64,000 bases of DNA, from positions 62,001 to 126,000 of the forward strand of contig JACRPS010000005.1 of NCBI GenBank assembly GCA_016223085.1, in the 5' to 3' direction. The notes below the pieces were generated by a model that saw nothing but the letters and a program-made list of their open reading frames with translations, had not been told where the DNA came from and did no database searches. The DNA comes from Chloroflexota bacterium (GTDB lineage: Bacteria > Chloroflexota > Anaerolineae > Aggregatilineales > Phototrophicaceae). Numbering within the stretch: the stretch's first letter is position 1; each line of letters starts with the position of its first letter. Shown in pieces: positions 1-64,000 of the stretch. Position numbers and translations under genes: made by a program.

Positions 1-68
1 ACAATTTCGGTTGGCGCGCTGGCCGCTGGAGTGCCCGGCTGACAGGCCACAAGGAGGAGGAGCAGGAG
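1..68 (-). CDS. Lipoprotein N-terminus, cut by left edge
   Basis: On the minus strand the frame ending at the left edge reads LLLLLVAC followed by QPGTPAASAPTE. This is the hydrophobic core and lipobox (VAC, Cys codon at 42-44) of a bacterial lipoprotein followed by a Pro/Ala/Thr-rich linker. The rest of the gene lies outside the window. No ATG, GTG or TTG start could be placed: reading upstream, the frame runs straight into heptamer repeats at 69-170 (residues like VLSTQYSVLST), so the repeat seems to have replaced or displaced the original start. It has the same orientation as the two membrane-protein genes to its right and may be the last gene of that group. The lipobox is seen; the gene itself is inferred from very few codons. 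Confidence 0.4.
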
Positions 69-170
69 AGTACTGAGTACTGAGTACTGAGTGCTGAGTA
101 CAAAGCAAGTTCCGAGTTCCGAGTTCCGAGTTCCGAGTTTAAAGAACTGGCAACTGGCGACTGGCAACTG
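69..170. repeat. Heptamer tandem repeats (STRR-like)
   Basis: Two blocks lie back to back: ACTGAGT-type units at about 70-100 and GTTCCGA units at about 108-140, followed by ACTGGCA/ACTGGCG units to about 175. Each unit is 7 bp with occasional 9-bp variants. They resemble the short tandemly repeated repetitive sequences known from cyanobacteria. The same unit types recur at 1564-1735, 1975-2158, 21571-21628, 21720-21762, 44657-44735 and 61364-61420. Confidence 0.85.
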
Positions 171-278
171 GCAACCAGGAAAAAATCGCCTTACAGCCCT
201 CTTCACAGGGCTTTTGGGTTCAGCCGGAGGTCTTTCAGCCTCAGGCGGGCGCGCTGATTTTGCAGCTTCCCGCTGCGA

Positions 279-312
279 GAACTGACAACTGACAACTGAC
301 AACTGACAACTA
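279..312. repeat. Heptamer repeat (ACTGACA)n
   Basis: Nearly five perfect head-to-tail copies of ACTGACA lie immediately beyond the stop codon of the DUF2723-like gene (stop at 310-312). The last repeat unit abuts that stop, so the extreme C-terminus of the protein sits at the repeat boundary. Confidence 0.9.
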
Positions 313-2493
313 CGGACAATCCACCGGCACTTCATACACAACCTCATTCACAAACTCCCCGTTCGCCGCCTGGATGTACAGTCCAAACCGCACCGATGCA
401 GCCTCCTCGCGGCGCGGCAGGCGGTACACGTCGCGCACCCGTTCGCCCGCTGCCCAGCTAGTCAGCGGACGCCAGCCGTAGACCGGCGCGGCCTGGTCGC
501 CCTGCGCGACCACGTTCCCGTCCGCGTCCAGCAGGTGCACAAAGACGCTTAAATCACGCTCCGGCACGCTGGCTGTGACCCAGGCCACGCGGAGGACGAT
601 TGCGTCCAAGCCGCATTCGATAGCCGGCTCATCGGCGATTATGCCCTCGTCTGGCGGCGACTCCGCCAGCTCCGGCTGCGTTTTGATCTGCACCAGTTGC
701 GGCGCGGCAGCATTCAGGTACACCCGCGCGCCGAGTCGGCTTTCCCACCAGCTTACCGGCTGATTGTAAAACGTGTACTCCGGCGTGAGCAACTGCCGCC
801 CTTGACTGAGAATCGCCGCGTAATCGGCGCGGTGGTCAACCAGTTCCACGTCTTGCAGCCGCCCCTGCACGTCCTGCGCGAAGCTGGCAGCGAAATAACG
901 CGGCCCCCACGCCAGCATCACGGTCGAACCCGGCGGCGCGCTGTCCACCAGCGCAATCGTTTCCAGTCCGGTCGTATCGCTTGTAAGCTGGCGGATAAAC
1001 GGCTGATTCCGAGCAATCAGCACCACGCCGAAAATGAGGACTGACAACAGTAGGATCATCATGCGCAGGGACACGATAGTTCGTGTCCCTACAACGGACC
1101 ACTGACGACTGAAAACTGACGACTGAAAACTGACTGCTGCCAGCAAAAACCCCCACCCGAACGCCACGCTGAGCGTAATCGGTAGAATCAGCGCCGACAG
1201 AATATCGGTGTACAGGAGGATGTGAAAGCCGTAGGCGGTCATTGCGCTGATGAGCAGCGGGATCGCCGCCCGCGGCCAGGCAAGTTGGCGCGGCGCCAGC
1301 AGCAGCCCGGCCAGCCCCGCGACCAGCCCCGGCGCGGTCAGGTCGGTCAGCAGCACCGCGTTCACCGCGCCGATGTTTGCCAGCAGCGCGTTGAGCGAAC
1401 CGGGCGCGCCGATGAAGCGTTCGGCTTCCCGCCCGAAAAACTGATCCCAGAACCCCGGCCACGTGTTCGGCTGGCCGTAAACCCATTCTGCGCCGGCGTT
1501 GGCCCGCAGCGGCAGGTAGACATACGGCAGGAAGCCGAGCAGGCCGAGCAGCAGGCAGCGGATAAGTACTGAGTACTGAGTACTGAGTGCTGAGTGCTGA
1601 GTAGAAAGTTCCGAGTTCCGAGTTCCAAGTTCCAAGTTATTGGTTATCAGTTTTCGGTTTTCGATTTTCGGTTTTTTCGTGTTCAACTGAGAACTGACAA
1701 CTGACGACTGACGACTGACGACTATTTCCCGCCACACGGCGTACAGCAGCGCGGGCGCGGCCATCAGCAGCGCGCGGTGATGAAACACACCCACACCGCC
1801 AATCAGCGCCAGCCAGTAGATGCGCCCGCGAATAGGGCGCGGCCACAGCGCGACCGCCAGTAGCAGCACCAGCAGCAGCAGGCCGAAGCTGTAAATCTCC
1901 GCGATGACCAGATGCACCCATGCCGTGCGCGTCAGGCCAAACAGGAGCGTGGCGAGCAGGGCGGGAAGAAAGAAGTACTGAGTGCTGAGTACTGAGTGCT
2001 GAGTAAAGTTCCGAGTTCCGAGTTCCGAATTATTGGTTATCAGTTTTCGGTTTTCGGTTTTCGGTTTTGTCGTATTCAACTGAGAACTGAGAACTGACAA
2101 CTGAGAACTAGCTTCTGACAACTGACGACTGACGAAGGACGACTGAAGACGGAAAACTATCGCCAGTGCCAGCAGCCCCCACAGCAGCGACACCAGCGCC
2201 GGCGCGGTTTCCGGTGGGACGCCGAGGGTGCGTAACAGGATGACGAGTATGTTGCCAGACATAACGTACAGCGGGTAGCCGGTGGCGTGCAGCGTGCCCC
2301 AGGTATTCAGCACGATCTGCGTTTCACCCACGTCAATCATGTAATAATGTTCCGCGCCGTTGGGTATCGTTTGCAGCGTCGAGAGATACAGCGGCAGCAG
2401 CGCGGCGAGGAGGATGAGAAAACCAGGCCACATTTTATGTCGTCGTAAGGGCACGGCATGCCGTGCCCCTACAGGCGCGGTTGGCTTACCCAT
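310..2493 (-). CDS. DUF2723-like polytopic membrane protein with repeat-encoded insertions
   Basis: Large integral membrane protein (727 aa) of the DUF2723 type, a group related to GT-C/protein O-mannosyltransferase-like glycosyltransferases. Seen: an N-terminal hydrophobic segment, a GETQIVLNTWGTLHATGYP stretch in the first extracytoplasmic loop, a VFHHRALL motif, many TM helices and a C-terminal beta-rich domain (FVHLLDADGNVVAQGD). Start: ATG at 2493 overlaps the TGA of the upstream gene (TGATG) and has a GGAGG 7 nt upstream, so translational coupling is likely. Three heptamer-repeat blocks (nt 1095-1140, 1564-1735, 1975-2158) and two hairpin elements (1067-1092, 2445-2472) lie in frame. 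They encode segments such as SQLNTTKPKTENRKLITNN and VGARHAVPL in loops between predicted helices and just after the start codon. The substrate is unknown. Confidence 0.75.
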   Translation of the reverse strand: MGKPTAPVGARHAVPLRRHKMWPGFLILLAALLPLYLSTLQTIPNGAEHYYMIDVGETQIVLNTWGTLHATGYPLYVMSGNILVILLRTLGVPPETAPALVSLLWGLLALAIVFRLQSSFVSRQLSEASSQLSVLSSQLNTTKPKTENRKLITNNSELGTRNFTQHSVLSTQYFFLPALLATLLFGLTRTAWVHLVIAEIYSFGLLLLVLLLAVALWPRPIRGRIYWLALIGGVGVFHHRALLMAAPALLYAVWREIVVSRQSSVVSSQLNTKKPKIENRKLITNNLELGTRNSELSTQHSALSTQYSVLIRCLLLGLLGFLPYVYLPLRANAGAEWVYGQPNTWPGFWDQFFGREAERFIGAPGSLNALLANIGAVNAVLLTDLTAPGLVAGLAGLLLAPRQLAWPRAAIPLLISAMTAYGFHILLYTDILSALILPITLSVAFGWGFLLAAVSFQSSVFSRQWSVVGTRTIVSLRMMILLLSVLIFGVVLIARNQPFIRQLTSDTTGLETIALVDSAPPGSTVMLAWGPRYFAASFAQDVQGRLQDVELVDHRADYAAILSQGRQLLTPEYTFYNQPVSWWESRLGARVYLNAAAPQLVQIKTQPELAESPPDEGIIADEPAIECGLDAIVLRVAWVTASVPERDLSVFVHLLDADGNVVAQGDQAAPVYGWRPLTSWAAGERVRDVYRLPRREEAASVRFGLYIQAANGEFVNEVVYEVPVDCP
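1067..1141. repeat. Hairpin plus heptamer repeat inside a CDS
   Basis: A palindrome with arms AGGGACACGA / TCGTGTCCCT (1067-1092) is followed by CTGACGA/CTGAAAA heptamers to about 1140. The block is read in frame by the minus-strand membrane protein gene as residues including SVVGTRTIVSLRMM, just before a TM helix. Confidence 0.8.
1564..1735. repeat. Heptamer repeat block inside a CDS
   Basis: About 170 bp of mixed heptamers (ACTGAGT, GTTCCGA, GGTTTTC and CTGACGA types) lie in frame within the minus-strand DUF2723-like gene and are translated as ENRKLITNN, LGTRNSELST and similar strings. The flanking codons encode ordinary TM helices on both sides. Confidence 0.85.
1975..2158. repeat. Heptamer repeat block inside a CDS
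   Basis: Second long in-frame heptamer block in the same gene, with the same unit types in the same order as the 1564-1735 block (ACTGAGT, then GTTCCGA, then GGTTTTC, then CTGACAA). This suggests the composite block was copied as a unit. Confidence 0.85.
2445..2472. repeat. GTAGGG hairpin (core GGCATGCC), in the 5' coding region
   Basis: Near-perfect 28-bp palindrome, left half GTAAGGGCACGGCA, right half TGCCGTGCCCCTAC. It lies 7 codons after the start codon of the minus-strand gene starting at 2493 and encodes VGARHAVPL there. Confidence 0.9.
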
Positions 2494-4988
2494 CACCGCA
2501 CCTCCACCGTTGCCAGCGGCACGGCGTCACCGATGGTGTTGCCGTCCGCGTCGGTCACCGGTGGGCGGTCGCCGTTGCCGCACTCTCCGGCGGGCCGTGT
2601 GTCACAGGTGTACAGCCCGACAAATACCTGATACGTGCCGGGCGGCATAGCCGACGGCAGGATGATGGTGTAGTCGTCGCGGATGTAGCCGTCCGGCGTC
2701 CATTCCTTCGTTGGGCGGTCGGCGGGGTTGAGCTTGTCGGCCTGTGCCAGCGGCGGCCCGCCGGTTGAGACATGCACGAAGCTGGAATAGCCGTAGGGAA
2801 TGGCATCCTGGGCGTACCAGTACAGGCGGAGTTCGAGCCGGTCGCCGGGGCGGAAGGTCGTGCCGTTCAGATCGTAGCCGAGCAGTTGAATCCGGTCGCC
2901 TAATTGATATGCGGTTTGGTGCTGCGCGGCCTGCGCCGTGCCGGGCGGCGAATCGAACCACGCGATGCTGGGGCGCATAAACGCGGCCAGCAGCGCCAGC
3001 GTGAGCAGTCCGCCGAGAACCAGACCGGAAACAAGAGCCGATTGTAACGGCGGGGTGTAGGGGCGAACCGGCGGTTCGCCTCTACGCGATTGCCGTAGAA
3101 TCAGCGTCCCCGCCGCCACTTCCAGCAGCGCCCCCAGGCTGATGGCGTTCCCCAACGCGCGCGGCGGCGTTGACCCCAGTTCCAGCCGGACGGTGTGTTC
3201 TCCCGCCGGAACGGGAAAAGTGATGAGGCCGTGCGGGTCAGACGGGGTGATGTCCACCGGCTGGCCGTCTACGGCTGCGGCCCAGCCCGCGAAATCGAAC
3301 GTCAGCACTTCCAGCGTGAACGGCGCGGGCGCGGCGATGCGCCAGACATCATGCTGCGGCCCGTGTTCCAGCACGACGACGGTCACGCCATCGGGCAGCG
3401 CCTCCAGGTGCGCCTTGTTGACCGGGTAGCCGTCGGCATAATCTTCCAGCAGGCGCGGCGTTGGGCCGGGTTCGACCTTCACGGCGGCGGGCAGATATTC
3501 GTTGGAAAAGGTGGTGGCGCGCTGGCGTCCGGTTAGTTCTTCGCGGTGATAGGCCGCCACCGACGTATCTACGCTCGTGTTCGTCCATTCCGGCGCGTAC
3601 AGCGCCGGCAGCGCCAGGCCGATGATCGCCAAGACCAGCAGCGCCGCAACCGCCGCGCCCGCCCGTTGCGGCAGGCGTTCGATCCAGCGCGCATTCAGGC
3701 CGGCCAGAAACGCCAGACAGAACGCCGCCGGGCCGAGGAAACGCCAGGGGAATTGCAGGAATGCCAGATAACGTGCCGCGCCCCAGACGTTACCCGCTTC
3801 CGGCAGCATCAGGAAGATGAAGGCCAGCGCCGCCAGCGCGAAAAAGAGGGCGTGAGAATGATATTGTCGCCCAGCGTCGCCAGAGGCTAAAGCCGGCTGG
3901 CTGCCGGAAAACCAAGCCCACTGAAGGGGCTGCAAAAACCGGCTCTGTGCCAACCCCTTTAGTGAGCTTACCATCTTTTGAGGATAGCCGAGGGTTTTGA
4001 ACCCTCGGCGGACAGCCAGCGCGAGTATGGTGAAAACGGCACCTGCCAGTGCCAGCAGCCACTGCGCCACGCCCAGGTTAAAGCGGTGGAACAGGCCGTT
4101 GGCCGCGCCTTCGTCGTAACGCGGCGAGAAGGCCAGCAGATGATCGAGGGGGACAAAAAAATTGCGGTAGTCAAGCTGCGACACGGCGGTCAGGTTGTTC
4201 AGGTGCGCTTCGCCGCCTTCCAGCACGACCGGCAGCCAGAAGTAAGCCGCCAGCCCCACGCCGGACGCGGCGGCGACCAGGGCCAGCAGGTGCGGCATCA
4301 TACCCGCGCGCCGATGTCTCCACCCGCACGCCAGCAGCGACCACAGCATCCAGCCGACCAGCAGCCCGGTCAGCACCAGCGCCATCAGATTGTGCGTGAT
4401 GATAAGTGCCGCGCTCCCGAACGCCGCCGCGCCAAACGCCGCCGCGCCGCCGGTTTGCAACAGCCGCCCGTACAGCGCCATCACCCAGGGGAACAGCGCG
4501 AAGGCCGCCATTTCCGGGTACGCGCCGCGCGAATACGGCTCGGTGAACAGGATGTATGGGCTGTAAACGTAAGCCAGCGCCGCGATGACGCCGCCGAGTC
4601 TGCCGCTGGCGTGCCGCGCGAACCAGTACATGCCCGCCCCGCTGCCGAGCATCGCCAGGGCGATCAGCGCCCGCAGCGCGTTTAGCGCGTCCAGGTTGAG
4701 CAGGCGCATCAGCACGACCGTGACGTAATACGACAGGCTGGCGTAATAATGAAAGACCGGCGCGCCGTAGCCGGTGTAAAACGACTCCGCCCAGCGCGGG
4801 AACGGCACACCATGTTCCCACGACCGGCTCATCTCCGCCGCGCGGAAGGTGTGGTATAACACGTCGTTGCCGTTGGGCAGACCGAGGCGGTACAGCAGCG
4901 GCCACAGCGAAAAGGCGCACAGCGCCAGCGTCAGCAGCAGGGCGGCGTCCAAACGGGCGAACAGGCGGGTGAAACGGGGTTGGCTCAT
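2493..4988 (-). CDS. PTPS-related polytopic membrane protein
   Basis: 831-aa integral membrane protein resembling the '6-pyruvoyl-tetrahydropterin synthase related' membrane family (PF10131-type), which is GT-C-like and thought to act in cell-surface glycan assembly. Seen: N-terminal TM, then a loop with NDVLYHTFRAAEMSRSWEHG and GYGAPVFHYYASLSYY, an acidic/aromatic signature of the family, about 11 further TM helices, and a soluble C-terminal beta domain (RLYWYAQDAIPYGYSSFVHV) like that of its downstream neighbour. The stop overlaps the next start (TGATG), so the two form an operon. A TACAAT hexamer lies 11 nt upstream of the ATG, giving a predicted leader of only a few nucleotides. Two repeat-derived insertions are read in frame (3057-3085 and about 3870-4012). 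Function inferred from family only. Confidence 0.7.
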   Translation of the reverse strand: MSQPRFTRLFARLDAALLLTLALCAFSLWPLLYRLGLPNGNDVLYHTFRAAEMSRSWEHGVPFPRWAESFYTGYGAPVFHYYASLSYYVTVVLMRLLNLDALNALRALIALAMLGSGAGMYWFARHASGRLGGVIAALAYVYSPYILFTEPYSRGAYPEMAAFALFPWVMALYGRLLQTGGAAAFGAAAFGSAALIITHNLMALVLTGLLVGWMLWSLLACGWRHRRAGMMPHLLALVAAASGVGLAAYFWLPVVLEGGEAHLNNLTAVSQLDYRNFFVPLDHLLAFSPRYDEGAANGLFHRFNLGVAQWLLALAGAVFTILALAVRRGFKTLGYPQKMVSSLKGLAQSRFLQPLQWAWFSGSQPALASGDAGRQYHSHALFFALAALAFIFLMLPEAGNVWGAARYLAFLQFPWRFLGPAAFCLAFLAGLNARWIERLPQRAGAAVAALLVLAIIGLALPALYAPEWTNTSVDTSVAAYHREELTGRQRATTFSNEYLPAAVKVEPGPTPRLLEDYADGYPVNKAHLEALPDGVTVVVLEHGPQHDVWRIAAPAPFTLEVLTFDFAGWAAAVDGQPVDITPSDPHGLITFPVPAGEHTVRLELGSTPPRALGNAISLGALLEVAAGTLILRQSRRGEPPVRPYTPPLQSALVSGLVLGGLLTLALLAAFMRPSIAWFDSPPGTAQAAQHQTAYQLGDRIQLLGYDLNGTTFRPGDRLELRLYWYAQDAIPYGYSSFVHVSTGGPPLAQADKLNPADRPTKEWTPDGYIRDDYTIILPSAMPPGTYQVFVGLYTCDTRPAGECGNGDRPPVTDADGNTIGDAVPLATVEVR
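3057..3085. repeat. GTAGGG hairpin (core GAACCGGCGGTTC), in CDS
   Basis: 29-bp palindrome, arms GTAGGGGCGAACCG / CGGTTCGCCTCTAC, read in frame by the minus-strand membrane protein gene as RRGEPPVRPYTP between a TM helix and the preceding soluble stretch. The same core occurs at 10575, 15644, 15870 and 22553. Confidence 0.9.
3870..4012. repeat. Palindrome-bearing insertion in CDS
   Basis: A stretch of about 140 bp ends in the palindrome CCGAGGGTT / AACCCTCGG (3991-4011). In the 831-aa gene it is read in frame as a polar segment (RRGFKTLGYPQKMVSSLK ... SGSQPALASGDAG) between two hydrophobic helices, unlike the surrounding sequence. Its GGCTAAAGCC and AAGGGGCTGC pieces resemble intergenic material at 15470-15595, so I read it as inserted repeat DNA; the exact borders are uncertain. 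Confidence 0.55.
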
Positions 4989-5037
4989 AGCAGCGCGGGA
5001 TTGTAGCAGAAACCCGCGTCACACGCATCCGTTGTGC

Positions 5038-5057
5038 GGACACGATAGATCATGTCC
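5038..5057. repeat. Small palindrome, degenerate hairpin
   Basis: Arms GGACACGAT / ATCATGTCC, one mismatch, in the 174-bp gap between the divergent membrane-protein operon and the peroxiredoxin gene. It looks like an eroded copy of the ACACGAT-core hairpins at 11852 and 13570. Confidence 0.5.
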
Positions 5058-5162
5058 CTATCGTCATGTTTCGATCAGCTTTCACGCCGCTCTCATCCCA
5101 TGCTAAATCGCGCCGCCTACAATCAGCGCACTTGTGAACGCCAGAATAGACAGGAGACCGCC

Positions 5163-5639
5163 ATGCCCCAGATTGGACAACCCGTGCCCGACTTTGAACT
5201 GCCGAATCAGGATGGCCAGCGCATCCGGTTAAGCGATTATCGCGGTCAGAAAGTGGTGGTGTTTGTGTTTCCAAAAGCCTACACCGGCGGCTGCAACGCC
5301 CAGGCGTGCGGCTTCCGCGACGAGTTCCCACGCTTCGAGGAAGCCAACGCGGTTGTACTGGGCATCAGCGCCGACAGCCCGGAGACGCTCAAACGCTGGA
5401 AGCAGGACAAAAAGTTGCCCTACGATCTGCTGTCTGACCCTGACTACCGCGTGCAGAAGGCGTGGCAGGCGCGCGGCCTGTCGCTGCTGAATATCGTTGA
5501 TCTGCCGATCACGGTGCGCTCGTACTGGGTCATCAACGAGGACGGCATCGTGACCGACATGCAGGTTGGGACGCTGCCCACCGCCAGCGTGAAGAAGGCG
5601 CTGGCAGCGGTCGAAGGGTCAGCAGCGAAGGCGGGGTGA
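5163..5639 (+). CDS. PrxQ/BCP-type peroxiredoxin
   Basis: Thiol peroxidase (158 aa) of the AhpC-TSA/BCP (PrxQ) family, which reduces hydrogen peroxide and organic peroxides in the cytoplasm using thioredoxin. Seen: PKAYTGGC with the peroxidatic Cys at residue 44, and the resolving Cys five residues later (Cys49), the PrxQ atypical 2-Cys arrangement. VPDFELPNQDG at the N-terminus and SYWVINEDG near the C-terminus are also typical. Start: ATG at 5163 with AGGAG 6 nt upstream. An open frame continues upstream to 5052 but codes nothing family-like. Stand-alone gene on the plus strand, divergent from the membrane-protein pair. Confidence 0.9.
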   Translation: MPQIGQPVPDFELPNQDGQRIRLSDYRGQKVVVFVFPKAYTGGCNAQACGFRDEFPRFEEANAVVLGISADSPETLKRWKQDKKLPYDLLSDPDYRVQKAWQARGLSLLNIVDLPITVRSYWVINEDGIVTDMQVGTLPTASVKKALAAVEGSAAKAG

Positions 5640-5705
5640 ACGGCGCTTCGTCGCCATTTATCCGGTGCGTCGTCGGATGCTGAAAGCCATCCGGCTGAAC
5701 TCCAA

Positions 5706-5805
5706 AGCCACCTTCCAGGTGGCTGAAAAGACGATGTTAGTCACTTTCAGCCTGCTTCCAGCAGGCTTCCCACAGCCGTTCAGCCAGGGGACTTCCAGCC
5801 CCTGG
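5706..5805. repeat. Triple hairpin cluster
   Basis: Three perfect stem-loops in a row between convergent genes: AGCCACCT/AGGTGGCT (5706-5724), AGCCTGCT/AGCAGGCT (5749-5767) and CCAGGGG/CCCCTGG (5784-5805). The first two recur as a pair at 10470-10531 and, partly eroded, at 18139-18202. They may serve as a bidirectional terminator here, but there is no T-run. Confidence 0.8.
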
Positions 5806-5830
5806 CGGTGCAAACCTTCCAGGTCGCCTG

Positions 5831-7546
5831 CTACACCGCCGCGTACAGTTCGCTCAATTTGCTTTCGATGACGCTCACCAGTTCATCCAGCGTGTCCGCA
5901 TCCCAGGCGAATTTCGCCCCGGCAGCGGCGTAAAGCTGCGGCAGCGTGCGCGTCCCGCCGAGCGAGAGCGCGTGGCGATACTGCCGCACCGCTGCCTGCT
6001 GATCGTGCAGGGCGTTGCGCCACACCTGCGCCGCGCCCACCTGCGCCAGCCCGTAATCCACGTAATAGAACGGGTACTGGAAGATATGCTGCTTACGCTG
6101 CCAGCCGGTCTTGCGGGCGTCGTCCAGATCGCTCCAGTCCACGCCGGGGATGAAGCGCGTCCACAGTTCGTCCCATTTAGCGTCGCAGTTGGCCGGGTCG
6201 GCGGCCTCGCGGGCGTGGGTGTAGACCCAATGCTGGAAGGCATCCACGACGGCCATGAACGGCCAGAACAGCAGCAGATGTTCCAGGTGTTCGCGCCGGG
6301 CGTGGGCAGCGTCGGCCTCGGAGTAAAAACCGCCGTGTTTTGCCGCCAGGTACGGCGCGGCCAGCAGCTCCATACTCATGCTGGCGACTTCAGCCATCTC
6401 CGGCGTGTACCACCACTGGTGCAGATACGGCAGATGGCGCGATGTTTCCATCCAGTGGAAGGCGTGGCCGCCCTCGTGCAGCAGCGTTTGCACGTCGTCG
6501 TGGACGCCGACCGCGTTCATGAAGATAAACGGCGTGCCGATGGTGATGGTCGCCTGATAGCCGCCCGGCGCTTTGCCCTTGCGATTGTCCAGATCAAGCA
6601 GGCCGCGCTGCCGCATCGAGGCAAAGTCTGCGCCCAGTTCCGGGTCTACCTTCGTGAAGATCGCTTCGGCCCGGCTCACCAGTTCATCCACCGTCTGGAA
6701 CGGCTTCAGCGGCGGGCGCGACGGTGGGTACACGTCGTCGCGGTCCAAATCCCAGGGGCGCAGCCGGTCCACGCCGAGCAGTTGGCGCTGGCGTTCGTAA
6801 ATACGGCTGGCCGCTGGCACCACCACCTTTTCAATCGCGGCGTGGAATACTTCACAGTCCTGCGGTGTGTAGTCGAAGCGCCCCATCTGTTTCCAGCGGA
6901 AGGCGCGGTAATCGTCATAGCCGGCGTTTCTGGCAATTTTCAGCCGTAACTCCAGGAAGCGCCGCCACAGGTCATTGAGCTTGCCCCGGTCGGCCAGCCG
7001 CCGGTCGGAAATCGCCCGCCATGCCTTCTCGCGCAGGGCGCGGTCGTCGCTCTGAAAGATGGGCTTCAGTTGAATCAGCGTGCGTTCCTCGCCGTCCCAG
7101 ATCACGGTTTGCGCGCCGAGGATGGCGTTAAACTCGTTTTGCAGCTTTTGTTCGGCGGTGAACAGCGGCACGTTGTCCTCGCGGAACAGTTCGGCTTCGG
7201 CGCGGAGGGCGCGCAGCGGCACGGCGTAACCGGGCGGCACGAGGCCGCTGTCCAGCAGCTTGCGTGTCAGGCGGTTGTTAGCGATTTCGGCGGGTTCCCA
7301 CACGTCTTTCATAAACGCTTGCAGGCGTTCAACTGCCGCCTGGTCGCTGGTGTCCTGCGTGGTGGCGATCCGCAGCCGGGCGAAGGTCTGGTGCAGAAGA
7401 TCACCCAGGCGTGTCCAGTCCGCCAGCCATTGTTCCACGCTGGCTTTGGTCAAGGGGCGTTCAGCAAGGTCGTCGAAATACGGCGCGTACTGCTCCCAGC
7501 GCCAGTCCTTAACCTGCTGAGCATCTTTCGGAAGCGAGTCAAACAT
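5831..7546 (-). CDS. M3 family oligoendopeptidase (PepF-like)
   Basis: Cytosolic zinc metallopeptidase (571 aa) of family M3 that degrades oligopeptides. Seen: the HExxH zinc motif as HEGGHAFH at about residues 357-364, followed some 25 residues later by WYTPEMAEVASMSMELL, which holds the third-ligand Glu region; the N-terminal part is helical as in PepF. Length is normal for bacterial M3B enzymes. Start: ATG at 7546 with an AAGGGA box about 9 nt upstream. No signal peptide. Transcribed alone; its 3' end faces the triple hairpin cluster. Confidence 0.88.
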   Translation of the reverse strand: MFDSLPKDAQQVKDWRWEQYAPYFDDLAERPLTKASVEQWLADWTRLGDLLHQTFARLRIATTQDTSDQAAVERLQAFMKDVWEPAEIANNRLTRKLLDSGLVPPGYAVPLRALRAEAELFREDNVPLFTAEQKLQNEFNAILGAQTVIWDGEERTLIQLKPIFQSDDRALREKAWRAISDRRLADRGKLNDLWRRFLELRLKIARNAGYDDYRAFRWKQMGRFDYTPQDCEVFHAAIEKVVVPAASRIYERQRQLLGVDRLRPWDLDRDDVYPPSRPPLKPFQTVDELVSRAEAIFTKVDPELGADFASMRQRGLLDLDNRKGKAPGGYQATITIGTPFIFMNAVGVHDDVQTLLHEGGHAFHWMETSRHLPYLHQWWYTPEMAEVASMSMELLAAPYLAAKHGGFYSEADAAHARREHLEHLLLFWPFMAVVDAFQHWVYTHAREAADPANCDAKWDELWTRFIPGVDWSDLDDARKTGWQRKQHIFQYPFYYVDYGLAQVGAAQVWRNALHDQQAAVRQYRHALSLGGTRTLPQLYAAAGAKFAWDADTLDELVSVIESKLSELYAAV

Positions 7547-7623
7547 TACAGTGTCCCTTTCGGTGGCTTCAAAGAACCTCTATCATACCGCTAAAACGGC
7601 CCGTGCGCCTTCCCATGTCGTGG

Positions 7624-7697
7624 GATGGGGAATTGTCAGGATATTTCGTGTAGGGGCACGGCATGCCGTGCCCCTACGTGCCTGCGATTCTCATCCG
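7624..7697. repeat. Shell-3 repeat with GGCATGCC core
   Basis: The left flank GGGGAATTGTCAGGATATTT matches the flanks of the repeats at 11825 and 13543. The central 28-bp palindrome (7650-7677, arms GTAGGGGCACGGCA / TGCCGTGCCCCTAC) carries the ACGGCATGCCGT core, whereas the other two shells of this type carry ACACGAT cores. Located in the divergent gap before the ABC-2-like gene. Confidence 0.75.
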
Positions 7698-7760
7698 TTT
7701 TTGCTCCGACGGACAGTTTGTGCGTAAGATAGAGATTGTTCGATCAACAAGGCTGTGCCT

Positions 7761-8792
7761 GTGACACCCATCCAACTGCCGGTTTTCACGCGCAATCCGA
7801 TCATGCAGGCGGAACTGCGCTTCCAGCGGCGAGCCGCGCGGGGGCGGCGCTGGTGGCGCTGGCTGACGCGCGGCGGGACGCTGCTCGCGGTTATGCTGGC
7901 GCTCATCCTGTATGGCGGCGAACTGGCGGGTGCGCTGCTCCAGCGCGACCCCTCGCCAATTGGCGAATTTTTTGGCGTTGGCGTGGCGCTGCTGCTGGTG
8001 TTCACGGTGGCGCTGCACTTCGCGCTGATGTTCCGTGCGCTGGCGCTGGCGGCCAACAGCATCGCCCGGGAACGGCAGGGCCAGACGTGGGATATGCTGG
8101 TGCTGACCGGCATTGATGCGCGGCAGATTGTGCTGGGCAAGTGGTGGGCGACGGTGCGGCAGTTGTGGCGGCAGTACGCGCTGCTGGCCGTGCTGCGCGC
8201 CGGGGTGATCGTATGGATGGCGGGTTCGACCAGCCGTGTGTTCACCTATATTTACGTGTCCGGCACCAGTTATTATCTGGGGACGGCGGATTTTACCCTG
8301 CCCGCGCCGCTTGATCTGCTGCTGGCCGGGGTCGTCGTTGGTGCGCTGACACTGGCGAATCTGGCGTTTACGGCGGCGGTCGGCGTGGCAGCGTCCGGCG
8401 AAGCGCGGTCCGGCGCGCTGGCGCTGGCGCGGGCGATCTTCATGCGCGCGGCGCTGCTGATCGTGGCGGCGTTTCTGCTGCTGTGGCTGGCCGGGATGCT
8501 GGCGCTGGCGTCGTTCCCGGCGGCGGAATTGCCCAGCCGTATCGCCGGGCTGCTGCTGGACAATGGCGCGGGTCTGGCGGGCGAACTGGCGATCTATCGT
8601 TCCGCCTACTACGGGTTAGCCTCTGCCGGCGTCGTCCTGCCAACGGCGCTGCTGGGGCTGATCGCCTACGCGCTGCTGACGTGGGCCGTGCTGATGCTGG
8701 CGCAGCGGCGGGCAGTGCGGCTGCGGGCGCTGCCGCCGGTGGACAATAACCGCCAGGCAGCCAGGAGCGCCAAGAACAAAATAGACGGTTAG
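7761..8792 (+). CDS. ABC-2-like polytopic membrane protein
   Basis: Membrane protein of about 343 aa with six or so hydrophobic segments. The pattern ALAANSIARERQGQTWDMLVLTGIDARQIVLGKWW is characteristic of ABC-2/GldF-type permeases, where SISxERExxTLELL precedes the catalytic core. The cytoplasmic N-terminus has NPIMQAELRFQRR, also seen in such permeases. No ATPase gene is adjacent, so if it is an exporter subunit the partner is elsewhere. Start: GTG at 7761 is preferred because AAGG lies 8 nt upstream; GTG at 7755 is possible. The last residues (NRQAARSAKNKIDG) are basic and cytoplasmic. The family match is inferred from the motif only. Confidence 0.65.
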   Translation: MTPIQLPVFTRNPIMQAELRFQRRAARGRRWWRWLTRGGTLLAVMLALILYGGELAGALLQRDPSPIGEFFGVGVALLLVFTVALHFALMFRALALAANSIARERQGQTWDMLVLTGIDARQIVLGKWWATVRQLWRQYALLAVLRAGVIVWMAGSTSRVFTYIYVSGTSYYLGTADFTLPAPLDLLLAGVVVGALTLANLAFTAAVGVAASGEARSGALALARAIFMRAALLIVAAFLLLWLAGMLALASFPAAELPSRIAGLLLDNGAGLAGELAIYRSAYYGLASAGVVLPTALLGLIAYALLTWAVLMLAQRRAVRLRALPPVDNNRQAARSAKNKIDG

Positions 8793-8845
8793 CCTCGCCC
8801 ATCGTTTCCGGTCGGCATCGGTGGTAAGATCACCAAATAAATTTT

Positions 8846-8875
8846 GTAGGGGCGGGTTTCTAAACCCGCCCCTAC
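8846..8875. repeat. GTAGGG hairpin (core GGGTTTCTAAACCC)
   Basis: 30-bp palindrome, arms GTAGGGGCGGGTTT / AAACCCGCCCCTAC, ending 13 bp before the start of the flippase gene. The same core occurs at 13671 and 44072. A TATAAA hexamer (8881-8886) follows directly. Confidence 0.9.
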
Positions 8876-8888
8876 ACCGTATAAAATC

Positions 8889-10412
8889 ATGATGACAGAA
8901 ACCATGTCTACCACCATCACGGGCGCGGAAGCCCGCCGTGCCGCCCGCAACGCCGGGGCGATTGCCGCCGCCAGCATCCTCAGCCGGGGCTTGCAGTTCG
9001 GCTGGCAATTGCTGTTGGCGTCGGCGCTGGGGCCGGCGCTGTATGGCGTGTATGGCGCGGTCGCGGCCTTCATTATGGTCGGCTCGGCCATCCCCAACTT
9101 CGGCATGGGGCCGATTGTCGTGCGCGACGTGGCGCGCTATCCCGACAAAGCCGGCAGGTACCTGACCGCCACGCTGTTTATGCAAACCATTCTGGCGCTG
9201 CTGGCCTACGTCGGTCTGAACGCGGCGGCAGGGCTGGGCGGCTACAGCGAAACGGTGCGCGCCTTCGTGGCGATTGCCAGCATCAGCCTGATCGTGGACA
9301 TCCTCGGCAGCATGGGCAACGATATTCTGCTGGCGCAGGAACGGATGCTGGCATCGTCGGCGGTGTCGGTCGGTTACGTCGTGCTGCTGGTGGCGCTGGC
9401 CGGGCTGGGACTGGCCACCGGATACGGCCTGTTCGGCGTGTACGTGGGCACGATCATCGCCGGTGTCTGCCGGTCGGCGGCGCTGTGGGCGCTGCTGCTG
9501 CGCGGTGGCACGCGCCCGGTCTGGCCGTTTGACCGTTCGATTGCCTGGCCGCTGCTGGTCAACGGCGCGCCGCTGGCGCTGGCGGCGTTCCTGTCGCTGG
9601 CCTACCAGCAGGCCGATAAGCTGCTGACCAATCGCCTGATCGGCGACGCCGAAACCGGCTACCTGTCGGTCGCGTTTGTGCTGATCTTCGGCGTGGTCGA
9701 ACTGTTAAACACGACGATTCTGCTGGCGACCTTCCCGCTGATGTCCCGCGCTTACGGCGACGGGCGCAATCCGCTGTTTGGCTTCATGGTGGAGAAACTG
9801 TCGTTTTTTACGCTGCTGGTCAGTCTGCCGATTTGCCTGCTGCTGTCGGTGTTCGCGGCGGAAATCACCGTGCCGCTGTTTGGCGAGGACTTTCGCCCGA
9901 CGGCGGACGTGCTGCGCATCCTGATCTGGTACGCGCTGGTGACGATGTTCGCCAACGTGATGGCGCAGGGGCTGACGGTGCAGAACCGCCAGCGGCGCAC
10001 GCTGCTGATTCGCGCCGCCGGGCTGGTCGTGAATGTTGTACTGCTGCTGGCGCTGCTGCCCGTGCTGGGCGTGCGCGGTGCGGCGGTCGCATCTGTGGGT
10101 GCGGAACTGCTGGTGCTGGCGCTGCTGCTGGCGACTTTCCACGCCGACGGCTGGGACGTGCGCCGGCTGCTGCCGCGTCTGCTGCGGCTGGCGGCGCTGG
10201 GCACGGGCGTGGCGCTGGTGATGCTGGCGCTGCGTGGTCTGTCACCGATTGTCGGCATGGTCACGGGCGTGGCGCTGTACGGCGCGGGCGCGCTGGCGCT
10301 GAACATCCTCGCCCCCGACGACTGGGATTTGCTCTACCGGCTGGTGGCGGCCATGCCCGGCAGCGCGCTCATCCGGCGCTACTGGCGGCGCGAGGTCAAG
10401 CTGAACTGGTGA
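8889..10412 (+). CDS. Oligosaccharide flippase (Wzx/MATE-type)
   Basis: Polytopic membrane protein (507 aa) with 12-14 TM helices of the polysaccharide-biosynthesis/MOP flippase superfamily, which moves lipid-linked oligosaccharides across the cytoplasmic membrane. Seen: N-terminal ARNAGAIAAASILSRGLQFGW, GPALYGVYGAVAAF and FGMGPIVVRDVARYPDKAGRYL, all typical of the Wzx N-terminal repeat, and a polysaccharide-synthesis C-terminal region with LAYQQADKLL and NVMAQGLTVQNRQRR. Start: ATG at 8889 (two consecutive ATGs), with no clear ribosome binding site. No glycosyltransferase operon surrounds it, which is unusual for Wzx; the two GT-C-like genes at 0.3-5 kb are the closest candidates for a shared pathway. 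Confidence 0.82.
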   Translation: MMTETMSTTITGAEARRAARNAGAIAAASILSRGLQFGWQLLLASALGPALYGVYGAVAAFIMVGSAIPNFGMGPIVVRDVARYPDKAGRYLTATLFMQTILALLAYVGLNAAAGLGGYSETVRAFVAIASISLIVDILGSMGNDILLAQERMLASSAVSVGYVVLLVALAGLGLATGYGLFGVYVGTIIAGVCRSAALWALLLRGGTRPVWPFDRSIAWPLLVNGAPLALAAFLSLAYQQADKLLTNRLIGDAETGYLSVAFVLIFGVVELLNTTILLATFPLMSRAYGDGRNPLFGFMVEKLSFFTLLVSLPICLLLSVFAAEITVPLFGEDFRPTADVLRILIWYALVTMFANVMAQGLTVQNRQRRTLLIRAAGLVVNVVLLLALLPVLGVRGAAVASVGAELLVLALLLATFHADGWDVRRLLPRLLRLAALGTGVALVMLALRGLSPIVGMVTGVALYGAGALALNILAPDDWDLLYRLVAAMPGSALIRRYWRREVKLNW

Positions 10413-10469
10413 CACATTCTGATAAACGAGGCACAACGCCACAGGCTCAAGCCGACGGCTGAACGAAAA

Positions 10470-10531
10470 AGCCACCCGGAAGGTGGCTGGAAAGACAGTT
10501 TTATCCGCTTTCAGCCTGCTGGAGGCAGGCT
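10470..10531. repeat. Double hairpin (AGCCACC / AGCCTGC)
   Basis: Hairpins AGCCACC...GGTGGCT (10470-10488) and AGCCTGC...GCAGGCT (10513-10531) are separated by a conserved spacer with GGAAAGACAGTTTTATC. Same pair and spacing as at 5706-5767. Lies just behind the flippase gene. Confidence 0.85.
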
Positions 10532-10545
10532 TCTCCACTCGACTT

Positions 10546-10632
10546 ATGGATGACCGAAAACAGATTCATAGGATGTAGGGGCGAACCGGCGGTTCGCCCC
10601 TACGAAAAATCTATGTATCGGTTTTCATTTAG
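10546..10632. repeat. Shell-2 repeat with GAACCGGCGGTTC core
   Basis: Left flank GGATGACCGAAAACAGATTC and right flank AATCTATGTATCGGTTTTCA surround the 29-bp hairpin at 10575-10603. A nearly identical unit sits at 15840-15926 and a half-eroded one at 15614-15690. Confidence 0.85.
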
Positions 10633-10635
10633 AAC

Positions 10636-10707
10636 CTATCCGTAAACCTCTTTTATTTGTCGGTAGGGGCACGGCATGCCGTGCCCCTACGAAGGGTTTA
10701 CGGATAG
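10636..10707. repeat. Shell-1 repeat (72 bp, nested palindrome)
   Basis: Outer inverted repeats CTATCCGTAAACC / GGTTTACGGATAG enclose a T-rich left spacer ending in GTCG and the 28-bp ACGGCATGCCGT hairpin at 10663-10690. Five more copies are at 15763, 18034, 20327, 28486 and 31201, in both orientations. Size and structure are like a non-autonomous palindromic element. Confidence 0.9.
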
Positions 10708-10777
10708 ACACTTAACCATTAGCCTGGGAGCCTCCAGCCGCAGGCGGCACATACCCGGCACCCTTCGAGACTGATTT

Positions 10778-11761
10778 TTACGAGGCGGCGTCGCACGCGC
10801 CGGTGCGGATGACCACCAGCTTGTCCACCGCCGACTCCGCGCCCCACACCTCGCCGGGTCGGCCCAGAATCTGGCGGACGGCGGCGGAAGCGGTGGGCAG
10901 CGGAAACGCGGTAAAGGTTTCATCTGCCGGGTCAAACCGGACCAGCGCATTGGCGGCAAAATCGGACAGCCACACGTTGTCACATTCATCCACATAAACC
11001 GCGTAGGCGCGCGGCGCTGCGCCGGGCAATTTCCATTCCTGCCACGCATCGGTCGCCGGGTCGTAAACGGCCACCTGCCCGGCGTTCCATTCGCTGACCC
11101 AGATGCGCCCCTCGGAGTCCGACCACACGCGCCGCGCGCCCTGGGATGGCGTGGGCGGGTTAAGCACCGTTGCCGCGCCGGTGTCGGTATCCACCCGCGC
11201 GATATGGCTGCTGGCAAGCGAGGCATAATAAATGTCGCCGCCCGGCGTGGCGGTAATACCATACGGGCCGGGCGGCGCTTCAAACACGTCAATCTCGCCG
11301 GTCGCCGGGTCCAGTCGCCCGTAATAGCCGGATTGTCCGGTGAACCACAGCACACCGCTACCGTCGAAGGCGGCGGTGTTCAGGTTGGTATAATCGTCTA
11401 CCGGCAGCGGGAACACCTCAACCGCTTCCGTATCCGGGTCCACCCGCACAATCGCGTTCAGGCCGCTGTCGGTAATCCAGGGCGCGCCGTCCGGCCCGAC
11501 GATCACGCCATGCGGGGATGAGCCTGCCCCCAGCGGAATGTGACGGGTTTCGCCGGTGTCGGGATTCAGCCGTCCCAGTTCGCCGGTGCGCTGCGCCGTG
11601 TACCAGACCGTCCCATCCGGCGCGGGCGCAACATCGTGCGGGTGGGAACCCGACGGGACGGGAAATTCTTCGATCATCGGACGGGCTTCCGGCGTCGTAT
11701 CCTGCGCTGCAACGGGAACCGCCAGCAGCAGAACGATGAGCAGTAACAAACAGTATCGCAT
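10778..11761 (-). CDS. Secreted Vgb/SMP-30-like beta-propeller
   Basis: Exported protein (327 aa) with a clear Sec signal peptide (RYCLLLLIVLLLAVPVAAQ, cleavage after AAQ) and six blade-like repeats of the virginiamycin B lyase-type propeller: HPHDVAPAPDGTVWYT, SPHGVIVGPDGAPWIT, YGITATPGGDIYYAS, RVWSDSEGRIWVSEW. Known Vgb enzymes linearise streptogramin B, but most members of this propeller family have no proven lyase activity. The catalytic residues cannot be judged by eye, so an antibiotic-resistance role should not be assumed. Two Cys near the C-terminus (DECDN, GACDA) could form a disulfide. Single gene, ATG at 11761. Confidence 0.8.
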   Translation of the reverse strand: MRYCLLLLIVLLLAVPVAAQDTTPEARPMIEEFPVPSGSHPHDVAPAPDGTVWYTAQRTGELGRLNPDTGETRHIPLGAGSSPHGVIVGPDGAPWITDSGLNAIVRVDPDTEAVEVFPLPVDDYTNLNTAAFDGSGVLWFTGQSGYYGRLDPATGEIDVFEAPPGPYGITATPGGDIYYASLASSHIARVDTDTGAATVLNPPTPSQGARRVWSDSEGRIWVSEWNAGQVAVYDPATDAWQEWKLPGAAPRAYAVYVDECDNVWLSDFAANALVRFDPADETFTAFPLPTASAAVRQILGRPGEVWGAESAVDKLVVIRTGACDAAS

Positions 11762-12156
11762 TGTTTATATACCCTCTTCAACTAACCCAGTAAAACTCAT
11801 TGACTGCCGACCGACACACTCGGAGAGTGGGGATTGAGAGAATATTTTTTTGCAGGGACACGATCTATCGTGTCCCTACACGACCTCGTTTCCCCACTCC
11901 CCATACTCGAATCATCTTGAGAACGTGTTGTAATTATGGTAAACTACTTTCGATACGGTCACAAACGGGACAGCAACCGAACTTTAACGTAACCGAACGT
12001 GTTAGACGACGAATCCATCTACCCCCCTGAATACTGGCGAAACCGTATAGCACTGCTGCCAATCGCCCGGTCGGTTCTTATCCCGATTCTAAAAGGGTTT
12101 TAACGCCTGCGATGGTATAGTGCCGGGTAGCTGGACTGGGTAAAGGAAGACCAAAC
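11762..12156. other. Intergenic control region, 395 bp
   Basis: Divergent gap between the propeller gene (minus) and the CBS-domain gene (plus). It holds a shell-3 repeat (11825-11899) and, closer to the plus gene, an AT-rich stretch. A TATAGT hexamer at about 12115 and a purine-rich AAAGGAAGA box (12142-12150) precede the TTG start. I see no coding potential. Confidence 0.6.
11825..11899. repeat. Shell-3 repeat with ACACGAT core
   Basis: Perfect 9-bp outer arms GAGTGGGGA / TCCCCACTC surround GAGAATATTTTTTT and the hairpin at 11852-11879 (arms GCAGGGACACGAT / ATCGTGTCCCTAC). The flanks align with 13543-13615 and with the left flank of 7624-7697. Confidence 0.8.
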
Positions 12157-13485
12157 TTGGACGACGGCAGTAGTATATCTGGCTTTATCACCCTCCTGGT
12201 GCTGGTGGCGCTGCACGCGCTGCTGACGCTGGCCTATGCGGCGCTGTCCAACAGCCGGGAGGATTATCTGAAGGAGCAGGATGATACAGCCAGGGATATT
12301 CCTCCGCAGCTTCACATTACTTACCAACTGAGCCTGATCATCGTTCAGTTCTGCATCGCGGCGATTGCCGCCGTCACGCTGGCGGGGCCGCTGATCGCCA
12401 GCCTGAACGTGCCGGACCCGGTGGCGGCGCGGGCGCTGGCCTATGTCATCACCCTGATACCGACGGCGGTGGTGACGCTGGTGCTGGGCGATCTGGTGCC
12501 GGAGGCGGTTGGCAGCACGCAGGCGGATAAAATCGCGCCCTGGGTGATTCTGCCGATGCGGGCGCTGATCGTGATCCTCAGCCCGATGGTGAAGGTCATC
12601 ATCTGGGTCAGCAAGGTGCTGGCGGCCATGTTTGGCAGCGCCGCGCTGGTGAACGTGTATACCGAAGAAGAGATCATGACGATGCTCGACGCCAGCGAGA
12701 AGGAAGGCGAAATCGAGAACGTCGAGAAGGAAATGATCTACTCGGTGCTGGAGTTTGATGACACGCTGGCGCGCGAGGTGATGGTGCCGCGCATTGACAT
12801 CGTGGCGGTTGAAATTGACACGCCGGTTCAGGAGGCGCTGCAGGCGTTTATTGACACCGGCCACTCGCGCATCCCGGTGTATGAAGGCACGATAGACAAC
12901 ATCAAGGGGCTGCTGTACGCCAAGGATTTGCTAAACCTGTGGCGCACCGGCGAGCAGAAGCCCATCCGGGACATCATGCGCAAGGCGTTTTTTGTGCCGG
13001 AAAGCAAACGCTGCGACGTGCTGCTGAAGGAACTGCAAACCAGCAAAATTCACATGGCGGTCGTGGTGGATGAATACGGCGGCACGGCGGGGCTGGTCAC
13101 GATTGAAGACCTGATCGAAGAAATCGTCGGCGACATCCAGGACGAATACGACGTGAACGAGGAAGCCGACTACGTCCAGAAGGGGCCGGATGAATACGTC
13201 GTGGACGCCAGCATGAATCTCGACGATTTCAGCGAACTGCTGGGTGTGGAACTGGCTGCCGAGGACAGCGACACGCTGGGTGGCTTCATCTTCGCCCAGC
13301 TAGGGCGCGTGCCGGAAGCGCGCGAAACGATTGACCTGCCGACGATGACGCTGCGCGTCGACTCCATCGAAGGCCGGCGCATTCGCAAGGTGCATGTCGT
13401 CCGCAAGCACGAAACGCCGCCCGACGACGCCGAGGCTTCTGGCGGTGTATCCAGCCTGCAGCCGCAGCCGGTGACGACGGAATAA
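12157..13485 (+). CDS. CNNM/CBS-domain protein (HlyC/CorC family)
   Basis: Membrane protein (442 aa) of the hemolysin-C/CorC family, thought to transport or regulate Mg/Co ions; hemolytic activity is not implied. Domains in order: a CNNM-type TM domain (about residues 1-190, four hydrophobic segments with AGPLIASLNVP and LVLGDLVPEAVGS), paired CBS domains (about 205-330; MVPRIDIVAVEID, SRIPVYEGTIDNIKGLLYAKDLL, HMAVVVDEYGGTAGLVTIEDLIEEIVGDI) and a CorC_HlyC C-terminal domain (about 345-425, ending RKVHVVRKHE). Start: TTG at 12157 with AAAGGAAGA 6 nt upstream gives the expected short N-terminus before the first helix; no in-frame ATG fits. Single gene. Confidence 0.9.
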   Translation: MDDGSSISGFITLLVLVALHALLTLAYAALSNSREDYLKEQDDTARDIPPQLHITYQLSLIIVQFCIAAIAAVTLAGPLIASLNVPDPVAARALAYVITLIPTAVVTLVLGDLVPEAVGSTQADKIAPWVILPMRALIVILSPMVKVIIWVSKVLAAMFGSAALVNVYTEEEIMTMLDASEKEGEIENVEKEMIYSVLEFDDTLAREVMVPRIDIVAVEIDTPVQEALQAFIDTGHSRIPVYEGTIDNIKGLLYAKDLLNLWRTGEQKPIRDIMRKAFFVPESKRCDVLLKELQTSKIHMAVVVDEYGGTAGLVTIEDLIEEIVGDIQDEYDVNEEADYVQKGPDEYVVDASMNLDDFSELLGVELAAEDSDTLGGFIFAQLGRVPEARETIDLPTMTLRVDSIEGRRIRKVHVVRKHETPPDDAEASGGVSSLQPQPVTTE

Positions 13486-13542
13486 GTCCGTAAGTCTCAT
13501 CCGCACTCGTTTTGAACAGGGGTCAAAGCTGCCAGGTTAAGG

Positions 13543-13615
13543 GAGTAGGGAATTGTGAGGACATTTTTTGTAGGGACACGATATATCGTGTCCCTACACG
13601 GCCTCGTTTTCCCCC
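13543..13615. repeat. Shell-3 repeat with ACACGAT core
   Basis: Flanks GGGAATTGTGAGGACATTTT and CACGGCCTCGTTTTCCCCC surround the perfect palindrome at 13570-13597 (arms GTAGGGACACGATA / TATCGTGTCCCTAC). Confidence 0.8.
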
Positions 13616-13670
13616 AACCCTGGTTTAAGCCAGATTGCCACCCCAAGAACACCCGTGCTATAGTTGGGTA

Positions 13671-13700
13671 GTAGGGGCGGGTTTATAAACCCGCCCCTAC
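13671..13700. repeat. GTAGGG hairpin (core GGGTTTATAAACCC)
   Basis: Perfect 30-bp palindrome, arms GTAGGGGCGGGTTTA / TAAACCCGCCCCTAC, 62 bp upstream of the DUF1801 gene. A possible TATAGT hexamer lies about 13 bp before it, so the hairpin would be in the 5' leader of the mRNA. Confidence 0.9.
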
Positions 13701-13762
13701 AAAGACAATAAGTATCAGGCCCAATCTTTTTCGGTTGTCCATGAGTAAGAGGGCGGTGCAGC

Positions 13763-14179
13763 ATGCCTGAAAACAAAACCAAAGCGACGGACAAGAGCGT
13801 GCAGGCATTTCTGGAAAGCGTCGAGGATGAGCGTAAGCGCGAGGACAGCTTCACGCTGGTGAAGCTCATGCAGGAGGTCACCGGAGAAGACGCCCGCATG
13901 TGGGGCGATACGATGGTCGGCTTCGGCAGTTATCATTACAAATATGCCAGCGGGCGCGAGGGCGACTCCATGCTCGTCGGCTTCTCACCGCGCAAAGCCA
14001 ATCTGACGCTGTACATCATGGGCGGATTCGATGAGGATGACCCGTTGTTGAGCCAACTGGGCAAATATAAGACCGGCAAAGTCTGTTTGTACGTCAAGAC
14101 GCTCAAGGACGTGGATATGAATGTGCTGAGGCAAATGGTGGAGCGCTCGGTTAAGCATATGCGCGAAACCCATAGGTAG
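13763..14179 (+). CDS. DUF1801 family protein
   Basis: Small soluble protein (138 aa) of the DUF1801/YdhG-like family. Seen: SVQAFLESVEDERKREDSFTLVKLMQEVTGEDARMWGDTMVGFGSYHYKY, then SFSPRK-like GFSPRKANLTLYIMGGF and CLYVKTLKDVDMNVLRQMV, which match the order of conserved blocks in this family. Function is not established; related folds (YdhG/SufE-like) have been linked to frataxin-like proteins. Start: ATG at 13763. Monocistronic between two intergenic repeats and cdd. Confidence 0.8.
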   Translation: MPENKTKATDKSVQAFLESVEDERKREDSFTLVKLMQEVTGEDARMWGDTMVGFGSYHYKYASGREGDSMLVGFSPRKANLTLYIMGGFDEDDPLLSQLGKYKTGKVCLYVKTLKDVDMNVLRQMVERSVKHMRETHR

Positions 14180-14289
14180 CGGTCAGCGATCAGCCTTCAG
14201 CTTAGAACACAAGCCAAAAAGCTGATTGCTGATGGCATCTCATTTTCGAGGCTGAGTCTCCGCTTTTGAGACGGAGACAGGAAAACAAC

Positions 14290-14691
14290 ATGACCATTCC
14301 ACCCGACATCCAACAGCTTATCGAACAGGCTGCCGCCGCTGCCGACCGGGCCTACGTGCCTTATTCGCATTACCCGGTGGGTGCGGCGCTGCGGGCGACC
14401 GACGGCACGGTTTTTACCGGCTGCAACGTCGAAAATGCGTCGTATCCGGTGACGATCTGCGCCGAACGCACGGCGCTGGTGAAGGCTGTCAGCGAAGGGC
14501 GGCGCGCGTTTGATACGTTGGTCGTAACCACCCGCAACGGCGGTTCGCCCTGCGGGCTGTGCCGCCAGATGCTGTACGAGTTTGCGCCCGACCTGCGCGT
14601 GATTCTGACGGACGGCAGCGGCAAGGTCACGCTCGACTGCCGCCTGTCCGATCTGCTGCCGCACGGCTTCGGGCCGCAGCAGTTGGAGTAG
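14290..14691 (+). CDS. cdd: Cytidine deaminase
   Basis: Homotetramer-type cytidine deaminase (133 aa) that converts cytidine and deoxycytidine to uridine forms in pyrimidine salvage. Seen: substrate-site motif GCNVENASYPVTICAERTAL with zinc-ligand Cys and catalytic Glu (CAE), and the second zinc pair in PCGLCRQ. Length is typical. Start: ATG at 14290 with AGGA 7 nt upstream; an upstream in-frame ATG at 14266 would add MRRRQENN and has no family support. recO follows after 6 nt, so they are co-transcribed; cdd and recO are also close in other bacteria. Confidence 0.95.
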   Translation: MTIPPDIQQLIEQAAAAADRAYVPYSHYPVGAALRATDGTVFTGCNVENASYPVTICAERTALVKAVSEGRRAFDTLVVTTRNGGSPCGLCRQMLYEFAPDLRVILTDGSGKVTLDCRLSDLLPHGFGPQQLE

Positions 14692-14697
14692 ACCACC

Positions 14698-15459
14698 ATG
14701 CCCCGCCCGGACCGGGCTTTCCGCACCCCCGCGATCATCCTCAAACGGCGCGATTTTGGCGAGGCCGACCGGCTGCTGACGGTGCTGACGCCGGAACATG
14801 GCAAGCTGGACGTGATCGCCAAGGGCGCACGCAAGCCAACCAGCCATAAAACCGGCCACGTCGAATTGTTCACCCGCGCCGACATGCTGATTCATCGCGG
14901 GCGCGATCTGGACATCGCGGTGCAGGCGGAGATGACCGCGCCCTACGTGGGCATCCGCGAAAATCTCCAGCGCGGCGCGTATGCCAGCTACGTGGCGGAA
15001 CTGCTCGACCGTTTCACCATCGAAGGCGACGACGATTACGGCACGCTGTTCCAACTGGTGGACGACACGCTGAACCGGCTGTGCCACGATGACGATCCGC
15101 GGCTGGCGGTGCGCTACTACGAAATGCACCTGCTTGATCTGGTGGGCTTCCGCCCCGAACTGAACGAGTGTGTCATCAGCCGGGAAACGGTGCTGCCGGA
15201 AGACCAGTTTTTCAGTTATGCGATGGGCGGCGTCATCAACCCGCGCTACGGCCACGAAGGCGCGGCGATCGTGCCGATTCCGGTGCTGACGCTCAAGCTG
15301 CTGCGCCACATGCAGCGCAGCCCCTACAGCCACGTGAAATCCTTAGCGATCTCCCCCGCGCTGCACGACGACCTGGAGCGCGTGCTGCTGGGTTACATCA
15401 CCTTTTTATTGGAGCGCAAGCTCCAGAGCGTAGACTTCATCCGCCGGATTCGGACGTAA
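14698..15459 (+). CDS. recO: DNA repair protein RecO
   Basis: Recombination mediator (253 aa) that helps RecR load RecA at ssDNA gaps and anneals SSB-coated strands. Seen: N-terminal OB-fold block RTPAIILKRRDFGEADRLLTVLTPEHGKLDVIAKGARKP (about residues 8-45), the helical C-terminal domain, and GFRPELNECVISRE at the position of the zinc-binding region in other RecO proteins. Only one of the usual four Cys is present (the Cys of ELNEC), so the zinc site is degenerate. Start: ATG at 14698, 6 nt after the cdd stop. Confidence 0.9.
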   Translation: MPRPDRAFRTPAIILKRRDFGEADRLLTVLTPEHGKLDVIAKGARKPTSHKTGHVELFTRADMLIHRGRDLDIAVQAEMTAPYVGIRENLQRGAYASYVAELLDRFTIEGDDDYGTLFQLVDDTLNRLCHDDDPRLAVRYYEMHLLDLVGFRPELNECVISRETVLPEDQFFSYAMGGVINPRYGHEGAAIVPIPVLTLKLLRHMQRSPYSHVKSLAISPALHDDLERVLLGYITFLLERKLQSVDFIRRIRT

Positions 15460-15613
15460 TTGGGCGGGCGCCACCCTGGGTTCAAAACCCGGGGCTACCG
15501 GAAAAACCAGACCCATCCGTAAAGGGACTTCCTCCGGTCGCTGCAGGGGCTTCGGGCTACCAGGCGGCCTTCAGCCCCTTTAGTGTTCCGTCCGGTAATT
15601 GTTTCAAGTAACT

Positions 15614-15690
15614 CTTGGATGACTGAAAACAGATTCATGGAATGTAGGGGCGAACCGCCGGTTCGCCCCTACGGAAAACCATACAGGGAT
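15614..15690. repeat. Shell-2 repeat, right side eroded
   Basis: Left flank TTGGATGACTGAAAACAGAT, hairpin 15644-15672 (core GAACCGCCGGTTC); the right flank has diverged. Confidence 0.75.
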
Positions 15691-15762
15691 TTACCGGATG
15701 AAAGCATTTTAGTGGGCTTGCAGCAGCCTCTGGTTGCCGATTCAGCAGATGGTTTTAGTAGC

Positions 15763-15834
15763 CTATCCGTAAACCTCTTTTAGCTGTCGGTAGGGGCACG
15801 GCATGCCGTGCCCTTACGAAGGGTTGATGGATAG
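15763..15834. repeat. Shell-1 repeat, slightly degenerate
   Basis: Outer arm CTATCCGTAAACC intact on the left; the right arm reads GGGTTGATGGATAG. The internal hairpin at 15790-15817 has one uncompensated change (CCCTTAC). Confidence 0.85.
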
Positions 15835-15839
15835 AGACT

Positions 15840-15926
15840 TATGGATGACCGAAAACAGATTCATAGAATGTAGGGCGAACCGCCGGTTCGCCCCTACGAA
15901 AAATCTGTGTATCGGTTTTCATTTAA
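15840..15926. repeat. Shell-2 repeat with GAACCGCCGGTTC core
   Basis: Flanks nearly identical to 10546-10632. The hairpin at 15870-15897 has lost one G on the left arm (GTAGGGCGAACC). Confidence 0.85.
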
Positions 15927-16044
15927 CCGTTAGCCTCTGGCGGGCAAACGGCGACTGAAACGTGGCGCTGCGGGACCGGCGGAATGAGCCACCTGTCCAC
16001 AAAATCCGGCGCAGATTCCTACAGTCTTTGGATTGAGATGTGTT

Positions 16045-17949
16045 ATGATTCGGTTGGGGCGGTTTAACCCGGTGGAGGATTCACTGGTGATTGAGCGGGA
16101 TACGCTCGATATGCAGGTTCTGGCAGGGGAGCCGGTGCCGGCGGAGGCGCTGAAAGCGGCGCTAACGGCTTCAACGCCGCCGGAAGATGGCCTGCTCGAC
16201 CTGTACGCGGAACGCCTGCTGCTGCACGCGCTCGATACCCGCGACACCGAGGCGGCAGGTATTGTCACGCGCCTGATGGACGCCCACCCCGCAGTGGACG
16301 AACGGCTGTCCCGCATCCTGACCGATACGCTGCATGTCCAGCCGGACGCGGTGTATGCGGTCATCCGCGCGCGGCTAAGCGATAACCCTGACCCGCGCTG
16401 GCTGCCCCGGTTGAAACTGGCCGCGCTGTTTTCGCTGCGGGTGGCGATCAACGACGGCACGCCGGAGACGATTGTAAACTGGCTGACGCTGGTCGCGCGC
16501 GAACCGGCCAATTACGAACTGAGCGATGTGCTGCATTATGGCATCCTGGCGGCGCAGCCCCGCGCCCACACCGACGGCGAACTGGGGCGCCAGTTGATCG
16601 TGCTGGCGGCCAAACGCGACCCGGCGGCGCTGGAAACGCTGCTGGCCGATGCCGACCTGCTGGCGGCGCTGCCAAATAACTTCGGCAGGGTGCTGCGGGA
16701 GATGGACGGTGATCCGCTGCAACTGCTGCAGGCGCGAGGAACGGAAGTGTTCCTGGTGGCGATGGCGCGGGCGGCGCGCACCGGTAACGGCGTCATGTTC
16801 ACCCCGGCGGTGGTCAGCCAGGTGTGGGAGTTGTACATCAACAATAACCAGCCAACGGCGCTGCCCGCCGACTACCGCGCCGAAGCCATCGTGCAGGAGT
16901 GGGCCAAACACGGGATTCAATACCTCAGCCGCGAGGCGCTGGAGCGCCTGCTGGCGCTGATGATCGCCCACAAACGCGACGATCTGGTGATGCAGCTTAT
17001 TCACCAGGCGGAAGGCGCGAAGACGCTGCTGCCCTTCCTGGCGAACGCGCTGGAAAGCAGCCAGCGGGCGATCAACGACATGCTTGACCTCATCAGCCGC
17101 ATCATCGCCGCCGGCGACCTCACCCCGCAGCAGGCCGCCACCACCTACACCACCATGCTCAACGATCTGGAGTGGCGCAAGGAAGCGCTGCCGCTGGCGC
17201 AGCAACTGGCGCGCACGCTCCAGCAGCACCCGAGCATCCCGGTCAGCCGGGAGACGGCCTGGCATCTGCTGAATCTGGCGGCGGAAACGCGCGACGAACT
17301 GACGGCGCGGGTGGCGGTCAAGCGCCTGTTGGGCGATCAGGAAACGGTTGAAGACGATAACCAACTGGTCGAAGACATGCGCCGCGTCAACACGCAGGGC
17401 GGCTGGAGCGAAGCGACACGCCAGCTCCTGACGAACTGGTGGCGTGGTTTTGTTCGAGGGCTGCCGCTGGCCCGCCTGCAGCGGCTGGAACGGCTGCTGG
17501 ACGGCAAACGCGGCCTGGACGACGAACGCAGCATCCTGCAAACGGTGCTGGCGGTGCGCCGGATGCTGGGGCAGCACTCCCTGCACGAGTTCGCGCAGCA
17601 GGTTAACGCGGCGTTTAGCGTGCTGGAAGCGCTGGCCGACTCGTTTGATCTATCATCCAAACGCACCTTTAACTTTGACGCGGCGGCAGTACGCACCGAA
17701 CTGGATGCCCGCAACGACGAAATCTCCCCACAGGAACGGCAGGTGCTGGCAAATAACCTCAAGGAACTGGCGCAGCTCATCGCCACGATGGGCGACAACC
17801 GCACCAAAGCCGTGCTGATGCGACGCGGCGACGAACTCGACCGCGATCTGATGTCCGGCGAGCAGTTGCCACACAGCGCCGTTGACGCCATGAAGTGGCT
17901 GTCCGGCTACTGGGCCGGGATGCAGGACAGCGAAGAAGCCGAAACGTAG
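16045..17949 (+). CDS. Large alpha-helical protein of unknown function
   Basis: 634-aa soluble protein that I do not recognise. It is almost entirely predicted helix with repeated amphipathic units (AKRDPAALETLLADADLLAALP, LSREALERLLALMIAHKRDDLVMQLI), rich in Leu, Ala, Arg and Glu, with no signal peptide, TM segment, Walker motif or cysteine-rich site. This suggests an alpha-solenoid (HEAT/ARM- or TPR-like) scaffold. Start: ATG at 16045 with a weak GAG box; a TTG at 16033 in the same frame is possible. It stands alone between repeat-dense gaps. A family-specific function cannot be given. Confidence 0.7.
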   Translation: MIRLGRFNPVEDSLVIERDTLDMQVLAGEPVPAEALKAALTASTPPEDGLLDLYAERLLLHALDTRDTEAAGIVTRLMDAHPAVDERLSRILTDTLHVQPDAVYAVIRARLSDNPDPRWLPRLKLAALFSLRVAINDGTPETIVNWLTLVAREPANYELSDVLHYGILAAQPRAHTDGELGRQLIVLAAKRDPAALETLLADADLLAALPNNFGRVLREMDGDPLQLLQARGTEVFLVAMARAARTGNGVMFTPAVVSQVWELYINNNQPTALPADYRAEAIVQEWAKHGIQYLSREALERLLALMIAHKRDDLVMQLIHQAEGAKTLLPFLANALESSQRAINDMLDLISRIIAAGDLTPQQAATTYTTMLNDLEWRKEALPLAQQLARTLQQHPSIPVSRETAWHLLNLAAETRDELTARVAVKRLLGDQETVEDDNQLVEDMRRVNTQGGWSEATRQLLTNWWRGFVRGLPLARLQRLERLLDGKRGLDDERSILQTVLAVRRMLGQHSLHEFAQQVNAAFSVLEALADSFDLSSKRTFNFDAAAVRTELDARNDEISPQERQVLANNLKELAQLIATMGDNRTKAVLMRRGDELDRDLMSGEQLPHSAVDAMKWLSGYWAGMQDSEEAET

Positions 17950-18033
17950 AACCTGATACACGGACAAGATGAGAATGATGAGGACTTCCGTAAGGGCGCA
18001 GGCCGTACGCCCCATACGTACCAGATTAAATAT

Positions 18034-18105
18034 CTATCCATAAACCCTTCGTAGGGGCACGGCATGCCGTGCCCCTACCGACAGCCAAAAGCGGTTTACG
18101 GATAG
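18034..18105. repeat. Shell-1 repeat, reverse orientation
   Basis: CTATCCATAAACCCTTC, the 28-bp hairpin at 18051-18078, then GGTTTACGGATAG. Compared with 10636-10707 it is the reverse complement. Confidence 0.9.
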
Positions 18106-18138
18106 GTCTTAAGTGTTATGTGCCGCCAGGGGGTGAAA

Positions 18139-18202
18139 ACCTGCTGGAAGCGGGCTGAAGAACATCGCTCGCTCGTCTTTCCCAGCCACCTGGAAGGTGG
18201 CT
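18139..18202. repeat. Double hairpin, reverse orientation
   Basis: An eroded CCTGCTGGAAGCGGG arm pair followed by the perfect AGCCACC...GGTGGCT hairpin at 18184-18202; reverse order relative to 10470-10531. Confidence 0.7.
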
Positions 18203-18350
18203 TTTGCACACAGCCGGACGGCATCCAGCGTCCGGCGCGGCCAACCGTAACCTTATCCCGTTAGGTGGAGCGCACGCCAGCGGGGACCCTACGCGGCGGC
18301 CACCAGACACCGACTCCTAGTCTGAATTCACCCACCTGACCCATGCTCAG

Positions 18351-18380
18351 TTGCCTATTGTTGTCTATAATTGCCTATAG
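18351..18380 (+). promoter_or_regulatory. Three tandem 10-bp repeats over a -10 box
   Basis: TTGCCTATTG, TTGTCTATAA and TTGCCTATAG follow each other without a gap (consensus TTGYCTATWR). The 10-bp period puts each copy on the same face of the DNA. A perfect TATAAT (18366-18371) lies across copies 2 and 3, with the kinase ATG 35 bp downstream. It looks like an operator for a protein that binds as a side-by-side array; the HTH domain of the kinase encoded downstream is an obvious candidate. Confidence 0.65.
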
Positions 18381-18406
18381 TCTTACAAACAAAAAACCGA
18401 TTGAGC

Positions 18407-20251
18407 ATGACCCTATCTGAACTCGTTACAATCGAAGAACTGGCAACACTGCTGAACGTCCACCGGGAAACCGCCCGCCGCCTGCTGCGGCAGCAGCGCG
18501 TGCCCGGTGGTATCCGGCTGGGCAAACGCTGGTATATCCGCCGGGAAAATCTCGAAGCCTGGCTGTCCCAGTTGCAGCGGACACCAATGGCCGACGAAAT
18601 GCCACTGACGATTCCCAGCCTGCCGGACCCGGAGGACACGTCGCCGGTCGCTGCCGGCCTGGCCTGGTTCCGCGAACGGATGCTGCTGGCGGCAATTGTG
18701 GAGTGTTCGGACGACACGATTTTCAGCAAAACGCTGGATGGCATCATCCTGAGCTGGAATACCGGCGCGGAACGAATGTACGGCTATAGCGCCCATGAGA
18801 TCGTCGGCAGGCCGGTGAACACGCTGGTGCCGCCCGATTATCCCGATGATGTACCAATGCTGATGGCGCGCATCCGGCGCGGTGAACGGATTGACCACTA
18901 TGAAACCCGGCGCTGCCGCAAGGACGGGCGGGTGATTGATGTGTCGCTGAGTATCTCGCCGGTGCGTGACCATACCGGCAAAATTGTCGCCGCGGCGACG
19001 ATTGCGCGCGATATCACGGAGCGTAAACACGCCGAGCAGCGGGCGCGCGAGCAGGGACAGGAGCGTGAGCGATTGCTGGAACGGGAACGGCAGGCGCGTG
19101 CGAAAGCAGAGAAAAACGCCCGCTGGTTGGCCCGCCTGCAAACGGTCACTGCCGCGCTGGTGGAAGGCCTGACCAGCAGCCAGATCGGTGAGCTGGTGGT
19201 GAAACACGGTGCCGAAGTCCTCGGCGCTGCCACCGGCGCTTTCCTGCGTGCTCTGGACGGCGGCGCCAGCTTTGAGATTGATTACCTGTTGAATTCCCGC
19301 ATGTCCGCAGCGCAGCAGCAGCACTGGCGGCGGTTTCCGGCCAACCCCCGCTATCCTATCGCCTACGCGGTTCAAACCGGGCAGCCGCTGTGGTTTGACA
19401 GCGCCGACGAGATGGTACGGCAGTTTCCCGACATGGCGGAGTTTGCGTCCGGCTATCCCGGCTCATCCGCCATGCTGCCGCTGCTGGTGAATGGGCGCCC
19501 GCTGGGTGCGATCAGTTTCACCTTTGACGGTTCGCGCCGGTTCACCGAGGATGAGCAGCGGTTGATGCTGGCGCTGGCGCACCAGGGCGCGCAGGCGCTG
19601 GAACGGGCGCGGCTGATTGAGGAAGCCAAAGAGAAGGCCGCGCTGGAAGAACGCCAGCGGCTGGCGCGTGATCTGCACGACGCCGTCAGCCAGACGCTGT
19701 TTGCCGCGACGACGGTGGCAGAGTCCATTCCCCGCCTGTGGAAAAACAATCCTGAACGCGGCCTTGAGCAGCTCGATCAGGTCGTCCAGTTGAATCGGGT
19801 GGCGATGTCCGAAATGCGCATCCTGCTGCTGGAACTGCGCCCGGAAAACATTGTCAAGACCAAACTGAGCGACCTGTGCCGCCACCTGACGGAAGCCCTG
19901 AAAGGCCGCAAACGGATCGCGGTAGACTGCACGGTAGAGGGGGAAGAGGCAGCCATTCCGCCGGAAGCGCATCTGGCGCTGTACCGGATTGCGCAGGAAA
20001 GTGTCAACAATATCATCAAGCACAGTCAGGCGACGGCGGTCAATATCCGCCTGTCCTACCAGGCCGGGCGCTTGATCTTAACCATCGAGGACAATGGCCG
20101 GGGCTTTGACCCCGATCAGCCCTCCGGCGGGCTGGGGCTGCGCTCCATGCGTGAACGGGCCGAGGCGCTGGGCGCGACTTACCAGCTTACCAGCCGTCCC
20201 GGCAAGGGGACCCAAATCCGCGTGGAGTGGGCCAAGCCGGACGCGGAGTAG
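18407..20251 (+). CDS. HTH-PAS-GAF sensor histidine kinase (NarL-type)
   Basis: Soluble sensor kinase (614 aa). Domains in order: excisionase/MerR-type winged HTH (about 1-60; LVTIEELATLLNVHRETARRLLRQQRVPGGIRLGKRWYIRRENLEAWL), PAS (about 90-215; DDTIFSKTLDGIILSWNTGAERMYGYSAHEIVGRPVNTLVP, with PAC ending ITERKHAEQ), a coiled coil, GAF (about 245-410), HisKA_3 with H-box ARDLHDAVSQTLF (about 425), and HATPase with DNGRGFDPDQPSGGLGLRSMRERAEALGA. No TM helices. Start: ATG at 18407; the TTG at 18371 lies inside the operator-like repeats. No response regulator is adjacent. A histidine kinase that carries its own DNA-binding domain is unusual and could act directly on transcription. Confidence 0.88.
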   Translation: MTLSELVTIEELATLLNVHRETARRLLRQQRVPGGIRLGKRWYIRRENLEAWLSQLQRTPMADEMPLTIPSLPDPEDTSPVAAGLAWFRERMLLAAIVECSDDTIFSKTLDGIILSWNTGAERMYGYSAHEIVGRPVNTLVPPDYPDDVPMLMARIRRGERIDHYETRRCRKDGRVIDVSLSISPVRDHTGKIVAAATIARDITERKHAEQRAREQGQERERLLERERQARAKAEKNARWLARLQTVTAALVEGLTSSQIGELVVKHGAEVLGAATGAFLRALDGGASFEIDYLLNSRMSAAQQQHWRRFPANPRYPIAYAVQTGQPLWFDSADEMVRQFPDMAEFASGYPGSSAMLPLLVNGRPLGAISFTFDGSRRFTEDEQRLMLALAHQGAQALERARLIEEAKEKAALEERQRLARDLHDAVSQTLFAATTVAESIPRLWKNNPERGLEQLDQVVQLNRVAMSEMRILLLELRPENIVKTKLSDLCRHLTEALKGRKRIAVDCTVEGEEAAIPPEAHLALYRIAQESVNNIIKHSQATAVNIRLSYQAGRLILTIEDNGRGFDPDQPSGGLGLRSMRERAEALGATYQLTSRPGKGTQIRVEWAKPDAE

Positions 20252-20256
20252 CCCCC

Positions 20257-20285
20257 GTAGGGACATGACCGCGTCATGTCCCTAC
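20257..20285. repeat. GTAGGG hairpin (core ACATGACCGCGTCATGT)
   Basis: Arms GTAGGGACATGAC / GTCATGTCCCTAC, 5 bp after the kinase stop codon. No T-run follows, so termination is uncertain. Confidence 0.85.
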
Positions 20286-20326
20286 CAACGCTCTGTGCCT
20301 CTGCTTCTCTGTTTCAGGCTTAGTAT

Positions 20327-20398
20327 CTATCCATAAACCCTTCGTAGGGGCACGGCATGCCGTGCCCCTACCGACAGATAAAAGAGGTTTACGGATAG
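20327..20398. repeat. Shell-1 repeat, reverse orientation
   Basis: CTATCCATAAACCCTTC, hairpin 20344-20371, then AGGTTTACGGATAG. It lies between the convergent kinase and ABC-permease genes, 5 bp from the permease stop. Confidence 0.9.
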
Positions 20399-20402
20399 GT
20401 AT

Positions 20403-21554
20403 TTAGGTATTTACCCCCCGGCGCACGGTCTGCGCCGCCAGCACCACAAACGCCGATGCAAAGGCGACCAGCGCCAGCACAAACGGTGCGATCTGAATCA
20501 GGTCGAACCCCTTAATCATCACGTCACGCAGGGCGCGGTTGGCATGGGTCAGCGGCATCAGCCATGCCACTGGCTGCAACCATGCCGGCATCTCTTCCAC
20601 CGGCCACAGCGCGCCGGACAGCAAAATCTGCGTGACGACCACCAGCGGGATAAACTGTACCACCTGGAACTCGTTGCGGGCAAAAGTGCTGAAGAAAATG
20701 CCGAGGTTGACGGCCATCAGCGCCAGCAGGAATTCGACCACGAAGATCACCGCCAGGTTGCCGGTGTAATGCACGTTCAATCCAAAGATCGTATAGCCGA
20801 GGATGATAAGCGCCTGCGCCAGCGCAAACAGCGCGAAACCGAGCATATAGCCGGTGACGATCTCGATCCGGCGAATCGGTGTGGCTTGCAGCCGTTCCAG
20901 TGTCCCGGCGGCACGCTCGCGCAAAAACGCCACGCTGGTCAGGATGAACACAAACAGGAACACAAACAGGCCGATGAACACCGGCGCGAGGTAATCCATC
21001 GTGTCGAAGTGCGCGCCGCCGTAGCGGTACGTTTCCTGCAGGTGTACCGGCGGGGCGGTCACGGTCGCGCCGCCGATGACGCTCAGGCTGGCGAGGGTTT
21101 GCACCGCGCCGCGCGTGAGCAGGCCTGCCAGCAGTTGGGCGGCCATCGGGTTCGAGCCTTCGTATTCGACCGGAATGGTCAGTTCGCGGGCGGCCACCGT
21201 CCGCGCCGAAAAATCGGCGGGCAGGGTAATTACCGCGTCCAGTTCGCCCGCGTCCAGTCTGGCGCGTGCCTCGGCGGCGGGCATGACCTGTATCTGAATG
21301 ACATCGCTGACGCTGCCCAGGCTCTCCGCCAATCGTTGGCCCAGGTTTACCTGCCGGTTGCCCAACGGAATGACCGCGCCCTCGTCTTCCAGCACCAGAC
21401 CGATAGACAGAGGCGAAGATTGGCTGCGGACGAGGATGCCGGCGACGGTCATCACCGCCAGCGGCACAAACAGAATCAGCGCGATAGTGCGTTTATCCGC
21501 CGCCAGTTGTTGAATCACCCGGCGGGCGAGAGTCAGGATGCGGGTGGTGGACAT
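20403..21554 (-). CDS. ABC-2 type export permease
   Basis: Permease subunit (383 aa) of a type-2 ABC exporter. Topology: one N-terminal TM (residues about 25-45, IALILFVPLAVMTVAGILV), a large extracytoplasmic domain (about 50-180) and five C-terminal TM helices with FLRERAAGTLERLQATPIRRIEIVTGYMLGF, the ABC-2 hallmark. Start: ATG at 21554 with AAGGAAA upstream. Third gene of tetR-ATPase-permease on the minus strand, but 168 bp of repeat DNA (heptamers and one arm of the 88-bp inverted repeat) separates it from the ATPase gene. The substrate is unknown; TetR-controlled exporters of this type often expel drugs or lipids. Confidence 0.88.
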   Translation of the reverse strand: MSTTRILTLARRVIQQLAADKRTIALILFVPLAVMTVAGILVRSQSSPLSIGLVLEDEGAVIPLGNRQVNLGQRLAESLGSVSDVIQIQVMPAAEARARLDAGELDAVITLPADFSARTVAARELTIPVEYEGSNPMAAQLLAGLLTRGAVQTLASLSVIGGATVTAPPVHLQETYRYGGAHFDTMDYLAPVFIGLFVFLFVFILTSVAFLRERAAGTLERLQATPIRRIEIVTGYMLGFALFALAQALIILGYTIFGLNVHYTGNLAVIFVVEFLLALMAVNLGIFFSTFARNEFQVVQFIPLVVVTQILLSGALWPVEEMPAWLQPVAWLMPLTHANRALRDVMIKGFDLIQIAPFVLALVAFASAFVVLAAQTVRRGVNT

Positions 21555-21570
21555 GGGTGTTTCCTTTAGC

Positions 21571-21628
21571 TGGTAGCCAGTCGCTTTCAGGCTTTCAGGC
21601 TGAATAACTGAAAACTAACAACCGATAA
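21571..21628. repeat. Heptamer-type repeats, degenerate
   Basis: Imperfect CTTTCAG and AACTGAAAACT/AACAACC units upstream of the permease start; a weak member of the same class as the blocks in the DUF2723-like gene. Confidence 0.5.
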
Positions 21629-21716
21629 CTAAAGTGAGTTATCGAATGTTTTGGTAGGGGCACGGCATGCCGTGCCCCTACGGATTGCACGTTTTTTCGT
21701 TGATTTGTTTCGAGAA
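21629..21716 (+). repeat. 88-bp inverted repeat, left copy
   Basis: Starts CTAAAGTGAGTTATCGAATG, includes the ACGGCATGCCGT hairpin (21654-21681) and ends with ATTTGTTTCGAGAA. The reverse complement of 23967-24054 differs at only two positions. The pair brackets the ATPase gene, tetR and the truncated genes. Confidence 0.9.
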
Positions 21717-21719
21717 CCG

Positions 21720-21762
21720 ACTTTAAGAACTGGCAACTGGCGACTGGGAACTGGAAACTGCT
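21720..21762. repeat. Heptamer repeats at a gene end
   Basis: AACTGGCAACTGGCGACTGG and related units that supply the last codons and stop of the ATPase gene (residues SSSQSPVASS). Confidence 0.8.
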
Positions 21763-22472
21763 GCGTCTGCAAAGCGCAGGAACGCCGCCTCCAGCGTAGC
21801 TGTCCCGGCGCGCTGGCGCAGCTCCGATGCGGTGCCTTCCGCCAGCAGCAGGCCGCCACGCAGGAAACCCAGCCGGTCGCAGCGTTCGGCCTCGTCCATG
21901 ACGTGACTCGACACGATCAGCGTCACACCCTGCGCGTTCAGCTGCCGAAAGTGCTGCCAGAACTGCACGCGAAGCTGCGGGTCTACACCGACGGTTGGCT
22001 CGTCCAGCAGCAGCACGTCCGGGTGATGCACCAGCGCGACGGCCAGCGAACAGCGCTGCTTCATGCCGCCGGACAGTTCGCGCACACGGCTGTTGGCCCG
22101 GTCGGTCAGATCAACCAGCGCGATGGCTTCATCTACTGCGGCGCGCACGTCCCCGTTCAACCCGCCAACCACCGCGAAGAACTCGACGTTCTGGCGCACC
22201 GTCAGATCGTCGTACAGCGCCGTTTGCTGCGTCATGTAGCCGATGCGGCTGAGAATGGCTTTGTTTGGCATTTTCGTGCCAAGCACACGCACCTCGCCGC
22301 TGTCCGGCGTCAGCAGGCCGATGATGGCGCGGATCAGCGTGGTTTTGCCTGAGCCATTGGGCCCCAGCAACCCGTAGGTGATACCACGCTCGACATTCAG
22401 CGACAGGCCGCGCAGGGCGTGGACGTTCTTAAAGCGTTTGTGCACGTTGTTAATTTCGACAGCGTAGACCAT
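21723..22472 (-). CDS. ABC exporter ATP-binding protein
   Basis: Nucleotide-binding subunit (249 aa) of the ABC-2 exporter. Seen: Walker A GPNGSGKTT (about residue 39), Q-loop YMTQQTALY, signature LSGGMKQR, Walker B VLLLDEPTVGVD and H-loop SSHVMDEAERCD. Start: ATG at 22472 (MVYAVEINNVHKRF) with GAAGG 8 nt upstream; the open frame extends 14 codons further with no family match. The C-terminus (AVSSSQSPVASS) is encoded by heptamer repeats, so the original stop was probably lost or moved. Middle gene between tetR and the permease. Confidence 0.9.
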   Translation of the reverse strand: MVYAVEINNVHKRFKNVHALRGLSLNVERGITYGLLGPNGSGKTTLIRAIIGLLTPDSGEVRVLGTKMPNKAILSRIGYMTQQTALYDDLTVRQNVEFFAVVGGLNGDVRAAVDEAIALVDLTDRANSRVRELSGGMKQRCSLAVALVHHPDVLLLDEPTVGVDPQLRVQFWQHFRQLNAQGVTLIVSSHVMDEAERCDRLGFLRGGLLLAEGTASELRQRAGTATLEAAFLRFADAAVSSSQSPVASS

Positions 22473-22552
22473 CGTTGTGCCTTCTTCTGCCGGCGACGAG
22501 CAAAACCAAACCACAGGCGCGGCGGCGTAGCCGTGCCGATATAATTTCTGTT

Positions 22553-22581
22553 GTAGGGGCGAACCGCCGGTTCGCCCCTAC
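22553..22581. repeat. GTAGGG hairpin (core GAACCGCCGGTTC)
   Basis: Perfect 29-bp palindrome between tetR and the ATPase gene. Its right end on the minus strand reads GTAGGGG, and that TAG is the stop codon of tetR (22578-22580). Confidence 0.9.
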
Positions 22582-23177
22582 GGGGTTAACCCCTGCAAAA
22601 AGATGCTTACGATTTCATCGGCATAAGTATCGGTATCCGGCAGGCCAACGCCTAGCGGTGGAATCACCTCCTTGCCGATGATGTACACCAGCAGCGTGCC
22701 GATGAACGCGCGCGCGCTGGCCTGGGGGTCGTGCGGGCGCAGCGTGCCGCGCTCGATCTGCCGCATGATGTAGGCCATCAGCAGGTCAAGCACGCCTCGC
22801 ATTTTCGGCGCGACGATGCCGACCAGTTCCGAATCCTTCGCCGCTTCGGCCAGGAACACCCGCAGCACCCGACCGCCGTTGGGATTGCGGAAGACGCTGA
22901 AATAGCCGTCCGCAATCAGACGGAAAAACTGCTCCGGCGGCAGCTCCAGCAGGGCTTCGGGGTGGGTGACTTGCTGCATCAGCGGCGACAGCTTCTCCAT
23001 CGCCGCGTACAGCAGTTCCTGTTTGTCCTTGAAGTACCAGTAAATCAGCGAGGGGGACTTCAACCCGGCTTCCGCCGCGATACTTTTGATGCTGGCCCTG
23101 TGGTAGCCCTGCGTCGCAAACACCCGCAGCGCCGCCTGGAGAATCTCGTCGCGTTTGTTGGCGTCCTGCTCTGTCAT
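22578..23177 (-). CDS. TetR/AcrR family repressor
   Basis: 199-aa regulator. HTH at about residues 10-55: KRDEILQAALRVFATQGYHRASIKSIAAEAGLKSPSLIYWYFKDKQELL, a textbook TetR N-domain; the C-terminal ligand domain is helical. First gene of the minus-strand tetR-ATPase-permease group, so it most likely represses its own exporter operon. Start: ATG at 23177 (MTEQDANKRDE); the in-frame ATG at 23201 would place its first codons inside the perfect operator palindrome and is rejected. Its stop codon TAG is provided by the hairpin repeat at 22553-22581. Confidence 0.9.
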   Translation of the reverse strand: MTEQDANKRDEILQAALRVFATQGYHRASIKSIAAEAGLKSPSLIYWYFKDKQELLYAAMEKLSPLMQQVTHPEALLELPPEQFFRLIADGYFSVFRNPNGGRVLRVFLAEAAKDSELVGIVAPKMRGVLDLLMAYIMRQIERGTLRPHDPQASARAFIGTLLVYIIGKEVIPPLGVGLPDTDTYADEIVSIFLQGLTP

Positions 23178-23182
23178 GACAC

Positions 23183-23208
23183 CTCTTGATTGAACGTTCA
23201 ATCAAGAG
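23183..23208. promoter_or_regulatory. Perfect 26-bp palindrome, TetR operator
   Basis: Half-site CTCTTGATTGAAC followed by its exact reverse complement GTTCAATCAAGAG, centred 18-19 bp upstream of the tetR ATG. Long even palindromes with a TGAACGTTCA-like centre are typical TetR-family operators. Binding here would block tetR and the downstream exporter genes. Confidence 0.85.
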
Positions 23209-23242
23209 TATATGCCGTTTGGGATGGGGAGTCAAGTGGATT

Positions 23243-23268
23243 AAAAAACCTCTCATATGTTGAGAGGT
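23243..23268 (-). terminator. Rho-independent terminator (minus strand)
   Basis: Stem ACCTCTCA / TGAGAGGT (8 bp, loop of 5) followed on the minus strand by TTTTTTAATCC. It terminates transcription coming from the right, which fits the remnant membrane-protein gene ending at 23299. Confidence 0.8.
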
Positions 23269-23298
23269 CTTACAAAACTTGTGTTAAACCATTTGAAG

Positions 23299-23403
23299 TT
23301 ACACAGTCTGGGTGGATACCTGACCCGCCGGCTCGCGTTTCGGAGCGGCGGCCATCAGGAAGCCGGCGTACATCAGCACCGCCGCAATCAGTTCCCCAAG
23401 ATA
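23299..23403 (-). pseudogene. 3' remnant of a membrane-protein gene
   Basis: On the minus strand the last 34 codons of a gene remain: a hydrophobic stretch YLGELIAAVLMYAGFLMAAAP, then a short basic tail (KREPAGQVSTQTV) and a TAA stop, with a good terminator 30 bp downstream. Upstream of the Tyr codon the sequence switches directly to the truncated phosphotransferase gene on the other strand. The 5' part, start and promoter are missing. The family cannot be named from one helix. Confidence 0.6.
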
Positions 23404-23423
23404 CAGCTACTGCCCATAACCAA

Positions 23424-23960
23424 GACGTGTCAGCCACCTTTGTGGATTCGGTTGCGGCTGAACTGGCGGCCTTTCTGAGAACCCGGCGAGAGGTTGTTCG
23501 CGAACTCGTCCGGCGGGCGGAACAATTGGCCGCCATCGTTCAAGCACGGCCCACGCCCTACGTGCTGTGCCATGTGGACATCCACGCCGCCAACGTCCTG
23601 ATAGATACCAGCCAACACCTGTATATTGTGGATTGGGATACACTGATGTTGGCGCCAAAAGAGCGCGATCTGATGCTTGTCGGCGGCGGACAGTACGGCC
23701 AGCAGCGGTCACCGCAGGAAGAAGTAGCCCTGTTTGACCAGGGGTACGGAGCAACCGAGCCTGATCGAAACCTGCTGGCCTATTATGGCTACGAGCGCAT
23801 CGTGCAGGATATTGACGCGTACTGCGAGCAGATACTTTTTACCGACGAAGGCGGCCCGGACCGCGCCGAAGGACTGCGGCGGTTAACCGGCCAGTTTCTT
23901 CCTGGTCAAGTCATAGACATCACCTTTCGGCTTGATGATAACTGGTACGAATCCCTCTAA
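23424..23960 (+). pseudogene. 5'-truncated aminoglycoside-phosphotransferase-like gene
   Basis: About 178 codons of the C-terminal lobe of an APH/choline-kinase-fold enzyme, closest in pattern to spectinomycin phosphotransferase-like proteins. Seen: the Brenner motif CHVDIHAANVLID (catalytic Asp, Asn), the metal-binding IVDWDTLMLAPKERDLM and the C-terminal helices. The ATP-binding N-lobe is absent: the frame is open further upstream (to 23190) but encodes nothing related there, and runs through the remnant gene on the other strand. Without the N-lobe a kinase cannot work, so this is called a pseudogene. Confidence 0.75.
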
Positions 23961-23966
23961 AGTAGC

Positions 23967-24054
23967 TTCTCGGAACAAATCAACGAAAAAACGTGCAATC
24001 CGTGGGGGCACGGCATGCCGTGCCCCTACCAAAACATTCGATAACTCACTTTAG
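23967..24054 (-). repeat. 88-bp inverted repeat, right copy
   Basis: Reverse complement of 21629-21716 with two differences, one of them in the hairpin arm (GTGGGGG instead of GTAGGGG). Begins 7 bp after the stop of the truncated phosphotransferase gene. Confidence 0.9.
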
Positions 24055-24074
24055 CAGATCGAGCGTGGCACGGT

Positions 24075-24773
24075 TCACCCATTCGACCGTTCCGGCGCGT
24101 TCCTCGGTCGCTGGTGTTTCAGGCGCAGCGCCTCGTTCAGATGGACGAAATTGTGCCGCGTGGCGGGCATCAGCAGCAGACCGGCAATGGTGCGCCGGCT
24201 CCAGTAATCCACGATTTCCCGCGCGGCCTCTGGCACTGTGCCATCCGCCAGTACCTGCCGCAGGCGGTCGGGATGGGGTTTCCGCTTCAAATCCGCCGCT
24301 TCAAGCTGGCGGACGATTTCCCGCGTGCGTCGGCCAACCGCCAGCCGGTACGCTCGCAGCGCCGCCAGGTCTAGCGCCGCGCTCAAGGCTGCCACCTGGT
24401 CGGCTTCCATTGCATTGCCGGTATCGTGGCAAGTGACGTTCAACCGTTCCTGCCAGTTGTCGGCCTGGAAAACCTGGGGGCCGCCGGACACCAGCCCGTT
24501 CATCGTCACATCCTCAATTCGGGCGATGTGCCAGATCGTCCAGGCAATCGAATGTTCGCCGTTTGGCGGGATGCGGCGGGCATCAGCCTCGGTCAGTCCC
24601 TGCCAGATTTCATCTTCAAACGACCACAGCCCTTCGTCAGAAATCGCCGCTGTGTGAACCATCGCGTGCTGGCGCAGAAAACAGTCTATGGCCGCTGCCG
24701 GGTCGTCCAGCCGCGTCAGCATCTGCTGGAGGCGCTGCTGCTGCTCGTTCCACGCTTTCCGGTTGGCGTCCAT
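24075..24773 (-). CDS. DinB superfamily protein
   Basis: 232-aa protein with the four-helix DinB/YfiT fold pattern. Seen: FLRQHAMVHTA, EHSIAWTIWHIARIEDVTMNGLV, where His residues in WTIWHIARIED are in the usual metal-binding position, and TRHNFVHLNEALRL, whose HxxxLxEA is the third-ligand motif. Family members bind a divalent metal and some are thiol-dependent transferases (mycothiol/bacillithiol); the substrate here is unknown. Start: ATG at 24773 with GGAGGGGGG about 7 nt upstream. Lies 34 bp downstream of sbcD in the same direction, probably co-transcribed. Confidence 0.8.
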   Translation of the reverse strand: MDANRKAWNEQQQRLQQMLTRLDDPAAAIDCFLRQHAMVHTAAISDEGLWSFEDEIWQGLTEADARRIPPNGEHSIAWTIWHIARIEDVTMNGLVSGGPQVFQADNWQERLNVTCHDTGNAMEADQVAALSAALDLAALRAYRLAVGRRTREIVRQLEAADLKRKPHPDRLRQVLADGTVPEAAREIVDYWSRRTIAGLLLMPATRHNFVHLNEALRLKHQRPRNAPERSNG

Positions 24774-24806
24774 GCTGTTCCCCCCTCCGTTCAACCCCGC
24801 GCGCCG

Positions 24807-26048
24807 CTATTCGCCGCCGCCCTGTTCAAAGATGGCCTGCGCCGCGTCCAGCAGTTCCTGGCGGCGGTCCTCAGGAACTTCCTTGCTGATGAGATACCGT
24901 TCCAGCAGTTCGGCGGGTGTCAGACCTTCGGGACTCGCGCCGAGTCGAGCGCGTGCCGGTTGTTCCACCTGCTTGCGGATAACTGCCAGTTGGAAGATGC
25001 CGGCGTGTTTGAGATGGTCGCGGATGATGTTTTCATTCAGGCGCGCCTCGGTTTCCGGTGTCAGCTCGAGCAGCAGCCGCACTACGGCGTCGCGCAGGTC
25101 GTGCCGGTTGATGAGCTGCACCACCTGATCGGTTGGGTTGGCAACGCGCGTCAGGTCGGCGCGCAGTGTGACAAACGGGCGGGCGTTGAGTTCCACAAAT
25201 TCCCAGCGCGCCTCGCCCCGCGCCAGTTCCACCCAGCAGAAGCCCTTCGAGTCGCCTTCCTCACCGAAGTCAATCCGTTCGATGCTACCGCTGTACACCA
25301 CCGGCGGCACGCCGGCCTGCCCGTGCGTCAGGTTCTGATGTTTGTGGATGTGGCCGAGCGCGATGTAATCCCAGCGTGGGTCGGCCAGCGCCGAAAGCTG
25401 CACTGCCACGTCCCGCCCCAGCATGATGTTACGCTCGCTGCCCACCACCGCGCCAGATACCGTGAAATGCCCGGTCAGCAGGCGGGGCATGTCATGCTGG
25501 TCGGCCTTTACCGCCAGGTCTTCAATGGTGTCCGCCAGCACCTTTTGCAGCAGTTCATCAGTTTCGGCAATCGTCAGGCCAGCGGCGCGTTCGTCTTCCA
25601 GCAGACGGGAACGAATCGGGTACGGCGCGGTTCCCACCAGTACCGGCCCGCGTCTGGTTTCGACCACGCGCGTTTCGTACTCGGCAGCGACCCAGACGTT
25701 GGGCACTTCCAGCGTGTCGTAAATTTCGATGCTGGACGCCTTGAGCATTGTCGGCGGCAGATCGTGATTGCCAACCAGCAGCACCACCGGCGCGAGGCGC
25801 GACAGATCGCGGACGCGGTGGGCGAACTCGCGCTGGTAGGTGGGATTCGGCTGGCGCGTCTTAAAGGCATCGCCGGCGAAGATAACCAGATCAACGTCGT
25901 GCGCCCCGGCGTAGGCGCAGATGTCGTCCATCCGCCGCAGGAAGTCCACCACGCGGCTGCTGAGGCCGGTCTGCTGGTCGGTTTTGCCGTAGTTTTCCAT
26001 GCCGACGTGGCTGTCGGCAAAGTGCAGGATGCGAATCGGTTCGGTCAT
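24807..26048 (-). CDS. sbcD: SbcD-like DNA repair exonuclease (metallophosphoesterase)
   Basis: 413-aa Mre11/SbcD-type nuclease. All phosphodiesterase motifs are visible: ILHFADSHVG (I), VIFAGDAFKTR (II), VVLLVGNHDLPP (III), RLLTGHFTVSG (IV) and YIALGHIHKHQN (V). With an SbcC ATPase it would trim DNA ends and hairpins in the cytoplasm, but no sbcC lies in the window. This is notable in a genome full of hairpin-forming repeats. Start: ATG at 26048, overlapping the TGA of a short upstream ORF by ATGA; the frame extends 34 codons further upstream but without family similarity. Confidence 0.88.
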   Translation of the reverse strand: MTEPIRILHFADSHVGMENYGKTDQQTGLSSRVVDFLRRMDDICAYAGAHDVDLVIFAGDAFKTRQPNPTYQREFAHRVRDLSRLAPVVLLVGNHDLPPTMLKASSIEIYDTLEVPNVWVAAEYETRVVETRRGPVLVGTAPYPIRSRLLEDERAAGLTIAETDELLQKVLADTIEDLAVKADQHDMPRLLTGHFTVSGAVVGSERNIMLGRDVAVQLSALADPRWDYIALGHIHKHQNLTHGQAGVPPVVYSGSIERIDFGEEGDSKGFCWVELARGEARWEFVELNARPFVTLRADLTRVANPTDQVVQLINRHDLRDAVVRLLLELTPETEARLNENIIRDHLKHAGIFQLAVIRKQVEQPARARLGASPEGLTPAELLERYLISKEVPEDRRQELLDAAQAIFEQGGGE

Positions 26049-26188
26049 TCCTCGGCGTCTTTCTGCTCCGGCGGCTGCTCCCCGGCATACGCCAGGACGA
26101 TCTGCTCGCGTGAGCTGGACCCTATCCGCCAGAGGCGGTACGTTTTCCATTGCCTACTCAGCTCAAGTTCCAGATGATGATAACCCAT
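26045..26188 (-). CDS. Small ORF coupled to sbcD
   Basis: A 47-codon frame opens with ATG at 26188 and ends with TGA at 26045-26047, overlapping the sbcD start as ATGA. The product (GYHHLELELSRQWKTYRLWR at the N-terminus, EQPPEQKDAEE at the end) is charged, with aromatic and basic residues in the middle, and has no TM segment. The ATGA overlap suggests it is translated and feeds ribosomes onto sbcD. No clear Shine-Dalgarno precedes it and I do not recognise a family. It could also be a leader ORF only. Confidence 0.5.
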   Translation of the reverse strand: MGYHHLELELSRQWKTYRLWRIGSSSREQIVLAYAGEQPPEQKDAEE

Positions 26189-26242
26189 TTTTGACGATTT
26201 TGGTTACAACACACTTCCGCCTTTCCGTCTGGCAGGCAGCCC

Positions 26243-26280
26243 CAATAAAACAAATCCCCAGGACCACCTGGCCTGGGGAT
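26243..26280 (-). terminator. Rho-independent terminator of arsM
   Basis: 9-bp perfect stem ATCCCCAGG / CCTGGGGAT with a 9-nt loop, followed on the minus strand by TTGTTTTATT. It lies between the arsM stop (26318) and the small ORF, so sbcD is transcribed from its own promoter. Confidence 0.85.
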
Positions 26281-26317
26281 GACAAACCGGTGAAGAAAAT
26301 ATCACTCGGATTACCGT

Positions 26318-27073
26318 TCAACCGACCGGTTTGTACGCCGTAATCCGTGCGCTGAAGATGCGCGGCATCCCCGTTTGGCGCTCGACAACCTCATCTGCGT
26401 TCACCTTGTCCACGATCTGCACGTCCACAAAACCGGCATCGCGCATCAGGCCGGTATAGGCCGCCGCGTCAATCGCGCCAGTTACACACTCCGCCCATTT
26501 TGCGGCGTCGGCGCGCATCGCCGGCGTAAAATCGCCTTCGGTCACGATGTCGCTGATGCTGACGCGCCCGCCCGGCTTCAGCACCCGGAACGCCTCGCTG
26601 AATACCGCGCGTTTGTCCGGCGACAGATTAATCACGCAGTTGGACATCACCACGTCCACCGTATTGCTGTCCACCGGCAGCGCCTCGATCTGTCCCTGGC
26701 GGAACTCGACGTTGGTCACGCCCATTCTGGCTTTGTTGGCGTTGGCCTTTTCCAGCATGGCGGGCGTCATATCCACGCCGATGACCAGCCCGGACGGTCC
26801 AACCTGGCGCGCGGCCAGAAAGGAGTCGATCCCGCCGCCGCTGCCCAGGTCGAGCACGGTTTCACCCGGCTTCAGACTGGCAATGGAGACAGGATCACCG
26901 CAGCCTAACGACAAGCCGGTCACGTCCACCGGCAGACCTTCCAGCAGAGCGGAATCGTATAACAGCGTGTTCGCCGAGCCGCAGCAGTCCGAGGCCGAGC
27001 CGCAGCACGAAGCCTGGCTGTTGGCAATCGCGCTGTAGTGTTCTTTGACGACTTCGTGAATCGGGTTCGTCAT
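26318..27073 (-). CDS. arsM: Arsenite methyltransferase
   Basis: 251-aa SAM-dependent As(III) methyltransferase, producing methylated arsenicals that are volatile or exported. Seen: an N-terminal Cys-rich stretch [17 protein letters not shown], motif [32 protein letters not shown] with the conserved Cys and VCVAGAL-like [10 protein letters not shown] with the second catalytic-site Cys. Start: ATG at 27073 with AGGAG 11 nt upstream; 23 codons of open frame before it have no family match. It stands alone: no arsR, arsB or arsC beside it, although an ArsR-type gene is at 34.7 kb. Ends in a strong terminator. Confidence 0.92.
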
Positions 27074-27273
27074 GATGGTTTGCTCCTGATTGTTTGTCAG
27101 CTTTCTATCTATTAGACGGAGCCAGCACGCCAAAGGACGCAACTTCCTTAAAATTCGTTTTCGTGGTACACGGGGATTTTGGGACGTGGCGGCAAAATGT
27201 TAAAAACAAGTGAACCGCCAAGAACGCCAAGTGTGCCAAGAAATGAGATGATCGAATCTTGGCGTTATGGCGG

Positions 27274-28467
27274 TTATGTTTCTGTCAGGACGGTGAACCT
27301 CTCACCCAGCAGCGTTTCCAGATAGGGCGTCACGTTCCAGAAGGCTTTCAGGTCACGGTACTCGCGCACGAAGGCCGGGTCGCCCGCTTCAACCCGTTTC
27401 ACGGCGCGAATCATCAGGTTGCGGTCGGTATGCTCCGACGACACAAATTCCACGACGTCGGTTTTGTAGCCCATGATGCGCAGAATCAGCGCGCGGAACG
27501 AGTCCGTCAGGAGGTCTGCGAACCGCTTTTTGAGGATGCCGTGCCGCATGACCGGTTCAAACGGCGCGCGGCTGTCAAGCTGTTCGTGTAGATGGTGGTG
27601 GCAGCAGGGTACGGACAGGATGAGGCCGGCGTTGTGGCAGATGCCCAGCGCCAGGGCGTCGTCGGTGGCGGTGTCGCAGGCGTGCAGCGCCAGCACGATG
27701 TCCGGCGGCACATCCGGCTGGTAATCGGCAATCGGTGACCGGATGAAACACACGTCCGTCAGCCCCAGGTCGGCGCTGGCGGCGTTGCTTTTGTCAATCA
27801 GCCTGCCGTTGGTGTCCACACCCACCAGCCGCGCCGGGATGCCTTTAAGGTCGTTGACATAGTGGTAAGTGGCGAACGACAGGTAGGACGAACCGCAGCC
27901 GCAGTCGAGGATATGCAGCGGCGTGTGGTCGAACGTTTCCAGCGCGCCGGTGTGTTCCAGCAGCTTTAGAAACTCGTTGATCTGCGCGAACTTGCCGCGC
28001 ATGTCGGCTTTGATTCTGCCGTCTGCCGTCTGGATGCCGGTCGCCTGCAAAAACGGGTCGGGCTTATCGGCAGGGATGGGCAGGTCCTTGGCAGCGTCGT
28101 GCGCCAGTTCCGGCGCGCGCGCTTCGGCTGGCCGTTCCCGGCGCAGGATGGCCTTGCCCGGCCTGTTGATCTGCACCTGCAAATCTTCATCGGTCGAGCG
28201 CACGACGATGCTGCTGAATGGCAGCGCCAGTATCTCGTCCAGATGCGCCACCGCTTCTGCGCCACTGTAGTTTTTGGTGAAATCCTGCTTCCCGGTGAAG
28301 TGCGAAAATTGCAGGTGGCGGCGGTTTTTGATGAGCACCGGGCGCACCGTCACCTTGCGCCAGGGTAAATCGCCCGCGCCCGGCTGTTTGCCTTTGAGCG
28401 TCATCTGCACGAACGTGGTTTCGTCCAGCACCCGGCGCCTGACAATCTCCCGGTAATCTTCCGCCAT
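27274..28467 (-). CDS. METTL25/Methyltransf_32-like SAM methyltransferase
   Basis: 397-aa protein. N-terminal 150 residues form a beta-rich domain (TTFVQMTLKGKQPG, WRKVTVRPVLIKNRRHLQFSHF); the C-terminal methyltransferase domain has LHILDCGCGSSYLSFATYHYV (motif I), IVLALHACDTATDDAL and SVPCCHHHL. The CDTATD and PCCHH blocks are diagnostic for the Methyltransf_32 group that includes eukaryotic METTL25/RRNAD1/GSTCD. The substrate in bacteria is not established; RNA is a reasonable guess. Start: ATG at 28467 with AGGAAA upstream; the open frame continues into the shell-1 repeat (28486-28556), giving spurious N-terminal codons. Confidence 0.85.
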   Translation of the reverse strand: MAEDYREIVRRRVLDETTFVQMTLKGKQPGAGDLPWRKVTVRPVLIKNRRHLQFSHFTGKQDFTKNYSGAEAVAHLDEILALPFSSIVVRSTDEDLQVQINRPGKAILRRERPAEARAPELAHDAAKDLPIPADKPDPFLQATGIQTADGRIKADMRGKFAQINEFLKLLEHTGALETFDHTPLHILDCGCGSSYLSFATYHYVNDLKGIPARLVGVDTNGRLIDKSNAASADLGLTDVCFIRSPIADYQPDVPPDIVLALHACDTATDDALALGICHNAGLILSVPCCHHHLHEQLDSRAPFEPVMRHGILKKRFADLLTDSFRALILRIMGYKTDVVEFVSSEHTDRNLMIRAVKRVEAGDPAFVREYRDLKAFWNVTPYLETLLGERFTVLTET

Positions 28468-28485
28468 GTGCGTTTCCTTAGAATC

Positions 28486-28556
28486 TATCCGTAAACCTTT
28501 TTTATCTGTCGGTAGGGGCACGGCATGCCGTGCCCCTACGAAGGGTTTATGGATAG
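28486..28556. repeat. Shell-1 repeat
   Basis: CTATCCGTAAACC ... hairpin 28512-28539 ... GGGTTTATGGATAG. It occupies the gap upstream of the METTL25-like gene, 19 bp from its start codon. Confidence 0.9.
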
Positions 28557-28637
28557 CTACTTAGCCTTCATCTGGCTGCATTATACAACGGCGAATGGAC
28601 GGGACTGTAGGCTATTCTGATGGATGAAATGAAGCTC

Positions 28638-29858
28638 TTATGTTGGTGGCGCAGGCCATTCACCAACGTACCGGGCGCGCGGGCGTATCATCCGATCCAG
28701 CGCGTACTGCTCCAACGCCTGACCCATCCAGCCGACGGTGCGTCCCAGCGCGAACAGGGTCAGCGGGCTGCCGGCGGGTAAGGCTAACGCCCGGCTCAAC
28801 GTGACCAGCGCCAGGTCTATTGTCGGCGGTTCGCCAATCAGCTCCTGCGCCGCTGCGACAGCCGCGTCGGCCATGACCAGCGCGGGCGAAGCCGGATCAG
28901 CCTCTGCGATCCACCGCAGCAGCGCCGCGCCGCGCGGGTCGCCTTCGGGATACAGGGGATGGCCGAAGCCGGGAATCGTTTCGCCCCGCCGCAGCCGGCC
29001 CGCCATCGTCTCGTACACTGCTTCCGGCCTCCCGGCTTCCCGCAGCAGCGCCTCCACGCGCTCGGTGTGGCCGCCATGCCGTGTGCCCTGCAACGCCGCC
29101 AGTCCGGCGATCACCGCCGCGTAGGGAGTTGAATTGGCGGACGCGACGCAGCGCGCCGTGAAGGATGACACATTGAGTTCGTGGTCGGCGCACAAAATGA
29201 GCGCCGCGTCGAGCAGGCGCGCGGCTTCCTCGTTATGCGGTATCCACGCGCGCTGCAGGGCGGCGGCGATGCCCGTATGGATGCCGGTCGTACCGGCAGC
29301 GATGGCGGCCAGCAGCCGCAGAATCCGCGCGCCGGTGCGAACGACAGCAGCCGGGCGCAGATCGTAGGCGGCCAGGTCGTCGGCAGCCGCCAGCGGCAGC
29401 ATCACCTGGAACTGCTGGAACGCGGTCAGTTCGGGAACTGCGCCGGACGCCGCCTGCCAGCGCGCCGGCAGTTCGATGCTTTCCGTCAACGCGGGAAGCG
29501 GCCCGTGCAGATCGCCTGTCCAGATCAGCGCCGCCACCTCCTCAAGGCTGTGCCGCGCCGCCAGTTCAACAGCATCGTGCCCCCGGTAATACAGGTGGCC
29601 GTTCTCGATCAGGGTGATGGCCGATTCGAGCACCGGCGTGCCCAGGTGTAGCGCAGTTTCGGCCACGCGCTCCGGGTTGCGGCGGGACTCCTTGCGCGCT
29701 TTCAACTGGCGCACATCTTCGGCGTGGTAGCGCCGGGCGCGCGGGTCGCTATCGCTGACATCCGAGCGAATCAACCCCCGGCTGACGTAGGAATAGAGCG
29801 TCGGCAGGGTAATGCCCAGTTCTGTGGCGGCCTCCTGCGCCGTGAGAAAATGTCTCAT
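28638..29858 (-). CDS. Citrate synthase-family protein with N-terminal HTH
   Basis: 406-aa fusion: a MerR/excisionase-type HTH (about 1-55; FLTAQEAATELGITLPTLYSYVSRGLIRSD, ARRYHAEDVRQLKARKES) followed by a citrate-synthase fold (about 65-400). Active-site blocks are present: ADHELNVSSFTARCVAS, GTRHGGHTERV with the first catalytic His, IPGFGHPLYPEGDPR with the second, and TIDLALVTL, which aligns with the catalytic Asp segment. It may be a citrate/methylcitrate synthase that also binds DNA, or a regulator that senses acyl-CoA or oxaloacetate. Start: ATG at 29858 with AGGAG 6 nt upstream. Divergent from a second citrate synthase, with palindromes between them. Confidence 0.85.
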   Translation of the reverse strand: MRHFLTAQEAATELGITLPTLYSYVSRGLIRSDVSDSDPRARRYHAEDVRQLKARKESRRNPERVAETALHLGTPVLESAITLIENGHLYYRGHDAVELAARHSLEEVAALIWTGDLHGPLPALTESIELPARWQAASGAVPELTAFQQFQVMLPLAAADDLAAYDLRPAAVVRTGARILRLLAAIAAGTTGIHTGIAAALQRAWIPHNEEAARLLDAALILCADHELNVSSFTARCVASANSTPYAAVIAGLAALQGTRHGGHTERVEALLREAGRPEAVYETMAGRLRRGETIPGFGHPLYPEGDPRGAALLRWIAEADPASPALVMADAAVAAAQELIGEPPTIDLALVTLSRALALPAGSPLTLFALGRTVGWMGQALEQYALDRMIRPRARYVGEWPAPPT

Positions 29859-29870
29859 GACAACTCCTGT

Positions 29871-29906
29871 ATATTGATTTACCAATCAATATTGACAATA
29901 TATTGT
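29871..29906. promoter_or_regulatory. Palindromic operator region between citrate synthase genes
   Basis: Two adjacent palindromes: ATATTGATT-tacc-AATCAATAT (29871-29892, 9-bp perfect arms) and ACAATATATTGT (29895-29906, perfect). They overlap the -35 box of the plus-strand promoter and lie 12 bp from the start of the HTH-citrate synthase gene. The HTH of that protein is the likely binder (inferred). Confidence 0.7.
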
Positions 29907-29920
29907 ACCCTATCTACACT
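29892..29920 (+). promoter_or_regulatory. Sigma-70-type promoter for citrate synthase
   Basis: Consensus -35 TTGACA (29892-29897), 17-bp spacer, -10 TACACT (29915-29920). The transcript would carry the hairpin repeat at 29964-29991 in its leader. Confidence 0.75.
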
Positions 29921-29963
29921 GGAGGTAAAGAGAGATCGTGGAAACAACGAAGATACACATGGT

Positions 29964-29991
29964 GTAGGGGCGAGGCATGCCTCGCCCCTAC
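29964..29991. repeat. GTAGGG hairpin (core GAGGCATGCCTC)
   Basis: Perfect palindrome, arms GTAGGGGCGAGGCA / TGCCTCGCCCCTAC; compared with the common ACGGCATGCCGT core, both arms are changed in a matching way. It is in the 5' leader of the citrate synthase mRNA, 6 bp before the ribosome binding site. Confidence 0.9.
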
Positions 29992-30009
29992 ATATCGGAG
30001 GAGAGAACA

Positions 30010-31146
30010 ATGTTAGCCGAGGCAGCCTTTAAACCGGGACTGGAAGGGGTGGTTGCCGCCGAAACGCGCCTGAGCAGCGTGGATGGACAGGCGGGCGAAC
30101 TGGTGATCGCGGGCTTCCTGCTGGAAGAACTGGCCGGGAACGCCACATTTGAAGAAATGGTATATCTGCTGTGGCATGACCGGCTGCCGGCTGCAGGGGA
30201 ACTGGCGGACTTTCGCGTGCGGCTGGCGGCGGAACATCACCTGCCACCGGCCACGCTGGCGCTGCTGGATGCCGCAGCCAGAGACAAAGCGGCGGCGATG
30301 GACGCGCTGCGGATGGCGGCCAGCACGTTAAGCCTGGGCCGTGAAGGGGACAACGCCGAGCGCGACGCGCTGAAACTGGTGGCATGTTTTCCGACGATTG
30401 TCGCGGCGTACTGGCGGCGGCTGAACGGCCAGATGCCGATTGAACCCCGCGCCGATCTTGGCCACGCGGCTAACTACCTGTATATGCTGACCGGCAGCGT
30501 GCCGGATGCGGCGCACGTTCGCGGACTGGAAACGTATCTGAATACCGTCGTAGATCATGGCCTGAACGCTTCGACCTTCACCGCGCGGGTGATTATCTCC
30601 ACCGGCTCGGATATGATCTCCGCCGTCGTCGGGGCGCTGGGGGCGCTGAAGGGGCCGTTGCACGGCGGCGCGCCCGGCCCGGCGCTGGACATGGTGTTTG
30701 AGATTGGCGACCCGGCCAATGCAGAAGCGGTACTGCGGCGCAAGCTGGAAGCGGGCGAACGGCTGATGGGTTTCGGCCACCGCGTCTACAAGGTGCGCGA
30801 CCCGCGCGCGGACGTGCTGGCGGCGGCTGCCGAGCGGATGTTCCACGACAGCGGCGATACCGCGCTGTATGACCTGTCGCGGCAGGTCGAACAGGTAGCG
30901 CTGCGGCTGCTGGAAGCATACAAGCCGGGGCGCAACCTGCAAACGAACGTGGAGTTTTACACCGCGCTGGTGCTGCACGGCCTCGGCCTGCCGGTGGAAC
31001 TGTTCACGCCGACGTTCGCCATCAGCCGCGTTGGTGGCTGGACCGCGCACTGCTTCGAGCAGATCAGCGTCGGGCGTATCATCCGCCCGCAGTCGGCCTA
31101 CACTGGCAGCAAAACGCGGCGCTGGTTACCGGTGGAGAGCCGCTGA
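30010..31146 (+). CDS. Citrate synthase / 2-methylcitrate synthase
   Basis: 378-aa type-II-like short citrate synthase that condenses oxaloacetate with acetyl-CoA (or propionyl-CoA). Seen: VDHGLNASTFTARVIISTGSD, GPLHGGAPGPALDM with the first catalytic His, LMGFGHRVYKVRDPRA with the second, and LQTNVEFYTALVLHGLGLP, where the usual catalytic Asp position (NVDFY) is Glu, as I recall for some CitA-type enzymes. C-terminal GRIIRPQSAYTG is typical. Start: ATG at 30010 with GGAGGAGAG 6 nt upstream. Divergent from the HTH-citrate synthase. Citrate or methylcitrate specificity cannot be told from motifs. Confidence 0.92.
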   Translation: MLAEAAFKPGLEGVVAAETRLSSVDGQAGELVIAGFLLEELAGNATFEEMVYLLWHDRLPAAGELADFRVRLAAEHHLPPATLALLDAAARDKAAAMDALRMAASTLSLGREGDNAERDALKLVACFPTIVAAYWRRLNGQMPIEPRADLGHAANYLYMLTGSVPDAAHVRGLETYLNTVVDHGLNASTFTARVIISTGSDMISAVVGALGALKGPLHGGAPGPALDMVFEIGDPANAEAVLRRKLEAGERLMGFGHRVYKVRDPRADVLAAAAERMFHDSGDTALYDLSRQVEQVALRLLEAYKPGRNLQTNVEFYTALVLHGLGLPVELFTPTFAISRVGGWTAHCFEQISVGRIIRPQSAYTGSKTRRWLPVESR

Positions 31147-31200
31147 GCGAGGCACATACGCACCAAAGCAGGGGCAACCCGATGCGGTCGCCCTAAGAAC

Positions 31201-31272
31201 CTATCCGTAAACCTCTTTTATTTGCCATTAGGGGCACGCCATGCCGTGCCCCTACGAAGGCTTTATGGATAG
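31201..31272. repeat. Shell-1 repeat, degenerate core
   Basis: CTATCCGTAAACCTCTTTTA ... GGGGCACGCCATGCCGTGCC ... GGCTTTATGGATAG; the core has one uncompensated change (CGCC against GGCA) and an altered left end (ATTAGGGG). Confidence 0.85.
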
Positions 31273-31329
31273 ACATTAAGTATTGTCCCTGCATGTCTGC
31301 CTGTTGATCGGGCAGGGAACCCTGGCTTA

Positions 31330-31842
31330 TTAAACGGCTCCTGCCGACTGTCTGCGTTCGATGTCCTCCCACCACAAACCCATCCGCAGTAAGGTGTTGC
31401 AGTGTTCCAAGGTATGCTGGTAGGTTTTGGTCACCACCATTGACAGCGGTTTGTCGCCCCAGAGTGTCTCGTGTGGCTCGTCCCAATCCACCGCCGACAG
31501 TTGATCGAGCAGGTCAATCTGCTGCTGGCGAATTTCCTGAAAAGCGGCAGTCAGGGACTGACAGCCTGCATCCTGCGCCTGTGACCAGGCCGCATCATCA
31601 TTCGGCCAGGCATTGCCGTCCGGCAGTGGGCCTCCAAGCCACTGGCACATGGAGGGTAATGCAATCCATCGTTCATATCCCGTGACATGCCATACATGGC
31701 GTGCAGGGGACCATTCCCCCAAAGACGGAGGCGCAGGCGGAAGGGACAGATGATAACGGGGATCAATGCGCGCAAACGCCCAGACCAGACCCTCACCGGA
31801 AGCCTGTAAATGGCTGCGAAACCAGTTCGCCCAATCAAACAT
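31330..31842 (-). CDS. DinB family protein
   Basis: 170-aa four-helix DinB-fold protein. Seen: SLGEWSPARHVWHVTGYERWI with the first metal-ligand His region, and KTYQHTLEHCNTLLRMGLWWEDIE with the C-terminal HxxxH ligand pair. The length matches the family better than the larger DinB protein at 24.1 kb; the two share fold but little sequence. Start: ATG at 31842 (MFDWANW) with GAAGG 10 nt upstream; a GTG at 31851 is an alternative. Divergent from rpsB. Confidence 0.8.
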   Translation of the reverse strand: MFDWANWFRSHLQASGEGLVWAFARIDPRYHLSLPPAPPSLGEWSPARHVWHVTGYERWIALPSMCQWLGGPLPDGNAWPNDDAAWSQAQDAGCQSLTAAFQEIRQQQIDLLDQLSAVDWDEPHETLWGDKPLSMVVTKTYQHTLEHCNTLLRMGLWWEDIERRQSAGAV

Positions 31843-31947
31843 ATCGCCCACCTTCAGTCATTATAACGTTAAACCTGAGTCTAGTGATTGCGTTCAACTT
31901 CGCCAGCAGACAGAGTGACGGGAGCGGTGAACCGGGATTCTGCGTCC

Positions 31948-31976
31948 TTGAATCCGCCGAATCGCTGTGCTACAAT
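31948..31976 (+). promoter_or_regulatory. Promoter of rpsB-tsf
   Basis: -35 TTGAAT (31948-31953), 17-bp spacer, -10 TACAAT (31971-31976). Predicted start about 31983, giving a structured leader of about 125 nt before rpsB. Confidence 0.75.
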
Positions 31977-31982
31977 GCCCCT

Positions 31983-32108
31983 CCGGTTGGCCGGACGGCC
32001 AGCCAAATGCCACACGCCTGGACCCGGCGGTGTTGCTCCGCGCAGCGGGGTTGCGGCTGGGGACGAAGGGTGTGATCGTCCTAAACACGGAAGCCAGGAG
32101 AACAACAT
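31983..32108 (+). ncRNA. Candidate structured leader of rpsB
   Basis: The leader can form a stem GGTTGGCC / GGCCAGCC with loop GGAC (about 31983-32002, one G-U pair) and a second GC-rich stem around GCTCCGCGCAGCGG. S2 is known to regulate its own operon in several bacteria by binding its mRNA leader. The analogy is inferred; no conserved motif was checked. Confidence 0.35.
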
Positions 32109-32975
32109 ATGCCTTCCAACGTTTCGATGAAGGCGCTGCTTGAAACCGGCGTCCACTTCGGCCACCGCACGCCGAAGTGGAATCCCAAGATGGCGCCCTT
32201 TATTTTTACCGAACGCAACGGTATCCACATCATTGATCTGCAGCAAACGCTGGCCAGCCTCAATACCTATTTCGACATGATTCGGGATATTGTTGCCAAA
32301 GGCGGCACGGTGCTGTTTGTGGGCACCAAGCGCCAGGCGCAGGAAGCGGTAGCGCAGGAAGCGACCCGCTGCCACATGCCCTACGTCAACCAGCGCTGGC
32401 TGGGCGGTACACTCACCAACTGGCGTACCATTCGTGAGCGGATTGACACGCTGAAGAAGCTGGAAAAGCGGCGTGACGCCGGTGAGTTTGAACTGCTGAC
32501 CAAAAAAGAAGGGCTGATACTGGAACGCAAGATTCAAAAGCTCCAGCTACGCCTGGGCGGCATCCGCGAGATGAAGCGCCTGCCCGAACTGCTGATCGTG
32601 GTGGATACGGTGCGTGAGGCGACCGCCGTGAAGGAAGCCAATATCCTGAATATCCCGGTGCTGGCGCTGGCCGACACCAACAGTGACCCGGATGCGATTG
32701 ACTACGTCCTGCCGGCCAATGACGATGCGGTGCGCGCGATCAAGCTGCTGATGGCGACGTTCGCGGACGCTGTGCTGGAAGGCCAGGCGATGCGCAAGGC
32801 GGAAGACGTAGACGAAGTGGAACAGATGCCGGAAGAAACCTCGCCCTATTACAACTTTGACGAACTGGCCGAGGAAGAAGAAGGCGACGAGCAGTACCTG
32901 GGCGCTTCGACGCTGGCAAAGCTGCGCGATGCCAATCTGTTCGCCGAAGATGACGAAGCAGCAGCAGAAGGATAG
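32109..32975 (+). CDS. rpsB: 30S ribosomal protein S2
   Basis: 288-aa S2, needed for S1 docking and translation initiation on the small subunit. Seen: [77 protein letters not shown] and [20 protein letters not shown], all highly conserved. The C-terminus has a long acidic tail (EEEEGDEQ and similar, about 45 residues longer than E. coli S2). Start: ATG at 32109 with AGGAG 8 nt upstream. tsf follows after 9 nt. Confidence 0.98.
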
Positions 32976-32984
32976 GATAAACTG

Positions 32985-33614
32985 ATGGAAATCACAGCGC
33001 AAATGGTGAAAGACCTGCGCGAAATGACCGGCGCAGGCCCGCTGGACTGCAAGAAGGCGCTGGAAACCAGCGGCGGCGATATGCAGAGGGCCGCGGATTA
33101 TCTGCGGGAGAAGGGGCTGGCGAAGGCCGCCAAGAAACTGGGCGCAGGCCGGACGATGAACGAAGGGCTGGTGATGACCTATGCCCACCACAACCGGCGG
33201 CTGGGCGTGCTGGTTGAGGTGAACTGCGAAACCGATTTTGTCGCCAATACCGAACGCTTCCAGACATTCGCGCACGACGTGGCGCTGCAAATCGCCAACC
33301 TCGCGCCGCAGTACGTCCGGCGGGAGGACGTGCCCGCCGCCGTTGTACAGGCGGAGCGCGAACTCCAGCGCCGCCGCGTGCTGGACGAAGGCAAGCCGGA
33401 AGCGGTCGCGGACAAAATCGTGGACGGACGCATGAACAAGTTCTATGAAGAAATTGTCCTGCTGGAGCAGCCGTTCATCAAGGATGACTCCAAGACGATT
33501 GGGCAGTATCTGTCGGAAGTGGTCGCGGATGTTGGCGAAAGCATTCAAATCCGCCGCTTTGCCCGCTTTGCGCTTGGCGAAGACGCCGATAACAATGGGG
33601 CTGAAGGCGCGTAG
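32985..33614 (+). CDS. tsf: Elongation factor Ts
   Basis: 209-aa guanine-nucleotide exchange factor for EF-Tu, short form. Seen: VKDLREMTGAGPLDCKKALE (N-terminal UBA-like domain; usually TGAGMMDCK), LREKGLAKAAKK, and YAHHNRRLGVLVEVNCETDFVANTERF (core Tsf domain with the TDFV motif). Start: ATG at 32985. Co-transcribed with rpsB; a strong terminator follows, so pyrH may be partly separate. Confidence 0.97.
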   Translation: MEITAQMVKDLREMTGAGPLDCKKALETSGGDMQRAADYLREKGLAKAAKKLGAGRTMNEGLVMTYAHHNRRLGVLVEVNCETDFVANTERFQTFAHDVALQIANLAPQYVRREDVPAAVVQAERELQRRRVLDEGKPEAVADKIVDGRMNKFYEEIVLLEQPFIKDDSKTIGQYLSEVVADVGESIQIRRFARFALGEDADNNGAEGA

Positions 33615-33667
33615 CCTCCCGGCTCGACCCGGGATGGACCGGCGCGGTAACCTGTTCAGAGGTGCAG

Positions 33668-33699
33668 GGGGATTAGCATTTGCTAATCCCCTTTTTGTT
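33668..33699 (+). terminator. Rho-independent terminator after tsf
   Basis: Perfect 10-bp stem GGGGATTAGC / GCTAATCCCC with a 4-nt loop, then TTTTTGTT. Confidence 0.95.
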
Positions 33700-33709
33700 G
33701 CCAAATTCC

Positions 33710-33738
33710 GTAGGGGCGGATCGCCGGTTTGCCCCTAC
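33710..33738. repeat. GTAGGG hairpin (core GGATCGCCGGTTT)
   Basis: Slightly imperfect: GTAGGGGCGGATCG / CGGTTTGCCCCTAC. First of two hairpins between the tsf terminator and pyrH. Confidence 0.8.
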
Positions 33739-33752
33739 GGCAGCGAATACCC

Positions 33753-33780
33753 GTAGGGGCACGGTATGCCGTGCCTCTAC
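33753..33780. repeat. GTAGGG hairpin (core GGTATGCC)
   Basis: GTAGGGGCACGGTA / TGCCGTGCCTCTAC, two G-T mismatches, ending 25 bp before the pyrH start. Any pyrH mRNA that starts upstream carries it. Confidence 0.85.
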
Positions 33781-33805
33781 AGCCAATTGGTGGAGGAGAA
33801 GCAGG

Positions 33806-34534
33806 ATGACCAACAGCAGCGGCGCAGCCTACAATCGGATTGTGCTCAAACTTAGCGGCGAGGCGCTGGCCGGGCCGCAGGGGTTTGGCATTGACCCCGA
33901 CCGGGCCGAGGTGATCGCGCGGAAGGTGAAACAGATTCATGAACTGGGGGTGCAGGTCGCCATTGTCATCGGCGCGGGCAACCTGTGGCGCGGCGCCATT
34001 GGCGTCAAACGGGGGATGGAGCAAAGCACCGCCGACCACATGGGCATGATCGGCACGGTGATGAACGGTCTGGCGCTGCAGGACGCGCTGGAACGCGAGG
34101 GCGTGACCACCCGCGTGCAGACCGCTGTCCAGATGAACGCCGTCGCCGAGCCGTACATCCGGCTGCGCGCCATCCGCCATCTGGAAAAGGGGCGCGTGGT
34201 GATTATCGCTGGCGGCACGGGCAACCCGTATTTCACGACCGACACGGCGGCGGCGCTGCGGGCGATGGAAATTAATGCGGACATCGTCATTAAGGCAACC
34301 AAAGTGAACGGCGTCTACTCTGCCGACCCCAAAAAGGACAGCACAGCCACCCGCTTTGTGGCGCTCAGTTATACGGAAGTGATTGCCGGCAAATACGAAG
34401 TGATGGACATGACTGCTTTTACGCTGTGCCAGGAAAATAATATGCCCATTCTGGTGGTGGATTTCTGGTCAGGCGACGACCTGCTCCAGGCCGTGATGGG
34501 CAACCACGATGTCGGTACGATCATCAGGCCATAA
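33806..34534 (+). CDS. pyrH: UMP kinase
   Basis: 242-aa bacterial-type UMP kinase (amino-acid-kinase fold), making UDP from UMP and ATP; hexameric, allosterically controlled by GTP and UTP. Seen: [72 protein letters not shown], and [13 protein letters not shown]. Start: ATG at 33806 with GGAGGAGAA upstream; the open frame to 33680 is repeat-derived. It follows rpsB-tsf as in most bacteria, but frr, which normally comes next, is missing; a regulator gene follows instead. Confidence 0.97.
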
Positions 34535-34540
34535 TTGCGT

Positions 34541-34568
34541 GGGGGACATGGCGGCACCATGTCCCTCC
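34541..34568. repeat. Eroded hairpin (ACATGGCGGCACCATGT)
   Basis: GGGGGACATGG / CCATGTCCCTCC, close to the core at 62636. Directly behind pyrH; possibly acts as its 3' stem-loop. Confidence 0.7.
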
Positions 34569-34675
34569 AAAAAATATTCCCAAAATGGCCCGCTCCCCTG
34601 ATTCGCCCTTAGTGCGGAGAATGGACTGAAGTTCATGAGGACTACCGGCTTGACAAAGCCTGATACCTCCGATAC

Positions 34676-34697
34676 TATTCAATTAATCAATTGAATA
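34676..34697. promoter_or_regulatory. ArsR-type operator
   Basis: Inverted repeat TATTCAATT-AATC-AATTGAATA (9-bp perfect arms), ending 11 bp before the regulator's ATG. An ATTCAA...TTGAAT arrangement is usual for ArsR/SmtB-family operators. It covers the likely -10 region, so repression by steric block is expected. Confidence 0.8.
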
Positions 34698-34708
34698 TTT
34701 GAAAACGG

Positions 34709-35374
34709 ATGATGGATCACCGGACGTTCAAAACGGAAATCAACGAGCAGCTTGCCCGGATTGCCAAAGCGGTTGCCAACCCCCACCGGCTGGAGATCAT
34801 TGACCTGCTGGCGCAAGGGGAACGCAGCGTGGACGCGCTGGCCCAGGAAACCGCTATGTCGGTTGCCAATGCTTCGCAGCATCTTCAGGCACTACGCGAG
34901 GCCCGTCTGATAACCGCGCGGAAGGAGGGGCTGCGCGTGTATTACCGCCTGGCCGATTATACGGTCTATCGGCTGGTGCAAACGCTGCGAGAGATTGCGC
35001 AACAGCAGCTTGCCGAAGTAGATCGTATCGTGAACACCTACCTGACCCAACGCGCCTCCATGGAGCCGGTCACGCTCAATGAACTGCTTACCCGGCTGCG
35101 TGAACCGGGGTTAGTCATCCTTGACGTGCGTCCGGCGTTGGAATATTCGCAGGGGCATATCGCCGGCGCGCGCTCGATTCCGATTGACGAGCTGGAGAGC
35201 CGTCTTCACGAACTGCCACAGGCGCAGGAAATTGTCGCCTACTGTCGTGGCGAGTACTGCGTCTTTGCCGATGAAGCGGTGGAAATCCTCACTGAGCATG
35301 GCTACCACGTCCGGCGGTTGCAGTTGGGCTACCCGGACTGGAAACTCGCTGACCTGCCGACCGAAACCGAGTGA
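34709..35374 (+). CDS. ArsR-type regulator fused to a rhodanese domain
   Basis: 221 aa: an ArsR/SmtB winged helix (about 10-95; VANPHRLEIIDLLAQGERSVDALAQETAMSVANASQHLQALREARLI) followed by a rhodanese domain (about 120-215; VILDVRPALEYSQGHIAGARSIPIDEL, active-site loop YCRGEYCVFA). The only two cysteines of the protein are those of the CRGEYC loop; the DNA-binding domain lacks the Cys pairs used by ArsR, SmtB or BigR. I infer that persulfide loading of the rhodanese Cys is the signal. First gene of an operon with a persulfide-dioxygenase-like enzyme and an MFS transporter. Start: ATG at 34709 or the next codon (34712). Operator just upstream, so probably autoregulated. Confidence 0.9.
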   Translation: MMDHRTFKTEINEQLARIAKAVANPHRLEIIDLLAQGERSVDALAQETAMSVANASQHLQALREARLITARKEGLRVYYRLADYTVYRLVQTLREIAQQQLAEVDRIVNTYLTQRASMEPVTLNELLTRLREPGLVILDVRPALEYSQGHIAGARSIPIDELESRLHELPQAQEIVAYCRGEYCVFADEAVEILTEHGYHVRRLQLGYPDWKLADLPTETE

Positions 35375-35386
35375 GAGGAGCGCAGC

Positions 35387-36142
35387 ATGATCTTTCGCCA
35401 GATTCTTCATTCGCAAACGGGTTGTGCGTCGTATGTCGTTGGTTGTACCGGCAAAGCCAAACTGGCGGTTGTTGATCCCCACATTGAGCATCTCAATGAT
35501 TATCTCGCCGTATCCCAACAGGCGAACTCACCCATCGTCGCCATTTTTGAAACCCATGTGCAGGCTGACCATCGCTCCGGCGCGACCCGTTTAGCAGAAA
35601 TCACGGGCGCGCCCATTTACCTGCACGAGTCGGCCAAAGTCAGGTTCCCGTTTCATCCCGTCCGCGATGGTGACACGATTGAACTCGGCAACGACTACGT
35701 GCGCGTACTGCACACGCCCGGCCATTCGCTGGACAGCATCAGCCTGCTCGTCGGCGACCGGACGCGGACGGCAGCGCCCTGGCTGGTATTCACCGGCGAT
35801 ACCCTGTTTGTCGGTGATGTTGGACGACCTGACCTGCATGGTGATGCACAAACGGTCACTTTTGCCGGTCAGTTGTACGACAGCCTGTTTAACAAGCTGC
35901 TGAAGCTGGACGACTTCGTTGAGGTGTATCCCGGCCACTTTGCCGGTTCCGCCTGTGGGCGCGCCATGAGTGGCAAGCCGAGTTCAACCATTGGCTTTGA
36001 GCGCCGCTATAACCCTGCGCTGCAACAACCCAGTCGGGAAGCCTTCATCGCCTTTGTCCAGCAGAATCAGACGCCGGCACCACCCGAATTTACAATTATC
36101 CGGCAGGCCAATAGCGAAGCACAAATCCGGCAGACGATATGA
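35387..36142 (+). CDS. Persulfide dioxygenase-like MBL-fold protein
   Basis: 251-aa metallo-beta-lactamase-fold enzyme of the ETHE1/Blh type, expected to oxidise persulfides (glutathione or other thiol persulfide) to sulfite. Seen: FETHVQADHRSGATRLAE, HTPGHSLDSISLLV, LVFTGDTLFVGDVGRPDL and EVYPGHFAGSACG. The usual THxHxDH reads THVQADH; in ETHE1 the mononuclear iron uses the first His plus a later His and Asp, all kept here, so activity is plausible. Starts 12 nt after the ArsR-rhodanese stop; its own stop overlaps the next gene (ATGA). Confidence 0.87.
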   Translation: MIFRQILHSQTGCASYVVGCTGKAKLAVVDPHIEHLNDYLAVSQQANSPIVAIFETHVQADHRSGATRLAEITGAPIYLHESAKVRFPFHPVRDGDTIELGNDYVRVLHTPGHSLDSISLLVGDRTRTAAPWLVFTGDTLFVGDVGRPDLHGDAQTVTFAGQLYDSLFNKLLKLDDFVEVYPGHFAGSACGRAMSGKPSSTIGFERRYNPALQQPSREAFIAFVQQNQTPAPPEFTIIRQANSEAQIRQTI

Positions 36143-37386
36143 CGTTAACCCGGCCCTTTCAGCTTGGACTGGCAGCAAACTGGCCCCAGTTCACGCTGCT
36201 GGTGATTGTTAATGCGTTTGTCGGCGCGATGCTCGGCCTGGAGCGCACCCTTGTTCCGTTGATCGCTGCCGATGAATTTGGACTCAAGTCGGTCAGCGTG
36301 ACACTGACCTTCATCATCAGCTTCGGCATCATCAAGGCGCTGGCAAACCTGTTCGCCGGGCGCAGCGCCGATCACATTGGACGGAAGCCGCTGCTGGTGG
36401 CCGGCTGGCTCGTCGGTTTGCCCGTTCCGGTTATCATCATCCTCGCGCCGACCTGGGGCTGGATTGTTCTTGCCAATGTCCTGCTGGGGATCAATCAGGG
36501 CTTGTGCTGGTCGGCGGCGGTCATCATGAAGGTTGATCTGGTAGGCCCCCATGGGCGGGGACGGGCGACCGGCCTGAACGAGTTTGCCGGCTACCTGGCG
36601 ATGGCGCTCTCCACCGCCGTCAGCGGTTGGATTGCCGCGCAAACCGCGCTGCGCCCTTTTCCGTTTTATCTTGGCATTATCTTTGCTGTCAGCGGGCTGG
36701 CACTGTCGGTGATTTTCGTCCGCGAGACACGCGGTTATGCCCTGCACGAGGCCGCGCAGCAGCACCAGCCAGGTGAACCACTCTCGTTCTGGCCGATCTT
36801 CCGCCGCGTGAGCTGGCAGGACAAAGCCTTCTTCAGCCTGTCGCAGGGCGGGTTGGTCAACAACCTGAACGATGTGGTGATCTGGGGGCTGCTGCCGCTG
36901 CTGGCGGCGAGCGCCGGTATCCCCGTCGGCGAAGCCGCCGCATTGGGCGGCGCTTATCTGGGCGTTTGGGGGATCAGCCAGCTTGTCACAGGGGCGTTGA
37001 GCGACCGCATCGGGCGCAAGCCGCTGATAACCGGCGGCCTGTGGGTGCAGGCTATCGGTATTGCTCTATTTGTGCTGGGTGCGGGCAAATCCGCATGGCT
37101 GCTGGCGGCGGTTGTGATGGGGCTGGGAACGGGTATGGTGTACCCAACCTTGCTGGCAGCGGTCAGCGACCTGGCACCGCCAGCCTGGCGCGCTTCGGCC
37201 CTGGGAGTGTACCGTCTGTGGCGCGACAGCGGCTACGCCTTCGGCGCGCTGGTCGGCGGTCTGCTGGCTGACCTGTTCAGCATCCAGACGGCGGTGCTGG
37301 CAATCGCCCTGCTGACGGCGCTTTCCGGCACTGTCACCCTGTTCCGGCTGCCGGAGACTGCGACCCCTATCCGCGATTTAGCCTAG
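36139..37386 (+). CDS. MFS transporter of the persulfide operon
   Basis: 415-aa major facilitator with 12 TM helices. Seen: NLFAGRSADHIGRKPLLVAGWLVGLP (the GxxxDRxGRK-type loop 2-3 motif), QLVTGALSDRIGRKPLITGGLW (its repeat in loop 8-9) and GRGRATGLNEFAGYLA. It overlaps the dioxygenase gene by ATGA and is last in the operon. In related sulfur operons an exporter of sulfite or thiosulfate follows the dioxygenase; the same job is inferred here. No sulfur substrate can be read from sequence. Confidence 0.87.
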   Translation: MTLTRPFQLGLAANWPQFTLLVIVNAFVGAMLGLERTLVPLIAADEFGLKSVSVTLTFIISFGIIKALANLFAGRSADHIGRKPLLVAGWLVGLPVPVIIILAPTWGWIVLANVLLGINQGLCWSAAVIMKVDLVGPHGRGRATGLNEFAGYLAMALSTAVSGWIAAQTALRPFPFYLGIIFAVSGLALSVIFVRETRGYALHEAAQQHQPGEPLSFWPIFRRVSWQDKAFFSLSQGGLVNNLNDVVIWGLLPLLAASAGIPVGEAAALGGAYLGVWGISQLVTGALSDRIGRKPLITGGLWVQAIGIALFVLGAGKSAWLLAAVVMGLGTGMVYPTLLAAVSDLAPPAWRASALGVYRLWRDSGYAFGALVGGLLADLFSIQTAVLAIALLTALSGTVTLFRLPETATPIRDLA

Positions 37387-37446
37387 CGATTGGCGATGGG
37401 TAAAAGCCAACGGCCAATAACGAACCATCATGCGCATAGGGTAATG

Positions 37447-38688
37447 TTAGATCGGCTTCGCTTTCAACTGCGGGCGGTTGAGCCAGACGATCAGCCCGAT
37501 CAGTGCCAGCGTTAAAACAATGCCGGCGCTGCTGACGGCAGCATAACCGCCGGACGCAAACAGCGGCCCGGATGCCAGGCTGCCAAAGCCCGCCGCCAGG
37601 AACACCAGCGAATCGTTGACTCCCTGCACCCGCGCCCGTTCCTCACCCTGGAGCGTGTCGGCCAGCAGCGACGACGCCGCGACGTAGCCGAAGTTCCAGC
37701 CCAGGCCCAGCAAAAACAGCGCGGCAGACAGGATGTACTGGTTGGTGGATACCGGCGCCAGCAGCGCCGACACGATCAGGATGAGCGCGCCGGCCACCAG
37801 CATCGGCACACGCCCGAAGCGGTCAATCAGATACCCCGTTACGGCGGACAGTCCGAACATGCCAAGCGTGTGCATGGAAATCACCAGCGAAATCGCCTCT
37901 CTGCCGTGATGGTGGTGATCCATGTGCAGCGGTGTCATCACCATCAACACCACCATCACCGTCTGGCTGACCAGCGCGGCGGCCACCGCCAACTGCACCT
38001 TCGGCAGCAGCAGCAGCGTCCGCAGCGGGCGAACCGGCGCCGCCGGCCTATCCTGCCGGTTGGTTTCCACGTGTCCGGCAATCGTCCGCCCAACCGCCAT
38101 CGGGTCGGGGCGCAGCGCCCAGAAGGTCAGCAGCGCCGCCAGGCTGCACAACAGCAGCATCACCGCCCAGGGACCAGTATCCGGGTGCAGGCCCAGCGCG
38201 CTCATCAACTGGCCGCCGGGAACAACCAGCACCGGCCCCACCACTGCGCCAATCGTGCCGGCAAATACCAGCCGTCCGATCATCCGGGCGCGCTCCGCCT
38301 CCGGGAACAATTCGCCGGCAGCGAACCGGCTCTGCTCCCCGCTGGCGCGGCTCATACCCATCAACGCCGCGCTGACCATTAGCAGAGGGAACGTCCCCTG
38401 CACAATCGCCATCAGCCCGACCAATCCTGCCAGCGCGCCAGCGGCGTAACCCAGCGTCAGGCCGAGCCGCCGCCCAAACCGGCCCATCAGCATGGCGAAG
38501 GGCAAGGCCAGCAGCGCCTGGCTGAAGGTCAGCACCGATGATGGCAGACCGGCGGTGCTTTCCGTGCCGCTGAGCCGGACCGTGACGATGGCCGCCAGGG
38601 TAAAGACGGCGATCTGCGCCGCGCTGGAGAGACTTTGGGTAATGAACAGGAGGGCTAACAGTCGGTTGCTGGTTGACCTGACGTACAT
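37447..38688 (-). CDS. MFS transporter with His-rich loop
   Basis: 413-aa, 12-TM major facilitator. Seen: LMGRFGRRLGLTLGYAAG (loop 2-3), GMSRASGEQSRFAAGELFPEAERARMIGRLVFAGTIGAVVGP (TM4-TM5 region) and GYLIDRFGRVPMLVAG (loop 8-9). The segment MTPLHMDHHHHGREAISLVIS around TM7 contains a run of His next to Asp, as in a group of MFS proteins of unknown substrate; it could bind a metal or protons. Convergent with the persulfide-operon MFS gene, only 60 bp apart. Start: ATG at 38688. Confidence 0.85.
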   Translation of the reverse strand: MYVRSTSNRLLALLFITQSLSSAAQIAVFTLAAIVTVRLSGTESTAGLPSSVLTFSQALLALPFAMLMGRFGRRLGLTLGYAAGALAGLVGLMAIVQGTFPLLMVSAALMGMSRASGEQSRFAAGELFPEAERARMIGRLVFAGTIGAVVGPVLVVPGGQLMSALGLHPDTGPWAVMLLLCSLAALLTFWALRPDPMAVGRTIAGHVETNRQDRPAAPVRPLRTLLLLPKVQLAVAAALVSQTVMVVLMVMTPLHMDHHHHGREAISLVISMHTLGMFGLSAVTGYLIDRFGRVPMLVAGALILIVSALLAPVSTNQYILSAALFLLGLGWNFGYVAASSLLADTLQGEERARVQGVNDSLVFLAAGFGSLASGPLFASGGYAAVSSAGIVLTLALIGLIVWLNRPQLKAKPI

Positions 38689-38769
38689 GGCTGTCCGTTC
38701 CTGTTATGACCGGAGAATCACAATAGACGCGCCGGTACTGGCAGCGTCCGTAATTCAGACGGGAGTGGA

Positions 38770-39693
38770 TCAGGGATTATTACCTTCTCGCAGGTCATTA
38801 AAACCCATTTCCACCATCCACGCGCAGATTACCATCTCGCCGGAGGTATCCGGCTGGGGGATACCGTCGTCCTGCGGCAGACCGTTGTAACCGCGCAGGT
38901 AGCCAAACGGGCCATCAATCTGGCCGCGCGCCGCTTCGGAGAGTTCGGCGTCGCCAATCGCTACGGCGTGGATGTGGATGGGCGAACCAGGGTAGAGTTC
39001 ACCCGTGTCGCGCAGCCAGGCGGCGAACCCCGCCACCCGCAGCGCGCGAATCATCGGCCAGACGTCAGCGCTCAACACGCTCCAGTCACGGCGGCTGCGG
39101 ACGGACAGATCAATCGCGCCGCCGCCGTCGTGCGTGCCAAAACTGGCGGAGACAGCGCCGGGGTTATAGCTGCCCTGCATGATCGCCAGCCGGAAATCCA
39201 CCGTGCCGCCTTCCGCCTGGTACAGTGCCTGCGCGTGGTCGAGCATCGCCAGCGTGCGGGCATTTAGTGTCGCCGCACCGACCTGCACGCGGGTGTAATC
39301 GTCCGGCGGCTTCTGGCAGCCTTTCGGGTCGAGCGCCGCGCCGCTGGCCGATGTGACCGGCTGCCCGGCCAGTGGTTCCAGCCAGTAATCGCCAGAGGTG
39401 CTGCCTTCCGCTGTCCAGCCAGTGACGCCGCCGTAGCTCACCTGCCACCAGACGTAACCGTCGGCACAGCGCGGGCCGTCCAGCACGCGGAAGATATCGC
39501 CGCCGGGGATGCTGCCGATGCGCTCCGCGCGCGTCGTCGGTTCGCGGCGGATGTTGTTGGCCGAATCGTGCAGCACGCGCGCCCACAGTCCGGCGCTCAA
39601 ACGCGGCGGCAGGCCGGCGGGGCAGCCGGATTCCTGCGCGTGGATAGCCGTGATGTTTAGCATAATCAGGCAAAGCAGCAGCACCTGTTTCAT
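38770..39693 (-). CDS. Secreted SH3 plus M15-like peptidase
   Basis: 307-aa exported protein: Sec signal peptide (QVLLLCLIMLNITAIHA), a bacterial SH3 domain (about 40-105; NNIRREPTTRAERIGSIPGGDIFRVLDGP, WWQVSYGGVTGWT), and a C-terminal D,D-peptidase-like domain with SFGTHDGGGAIDLS and HIHAVAIGD. The His-(6)-Asp and His-x-His spacing matches the zinc site of peptidase family M15 (VanY/endolysin type), so peptidoglycan cross-link cleavage is likely. SH3 domains in such proteins bind cell wall. Start: ATG at 39693. Not in an operon. Confidence 0.75.
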   Translation of the reverse strand: MKQVLLLCLIMLNITAIHAQESGCPAGLPPRLSAGLWARVLHDSANNIRREPTTRAERIGSIPGGDIFRVLDGPRCADGYVWWQVSYGGVTGWTAEGSTSGDYWLEPLAGQPVTSASGAALDPKGCQKPPDDYTRVQVGAATLNARTLAMLDHAQALYQAEGGTVDFRLAIMQGSYNPGAVSASFGTHDGGGAIDLSVRSRRDWSVLSADVWPMIRALRVAGFAAWLRDTGELYPGSPIHIHAVAIGDAELSEAARGQIDGPFGYLRGYNGLPQDDGIPQPDTSGEMVICAWMVEMGFNDLREGNNP

Positions 39694-39832
39694 GGCATCG
39701 TTCCTTTCTGCCGCCGATTATGCCATCATTTGGCCGCGTCTACCTGTCGTTTGGGCTACGAATCAAAAACGGGGCTGCGCGCCCCATAGGAATGTCACGT
39801 GAACCGACTACAAGGGTCTGGTGGGTTGCGGT

Positions 39833-40462
39833 TTACGGCTGACCCGTTTGCAGGCGCGGCTGGCTGCTGTAATAGCGCAGGGCCACGCGACCAATCGCGC
39901 TGACGATGGCGTAGTTCACCGCGAAGCTGACTGCTGCGCCGACCACCGGAATCAGCTTCGAGAAGGATTTGCCCATCAGCCGCAGGGCATACTTCAGCAC
40001 CACTTCAATTGCCGCGTCGCTCAGCCGCCCGCTGCCGGACATGATGAGATAGGTGCGGACACGGCTTTCCACGTCGTTAAGCTGGCTGTGCCCGTAAAGC
40101 TGGGCGATAAAATCCACCAGTCCGGCCTGCATTCGCAGCGACAGCACCGCGTCTACCGGCAGCGCCACCGGCAGCGTGACCAGCCCGCCCAGCCCGGTGA
40201 TCGCGCCGACCACGCCGCTGCGGAACGCCTGCCGCCGGATGACCTGCGCGATCAACTGCTCTGTCGTGGCGCGTGGATTGCGGGCACGCTGCTGCTCGTA
40301 AAAGCGGTGGATGCCGGAGGTGTCCGGGTTGAGGAAGTTGGCGAGGAAGCGCCGGCCAAACACCCACACCGCCAGCGCCATGATGGCGATGATAAACAGC
40401 GGCAGGACACACAGCGCAATAAAACCGATGGCAAGCCAGTTGGGGTTATTCAGCCAATCCAT
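39833..40462 (-). CDS. EcsC-like membrane protein
   Basis: 209-aa protein with an N-terminal TM helix (IGFIALCVLPLFIIAIMALAVWVFG) and a C-terminal part resembling the EcsC family: VVGAITGLGGLVTLPVALPVDAVLSLRMQAGLVDFIAQLYG and KLIPVVGAAVSFAVNYAIVSAIGRVA. EcsC is encoded with ABC exporters in Bacillus but its function is unclear. It follows the lipoprotein gene by 3 nt, so the two are co-transcribed. Start: ATG at 40462. Confidence 0.7.
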   Translation of the reverse strand: MDWLNNPNWLAIGFIALCVLPLFIIAIMALAVWVFGRRFLANFLNPDTSGIHRFYEQQRARNPRATTEQLIAQVIRRQAFRSGVVGAITGLGGLVTLPVALPVDAVLSLRMQAGLVDFIAQLYGHSQLNDVESRVRTYLIMSGSGRLSDAAIEVVLKYALRLMGKSFSKLIPVVGAAVSFAVNYAIVSAIGRVALRYYSSQPRLQTGQP

Positions 40463-40465
40463 GCG

Positions 40466-41023
40466 TTAGTCCCAGCTTAGATCATACGAGCCGTTAAAGC
40501 GATCGGTAAAGGCCAGCACCTCGTAATTGCCGCCGGTTTGCACCGTCACCTCGGCGCGGTCGGCTTCGCTGGCGGTGAAGGTTTTCTGCCACAGGATGCC
40601 CTCCGGCCCCTGGAACACCAGCGTGACCGTGCCGGCCAGCACCGTGACGGCATAATTGATGCCCACCGTTTCCCCAGGCCGCAGTGTGATCGGATAGCGG
40701 CTGGCCGCGCCAACCGCGCTGCGCGCCGGCAAAGCGGCAGGATTCGCGTTCTGCACCCCCAGCGGCAGCGGCGTCAGCAGCACCGGCGTTACCGGGCGCG
40801 GCGGCACGCCGTCCGGCGTGTTGGTCATCGGCAGCGGCGTGGGCAGCGCCCGCCCCGATGGGATGGGCGAGGCTTCCGTCGGCTGGACAATCGGCGTGAC
40901 GGGCAGCGGCGTCCACGTTTCCAGAATGTTCGGGTCCATCGTTGGTGTGGGTCCGGCCTGCCCCAGGTTACAGGCTGCCAGCCCCAGCGTGGCAACGATC
41001 AGCAGGGCATATCGAGGGAGCAT
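40466..41023 (-). CDS. Lipoprotein, Pro/Thr-rich
   Basis: 185-aa lipoprotein: signal LPRYALLIVATLGLAAC with lipobox LAAC, then a long Pro/Thr-rich linker (residues about 20-100, PTPTMDP, TPLPVTPIVQPTEASP) and a C-terminal beta-sandwich-like domain (GETVGINYAVTVLAGTVTLVFQGPEG) that may be a carbohydrate-binding or emp24-like fold. Start: ATG at 41023; the open frame extends 49 codons upstream through a hairpin repeat and is rejected. Function unknown; surface-exposed. Confidence 0.75.
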   Translation of the reverse strand: MLPRYALLIVATLGLAACNLGQAGPTPTMDPNILETWTPLPVTPIVQPTEASPIPSGRALPTPLPMTNTPDGVPPRPVTPVLLTPLPLGVQNANPAALPARSAVGAASRYPITLRPGETVGINYAVTVLAGTVTLVFQGPEGILWQKTFTASEADRAEVTVQTGGNYEVLAFTDRFNGSYDLSWD

Positions 41024-41047
41024 GGTGGGTTTCCTTAAATATTCCAT

Positions 41048-41074
41048 GTAGGGGCACGGCATGCCGTGCCCTAC
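41048..41074. repeat. GTAGGG hairpin (core GGCATGCC)
   Basis: GTAGGGGCACGGCA / TGCCGTGCCCTAC, one C lost on the right arm. Upstream of the lipoprotein gene. Confidence 0.9.
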
Positions 41075-41135
41075 ACCATAAGCTAACCCTACAATAGCCA
41101 CGAAATCATTAAATAACGTAAGCGCCAGCCGCCCC

Positions 41136-41924
41136 TCAACAGCCAAACGGCACGGTGATATTTGGTTCAACGCCGATGTCGTATAGATCGTAACGCAGAA
41201 TCACCTGCCCCGTGACCGGAAGCTGGCGGTCAAAGATGATGGCGTTGCTCACGTCCAGGTTGACGTAAAAGCGCACGACCGCCTCATGCGCCGGCGCAAA
41301 CCACAGTTCGCCGCCGGTCAGGCTGATCGAACCTTCGTCACTCAGGCGGATGGACGGCAGGTTGAGGTCGCCGGTGGCGAAGGTGTACAGCCAGGCATCT
41401 TCATCATTCAGCGTGGCGCGCCTGCCGCCAAAGATGGCGCGGTTCACGCCGCCGACCAGCATCCCGGCGCGCAGGTCCGCACCGGTCGCCGCGTCTACGC
41501 CGCCAACGCAGGTGTTGTTCCGCACCATAAACGCATCCTTGCCCAGCCGCACCGCCTCAAAAGCGTTGCCCTCCTTGCCCAGCAGTTCGCCCGACGTGCT
41601 GACGATCACCCGCCGTGCCGAACCAAGCTGCCGGTACCACACCTCGGCGTTGGCGGTGGCCGACGTTTCGCGCGGGGTGTTGGCGAACACGCCGTCAAAC
41701 TCCAGATGCACGATGTAGCGCCAGCCGGGCAGGGCGTTGAGTCCGGCGTCCACTTCCGGGATGGACAGCGGCCCCTCGAAGCCGGGTGGGGGGGCGTTTT
41801 GCGTTAAAAACTGCGCTGTCGCCAGGCCGTCAATCGAAGCCGGCGTGGGCAGGTCTTCCAGGCGCTGCCCGCGCTGGCCGCTGCACGCTGCCAGCAGCAG
41901 GAGAACGATTAGCCATCGTTTCAA
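41136..41924 (-). CDS. Lipoprotein with LppX/LolA-like domain
   Basis: 262-aa lipoprotein. With the TTG at 41924 as start, GGAG lies 8 nt upstream and the protein begins MKRWLIVLLLLAACSG, a perfect lipoprotein signal; the in-frame ATG at 41972 would add 16 residues of basic sequence. The mature part (WRYIVHLEFDGVF, AEVWYRQLGSARRVIVSTSGEL, DAFMVRNNTCVGGV, YVNLDVSNAIIFDRQLPVTGQVILRYDLYDIG) looks like the LppX/LprG or LolA half-barrel used for lipid carriage, but the match is weak. The two mature Cys outside the lipobox (NNTCV and the last residue) could pair. Confidence 0.65.
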   Translation of the reverse strand: MKRWLIVLLLLAACSGQRGQRLEDLPTPASIDGLATAQFLTQNAPPPGFEGPLSIPEVDAGLNALPGWRYIVHLEFDGVFANTPRETSATANAEVWYRQLGSARRVIVSTSGELLGKEGNAFEAVRLGKDAFMVRNNTCVGGVDAATGADLRAGMLVGGVNRAIFGGRRATLNDEDAWLYTFATGDLNLPSIRLSDEGSISLTGGELWFAPAHEAVVRFYVNLDVSNAIIFDRQLPVTGQVILRYDLYDIGVEPNITVPFGC

Positions 41925-42150
41925 GCGAAAATGCTCCAGGTATTCAAGGCGATAAAACCGCCATGACGCCATCCCCTGCGTCTCGTAAACTCGACGCGGG
42001 GACACGGAGGACGCCAGGAAAAAAGAGGATCGAAACTTGGCGCTCTTGGCGACTTGGCGGTTCAGTCTTATTGTACCGGCATGAACGCGATATTGACAAT
42101 CCACCCCCCGTCCACTACAATGTCTCTCGCTGCCGGGGTGGAATGCAACC

Positions 42151-42180
42151 TTGAAGCACGCCCGCCGAACGTGGTATAAT
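42151..42180 (+). promoter_or_regulatory. Promoter of the tRNA-rpmG-secE-nusG cluster
   Basis: -35 TTGAAG (42151-42156), 18-bp spacer, -10 TATAAT (42175-42180), 12 bp before the first tRNA. Confidence 0.8.
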
Positions 42181-42192
42181 GCGGCAACCTAC

Positions 42193-42265
42193 GCCGCAGT
42201 AGCTCAATCGGCAGAGCGATACTCTTGTAAAGTATAGGTTATGGGTTCAATTCCCATCTGCGGCT
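42193..42265 (+). tRNA. tRNA-Thr (TGT)
   Basis: 73 nt cloverleaf: acceptor GCCGCAG/CTGCGGC, anticodon stem ATACT/AGTAT with loop CTTGTAA (anticodon TGT), T-arm ATGGG-TTCAATT-CCCAT, discriminator T. CCA is not encoded. Confidence 0.95.
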
Positions 42266-42301
42266 CATGCTTCAGTAAAGAAGTGGTTAACAAAGTGATA
42301 T

Positions 42302-42384
42302 GGGTCGGTGTCCCGAGCGGCAAAGGGGGGAGACTGTAAATCTCTTGGCGGAAGCCTTCGCAGGTTCGAGTCCTGCCCGGCCCA
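42302..42384 (+). tRNA. tRNA-Tyr (GTA)
   Basis: 83 nt class II tRNA with long variable arm: acceptor GGGTCGG/CCGGCCC, anticodon stem GGAGA/TCTCT with loop CTGTAAA (anticodon GTA), T-arm GCAGG-TTCGAGT-CCTGC, discriminator A. Confidence 0.95.
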
Positions 42385-42422
42385 CTTCAAGCCTGAATAT
42401 AAAGGCTTGATAAGTAGATATT

Positions 42423-42495
42423 GCCTTTGTAGCTCAGTCGGCAGAGCACACCCTTGGTAAGGGTGAGGTCATGGGTTCAAATCCCATCAAAGGCT
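42423..42495 (+). tRNA. tRNA-Thr (GGT)
   Basis: Acceptor GCCTTTG/CAAAGGC, anticodon stem CACCC/GGGTG with loop TTGGTAA (anticodon GGT), T-arm ATGGG/CCCAT, discriminator T. Second threonine tRNA of the cluster. Confidence 0.95.
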
Positions 42496-42537
42496 ATAGA
42501 TTAATAATAAATGTAAGTGTAAGACGGAGCAGCGATC

Positions 42538-42699
42538 ATGGCGAAAAAGGGCAATCGGGTGTTGGTGAAGCTGCGCAGCACCGAAAGCGGCCATATGTAT
42601 TACACGCAGAAGAACCGCCGCAACGATACCGGGCGGCTGGAATTAAAAAAGTACGACCCGCTGGTGCGGCGTCACGTGATTTACCGCGAAACCAAGTAG
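42538..42699 (+). CDS. rpmG: 50S ribosomal protein L33
   Basis: 53-aa L33 between two tRNA genes. Seen: [52 protein letters not shown] pattern, with GHMYYTQKN and KKYDP as family hallmarks. The CxxC zinc pairs of C+ type L33 are absent, so this is the zinc-independent (C-) form. Start: ATG at 42538 with ACGGAGC 7 nt upstream. The order tRNA-Thr, rpmG, tRNA-Trp, secE, nusG is a classic bacterial arrangement. Confidence 0.95.
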
Positions 42700-42711
42700 G
42701 GCGCGGTTCAT

Positions 42712-42784
42712 AGGGGAATAGCTCAACTGGCAGAGCAACGGCCTCCAAATCCGTAGGTTGTGGGTTCAAGTCCTACTTCCCCTG
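42712..42784 (+). tRNA. tRNA-Trp (CCA)
   Basis: 73 nt: acceptor AGGGGAA/TTCCCCT, D-arm GCTC/GAGC, anticodon loop CTCCAAA (anticodon CCA), T-arm GTGGG-TTCAAGT-CCTAC, discriminator G. The anticodon stem ACGGC/TCCGT has four pairs and a C-T mismatch at 31-39, next to the loop, where other tRNA-Trp genes usually have T-A. Confidence 0.93.
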
Positions 42785-42860
42785 CACCAATTGGCGAGAC
42801 ACCGTCGTTCCCGGCGGTGTCTTGCATACTAGGCCGATTTTATCAGGGAGAACCAGCGTT

Positions 42861-43370
42861 ATGCCTGCTGACCAGAATACACTCGATGGCAGCTCGAAGC
42901 GCCGCCGGGGCCGGCTGCGCCGCGAGGCGCAGGAAACCACCGCCGTGCGGACGTATGAGGTAGACGACGAACTCGACAACGATGAGGATGAAGCCCCTGT
43001 AAAAGGGATTACCGAACGTAAAGGCCGCGCTACCCCCGGACGCCGTACCCAGGAAATCGAAGCCACCCAGAGCGAAGGCAATTTCATCACCCGCACCGTT
43101 CGCGGCCTGCGCGAGTACTTCCAGGGCGTGCGGTCAGAACTGCAAAAAGTCGTCTGGCCGACCCGCGAAGAAACCCGCCGCCTGACAACCATTGTGCTTA
43201 CCGTTACGATTGCGTCTGCCATCGTCCTGGGCATCATCAGCCTGCTGTTTAACGAACTGTTCACGCTGGGGCTGCGGTCTCCGCTGGTTTTTGGCGTGGT
43301 CTTTGTCTTAATTCTGGGCGGTTTTGTTTATTACCTGCGCACCAATAACCGCCGCACCCCCTCGTATTGA
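42861..43370 (+). CDS. secE: Protein translocase subunit SecE
   Basis: 169-aa SecE of the SecYEG channel. The conserved part is at the C-terminus: amphipathic helix LREYFQGVRSELQKVVWPTREETRR and one TM helix (IVLTVTIASAIVLGIISLLF), with an extra hydrophobic segment at the very end (LVFGVVFVLILGGFVYYL). The N-terminal 85 residues are a charged extension (RRRGRLRREAQE, DDELDNDEDEAP) that most SecE proteins lack. Start: ATG at 42861 with GGGAG 10 nt upstream; the frame extends to 42822 without support. 30 nt before nusG. Confidence 0.93.
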   Translation: MPADQNTLDGSSKRRRGRLRREAQETTAVRTYEVDDELDNDEDEAPVKGITERKGRATPGRRTQEIEATQSEGNFITRTVRGLREYFQGVRSELQKVVWPTREETRRLTTIVLTVTIASAIVLGIISLLFNELFTLGLRSPLVFGVVFVLILGGFVYYLRTNNRRTPSY

Positions 43371-43400
43371 CGTTTACTGGAAGGTTAGCCGGGAGACGGC

Positions 43401-44069
43401 ATGTTTGACGATTTTGAAGAGCGTGAAGACGCCGATTACGACCCCGAACCGGTTTATCTGGATGACCGCCGCGCCCCCGCAGCCGACACGGCTGACGAGG
43501 AGATTGGCCCGATTCTGGACGAGCTGGTTCCGAAAAAGGGCGACCCCGAAAAGCAGTGGTACGTCGTGCATTGTTACTCCGGTCAGGAGAATAAGGTGCG
43601 CCATGCCATCGAGCAGCGCATCGAAACGATGGGGATGCGCGACAAAATCTTTGACGTAATCGTCCCGACAGAAGAAGAGATCGAAGTCAAAGAGGGCAAA
43701 CGCCGCACGGTCGAACGCCGCGTGTTCCCCGGTTACATCCTGGTTGAGATGAAGATGGATGAAGACTCGTGGTACGTTGTGCGGAACACGCCCGGCGTGA
43801 CCGGCTTCGTCGGTATGGGCAACGACCCCACCCCACTGCGCCAGGAAGAAGTCAAGCAGATCATGGACCGCATGTCCGACGAAGCGCCCAAAGTGAAGGT
43901 GACGTTTAAGGTCGGGCAGAAGGTGCGTATCATTGACGGGCCGTTTAACGACTTTATCGGCACGGTGGCTGCGCTGGACGCCGACAAGTCCAAAGTGCGC
44001 GTGATGGTCAACTTCTTCGGGCGCGATACGCCGGTGGAACTCGATTTTCTGGAAGTTGAGAAGGTCTAA
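43401..44069 (+). CDS. nusG: Transcription termination/antitermination protein NusG
   Basis: 222-aa NusG that binds RNA polymerase and links it to Rho or the ribosome. Seen: an acidic N-terminal extension of about 50 residues, the NGN domain ([56 protein letters not shown]) and the KOW domain ([48 protein letters not shown]). Start: ATG at 43401 after GGGAGACGGC. Directly after secE. Confidence 0.97.
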
Positions 44070-44071
44070 CC

Positions 44072-44101
44072 GTAGGGGCGGGTTTAGAAACCCGCCCCTA
44101 C
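44072..44101. repeat. GTAGGG hairpin (core GGGTTTAGAAACCC)
   Basis: 30-bp palindrome starting 2 bp after the nusG stop codon; arms GTAGGGGCGGGTTT / AAACCCGCCCCTAC. Confidence 0.9.
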
Positions 44102-44117
44102 AGCGTTATATTTCGAG

Positions 44118-44150
44118 GAGGCAAGAGTCATCTTGCCTCTATTCTTTTTT
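44118..44150 (+). terminator. Terminator between nusG and rplK
   Basis: 9-bp stem GAGGCAAGA / TCTTGCCTC, loop GTCA, then TATTCTTTTTT. It separates secE-nusG from rplKA, so rplK probably has its own promoter in the 80 bp that follow or depends on read-through. Confidence 0.88.
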
Positions 44151-44233
44151 ACGAACAACCATTACAATACAGCCACTTTTGCGCCAGTTCCGGCCAAAAG
44201 CTGATCGCCAATTGCGACCGAAGTGAGGACATA

Positions 44234-44659
44234 ATGGCAAAGAAAATTAAAGCAATTGTCACGCTGCAAATCAACGCCGGCAAGGCGACCCCCGCGCCGC
44301 CCATTGGCCCGGCGCTGGCGCAGCATGGCATCAACCTGATGGCCTTCTGCAAGGAATACAACGCCCGCACGGCCAATCGCCTGGGCGAGGTTGTCCCGGC
44401 GGAAATCACCATTTTCAGCGACGGCTCGTTTAAGTTCAACCTGAAAAGCCCGCCGACCGGCTTCCTGATTAAACGCGCTGCCGGCATCGAGAAGGGGTCG
44501 TCCAACCCCAATTCGGTGAAGGTGGGGCGGCTGACCCGCAAGCAGGTGCGCGAGATCGCCGAAATGAAGCTGAAGGATACCAACGCGCTGGATATTGACG
44601 GCGCGATTCGCCAGATCGAAGGTACCGCCCGCAACATGGGCGTGGAAATCGTGGATTAG
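44234..44659 (+). CDS. rplK: 50S ribosomal protein L11
   Basis: 141-aa L11, part of the GTPase-associated centre with 23S rRNA. Seen: [64 protein letters not shown] and [23 protein letters not shown]. Start: ATG at 44234. Followed by a heptamer-repeat block and then rplA. Confidence 0.98.
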
Positions 44660-44735
44660 TTGTCAGTAATCAGTGGTCAGTTATCAGTAACATACGCGTC
44701 TTTCGACTGAAAACTGACGACTGATGACTTTTTAG
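44657..44735. repeat. Heptamer repeats between rplK and rplA
   Basis: Starting within the rplK stop codon, TTGTCAGTAATCAGTGGTCA-type units and a second half with ACTGAAAACTGACGACTGAT. It fills the space between two genes that are usually separated by only a few bases. Confidence 0.85.
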
Positions 44736-44783
44736 ATCGTGGGAGGGCGCGCCACGCCCGCAGACCACCAGGAGAAAACCCCA

Positions 44784-45488
44784 ATGGCACAACATGGCAA
44801 GCGTTATCTCAACGCACTCAAACTCGTAGACGAGGACAAGGCTTATCCGCTGGCGGAAGCGGTGGCGCTGGCAAAACAGACGGCCACCGCCAAGTTCGAC
44901 GAGACGATTGAACTGCACTTCCGCCTGGGCATTGACCCCCGCCACAGCGAACAGCAGGTCCGCAGCACGGTGCTGCTGCCGCACGGCCTCGGTAAAACGG
45001 TGCGCGTGCTGGTGTTCGCCGAAGGTGAAGATGCTCGCGCGGCGGAAGCCGCCGGTGCGGACATCGTAGGCAGCGACCAGATCATCGAACGCATCCAGAA
45101 AGAAAACTGGCTGGACTTCGACGCGACGCTGGCCGTCCCGGCGATGATGGGGCGCGTTGGTCGTATCGCGCGTGTTCTCGGCCCGCGCGGTCTGATGCCG
45201 AACCCGAAGGCCGGCACGGTGGTGCAGGCCGCCGATCTGGCCCGCGCCATCAATGAACTGAAGGCCGGGCGTGTCGAATTCCGCAACGACAAAACCGGCA
45301 ACCTGCACGTTCCGGTGGGCAAGGCCAGCTTCGACCACCAGCGGCTGGTGGAGAACGCGCAGGCCGTGCTGGACTCGGTGCAGCGCCAGCGGCCCTCGTC
45401 GGTTAAGGGCGCGTACATCCGCCGCGCCGTGCTCACCTCGACAATGGGGCCGGGCATCCATCTCGACATCGGCGGTGGGGCCGTATAA
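44784..45488 (+). CDS. rplA: 50S ribosomal protein L1
   Basis: 234-aa L1, forming the mobile L1 stalk; in many bacteria it also represses the rplKA mRNA. Seen: KFDETIELHFRLGIDPRHSEQQVRSTVLLPHGLGKTVRVLVFA, IVGSDQIIERIQKENWLDFDATLAVPAMMGRVGRIARVLGPRGLMPNPKAGTV and TSTMGPGIHLDI. Start: ATG at 44784 with AGGAGAAA upstream. rplJ and rplL, the normal followers, are absent; a terminator follows. Confidence 0.98.
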   Translation: MAQHGKRYLNALKLVDEDKAYPLAEAVALAKQTATAKFDETIELHFRLGIDPRHSEQQVRSTVLLPHGLGKTVRVLVFAEGEDARAAEAAGADIVGSDQIIERIQKENWLDFDATLAVPAMMGRVGRIARVLGPRGLMPNPKAGTVVQAADLARAINELKAGRVEFRNDKTGNLHVPVGKASFDHQRLVENAQAVLDSVQRQRPSSVKGAYIRRAVLTSTMGPGIHLDIGGGAV

Positions 45489-45502
45489 ACCAATAACTAT
45501 CG

Positions 45503-45537
45503 GTACGGGCACGCAACAGCGTGTCCGTACTTTTTTA
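45503..45537 (+). terminator. Terminator of rplA made from a hairpin repeat
   Basis: GTACGGGCACGC / GCGTGTCCGTAC (12-bp stem with one G-T pair, loop AACA) followed by TTTTTTATC. The outline GTA-GGG-CAC...GTG-CCC-TAC matches the hairpin family, with a T-run making it a working terminator. Confidence 0.88.
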
Positions 45538-45693
45538 TCTGTTTTTGTCTCTCCGTTCACCGCGTTACAGCCGCTGGAATCCCTGAACTGCACGAGTTAC
45601 ACAGGTAGACACACTCACGTTTGCATGGCGGCGTTTCCCTACGGTACACTGATCGCCTACCACCATCTCGCCGCGCAGCCACAGGAAGCCGCC

Positions 45694-47466
45694 ATGTCCC
45701 CCACACCATTCACCAACAATGGTAAACACCGGTCAGACAACGCCGCCTTGCTCCCGGCGGCCTTTCAGGAATTTCGGGAACAGCGCCATATTCCGGGACT
45801 GGCCTACGGTCTGGTCACCGATGGAGAACTGGTCGCGGCGGGCGGTCTTGGCGTACAAAACATCCTCGACCAGTCGCCGGTGACGCCGGACAGCGTGTTC
45901 CGCATTGCCTCGATGACCAAAAGTTTTACAGCGATGGCGGTCGTCAGGCTGCGGGATGCCGGCAAGTTCCATCTGGACTGCCCGGCAGAACAGTTTGTGC
46001 CTGAACTGGCCGGGCTGCTGTATCCTACTCACGACTCGGCGCCGATCACCATTCGGCAACTGCTGACGATGAGCGCCGGTTTTCCGCAGGATGACCCCTG
46101 GGCCGACCGCCAGCTTGCCTGTGCCGACGCGGAACTCTCGGCCTGGCTGAGTCAGGGTGTGCCGTTCTCCAATCCGCCGGGGGTAACGTTTGAATACTCC
46201 AATTACGGTTACGCCATTTTAGGCCGCATCATCGCCAACGTTACCGGCGTGCCGTACCAGACCTATATCCAGGATGAACTGCTGACACCGTTGGGCATGA
46301 TGGATACCACCTTTGACGTGCGCCGGGTCGCGCCGGAACGCCTGGTGATGGGCTATCGCCGCGAGGGTAGCCAGTGGGTGGCCGAGCCGCCGCTGGCCGA
46401 TGGCGCGTTTGGCGCAATGGGCGGGCTGTTCACCACGATTGCCGATTTTGCCCGCTACATGGCGTTCCTGCTGTCGGCTTTCCCGCCGCGTGATGAGCCA
46501 GAAACCGGCCCGGTACGGCGCAGTTCGCTGCGGGAAATGCAGCAGATGTGGCGACACAACCTCACCCAATCCACCCGGCTGACACCCGATGCGCCGGCAC
46601 TGGTGCAGACGATTGGCTACGGTTATGGGCTGGGGATTCAGTTTGATTCCGTGCTGGGTTATTCGGTGGCGCACGGCGGCGGGCTGCCGGGTTACGGCTC
46701 GTTTTATCGTCTGTTGCCGGACTACGGTGTTGGGCTGGTGGCGTTTGCCAACCTGACGTATGAGTCGCCGGCGGCACGGATCAACGACATCCTGTACTGC
46801 TTCCGTCAGGCCGGCGCGCTCCAGCCTCGGAAATGGCTGCCACCGGATGCCCTGCTGGCGGTTCAGTCGGTGCTGGCACAGGTGTACGAGCATTGGGACG
46901 ACCAAACCATCACGGCGGTTGCTACCGCCTCGTTTTTCCAGGATTGCCCGCTGGAAAGGCGGCGGCAGCAGTTCGCGGACCTGCGTGCCCGCTTCGGCAG
47001 GTGCCGGGCGATCACGCCGCTGGAGCCAGAAAATGCTCTGCGGGGACGCTGGCGACTGCTGTGCCGGGGCGGATACATTGAGCTGTTTGCCACCCTCGCG
47101 CCAACGGTGCCACCGCAGCTTCAGTATTTGCAGATCACTGCCGCCCGGTCGTTGACTCCGGCCTTAAAACGAACCGCCGCGCAGGTGGTGAAGCTCATCA
47201 ACCGGTGGGACGATGAGACGGCCCGCACCGTGTTGCACCGCAAGCTCAAGCGGGCGGCGCTGCGGTCGCAGTTGGCGGCGCTGCGCGTGCAGTATGGCAA
47301 ACTGCGCCTGGGTGACGTGCTGGAAGGCGACGGCACGACCCGTGCGCGTCTGCGCCTGCCGGGGCAGCACGGCCAGGTGGATATGACGCTGACCGCCGAT
47401 CCGACAACCGGAACGGTGTTGACGCTGGCTTTTACCCGACCGCGTGAAACCGCCTTTGTCCCTTAG
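45694..47466 (+). CDS. Serine hydrolase, class C beta-lactamase family
   Basis: 590-aa PBP4*/AmpC-like esterase or peptidase. Seen: FRIASMTKSFTAMA with the nucleophile Ser and Lys (SxxK), the tyrosine motif FEYSNYGYAILG (YxN) and HGGGLPGYGSF in place of KTG. The C-terminal 200 residues form an extra domain (VLAQVYEHWDDQTITAV, RFGRCRAITPLEPENALRGRWRLLC, DVLEGDGTTRARLRLPGQ) found in larger members. No signal peptide, so cytoplasmic. Start: ATG at 45694 with AGGA 7 nt upstream; a much longer open frame upstream overlaps rplA and is not used. A macro-like gene starts 8 nt after it. Confidence 0.85.
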   Translation: MSPTPFTNNGKHRSDNAALLPAAFQEFREQRHIPGLAYGLVTDGELVAAGGLGVQNILDQSPVTPDSVFRIASMTKSFTAMAVVRLRDAGKFHLDCPAEQFVPELAGLLYPTHDSAPITIRQLLTMSAGFPQDDPWADRQLACADAELSAWLSQGVPFSNPPGVTFEYSNYGYAILGRIIANVTGVPYQTYIQDELLTPLGMMDTTFDVRRVAPERLVMGYRREGSQWVAEPPLADGAFGAMGGLFTTIADFARYMAFLLSAFPPRDEPETGPVRRSSLREMQQMWRHNLTQSTRLTPDAPALVQTIGYGYGLGIQFDSVLGYSVAHGGGLPGYGSFYRLLPDYGVGLVAFANLTYESPAARINDILYCFRQAGALQPRKWLPPDALLAVQSVLAQVYEHWDDQTITAVATASFFQDCPLERRRQQFADLRARFGRCRAITPLEPENALRGRWRLLCRGGYIELFATLAPTVPPQLQYLQITAARSLTPALKRTAAQVVKLINRWDDETARTVLHRKLKRAALRSQLAALRVQYGKLRLGDVLEGDGTTRARLRLPGQHGQVDMTLTADPTTGTVLTLAFTRPRETAFVP

Positions 47467-47474
47467 GTCAATAT

Positions 47475-47933
47475 ATGCCCCTCACCTTTGTTTCCGGCGA
47501 CCCGTTGCAGACAGCGGCGCAAACGCTGGCGTTCGGCCACAACGCCCGCGCTCGTGTCGAAGTGGACCCGCTGCAAATGCGCCTGCTGGATATTTACCCC
47601 GCCGCCTTCGCCAGCTTCCGCAAGCAGTGCCAGCACGGGCGCATCCGGCCCGGCGCTTTCTGGACGTGGCGCGAGTCGCAGCCTCATCTCCTGTTTCTGG
47701 TTATCCGGGAAACAGCGCAGGGCGCGACCCGGCTGCGTTACATCGAGTCCGCCCTGATGACGCTGGCGCGGGATTATCGCCTGTATGGAATTGACAGTCT
47801 GGCTATCGCGCCGGTGGGCAGCGCCGCCGAGTGGCCTCTGCTGAAGCCGGTGCTCGTACACTGGCTGGCCGCCTGCCCGCTGCCGGTAGAGGTGTATGAA
47901 GGGGATGAGGGAGGAAAGAGGGAGAACAGGTAA
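47475..47933 (+). CDS. Divergent macro-domain-like protein
   Basis: 152-aa protein. Its layout resembles a DarG-type macro domain (ADP-ribose binding): FVSGDPLQTAAQTLAFGHNA (strand plus first loop), DIYPAAFASFRKQCQHGRIRPGAFWTW (normally FPxxFxxYxxxCxxGxxxPGxxF), RYIESALMTLARDYRLYGIDSLAIAPVGS (normally IxxGLxxLxxxxxxxxIxSIAIPxLG) and a final VEVYEGDE. The Asn and Gly-rich ligand residues are changed, so ADP-ribose turnover is doubtful. Starts 8 nt after the serine hydrolase and ends 4 nt before the nuclease-like gene. The family call is inferred from pattern only. Confidence 0.5.
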   Translation: MPLTFVSGDPLQTAAQTLAFGHNARARVEVDPLQMRLLDIYPAAFASFRKQCQHGRIRPGAFWTWRESQPHLLFLVIRETAQGATRLRYIESALMTLARDYRLYGIDSLAIAPVGSAAEWPLLKPVLVHWLAACPLPVEVYEGDEGGKRENR

Positions 47934-47937
47934 CGAC

Positions 47938-48576
47938 GTGGACGACACTTTAGAACAACTGGCGTGCCAGCCCATTCCAGTTTTGGACAATGGTTTTAAC
48001 GCGAATGCCGTTATTCCTTACGGTTGCACGACAGAACATATTCGCCAGGCCATGATTGATTTTGTTGATTTTCTCGGTTTCATCAATCAGCAATTGTATA
48101 CGAAGAATATTTCCCGGCTCGAAACAATGCTGATGCCGGCAAACTTCAGCAGCATCGTGGGCGAGTTTATCAGCGTGGCGATTCCGAAATACTGTTCTTC
48201 GCTTGCCCGCAATCAATTCCACAACGGCCACCCGGATTTGATTCCGGCAGGGCAATTTCCTGGCAATGCTGTTCAGTACACGCATGAAGGTATCGAAATC
48301 AAAGCATCGCGCTATTTACAGGGTTGGCAAGGGCATAATCCTGAAGAAAGCTGGCTGATGGCGTTTATTTTTGACAGCAACCGGCCATCTGATGCCGCAA
48401 AAGGTGTACGACCCAAACCATTTCGCTTTGTGATGGTGGCCGGCGCGTCATTGGCGCAATCAGATTGGACATTTTCCGGGCGATCAGCGACCAGCCGCCG
48501 AACCATCACCGCGAGTGTGAACCAGTCCGGTTATCAAAAGATAATAGCAAACTGGATTTACCGTGACCCCGGCTAG
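47938..48576 (+). CDS. Probable type II restriction endonuclease
   Basis: 212-aa protein that I cannot place in a named family, but it contains a PD-(D/E)XK-like catalytic pattern: HPDLIPAG, then 17 residues later EGIEIKASRYLQGW. An upstream Glu in SSIVGEFISVAI could complete the site. It converges with, and overlaps by 4 bp, a DNA methyltransferase gene, the typical setting of a restriction enzyme. Start: GTG at 47938, 4 nt after the previous stop; ATG at 47896 in the same frame is possible. Base composition is visibly more AT-rich than neighbours, hinting at transfer. Confidence 0.65.
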   Translation: MDDTLEQLACQPIPVLDNGFNANAVIPYGCTTEHIRQAMIDFVDFLGFINQQLYTKNISRLETMLMPANFSSIVGEFISVAIPKYCSSLARNQFHNGHPDLIPAGQFPGNAVQYTHEGIEIKASRYLQGWQGHNPEESWLMAFIFDSNRPSDAAKGVRPKPFRFVMVAGASLAQSDWTFSGRSATSRRTITASVNQSGYQKIIANWIYRDPG

Positions 48577-49526
48577 AACGGCAGCGATAGCTGTTGTCGG
48601 GCTTGATCTTGTTTAACCGTCAGGCTCGCCAGCAGGGGGACCGCCGTAATACTCATTTCGTAAAACGTCTTATTCCGTTCAACGCCAACGCCACAGACTC
48701 CAACCGCTTCGGCTGCCGCAATCGTTGAACCCGACCCCATAAATGGATCGGCAACGATTCCCACACCCAGTGGCAGCGCCGCGTAAACGATCTGCCGCAA
48801 GAAGGATTGTGGTTTCAAACTGGGATGGTTAGCGATTTGGCGTTCTTTTTGTGGCGTGCGTTCGCTGGCAATAACATCGTTAAACGGTTTGCCATCCGGC
48901 AGTCGTCGTAAGCCGCCGGTTTGATACTCGCGCAGGCAGTCACTCAGTTTCATGCCAGCGGGCAGCGGCTTACGAAGCAATCCCCAGGGTTCGTAGCCTC
49001 CACGCGGCATCGAAGCTACGCCCGGAAATTCTTGTTCGGCATTTTTGGGCCGGTCACCACCACGCAAAGTTTGCACCAGCCGGATGATTTCACCGCGAAA
49101 TTCTAATCCGCCTTCAGCCAGCGCAGCAAACACGGTTTGCGACAGATAAGCGTTGCTGGCGATAAACACGTGCGCGCCAGGACGTAAGGCTTTCACAGTT
49201 AACTGTGCCCACTCAACGAAGAACTGTTTTAGAATCGAAAGTTCTTTTGAGGTAAGCGCGGTAAAACGGGGCAGCGGTGAACGTTGATGCCCATCGAACG
49301 AAGGCGGGATACGCCAGACGCCCCCACTGCCGTTTTTGCGCTTTTCAAGCTGGTCGAGTTGGTACTCTTTGACGCCATAGGGTGGGTCGGTCACAATGGC
49401 ATGGAGACTGTTTTCAGGGACACGGCGCAGCCACTCGAAGCAGTCCGCTTGCACGACGAACGAATCACCGATTCGTTCTGAGGGATAATCAAACGCAAGC
49501 TGATAGAGGGCTGAACTACCTGTCAT
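48573..49526 (-). CDS. Site-specific DNA methyltransferase (N6-A/N4-C)
   Basis: 317-aa amino-methyltransferase. Motif IV TDPPYGVKEY lies near the N-terminus (about residue 47), the variable target-recognition part follows, and motif I DPFMGSGSTIAAAEAVGVCGVGVE is near the C-terminus (about 270) after NHPSLKPQSFLR (motif X). This order is that of the beta class. It would protect the site cut by the PD-(D/E)XK protein encoded convergently. Start: ATG at 49526 (MTGSSALYQL). AT-rich like its partner. Confidence 0.9.
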   Translation of the reverse strand: MTGSSALYQLAFDYPSERIGDSFVVQADCFEWLRRVPENSLHAIVTDPPYGVKEYQLDQLEKRKNGSGGVWRIPPSFDGHQRSPLPRFTALTSKELSILKQFFVEWAQLTVKALRPGAHVFIASNAYLSQTVFAALAEGGLEFRGEIIRLVQTLRGGDRPKNAEQEFPGVASMPRGGYEPWGLLRKPLPAGMKLSDCLREYQTGGLRRLPDGKPFNDVIASERTPQKERQIANHPSLKPQSFLRQIVYAALPLGVGIVADPFMGSGSTIAAAEAVGVCGVGVERNKTFYEMSITAVPLLASLTVKQDQARQQLSLPF

Positions 49527-49577
49527 GCTAACGTGCCTTTTTGTCCGCTGCTAAAATCTATTTTACTGATGAGCGAA

Positions 49578-49614
49578 CAAAAAAGCGAAAGGCGCGAAGG
49601 ACACCCTCGCGCCT
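49578..49614 (-). terminator. Terminator of the minus-strand sugar ABC operon
   Basis: Stem AGGCGCGA / TCGCGCCT (8 bp) with a 9-nt loop, then on the minus strand TTCGCTTTTTTGTT. Lies 30 bp beyond the ATPase stop. Confidence 0.88.
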
Positions 49615-49643
49615 GCTAATTACAATCAGGTGGACGACAGTCG

Positions 49644-50408
49644 TCACGCCGTCGCCCGCGTGTCGTCCAGCGCGCCGACCATATAGCGCACGATTTCCTC
49701 GCTGTTGGTGTCGGCGGTACGTTTTTCCGTCACCTTACGGCCCCGGTGCATCACCACAATCCGGTCGGTCACGGCGAACACGTCCGGCAGCGTGTGGCTG
49801 ATGAGGATCACCGGCACGTTCTGCGCTTTCAGGCGGCGAATCAGCTCCAGCACCTTGCGCTGTTCGACCACGCCGAGGTTGTTGGTTGGCTCGTCCATGA
49901 TGATAAACCGGGCGTTCCAGTACATGGCGCGGGCAATCGCCACCGCCTGCCGCTGCCCGCCAGAGAGCTTGTCAATCTGCATGTGCAGGCTGGGGAAGCG
50001 GATTTCCAGGTCTTTCAGCAGTTTGTCGGACTCGCGCAGCATGGTGTCTTCGTCCAGCGTATGTACGACGCCACCCAGGTAAGCCTTTTTGATTTCGCGT
50101 CCCAGGAAGATATTGGCGGGTACGTTCAGGTTGCCGGCCAGCGCCAGGTCCTGATAGATGGTTTCAATGCCGGCTTTGCGCGCATCAATCGGGCGGGCGA
50201 AGTGGACGCGCTGCCCCTGGAAGTACACTTCGCCTTCTTCCGGCTGGTACACACCGGAGATACACTTGATGAGCGTGGACTTCCCGGCGGCATTGTCGCC
50301 AACAAGGCCGACCACTTCGCCGGGGTACACATCGAGGCTGACCTGATTCACGGCGGTCAGGCCGCCGAAGCGCTTGACGATGTTTCTGGCAGATAGAATC
50401 GGTTCCAC
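49644..50408 (-). CDS. CUT2 sugar ABC importer, single-domain ATPase
   Basis: 254-aa ATPase subunit. Walker A GDNAAGKST (about 38), signature LSGGQRQAVAIARAM, Walker B FIIMDEPTNNLG, H-loop ISHTLPDVFAVTDR. Most CUT2 systems (ribose, xylose, galactose) use a two-domain RbsA-type ATPase of about 500 aa; this one has a single domain, as in fructose FrcA. VHFARPIDARKAGIETIYQDLALAGNLNV is the CUT2-specific block. Start: GTG at 50408 with AGGAGG 6-7 nt upstream. Last gene of the substrate-binding protein-permease-ATPase operon. Confidence 0.92.
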   Translation of the reverse strand: MEPILSARNIVKRFGGLTAVNQVSLDVYPGEVVGLVGDNAAGKSTLIKCISGVYQPEEGEVYFQGQRVHFARPIDARKAGIETIYQDLALAGNLNVPANIFLGREIKKAYLGGVVHTLDEDTMLRESDKLLKDLEIRFPSLHMQIDKLSGGQRQAVAIARAMYWNARFIIMDEPTNNLGVVEQRKVLELIRRLKAQNVPVILISHTLPDVFAVTDRIVVMHRGRKVTEKRTADTNSEEIVRYMVGALDDTRATA

Positions 50409-50419
50409 GACGCGCCTCC

Positions 50420-51556
50420 TTAATGCGACTCGATACGCCCGATGATGAGGTCGCGCGCCTGGTCAATCAGCACGGCCAGGATGACGACGATGCCAACAAC
50501 CACAAACTGGTAAAACGGCAGCACGTTCAGCATGACGAGGCCGGTGGTCAGTACGGCGATAATCAGCGCGCCGATCACCGTTCCGGCGACACTGCCGTGC
50601 CCGCCGAACATGCTTACGCCGCCGATGATGACCGCCGCGATGGACGACAGCATCAGCGGGTCGCCGGCAATGGATGAGCCGCCGTTAAAGCGCGCCGTGT
50701 GCAGCACGCCGGCAAAGCCGACGGTGATGCCGGACAGCGTATACAGCATAATCACGTGGCGATCTACTGGCACGCCCGCCCGCAGCGCCGCCTCGCGGTT
50801 GCCGCCGATGGCGTAGGTGTGCCGCCCGAACTGCGTCTTGTGCAGGACAAACAGCAGCACGGCGGTGACGATGGCCGCCACCACCACCGGCCAGGGCAGG
50901 ATGCGGTCGAGCCGCTGCAAAACCTCGCCGGTTACATTCGGTCGGTTCAGGAAAAACAGGCCGCCCCCTTCGCCGCTAATCAGGTAGAACAGCGATTCAT
51001 TGCCAAACGCTCGCACCCCCGGCGGCTGGCCGATCACCACGTTGCCGCCGGACAGCAGCAGCGAAATGCCGCGCGCGATGAACGACATGCCCAGCGTGAC
51101 GATAAACGGCGGAATGCTCAGCTTGGCGATAATCAGGCCGTTGATAAAACCGGGAATGGCTGCTGACAGGATGCCGACGCCAAACCCTAACGGGATGGCG
51201 AGGGTTTCCGCCATCCCACGATTGTTGGTGAAATCGGCAATCACCAGCGCGGAAATAACCGACGCCAGGCCCATCACCCAGCCGACCGACAGATCAATGC
51301 CGCCGGCGATGATAACAAAGGTCTGCCCCAGCCCCATCAGCAGCACCGGCGTGATCGCCATCAGGATATTCTGGGAATTGCGGACGGTCAGGAAGTTCAC
51401 GTCGCCGCCGCTGGTCGAAAACACCGTGATGGTAAAAAAAAGGATGAGGCCAACGAGGAACACCCAGGCCCATAACCGGCTGACGGCGAGGATAACCTGC
51501 TTCTGGCGATTGCTCTTTTCGGCGGGCACAGCGAGGGGTTGGCTTTCGGCTGCCAT
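50420..51556 (-). CDS. CUT2 sugar ABC importer permease
   Basis: 378-aa permease of the RbsC/FrcC type with about 10 TM helices. Seen: GLGQTFVIIAGGIDLSVGWVMGLASV, the hallmark loop near TM3, PPFIVTLGMSFIARGISLLLSGG, HKTQFGRHTYAIGGNREAALRAGVPVDRH and AAVIIGGVSMFGGHGSVAGTVIGALI. The N-terminal 20 residues are cytoplasmic and charged. Start: ATG at 51556 with AAGGAG upstream. 11 nt separate it from the ATPase gene. Confidence 0.94.
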   Translation of the reverse strand: MAAESQPLAVPAEKSNRQKQVILAVSRLWAWVFLVGLILFFTITVFSTSGGDVNFLTVRNSQNILMAITPVLLMGLGQTFVIIAGGIDLSVGWVMGLASVISALVIADFTNNRGMAETLAIPLGFGVGILSAAIPGFINGLIIAKLSIPPFIVTLGMSFIARGISLLLSGGNVVIGQPPGVRAFGNESLFYLISGEGGGLFFLNRPNVTGEVLQRLDRILPWPVVVAAIVTAVLLFVLHKTQFGRHTYAIGGNREAALRAGVPVDRHVIMLYTLSGITVGFAGVLHTARFNGGSSIAGDPLMLSSIAAVIIGGVSMFGGHGSVAGTVIGALIIAVLTTGLVMLNVLPFYQFVVVGIVVILAVLIDQARDLIIGRIESH

Positions 51557-51599
51557 GAAAACTCCTTACAAACGGCGGGCAAGGAATGCCCTGTTTTAC

Positions 51600-51628
51600 G
51601 TAGGGGCGACCTATTAGGTCGCCCCTAC
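51600..51628. repeat. GTAGGG hairpin (core GACCTATTAGGTC)
   Basis: Perfect palindrome GTAGGGGCGACCTA / TAGGTCGCCCCTAC between the binding-protein and permease genes. In this operon it could act like the stem-loops that lower permease expression relative to the binding protein. Confidence 0.9.
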
Positions 51629-51657
51629 ACCATACCTGTTCAAGAACTGAAGTCTGG

Positions 51658-52647
51658 TTACTGGCCGGGGACCTGGTAGATGAACTTCGCCACTTCGGGG
51701 TCGTCCACGTTTTCGGCGTTGATGACCGCGTAGCCGGTGGTCACGTGCTTCGGGATGCTGGTCACGCCGCGCCAGTCGGCCATCGCAAAGGCGACCGCCA
51801 GATAGCCCATGTCGTGCGGCTTCTGGGCGATCACCAGTGTCACCACGCCATCGCGCAGATTCTGAATCGCGTCCGCAGTGGCGTCGAAGGCGATAACCTG
51901 CACCTTGCCTTCCAGCCCGGCGGCTTTCACCGCGTTACCCGCGCCATAGGCGCTGAACACGTTGACGCCGAAAATACCGGCCAGGTCAGGCACAGCCTGA
52001 AGTTTGGCCGCCGTCTGCTCAACCGAGGTGTTCGCATCGTCCAGGTTGTAGTCTTCGCCAACCAGTTCCATATCCGGGAACTCGGCGATGCCTTCCTTAA
52101 AGCCCTGGCCGCGCTGCTCCGTCGTGCTGACGCCGACGTTGGTGTTCTGGATGTAAACCTTACCCTTACCGCCCAGCACTTCCGCCAGCGCGCGCGCCGC
52201 AATCCGGCCACCCTCAATGTTATCCGAGCCGATGTAGCTGATCGGGAACGTCACTGGGCCGTTTACATAGTCGCCATCACCCAGGAAGGTGTCAACCGTG
52301 ATGATCTTCACGCCGGCGTCAAGCGCCGCCTGCAGCGGGGCAATCATCTGCTCCTTGTCAGTCGGGGCGGTGATGAGATAATCGAGGTCGCCGCGTGCGA
52401 TCATGGCTTCCAGAATCGGGGTTTGCACCGATGGCCCCCAGGTCTGCGGGTACTGCGTGACCACTTCCAGGCCGAAGTCCGCGACGGCTTCGTTAACGCC
52501 GATTTCCATGACCTGATAGAACGGGTCTACCACGCCCGGTAGGAAACCGATCTTGGGTTTGGCCGGGGCATCCTGGGCCACCGCAAACGGCACGATGGAC
52601 AGTAAAACGAGGCTTAATATCAGGAGGGTGACGAAACGTTTGGACAT
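51658..52647 (-). CDS. CUT2 sugar-binding lipoprotein-like periplasmic protein
   Basis: 329-aa substrate-binding protein (Peripla_BP_4 type): Sec signal peptide (FVTLLILSLVLLSIVPFAVA, cleavage before QDAPA), then KIGFLPGVVDPFYQVMEIGVNEAVADFGLEV, IARGDLDYLITAPTDKEQMIAPLQAALDAGVKIITVDTF and YIGSDNIEGGRIAARALAE. No lipobox Cys. First gene of the operon; start ATG at 52647 with AAGGAGATC 5 nt upstream. The aromatic and Asp residues (DPFYQVM, DTF) suggest a monosaccharide ligand, but identity is not readable. Confidence 0.92.
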   Translation of the reverse strand: MSKRFVTLLILSLVLLSIVPFAVAQDAPAKPKIGFLPGVVDPFYQVMEIGVNEAVADFGLEVVTQYPQTWGPSVQTPILEAMIARGDLDYLITAPTDKEQMIAPLQAALDAGVKIITVDTFLGDGDYVNGPVTFPISYIGSDNIEGGRIAARALAEVLGGKGKVYIQNTNVGVSTTEQRGQGFKEGIAEFPDMELVGEDYNLDDANTSVEQTAAKLQAVPDLAGIFGVNVFSAYGAGNAVKAAGLEGKVQVIAFDATADAIQNLRDGVVTLVIAQKPHDMGYLAVAFAMADWRGVTSIPKHVTTGYAVINAENVDDPEVAKFIYQVPGQ

Positions 52648-53136
52648 AGTGATCTCCTTGGCTGAAAAAATAACATTTCAGTTGAGCATGAAGGATGGCG
52701 CTGTAACGCTCCTCTTACTCGCTGGCTCTGGCCGACTCGTGCCGTTTCAGGCCCAGCATGGGGCGCGGTGGGCGGGACGACTCGGTTGGTTGGGAAGGGG
52801 GCGCGGCAGGTGGTTGAGGCGTGCTGGCTGCGGCGCGGCGATCAACCGTGCGCGGCGGGGTACACTGACCCCGTACTTGCAGGAAGTGGGGTTCGGTAGC
52901 GAACATAAAAAACCTTTTCCGGCAAATAACCTTCTTTGGTATCCAGTGTATCCCCTTTCAACGAATTGTCAAATAGCGCCACCGTCTGGCAGCAGGGACC
53001 TGGCGCCGCCATATCCCTGCCGAAATATCCTCAAAACACCGGTCTCGCCAGCCAGCAGCTTCTCAGGCAGGCTGTGCTATAATCAGGCACGTTACGTGCT
53101 TCATTACGATTGGGAATCAATACACAGGAGGAAGCG
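52648..53136. other. Divergent intergenic region, 489 bp
   Basis: Between the sugar-binding protein gene (minus) and a secreted propeller-like gene (plus). GC-rich in the middle, AT-rich near 52650-52690 and 52905-52960. Contains the plus-strand promoter noted separately. No repeat of the hairpin or heptamer families and no convincing small gene were seen. Confidence 0.6.
53075..53083 (+). promoter_or_regulatory. Extended -10 promoter
   Basis: TGCTATAAT (TGn plus perfect TATAAT at 53078-53083), start about 53090, 47 nt before the ATG. No good -35 at 17 bp. Confidence 0.65.
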
Positions 53137-54354
53137 ATGCGGCGTCTGGCGTTGGTAATCGGACTGGTACTGCTGGCGGTATTCCCGGCCTTCGGGCAGG
53201 CAGCGGCGTGGTCGGTCTATCTCTACAATGGGATGACGAAGGAGCTGCTGCGGGTGAACGAGGACGGCTCGACCGAGTCATTTAACCTGGGACTGGCCGA
53301 AAACGAGTATATCGGCAGCTTCGACATGGCTTTCAGCAGCGACGGGGGCCGGGTCGCTTTCTGCATTCCGGTGTTTGACGGCCAAAGTAACCAGGGCCGC
53401 GCCACGCTGGTCGTGCGTGACATTACCGCCGAAACCGACATCGTGCGGCAGGACCTGGGAGAAGCCATCGGCTGCCGTGTAGGGCGTGAAGGTTATAACG
53501 ACGATGCGTCGCGGCTGGCCGTCAGCCTCGCCAACCCCTTCCCGCCGGATACCGGCAAGCCGCTCTGGCGTATCCTGCTGCTCGACGCAGCCACCGGCAC
53601 AACCGTTGACGAACTGAACCCGACCTATCCGGCGCTGGCGGAATACCCGCTGCTGACACAAGGCCCGGTGCTGCCGTTTGTGCAGCGGTTCACTGCCGAC
53701 GACCTGATTTTTGCCGAAGTACCCTATGGCATTGGCGGCGGGGCGGAGTGGCAGGCGTACCGCTGGTCGTTTGACAGCGGCGCGGTGGAACCGGTCGAAG
53801 GTTGGGGCAATATCGGCCTGGCCTGGCTGCCGACAACCGGGGAAATCGCCTATGTGGCGGCGGACGATGCGCTGCCGGCGGCGCAGCCGGTTGGCCCGTT
53901 CCCGCCGTTTAACGTCGTGCGCCTGCATGATGCGGATGGCGGCCCACGCACCATTTACCATAATGGCGACGAGTCGCCTGCCGGAACCGTGTTTATCAAC
54001 GATGGGCGGGAACTGGCGATCCTGCTCATGGAAGGGTACGACGCGGCCCAGCCCGATCAGGCCACGCTGCAACGGTGGGTGGCGCTCAACCGGGATGGCA
54101 GCCGCCGCGATCTGACAGAGAACTCCATTTACGTGCAACTGATGGGCGCGCCGGGCGGCTACGTGACGCTGACACAGCAGCTCAACGACCAGACGATGGG
54201 CACGCAGCAGTTCACATTGGGGTATGGCGCGGAGGGCAACACGCGCGAGTTATGGACTTCGCCGCAGGGCACGGACCAGTCGTGGGAACTGGCGTGGGTG
54301 ACGCCGGGAACACCTGCCGCCGATTTGCCGCCGTTCCCCTCTGCCGGGCAGTAG
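53137..54354 (+). CDS. Secreted protein with WD40-like (PD40) repeats
   Basis: 405-aa exported protein: signal peptide RRLALVIGLVLLAVFPAFGQA, then repeated strands with the TolB/PD40-like pattern: MAFSSDGGRVAFCIPV, YNDDASRLAVSLAN, AWLPTTGEIAYVAADD, VFINDGRELAILLM. It probably folds as a beta-propeller on the cell surface. Start: ATG at 53137 with AGGAGG 6 nt upstream; the ATG at 53110 lies before the ribosome binding site. Function not known. Not related in sequence to the Vgb-like propeller at 10.8 kb as far as can be seen. Confidence 0.78.
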   Translation: MRRLALVIGLVLLAVFPAFGQAAAWSVYLYNGMTKELLRVNEDGSTESFNLGLAENEYIGSFDMAFSSDGGRVAFCIPVFDGQSNQGRATLVVRDITAETDIVRQDLGEAIGCRVGREGYNDDASRLAVSLANPFPPDTGKPLWRILLLDAATGTTVDELNPTYPALAEYPLLTQGPVLPFVQRFTADDLIFAEVPYGIGGGAEWQAYRWSFDSGAVEPVEGWGNIGLAWLPTTGEIAYVAADDALPAAQPVGPFPPFNVVRLHDADGGPRTIYHNGDESPAGTVFINDGRELAILLMEGYDAAQPDQATLQRWVALNRDGSRRDLTENSIYVQLMGAPGGYVTLTQQLNDQTMGTQQFTLGYGAEGNTRELWTSPQGTDQSWELAWVTPGTPAADLPPFPSAGQ

Positions 54355-54382
54355 GAATAGCTGCCGATTCAGCCGGTTTTCG

Positions 54383-54411
54383 GTCGGGATACGGTAGCGC
54401 CGTGTCCCGAC
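54383..54411. repeat. Hairpin (GTCGGG variant)
   Basis: GTCGGGATACGG / CCGTGTCCCGAC around TAGCG, one T-G pair. Outline like the GTAGGG family with changed ends; lies between convergent genes. Confidence 0.75.
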
Positions 54412-54418
54412 GTATCTT

Positions 54419-54739
54419 CTAGGACTCTGCGCCGAGGATGGCGGCCAGCAGATCATCCAGCGTCAGTTCATTCGCCAGCGTGTGCGCATCCACAATCACA
54501 CGCGGGCAGACTTCGGCTTCCAGATTGTTATACATCGCTTCGGCGCGCAGCCGGGTTTCCGGGCGCAGCGGGTACTGCGCTACAAACACCAGGATTTCGA
54601 CCGCGCGCTCCTTATCCTGCTTGCTGACCATCAGCTCGGCGATTTTCACCAGCGTGTCCATGACCATCAGCATGGCGTCGTTGCGCACGGCAATCCGCAG
54701 CGTTTTGTGGAAGCGTCCCATCAGATCATCGTCGTTCAT
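54419..54739 (-). CDS. Small helical protein, unknown
   Basis: 106-aa soluble protein: helix-rich, with TLVKIAELMVSKQDKERAVEILVFVAQYPLRPETRLRAEAMYNNLEAE, which looks like one or two TPR-like hairpins, and a C-terminal ELTLDDLLAAILGAES. No signal peptide or catalytic motif. Start: ATG at 54739 with GAGG 7 nt upstream. The TPR reading is inferred; the family is not recognised. Confidence 0.65.
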   Translation of the reverse strand: MNDDDLMGRFHKTLRIAVRNDAMLMVMDTLVKIAELMVSKQDKERAVEILVFVAQYPLRPETRLRAEAMYNNLEAEVCPRVIVDAHTLANELTLDDLLAAILGAES

Positions 54740-54908
54740 CGGCAGACCTCAACCTACGTTGGCTGTACCGTACAACTGTTTACCTTACAGCCACCTTAAC
54801 CGTTTGTACAAGTTTGTAAGCGAACACAACCCTAAACCCGGCAAACTGTCCGGTAGTGTACCCTGAAAAACGATTCTGCCAAATGGTGACGATAAGTGAG
54901 GCGGGGGC

Positions 54909-54928
54909 GGGGCAGCCAAAGCTGCCCC
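54909..54928. other. Stem-loop behind the pilin gene
   Basis: Perfect 8-bp stem GGGGCAGC / GCTGCCCC with loop CAAA, 13 bp beyond the pilin stop. No T-run, so perhaps an mRNA-stabilising 3' hairpin; pilin mRNAs are often abundant. Confidence 0.6.
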
Positions 54929-54941
54929 TGGGGATAAGTAC

Positions 54942-55091
54942 CTAGATGAGAGCCACGATGTTGGAATACATGTTTCCAACGGTGGGGCCGATGATGACCA
55001 CCAGCAGGATGACCACCAGAGCGACCAGCATGATAACCAACGCATACTCCAGCAGTCCCTGGCCCTCCTCTCGCAGATGGAAGAACCGCAT
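54942..55091 (-). CDS. Flp-type IVb pilin
   Basis: 49-aa prepilin. Sequence pattern: a charged leader RFFHLREEG, then QGLLEYALVIMLVALVVILLVVIIG, then a short C-terminal tail. G-QGLLEYAL is the Flp/TadA-system cleavage and assembly motif (processing after Gly by a TadV-like peptidase, Glu at +5). Flp pilins build Tad pili for surface adhesion. No tadA, tadB, tadC, cpaB or tadV genes are nearby, so the assembly machine must be elsewhere. A good promoter lies 47-75 bp upstream and a GGGGG ribosome binding box precedes the ATG. Confidence 0.85.
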   Translation of the reverse strand: MRFFHLREEGQGLLEYALVIMLVALVVILLVVIIGPTVGNMYSNIVALI

Positions 55092-55137
55092 AAAGGCCCC
55101 CTTGAATCATCAAGGACGGTAATAAATCCCTTCTAAC

Positions 55138-55166
55138 AACGTAGCACACAATTAATACAGCGTCAA
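55138..55166 (-). promoter_or_regulatory. Promoter of the Flp pilin gene
   Basis: Minus strand: -35 TTGACG (55161-55166), 17-bp spacer ending in TGC, -10 TACGTT (55138-55143). Leader of about 40 nt. Confidence 0.7.
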
Positions 55167-55201
55167 TGAAAACGTGTTCATTTTTCACAAAAATTACGTT
55201 T

Positions 55202-55651
55202 TTAAGTTTTGGCGGTGGGCAGGGCTTCGAGGTGGTCGGCCAGCCGCTGCAGCGCCGCCGCGACCGGCGTCGCCTGCATTTCCGGCAGCGCCTGCAGGCG
55301 GGAAATCCAGTAGCGGTCGTTGATATTACTGGCGTGGATGCCGAGCAGGTTGCTGGCTAGGCCGCTGCGCAGCAGCGACGGATACTCATCGCGGGCGTGG
55401 AACCGCACGGTAGACAGCACCGTTTCCACCGTCATCACCCGGCCATCCAGCCGCAGCGTCAGCGTTTGCCGGCGCGCCCGGTCAAGCTGTGCCTCGTCTG
55501 CCGCCGCGTACACGGCGTCCATCAGCGCGGCCAACTGGCGCACCCATTCCAGGAGGTGCGGGTGCTGGAGCGCGGGCGGTGTCTGGCCGCGCAGCGTCAG
55601 CCGCAGCGCGTGCCAGAAAGCAGTCCAGAAACGCAAGGCGTCACCCTCCAC
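55202..55651 (-). CDS. Conserved-looking protein of unknown function
   Basis: 149-aa soluble helical protein (RFWTAFWHALRLTLRGQTPPALQHPHLLEWVRQLAALMDAVY, LTLRLDGRVMTVETVLSTVRFHARDEYPSLLRSG, NINDRYWISRLQAL). No TM segment or signal peptide, no recognisable motif. It starts 12 nt after the stop of the CAP/LysM gene and shares its operon, so a role with that secreted protein or its envelope context is possible. Start: ATG at 55651. Confidence 0.65.
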   Translation of the reverse strand: MEGDALRFWTAFWHALRLTLRGQTPPALQHPHLLEWVRQLAALMDAVYAAADEAQLDRARRQTLTLRLDGRVMTVETVLSTVRFHARDEYPSLLRSGLASNLLGIHASNINDRYWISRLQALPEMQATPVAAALQRLADHLEALPTAKT

Positions 55652-55663
55652 AACTCATGACCG

Positions 55664-56749
55664 CTAGGAACGGCGGCGCACCCGGCGGATAAACTCGAAC
55701 CCGGCGACCACCAGCACACCCACCTGCACCACCAGCGCGATTGCCAGCCAGGGCGACTGGCGGCTGCTCGGCGTGACCACACCCGCCCCTTTGATGATCT
55801 CCGGCGCTGCCCGCGTGGCAACCAGCGCGACGGTCTGCGCTGTGGGCGATGGCGTGGTGGTTTCCACAGCGACTGGTAAGGCCAACGCCTCCGGCAGCTT
55901 GTCCAGGGTGGCGATGCCCGGCAGAGTCGGCGTCGGTGAGATGTCCGGGGTGGCCGTGCCGGTGGCAGCGGCGGCAACTTCCAGGAAAGCTGTCGCAGTG
56001 GCGGTCGCGGTTTCCGCCGGGGCAGTGGGCGTGTAGGTGCCATCTTTCGGCGGCACCAGGAAGATTGAACCGATCTCCAGATCGCGGATGTCGGCCTGTG
56101 TCAGGCCGTTCAGCGTCAGCATGGCCGGAACGTCATCCCAGGTATAGCCGTAAATCAGAGCGTTGTCGCCAATCGTGTCGCCGGGCTGCACCTCGTGCAT
56201 GATGTTGCCATGCGGGTCCAGGCCGGCCACGTAAGACGGCTGTCCCCCACCGGCGCTGCCACCCCCATTGCGGGTGTTCACCACCGGCGGCACGTACTCC
56301 GGCCCGCCGGGGTTGCCAAACACCAGCACGTAGGCCGCGCCCCAGGCGCTGCGGGCGATGCCAATGCCAACCTCTTTATAACGAACGTTGGTAAGGCCCA
56401 GGTAATGAATCCGCGAGTTAATCCAGAAGTTCCAGGCGGCATTCACGCTGGCGTTGCTGCCGCCGTAAATATTCTCGCTGACCTCGGTCGTGCCGTAACC
56501 GGCGTTCAGCGCCCGCTGGCGCGGCGTCGAGCCGTCCGGGCGGGTGTGGGACACCATGCCGGTGTCGGCCATCCACTGCGCCTGGCTTTGCGCCGCCGCC
56601 GCCAGCGCCCCGTTAAACGTGTAGCCCGGCAGCCCCAGTGACCCACGTAAGGCATTAATCCGCCCCAGCAGGTCGCCGGCTTCGTCCTGGGCGCGGGCGG
56701 GCAGTGCCGCCAGCAGCATTAAAATCAGGATGACGTAACGGTATCGCAT
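55664..56749 (-). CDS. Secreted CAP-domain protein with LysM and C-terminal anchor
   Basis: 361 aa. Order: Sec signal peptide (RYRYVILILMLLAALPARA), a bacterial CAP/SCP domain (about 25-150; HTRPDGSTPRQRALNAGYGTTEVSENIYGG, NFWINSRIHYLGLTNVRYKEVGIGIA), a LysM domain (about 185-240; HEVQPGDTIGDNALIYGYTWDDVPAMLTLNGL ... LEIGSIFLVP), a Thr/Ala/Pro-rich linker of about 80 residues, and a C-terminal TM helix with basic tail (LAIALVVQVGVLVVAGFEFIRRVRRRS). It probably sits on the outer face bound to peptidoglycan. Start: ATG at 56749; the promoter predicts a leaderless mRNA beginning at this ATG. An upstream in-frame ATG at 56815 is rejected. Confidence 0.88.
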   Translation of the reverse strand: MRYRYVILILMLLAALPARAQDEAGDLLGRINALRGSLGLPGYTFNGALAAAAQSQAQWMADTGMVSHTRPDGSTPRQRALNAGYGTTEVSENIYGGSNASVNAAWNFWINSRIHYLGLTNVRYKEVGIGIARSAWGAAYVLVFGNPGGPEYVPPVVNTRNGGGSAGGGQPSYVAGLDPHGNIMHEVQPGDTIGDNALIYGYTWDDVPAMLTLNGLTQADIRDLEIGSIFLVPPKDGTYTPTAPAETATATATAFLEVAAAATGTATPDISPTPTLPGIATLDKLPEALALPVAVETTTPSPTAQTVALVATRAAPEIIKGAGVVTPSSRQSPWLAIALVVQVGVLVVAGFEFIRRVRRRS

Positions 56750-56756
56750 TCGGCCA

Positions 56757-56785
56757 ATTGTAGCACACAGGCAAGCTGCCACCAA
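56757..56785 (-). promoter_or_regulatory. Promoter predicting a leaderless CAP-protein mRNA
   Basis: Minus strand: -35 TTGGTG (56780-56785), 17-bp spacer, -10 TACAAT (56757-56762), only 7 nt before the ATG. No Shine-Dalgarno. Confidence 0.65.
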
Positions 56786-56904
56786 TGAAAACATGCGCCG
56801 TGCGACTTTTGCCACAGTTAAGTGTTCTTTAAAGTACCTGTCATTCGTTTATGGTACATTCAAGAAGTGGTATTCAGAATTTTTTCCCGGCGGAGGCTGC
56901 TGGC

Positions 56905-57540
56905 ATGGAAGTATCGGCAACTATGATTGTGGTGATCGTCATCAGCTATCTGCTTGGCTCCATCCCCACAGCCTATCTGGTCGCCCGGCAAAAGGGCGTC
57001 AACATTTTTGAAGTAGGCAGCGGGAACATGGGCGCAACCAACGTCATCCGTGCGTTAGGTTTCTGGTGGGGTATTTTGGTCTGGTTTTTTGACAGCCTTA
57101 AAGGTGTTGTTGCCATTCTGCTGGCGAACCTGCTGATGCCGGACAATCACGGCGCAGCGACCGCGATTGCCGCGACCGTCGCCGTGATCGGGCACAACTG
57201 GTCGCTGTTTGCGGCGCTCGTCACCGGCACGCTGCGCGGCGGCAAGGGCGCGGCCATCTGGTTTGGCACGATGCTGATGATGGCGCCGCTGCAGGTGATT
57301 GTGGGCATGTGTGTGCTGGGCGGCTTTATCATTGCCGTCACCCGTTACGTGTCGCTGGCGGTGCTGGCGATGTTCGGCCTGTCTACCCTGTGGATGCTGG
57401 TGCTGATCGGCCAGCATCAGCGCCCCGGCGAGTATATCTTTTATTCGCTGCTGGTCACGGCCATGATGCTGTACCGCTTTCGTGACAATATCCAGCGGCT
57501 GCTGACCGGCACGGAACGGCGGCTGGGGGAACGCGCCTAA
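56905..57540 (+). CDS. plsY: Glycerol-3-phosphate acyltransferase PlsY
   Basis: 211-aa membrane acyltransferase that acylates sn-glycerol-3-phosphate with acyl-phosphate, the first step of phospholipid synthesis. Seen: the three PlsY motifs SYLLGSIPTAYLVARQKGVNIFEVGSGNMGATNV (motif 1), HNWSLFAALVTGTLRGGKGAA (motif 2, GGKG) and a C-terminal loop with GQHQRPGEYIFY (motif 3 region); 5-6 TM helices. Start: ATG at 56905 with GGAGG 8 nt upstream. The stop overlaps the convergent GNAT gene by 4 bp. Partner plsX is not in the window. Confidence 0.93.
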   Translation: MEVSATMIVVIVISYLLGSIPTAYLVARQKGVNIFEVGSGNMGATNVIRALGFWWGILVWFFDSLKGVVAILLANLLMPDNHGAATAIAATVAVIGHNWSLFAALVTGTLRGGKGAAIWFGTMLMMAPLQVIVGMCVLGGFIIAVTRYVSLAVLAMFGLSTLWMLVLIGQHQRPGEYIFYSLLVTAMMLYRFRDNIQRLLTGTERRLGERA

Positions 57541-58034
57541 AGGTCTTTCCGCAGGCGCACGGCCACTGTCGCATCCGGCAGAAGTTCCGGCTCGCTGACA
57601 ATGCGATAACCCTGGCGCTGCCAGAAGCGTATCGCACCGGGGTTATTCACCTGCACGCCGGACAAAATGATTGTCACACCCGGATCATGGCGAATTTCAG
57701 CTTCGACAGCAGCGACCACAGCCGCGCCCAACCCCTGCCCGCGATAGGGCGCGGCGATCATCAGCAGTTCGAGAAAGGCGTACTCCGGCTGGCGCTCAAA
57801 CCCCTGCGGCAGATAATCCACCACACCCATCATCACACCCGCGCGGTTGAAGATGCCGCAGTACAGGCTGCCCTGTTCCGCCGCGTGGTTCATGTCGGCC
57901 TGCACCATAAAGAGCGAGGCGGTGGCGACCGGCCCCAGCGCCAGAAAATCCTCACACTGGCAGTACACGTCCAGCACTGCCGGCTCGTCATCGGCTGTCA
58001 GCCGGCGCAGCGAAAAAGCGGGCGGCACGCTCAA
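57537..58034 (-). CDS. GNAT family N-acetyltransferase
   Basis: 165-aa acyl-CoA-dependent acetyltransferase. Seen: FSLRRLTADDEPAVLDVY (N-terminal strand and helix), FLELLMIAAPYRGQGLGAAVVAAVEAEI with the acetyl-CoA loop Y-RGQGLG (motif A), and NNPGAIRFWQRQGYRIV (motif B). Substrate unknown. Start: TTG at 58034 overlaps the stop of the response-regulator gene (TTGA), a coupling overlap; an upstream open frame to 58298 overlaps that gene. The 3' end overlaps plsY on the other strand by 4 bp. Confidence 0.82.
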   Translation of the reverse strand: MSVPPAFSLRRLTADDEPAVLDVYCQCEDFLALGPVATASLFMVQADMNHAAEQGSLYCGIFNRAGVMMGVVDYLPQGFERQPEYAFLELLMIAAPYRGQGLGAAVVAAVEAEIRHDPGVTIILSGVQVNNPGAIRFWQRQGYRIVSEPELLPDATVAVRLRKDL

Positions 58035-58420
58035 CCCCCGTCGGCGGGCAGCCCCAGCACTTCGCGTACATTTTTCGCCAGTTCTTCCATCGAGAACGGC
58101 TTCGTCATGTAGCGGACGACGTGATGCTGGAGCTTGCCGATCAGGCGGTTGGCGGGGTCGGCCAGCGCGGTCAGCACGATGATCGGAAACGAAAAATCCG
58201 GATGCCGCTCCTTGATCGCATCCAGCACCTGCCAGCCGGACATGCCGGGCATGTTGATGTCCAGCAGCAGCACATCCGGCAGCCGGTCCTCCAGACACTT
58301 CAGCGCCGCGAAGCCGTTGCCGGCGTGCTGGCTTTCAATCCCCATGCGGGTCAATAACATCTGAATCATCCCGGCGATATCGGCACTATCTTCTACAATC
58401 AGCGCGTAACGATCTGCCAC
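58031..58420 (-). CDS. Single-domain response regulator (CheY-like)
   Basis: 129-aa receiver domain without output domain. Seen: [11 protein letters not shown] with the acidic pair, [12 protein letters not shown] with the phospho-acceptor Asp (about residue 54), LTALADP (Thr switch) and [11 protein letters not shown] (Lys). Start: GTG at 58420 with GAGGG about 7 nt upstream; a GTG at 58435 is in frame but too close to its ribosome binding site. Coupled to a GNAT acetyltransferase. No kinase is adjacent; the HTH-kinase at 18.4 kb is the only histidine kinase in the window. Confidence 0.88.
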
Positions 58421-58674
58421 AGCCCTGCCCTCCACCCTCCGCCTGTGTCTGCATCTATTATATGCGGGTCAAAGGATTGGCGCAGCCCTTCCGCGAGGGA
58501 TTTACAGGACAAGCGTCAGGAAAGCGGCTGGCTGGTGGTAGTCCTTGTGCAATCCGCCTAACCTGCGCCACAGCCGTTGCGCGTTTAAGGGAAGTGCGTT
58601 ACACTCATCTTCATGAGAACGTTCACAAAAGATTATTGCTGTTTCTGCCCCAAAAGTTTTATGCAGGCAAGATT

Positions 58675-60228
58675 GTGAGCCACACTGATTTACCCAACGG
58701 CAGCCACGAACCGCTTTTACTGGAGATGCGCGCGATCACCAAGCGGTTTCCGGGCGTGCTGGCGCTGAACGAGGTCAATTTTGACGTGCGGCGCGGCGAG
58801 GTACACGCGCTGGTCGGTGAAAACGGCGCGGGCAAATCCACGCTGATGAAAATCCTGTCCGGTGTGTACATCCGCGACAGCGGCGACGTGATTTTTAAAG
58901 GGCAGCACGTCAACTTCACCACGCCGCGCCAGGCACAGGTGGCCGGCATCACCACCATCTACCAGGAACTTAACCAGGTCGCGCAGATGTCCGTGACCGA
59001 GAATATTTTCCTCGGCAGCGAGATCGAACGCGGCGTGCTGGTGGACTGGCCGCAGATGCACCGGCAGGCGCGCGCGCTGCTCGCCAAGCTGCATCTCGAT
59101 ATTGACCCTCGCCTGCCCCTCAGCAGCCTCGGCGTCGGGCAGCAGCAGATGGTGGAAGTCGCCAAGGCGCTGCACCACCGTTCCGACCTCATCATCATGG
59201 ACGAACCAACCTCGGCCTTGAGCGTGCGCGAAATCGAAGACCTGTTTGCCATCATCCGCGAACTGAAGGCGCAGGGCGTGTCCATCGTCTACATCAGCCA
59301 CCACCTCGACGAAGCGTTTGAAATCACCGACCGCATCACGGTGCTGCGCGACGGGCGGCACATCACCACACAGCCGACCGGCGCGCTGAACGTGGACAGC
59401 CTGATTCGCTATATGGTCGGGCGCGACGTGTCTGAACAGTTCCCGAAAGAAGTTGTGCCGCGTGGGCCGGAAGTGCTGCGCGTCGAAAATCTGACGCAGG
59501 GCGACCGGCTGCGGAATATCAGCTTTACGGCTTATGCCGGCGAAGTGCTGGGTATCGCCGGGCTGGTGGGCGCGGGGCGCACCGAGCTGATGCGGGCGAT
59601 CTTCGGCGCTGACCCGATTGACAGCGGCAGATTTTACGTGGATGGCAGGCCGGTCACGATTCACAGCCCGCGTGATGCCATTCGGCACGGCATCGGCCTG
59701 CTGACAGAAGACCGCAAGCAGCAGGGCCTGGTCCTTAAGATGACGACCCGCGAGAATATCACCATGTCGGTGCTGCCCAGGCTGACGCGCGGCCTGCTGA
59801 CCAGCCGCCGCAGGGAGGCGGCGCTGGCGCAGCGGTTCATTGATAATCTGGCGATCAAAACGCCCAGCCAGAACCAGTTGGTGATTAACCTGTCCGGCGG
59901 TACGCAGCAGAAAGTCGTGCTCAGTAAATGGATGGCGACCGAGCCGCGCGTGCTGATCTTCGACGAGCCGACGCGCGGGATTGACGTGGGCGCGAAGGTC
60001 GAAATTTACAAGCTGATGAACCAGCTTGCCCGGCAGGGGGTGGCGATTCTGATGGTCAGTTCCGAACTGCCGGAAATCATGGGCATGAGCGACCGGATTA
60101 TGGTCATCCGCGAGGGGGAAGTCACGGGCTTCATCAACCGCGCCGATTATCCCGATACGCAGGCATTACAGGAAAAAATCATGGAATACGCGACCGGCAG
60201 CAACAAGATTGTGCCGGAAACGGCGTAA
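58675..60228 (+). CDS. CUT2 sugar ABC importer, two-domain ATPase (RbsA-like)
   Basis: 517-aa ATPase with two tandem nucleotide-binding domains. First: Walker [25 protein letters not shown] (degenerate signature), Walker [13 protein letters not shown]. Second (from about 270): GLVGAGRTE in place of Walker [16 protein letters not shown], Walker [17 protein letters not shown]. The degenerate second Walker A is normal in RbsA/MglA. Start: GTG at 58675 with AGG 7 nt upstream gives a leader [18 protein letters not shown]; the frame extends 71 codons more without support. First gene of ATPase-permease-binding protein. Confidence 0.9.
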
Positions 60229-60231
60229 AGT

Positions 60232-60259
60232 GTAGGGTCACGGCGTGCCGTGACCCTAC
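60232..60259. repeat. GTAGGG hairpin (core TCACGGCGTGCCGTGA)
   Basis: GTAGGGTCACGGC / GCCGTGACCCTAC; the usual GGCAC is GTCAC here and GTGCC is GTGAC, a matching double change. Between the ATPase and permease genes. Confidence 0.9.
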
Positions 60260-60301
60260 GGGAAACGCGGATAGGTTTGAAAGCATAGAGCGAGTCAAGT
60301 T

Positions 60302-61363
60302 ATGAGCGATACTGCTGCTGTCAATGTCCCACCCCGCGCCGCCAACCGCACCGGCAATCTGGTTCGCCGGGTGCTGGTGGCGATGGGGCCGCTGATCGTG
60401 CTGCTGGTGATGGTGATCTTTTTGTGGATTACCGCGCCGGCGTTTCGCTCTCCGACCAGCCTGATGCTGATCGGCCTGGAAGCAGCGGCCATCGGCATCG
60501 TCGCTGCCGGGCAGACGTTTGTGATTCTCACCGGCGGCATTGATCTGTCGGTGGAAGCGATGGTATCTTTCAGCGGCGTGGTGGCGGCCATCCTGATCGC
60601 CGGCACCAGCGAGGCGGGCGGGCAGATCGCGCATGGCATCCCGGCAGCCGCCGCGATTTTGATCGCGCTGTCGGCGGGAGCGGGCGTCGGGCTGTTCCAG
60701 GGGTTAATTATCACCGCCTTTAACATGAACCCGTTTATCGTCACGCTGGGCTTTCGCAGCATTTTGCTGGGTGTGTCGCTGGTGTGGACGCGCGGCGCGG
60801 GCATCAACATCCAGAAGGACAGCCTGCTCAGCTTCCTCACCGCCTCGTTTGAAGTCGGTTCGCTCAAAGTCCCCATGCCGCTGGTGATCGCCATCATCAT
60901 TTATGCGATTGTGTGGGTCATCCTGCGGCATACCAAGTTCGGGCGCTACACCTACGCCATCGGCGGCAACGAAACAGCGGCCAAGCTGTCTGGCATCAAC
61001 GTGAACCTGACCAAGATATTTATCTACGGCATCAGCGGCCTGCTGGCTTCGATCAGCGGCGTGCTGGTCATGGGGCGGCTACAATCCGGCGCGTACCAGA
61101 ACGGCACCAACATGACGCTGATTTCGGTCGCGGCAGTGGTCATTGGCGGCACGGCGCTGTCCGGTGGCACCGGCGGCATCTGGGGCACGCTGGTCGGCGT
61201 GTTTATCATCCGCGTGGTGGATGCCGGTCTGGTCTATCTCAACGTGCCGTCAAACGCCAAAGAGATTGTGATCGGCGCGATCATCGTGCTGGCCGTCGGG
61301 CTGGACGTGATCCGGCGCGGCGAAGTCAAGTGGCTGCGCTTTGGCCGCCGGGCGGGTACATAG
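60302..61363 (+). CDS. CUT2 sugar ABC importer permease (RbsC-like)
   Basis: 353-aa permease with about 10 TM helices: [30 protein letters not shown] (hallmark loop), [49 protein letters not shown] and [30 protein letters not shown]. Start: ATG at 60302; the ribosome binding site is weak (GAGCGAG). Compared with the permease at 50.4 kb it has the same fold but is clearly a separate paralogue. Confidence 0.94.
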
Positions 61364-61420
61364 TCGTTAGTCGAATATACGGACTGCTGACTAAAGACTA
61401 TAGACTACAGACTACAAAGG
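61364..61420. repeat. Heptamer-type repeats in the sugar operon
   Basis: AGTCGTTAGTCGAATATACG then GACTAAA/GACTATA/GACTACA units of 7 bp, directly after the permease stop codon. A further place where heptamers follow a stop codon. Confidence 0.75.
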
Positions 61421-61518
61421 CGATCCATCGGGGTGTTCCCCCGATTCGAAGAATGGTTGACCGACCGGGAGGGATCAGCCCGGACGGTCATTAGAGAACT
61501 GACAAGGAGAGATTCGTT

Positions 61519-62619
61519 ATGCACCGGAATAAAGTTCTCGCTCTCGTTACCGTGCTGGCGTTGCTGCTGGTGGTTCTGGCCCCGGCAGCCGCCCAGGAAG
61601 GCGAAAAATATACCGTCGGCTTCGTGCCCCCCGCGCTGACCAGTCCCTTCCACGTAGCGATGGTGGACGGCGCGACGGCCCGCGCGGAAGAACTGGGCTG
61701 GGAGCTGATCGTGCAGGCCCCCGCCAGCGAAGGCGATTTCCAGGCGTTTGTGACCACCGTCCAGCAGTTGCTGGAACTGGGGGTGGACGCGATCAGCATC
61801 AACCCGATTGGCACGGATTCGGCCATCACCGCCGTGCAGGCCGCCAATGAGAAGGGTATCCCGATTCTGGCGCACAACTTCATCACCCCGTTTGATGACC
61901 CGGACGCAAAGGTGGAAACCTACATCGGTTACGACCAGTGGGGCGGCGCGGAAAAGCTGGCGCTGCACACCTGCGACCTGATTGCCGGGAAGTACGGCAG
62001 CACGCCGGAAGAAACCACCGGCAAGGTGTACATCCTGCTCGGCATTGACAGCATCTTCTCGCACCGCCGCACCGGCGGCTTCAAGGCCGGGCTGGAAAAG
62101 GGCTGCCCGAACGTGGAAGTTGTGGGCGAGCAGACGGCGGAATGGCTGCGGACGAAGGGGCAGGAAGTAGCGGGTATCGCGCTCCAGCAGACGCCGGACA
62201 TTGACGTGTTCTACGGCAACAGCGACGAGATGGCGATTGGCGCCGCGCTGGCCGCCGAAGGGCTGGGACTGACCATCAACGAAGACTTCTTCGCGGTTGG
62301 GATTGACGGCAACCCGCCGACGCTTGACCTGCTGGGCGAGGGCAAGTTTAGCGCCACGCTGGGCGTGGACCCGTACCGCATGGGTGTGACCGTGATTGAC
62401 CAGATGGCGAAGATTCTGGCGGGCGAAGAAGTGCCGCTCATCACCCTCACCCCGTCGGTGGTGGTGACGCCGGAAAACCTCGAAGCGTACCTGGCGGGCG
62501 AATTGTGGACGGAGCCGGTGGCGGGCTTCCCCGAAGTGGACAATGACCTGCCAACCGTCCCCGAAGAGGGTATGGAAGCAACTCCCGAAGTCACGCCGGA
62601 AATGACGCCGGGCAGCTAG
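61519..62619 (+). CDS. CUT2 sugar-binding periplasmic protein
   Basis: 366-aa Peripla_BP_4-type substrate-binding protein: signal peptide ([21 protein letters not shown], cleavage before QEGEK), then [71 protein letters not shown], and [28 protein letters not shown]. The C-terminal 20 residues are a Glu/Thr/Pro-rich tail not needed for binding. Start: ATG at 61519 with AAGGAGAG 8 nt upstream. The ligand cannot be read, but SPFHVAM and the HNF stretch differ from the first system, so a different sugar is likely. Confidence 0.92.
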
Positions 62620-62635
62620 AATTATGTTGTTTCCT

Positions 62636-62664
62636 GTAGGGACATGGCGGCGCCATGTCCCTAC
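62636..62664. repeat. GTAGGG hairpin (core ACATGGCGGCGCCATGT)
   Basis: GTAGGGACATGGCG / CGCCATGTCCCTAC, 16 bp after the binding-protein stop, just before the terminator. Confidence 0.9.
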
Positions 62665-62670
62665 CGCTGA

Positions 62671-62702
62671 ACGCCCCTGTTCCCGAAAGAACGGGGCGTT
62701 TT
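62671..62702 (+). terminator. Terminator of the plus-strand sugar operon
   Basis: ACGCCCC / GGGGCGT stem continued by GTTC / GAAC after a bulged T, loop CCGAAA, then TTTT. Confidence 0.85.
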
Positions 62703-62729
62703 GCTGCTATGATAATAATAATCCCTGCT

Positions 62730-63322
62730 TCATTCCACCCGCGCGGCCACCGGCACGGAATAGTCGCAGCTTCCTTCGGCGGCGAACTGCCGCGCCGCGC
62801 GCACCACTTCCCGACCCAGTTGTTTGATCTGCTTGCCCAACTGCGGGTCACGCGGGTGGCCGGTGTCGTCAAACGCCTGCCATGCTTTTGAGATCGGCAT
62901 GACCAGCGGCACGGCCCAGCCGCGCAGGGCGCGCACAACAAACTCCATCGAATTAATTGCCTGCAAGCCCTGCACGCCGCCCGCCGTGCTGATGAGGCCG
63001 ATAATCTTGTCGGTCAGATAGGGGGCAGATGCAGCCGGGCCAGCGTGTTGTTGAACGCGCCGCTGATGCCGCCGTGATACATGGGGCTGCTCCAGATCAG
63101 GCCATCCGCCGCGTAGACGGTTTCACAAAACTGCCGCGCGGCCTCCGGCACGTGGCGCAGTTCCGGGTCGTAAATTGGCAGGTTCAGCCGGCGGATGTCC
63201 AGCAGGCGGGTGTCGGCGCCGGCCTCCGCCGCGCCTTCCAGCGCAATCGTGAGCGCCGCCAGGCTGCTGGACGTGCTCGCCATCGAGCCGCCGACGCCGA
63301 CAATGGTTAGCGGTTGTATCAT
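62730..63322 (-). pseudogene. NADPH-dependent FMN reductase, frameshifted
   Basis: Flavodoxin-fold reductase broken by a single-base frameshift. The first part (start ATG at 63322) has the FMN-binding loop GVGGSMASTSSSLAAL and WSSPMYHGGISGAFNN, then stops at 63014. The second part continues in another frame: YLTDKIIGLISTAGGVQGLQAINSMEFVVRALRGWAVP, ending at 62730. Adding one C to the C5 run at about 63024-63028 (plus strand G5) joins them as LPPYLTDKIIGL. With the shift repaired the protein would be about 197 aa, normal for the family. Either a real recent inactivation or a homopolymer error in the assembly. Confidence 0.85.
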
Positions 63323-63403
63323 CGGTTCACCTCGTTTCCTCCCGCGTTAGGTTCAGCATAACAACCTTGTGCGGGAAAAACATTGGAAACGGTGATCACG
63401 CGC

Positions 63404-63814
63404 CTAACCCAACAGCGCCGTCAGACCAACGTGCGCCAGCGCCACGTCTTCGTCTTCCGACAGGCCGCTGACCCCCACACCGCCGATCACCTGCCCCTCG
63501 TAGACGACCGGCACGCCGCCGCCCCACGTTACGTAGCGCAGTTCGCCGAAGTTGGTCATGGGGAAGCCTTCTTCGCGCGCTTTGCGCCCGACTGCCGCCG
63601 ACTCTTTCCGTTCCCGGCTGGCGGTGTACGCCTTGTTGATGGCGATGGTGATGGACGCCAGCGGGCAGCCATCGGTGCGCAGGAAGGCCAGCAGTTCGCC
63701 GTGTTCGTCCACGACGGCAATCGCGCCGCCCCGCTGCTGCTGTTCCAGCGCAGCACGGATGGCGTCCACGATGATGGCGGCGTCACGGTGCGACAGGTGG
63801 GTTGCCTGATACAT
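63404..63814 (-). CDS. GlcG/HbpS family protein
   Basis: 136-aa protein of the GlcG/HbpS (DUF336) family. Seen: LSHRDAAIIVDAIRAALEQ, AIAVVDEHGELLAFLRTDGCPLASITIAINKAYTASRERKES and VIGGVGVSGLSEDEDVALAHVGL, the standard order of blocks. Family members bind heme or corrinoid ligands (HbpS) or sit in glycolate operons (GlcG); the role here is not determinable. Start: ATG at 63814. No signal peptide, unlike secreted HbpS. Confidence 0.88.
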   Translation of the reverse strand: MYQATHLSHRDAAIIVDAIRAALEQQQRGGAIAVVDEHGELLAFLRTDGCPLASITIAINKAYTASRERKESAAVGRKAREEGFPMTNFGELRYVTWGGGVPVVYEGQVIGGVGVSGLSEDEDVALAHVGLTALLG

Positions 63815-63835
63815 GCTGCTTCTCCAGTGGTATCG

Positions 63836-64000
63836 TCAGCGCACGGTAAAGGTGCAGGTGCCGCTTTCGCTTGGCGTGTTGGTGCCCGGCCCAAACACAT
63901 CGTAGCCGTCGGTGATCTGGTTGCGCCACGTCAGGCTGTAGGTGATGGTGTACTGCCCGGCGGGCAGCGGGCCGTAGGGCACAAACCAGTAAATCCAGTA
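63836..64000 (-). CDS. C-terminal end of a gene cut by the right edge
   Basis: Minus-strand frame open from the edge to a TGA at 63836-63838; 54 codons. The visible part (YWIYWFVPYGPLPAGQYTI, TWRNQITDGYDVFGPGTNT, GTCTFTVR) is beta-strand-like, aromatic and Thr/Gly-rich, as in the last Ig-like or beta-sandwich domain of a secreted protein. It ends 22 bp before the HbpS-like gene. Family unknown. Confidence 0.6.
   Translation of the reverse strand, partial: YWIYWFVPYGPLPAGQYTITYSLTWRNQITDGYDVFGPGTNTPSESGTCTFTVR

Follow-up and report, generated by a model that had tools for sequence, protein, structure and literature searches.

A soluble histidine kinase of the Chloroflexota with a BldC/Xis-type DNA-binding domain and a candidate operator array upstream of its own gene

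Introduction

BldC of Streptomyces, a stand-alone pleiotropic regulator of 68 residues, consists of a single winged helix-turn-helix (HTH) domain that binds head-to-tail on direct repeats of 9 bp, reads the YpG step through Arg30, and also includes an AT-rich element in its site (PMC5859096). The Xis/RDF excisionases, such as lambda Xis, Pukovnik Xis (4j2n), and RdfS (8dgl), have a winged-HTH fold as well and form filaments along DNA; in PMC11963761, about 10 bp are assigned to each subunit of RdfS, and the mode of lambda Xis is described as similar. Domains of the BldC/Xis type can recognise the shape of DNA where its sequence shows little consensus (PMC5859096, PMC11963761). Kinases and DNA-binding domains are likewise known to be united in one polypeptide; for example, the hybrid two-component systems (HTCS) of Bacteroides join a kinase to a receiver domain and to an AraC HTH at the C-terminus, possess a periplasmic sensor, and are associated with direct-repeat motifs (PMC3878776).

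Direct-repeat binding of the BldC type, HisKA_3 kinases, and fusions of kinases to DNA-binding domains are known parts of bacterial signalling. Histidine kinases are usually dimers, and their genes are commonly located away from those of their partners. NarX/NarQ, UhpB, and LiaS are membrane sensors and, to our knowledge, are without a DNA-binding domain.

The gene described here lies in a 64-kb stretch of DNA, henceforth the window, which corresponds to positions 62,001–126,000 of the forward strand of contig JACRPS010000005.1 from Chloroflexota bacterium GCA_016223085.1; positions below are those of the window unless another locus is named. It encodes a soluble histidine kinase with an HTH at its N-terminus, preceded by three direct repeats. 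In the open-licence literature, searched by titles and abstract openings, no report was found of a histidine kinase that bears an HTH of the BldC/Xis kind, nor of the arrays of the HTH_17-PocR genes compared below or an experimental characterisation of those genes. The combination of kinase, HTH, and array was likewise not encountered in that literature, nor was an association of HTH_17-sensor genes with upstream arrays of 9 or 10 bp.

Results and Discussion

The kinase gene and its repeat array

The features of the locus are collected in Table 1. HisKA_3 and HATPase_c are both present with the conserved histidine, the N box, and the G boxes, as is typical of a sensor histidine kinase of the HisKA_3 type; in NCBIfam, the kinase core matches the models of NarX/NarQ, UhpB, and LiaS, every score being below the equivalog cut-off. 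The N-terminal domain scores 49.7 bits against HTH_17 of Pfam (PF12728, cut-off 27) and 37.9 bits against the NCBIfam model 'excise' (cut-off 28.8). No transmembrane stretch is found in the protein, the top 19-residue Kyte-Doolittle mean being 1.19, and no Response_reg domain is detected within it by Pfam. The longest reading frame opens at the TTG with which the third repeat begins; the ATG at 18407, 26 bp past the array, is the more likely start codon.

Table 1. Positions of the kinase gene, its domains, and its upstream repeats in the window
Feature	Position	Strand	Basis
10-bp repeat unit 1, TTGCCTATTG	18351..18360	+	direct reading, array scan
10-bp repeat unit 2, TTGTCTATAA	18361..18370	+	direct reading, array scan
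10-bp repeat unit 3, TTGCCTATAG	18371..18380	+	direct reading, array scan
TATAAT, possible -10 element, entirely within the array	18366..18371	+	direct reading
Kinase CDS, 614 aa, soluble, HTH_17-PAS-GAF-HisKA_3-HATPase	18407..20251	+	ATG start, Pfam
HTH_17, BldC/Xis-type winged HTH by profile and predicted fold, residues 6-55	18422..18571	+	Pfam, PDB profile, model and fold searches
PAS, residues about 94-205	18686..19021	+	Pfam
GAF, residues 258-399	19178..19603	+	Pfam
HisKA_3, residues 415-480, H424 in RLARDLHD	19649..19846	+	Pfam, motif reading
HATPase_c, residues 523-608, motifs NNIIKH, DNGRGF, GLGLRSM	19973..20230	+	Pfam, motif reading

A preliminary description of this DNA had placed three gap-free repeats of the form TTGYCTATWR at 18351–18380, and they are found exactly there: all three units fit the pattern, no gaps separate them, and the array is the top period-10 triple of the window. 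Under a first-order Markov model, triples with at least 7 of 10 identical columns arise by chance at about 1.6 per Mb (2 events in 1.28 Mb). The same description is borne out in the fusion of an HTH to PAS, GAF, HisKA_3, and HATPase in one soluble protein, as well as in its claim that no response regulator is adjacent, since the nearest receiver gene on the contig lies at 58067–58402 on the reverse strand, about 38 kb away. As for its TATAAT box, the hexamer is present within the array, but a scan of 17950–18700 for sigma-70-type promoters returned none with a -35 box, so that the promoter of the kinase is uncertain.

When the 6.03-Mb genome was searched for the repeat pair, with as many as 3 mismatches allowed, only two overlapping matches were returned, both being the array itself (9 matches for the reversed-pattern control); further arrays in the genome, as considered in the preliminary description, did not come to light. 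Since this search yielded no array but the one described, the kinase probably has its own gene as DNA target and not a regulon. Across 154 genomes of the order, the triple occurs at up to 3 mismatches in three genomes, once each, namely at the window site, in G030 (2 mismatches), and in G043 (3 mismatches); the reversed control gave 14 matches in 5 of these genomes. In G030, which belongs to the same family, the period-10 triple reads TTGTCGATTT TTGTCGATTT TTGTCTAT... at L112:1501–1528; a phosphoesterase-like frame begins about 200 bp after it, and no HTH_17 was noticed beside it by eye among the listed frames of at least 120 aa. Judging from the G030 site, triples of this sort also occur away from HTH_17 genes.

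Identity of the DNA-binding domain

A profile built from 15 HTH domains, those of the kinase and its relatives, was run against the sequences of the PDB and returned BldC first (6ama, E = 1.5e-10; 6amk, E = 3.2e-10), followed by phage Xis (4j2n, 6e-8); phmmer with the single HTH of the kinase returned no relative from the PDB. The fold of the kinase HTH was predicted with AlphaFold2 without templates, from an alignment of five rows, and the model has a mean pLDDT of 75. With this model, BldC is the top match in Foldseek (probability 1.00, E = 0.04, nothing reaching E = 0.001) and also in VIA-align 2 (Z = 8.1, rmsd 2.0 over 54 residues), where another match to BldC gives Z = 7.8 and an rmsd of 1.2 over 51 residues. 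In the alignments, R25 of the kinase occupies the column of BldC Arg30, and each of the three repeats contains TG, a YpG step. Judged by sequence profile and predicted fold, the kinase HTH is a member of the BldC/Xis clade, with BldC as its closest solved relative. Because BldC and RdfS load about 9–10 bp per subunit, three gap-free repeats of 10 bp have the register of a BldC/Xis-type domain.

The kinase and BldC are alike in having a single winged HTH, direct repeats, and an arginine that reads the YpG step in BldC (Arg30; PMC5859096) and that may do so in the kinase (R25). They differ in that BldC stands alone, whereas the HTH of the kinase forms the N-terminus of a histidine kinase (residues 6–55 of 614 aa), which places the protein outside the BldC family in the strict sense of a small protein with a winged HTH only; moreover, the repeat of BldC is about 9 bp, whereas that of the kinase is 10 bp and was found as one array in the genome. 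Similarly, the Xis/RDF excisionases share the winged-HTH fold with the kinase domain, but the protein of the window is a sensor kinase. Compared with the HTCS, which also join a kinase to a DNA-binding domain, the window kinase has no receiver, and its HTH is N-terminal and of the BldC/Xis type, so that it is not an HTCS.

Homologues of the same architecture and origin of the fusion

Among the matches listed, one other HTH_17-PAS-kinase was found, at L114 in the Anaerolineae bacterium isolate ACE_CHL13; the same protein is carried by a genome of the same order (L015). The ACE_CHL13 protein shares 51% identity with residues 1–215 of the window kinase, but its kinase core belongs to the HisKA type, whereas that of the window kinase is HisKA_3. 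For the remainder of the window kinase (query 192–610), a paralogue encoded in the same genome shows 44% identity, and no HTH_17 was found at the paralogue's place in that genome. From these alignments, the HTH-PAS part looks like one module that was joined to two unlike kinase cores. No array of 9 or 10 bp precedes the L114 kinase (p = 0.12), so that the check proposed in the preliminary description, namely that the repeats recur upstream of orthologues, fails at the one same-architecture homologue found.

In the fusion searches, for which 9–19 candidates were scored per genome, a match from residue 1 was obtained in 2 of the 154 genomes of the order, and no HTH-PAS match from residue 1 was seen in other genomes of the genus, in both cases among the matches listed. 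Within 390 genomes of the phylum, a match that begins at model column 1 is confined to the window's own genome; elsewhere the matches begin at column 49 or beyond. Scans of genome contigs for HTH_17-PAS-kinases returned no relative in one case and five loci in the other, which comprised L114 and four frames of 57–82 aa (Roseburia, Lachnospiraceae, and Eubacterium); plasmid matches amounted to 900 records, 20 of which cover at least 80% of the query.

Several other candidates for HTH_17-PAS-kinases were rejected. L102–L105 are PAS kinases without an HTH; L086, L074, L078, and L095, from one genus of the phylum, combine HTH_17 with GAF and HD (L086 by Pfam, with HTH_17 below the cut-off, and the other three by similarity); L108–L110 are HTH_17-ParA-like by eye; and the 493-aa frame of L106, also judged by eye, holds HTH_17 in frame with a MetK-like (S-adenosylmethionine synthetase) part. 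In L149–L154 the HTH lies near the C-terminus. It was observed by eye that the C-terminal-HTH_17 frames of L149, L150, and L153 adjoin an asparagine-synthase-like gene in several genomes.

Arrays upstream of HTH_17-PocR genes

For a wider comparison, HTH_17 genes were gathered by HTH similarity alone among the matches listed, a choice that is independent of the repeats. The removal of duplicates and of short or N-containing upstreams reduced 163 HTH-bearing frames to 154 records, L102–L105 (no HTH) being left out before the array scoring. Upstream regions of 150 bp from these 154 distinct genes, with the closest ATG that precedes the HTH serving as start codon, were scored for triples of periods 7–15 against shuffles of the same sequence (1000 per gene and 500 per control window), with significance set at p < 0.01. 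The PocR class was defined by a profile made from four of these proteins, and Pfam PocR was confirmed on L121 and L123; no kinase was seen in these two proteins, in which it was scanned for with Pfam.

Of the 79 HTH_17-PocR genes, 18 are preceded by period-9 triples and 14 by period-10 triples, and each of the other periods (7, 8, and 11–15) is found in 0 or 1. With the removal of L182, a GAGA microsatellite of period 10, the 32 arrays of 9 or 10 bp become 31, distributed over 12 of 19 families, and 48 of the 79 genes are without a significant array. By comparison, 461 control windows elsewhere in the same loci gave 4 triples at period 9, 0 at period 10, and 0–3 at the other periods, and neither period 9 nor period 10 was found once before the 59 genes with little after the HTH, a class of fewer than 60 residues after the HTH in the stretch that includes some genes with a C-terminal HTH. 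The 16 remaining genes gave 3 triples at period 10, which belong to the window kinase, L108, and L109. Fisher tests of the PocR arrays give 1e-24 against the control windows and 2e-9 against the 59 genes, values that ignore kinship, and the tally of 12 of 19 families is the safer figure. Upstream arrays of 9 or 10 bp at HTH_17-PocR genes are a trait that reaches wider than the kinase finding. At L108 and L109 (HTH_17-ParA-like), the 10-bp direct repeats have an ATTCCCC-like core and lie about 50 bp before the start; they could be a partition or an autoregulatory site.

The repeat units of the PocR genes are often TGCATCA-NN at period 9 or of the TATTGCAAAA type at period 10; for instance, the period-10 array of L121 reads TATTGCAAAT TATTGCAAAT TATTGCATAC. 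Array-bearing HTH_17-PocR loci include L100, L121, L127, L155, L171, L173, L176, and L214. The arrays of the kinase and of the PocR genes have a TTGC/TTGY core in common, and a period-10 matrix trained on 13 PocR arrays, with the kinase excluded, matches the kinase promoter at p = 0.001 against its own shuffles and at p = 0.017 against an AT-rich null. Scores as high as that of the kinase were obtained for 8 of the 66 PocR upstreams that had not been used for training and for 4 of 59 control upstreams, so the matrix lends modest support to a likeness between the kinase array and the PocR arrays. The HTH_17-PocR regulators resemble the kinase in bearing an N-terminal HTH_17 on a sensor domain and in their upstream 9/10-bp arrays (31 of 79), and they differ from it in having PocR instead. 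Their arrays suggest that the same binding mode may be used by sensor-fused proteins of an understudied phylum, and with repeats and regulator side by side, each protein can be examined together with the sequence and spacing of its repeats.

The genomic distribution of the 9-bp type was followed in 14 genomes, of which 13 or more had been chosen for a PocR gene with this type of array. A 9-bp triple pattern, derived from those very arrays, so that their recovery is expected, matched 25 places at up to 3 mismatches, compared with 4 for the reversed control. With at most 1 mismatch, 9 of 9 places lie directly before the genome's own HTH_17-PocR gene, and with at most 2 mismatches 12 of 14 do so; the 11 of the 25 places that have 3 mismatches are all elsewhere, and for G652 and G747 the list contains no place, even with 3 mismatches allowed, next to the HTH_17-PocR gene. 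Autoregulation is favoured over a regulon, because no other site occurs within 1 mismatch and because the kinase array is alone in its genome.

Proposed mechanism

The reading that we prefer, with a probability of roughly 0.6, is that the BldC/Xis-type HTH of the kinase coats the array in its own promoter and autoregulates the gene, and that the kinase core signals to an unlinked regulator. Binding of the HTH to its own promoter appears well supported, if only indirectly, by two lines of comparison: HTH domains of the BldC/Xis type load about 9–10 bp per subunit, and the sensor-fused relatives have arrays of 9 or 10 bp far more often than expected by chance. On this reading, HTH subunits would load head-to-tail on 18351–18380, one per 10-bp repeat, and the coated array would cover the presumed -10 region and block RNA polymerase, whereby the kinase would limit its own expression; repression is probably the sign of the autoregulation. 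PAS and GAF would sense a cytoplasmic signal, and their ligands, or the phosphorylation cycle, may alter the arrangement of the subunits and hence the occupancy of the array. The catalytic core would autophosphorylate at H424 and pass the phosphate to an unlinked response regulator; such a transfer to an unlinked partner is to be expected, because the catalytic motifs are intact and the genome contains 116 matches to Response_reg (E up to 0.001).

Some observations count against this autoregulation model, namely the L114 gene without an array, the 48 of 79 PocR genes that likewise have no significant one, the G030 triple, the weaker matrix match against the AT-rich null with its 4 equally high control upstreams, and the uncertain promoter without a -35 box; in addition, a kinase dimer would bring two HTHs to three repeats, which is counted against the coating of the array. 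If the kinase does bind its own promoter, feedback would reside within the sensor itself, a role that standard two-component schemes leave to the response regulator. A broader extension, which we advance tentatively and do not hold to be probable, is that the HTH_17-sensor proteins of the phylum are self-addressed regulators, each with a private 9/10-bp operator only at its own promoter, on which the state of the sensor or kinase would set the growth of the filament; in the kinase, abundance would then be coupled directly to conformation.

The foremost alternative, although an unlikely one, is that the repeats are the site of another regulator, a sigma factor, or a nucleoid protein, and that the kinase HTH acts elsewhere or binds unselectively. 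Further HTH_17 proteins are encoded in the genome (six of nine HTH_17 matches are over the cut-off, the kinase included), and BldC/Xis-type domains can bind with little consensus (PMC5859096, PMC11963761). The same-architecture homologue of ACE_CHL13 without an array and the triple beside a gene other than HTH_17 in G030 would also fit; however, the array precedes the kinase gene alone in 6.0 Mb, its spacing is that of the BldC/Xis HTH family, and arrays so spaced are enriched upstream of HTH_17-sensor fusions and not upstream of genes with little after the HTH.

Next in standing, and rather improbable, is the one-protein system that the preliminary description had favoured, in which the signal, ATP, or the phosphorylation state would directly alter DNA binding with no response regulator involved. 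The kinase has kept its catalytic motifs, including H424, which would be needless in a pure one-component regulator, and the 116 receiver-domain matches, together with the common separation of kinases from their partners, also speak against it; neither the proposed departure from two-component logic nor the proposed control by signal or ATP state was upheld. What speaks for such a system is that a single soluble protein unites HTH and sensor, the closest receiver gene being about 38 kb away, that the related HTH_17-PocR proteins resemble one-component regulators and have arrays of the same sort, and that the HTH-PAS module is common to the HisKA-core kinase, as if it worked on its own. It is very improbable that the array arose as a tandem repeat by chance or is neutral, with the HTH a passive remnant of gene fusion, as the lack of an orthologous array among relatives and the rarity of the fusion (2 of 154 genomes of the order among the matches listed, and 1 of 390 of the phylum from column 1) might suggest, since no other period-10 triple of the window scores better, the array ends 26 bp before the start codon, its period is typical of the family, and the HTH has kept the fold as well as the arginine that aligns with Arg30 of BldC.

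Other features around the kinase gene

A 92-bp element is found on both sides of the kinase gene, at 18022–18113 and 20315–20406, the two copies being 90% identical; it has the ends TATCCATAAACC...GGTTTACGGATA and a perfect 28-bp palindrome, GTAGGGGCACGGCATGCCGTGCCCCTAC. The element occurs in at least 40 places in the genome (40 scored of 305 candidates, 40 matching over most of the length), and because it is so common, its flanking position says little; a reading of the kinase gene as part of a mobile element was dropped, the flanking element being a common genomic repeat. Elsewhere in the window, a frame at 28638–29885 on the reverse strand matches HTH_17 at its N-terminus and has a remainder that is citrate-synthase-like by eye, and it is arranged head-to-head with a second gene judged citrate-synthase-like in the same way, at 29977–31146 on the forward strand.
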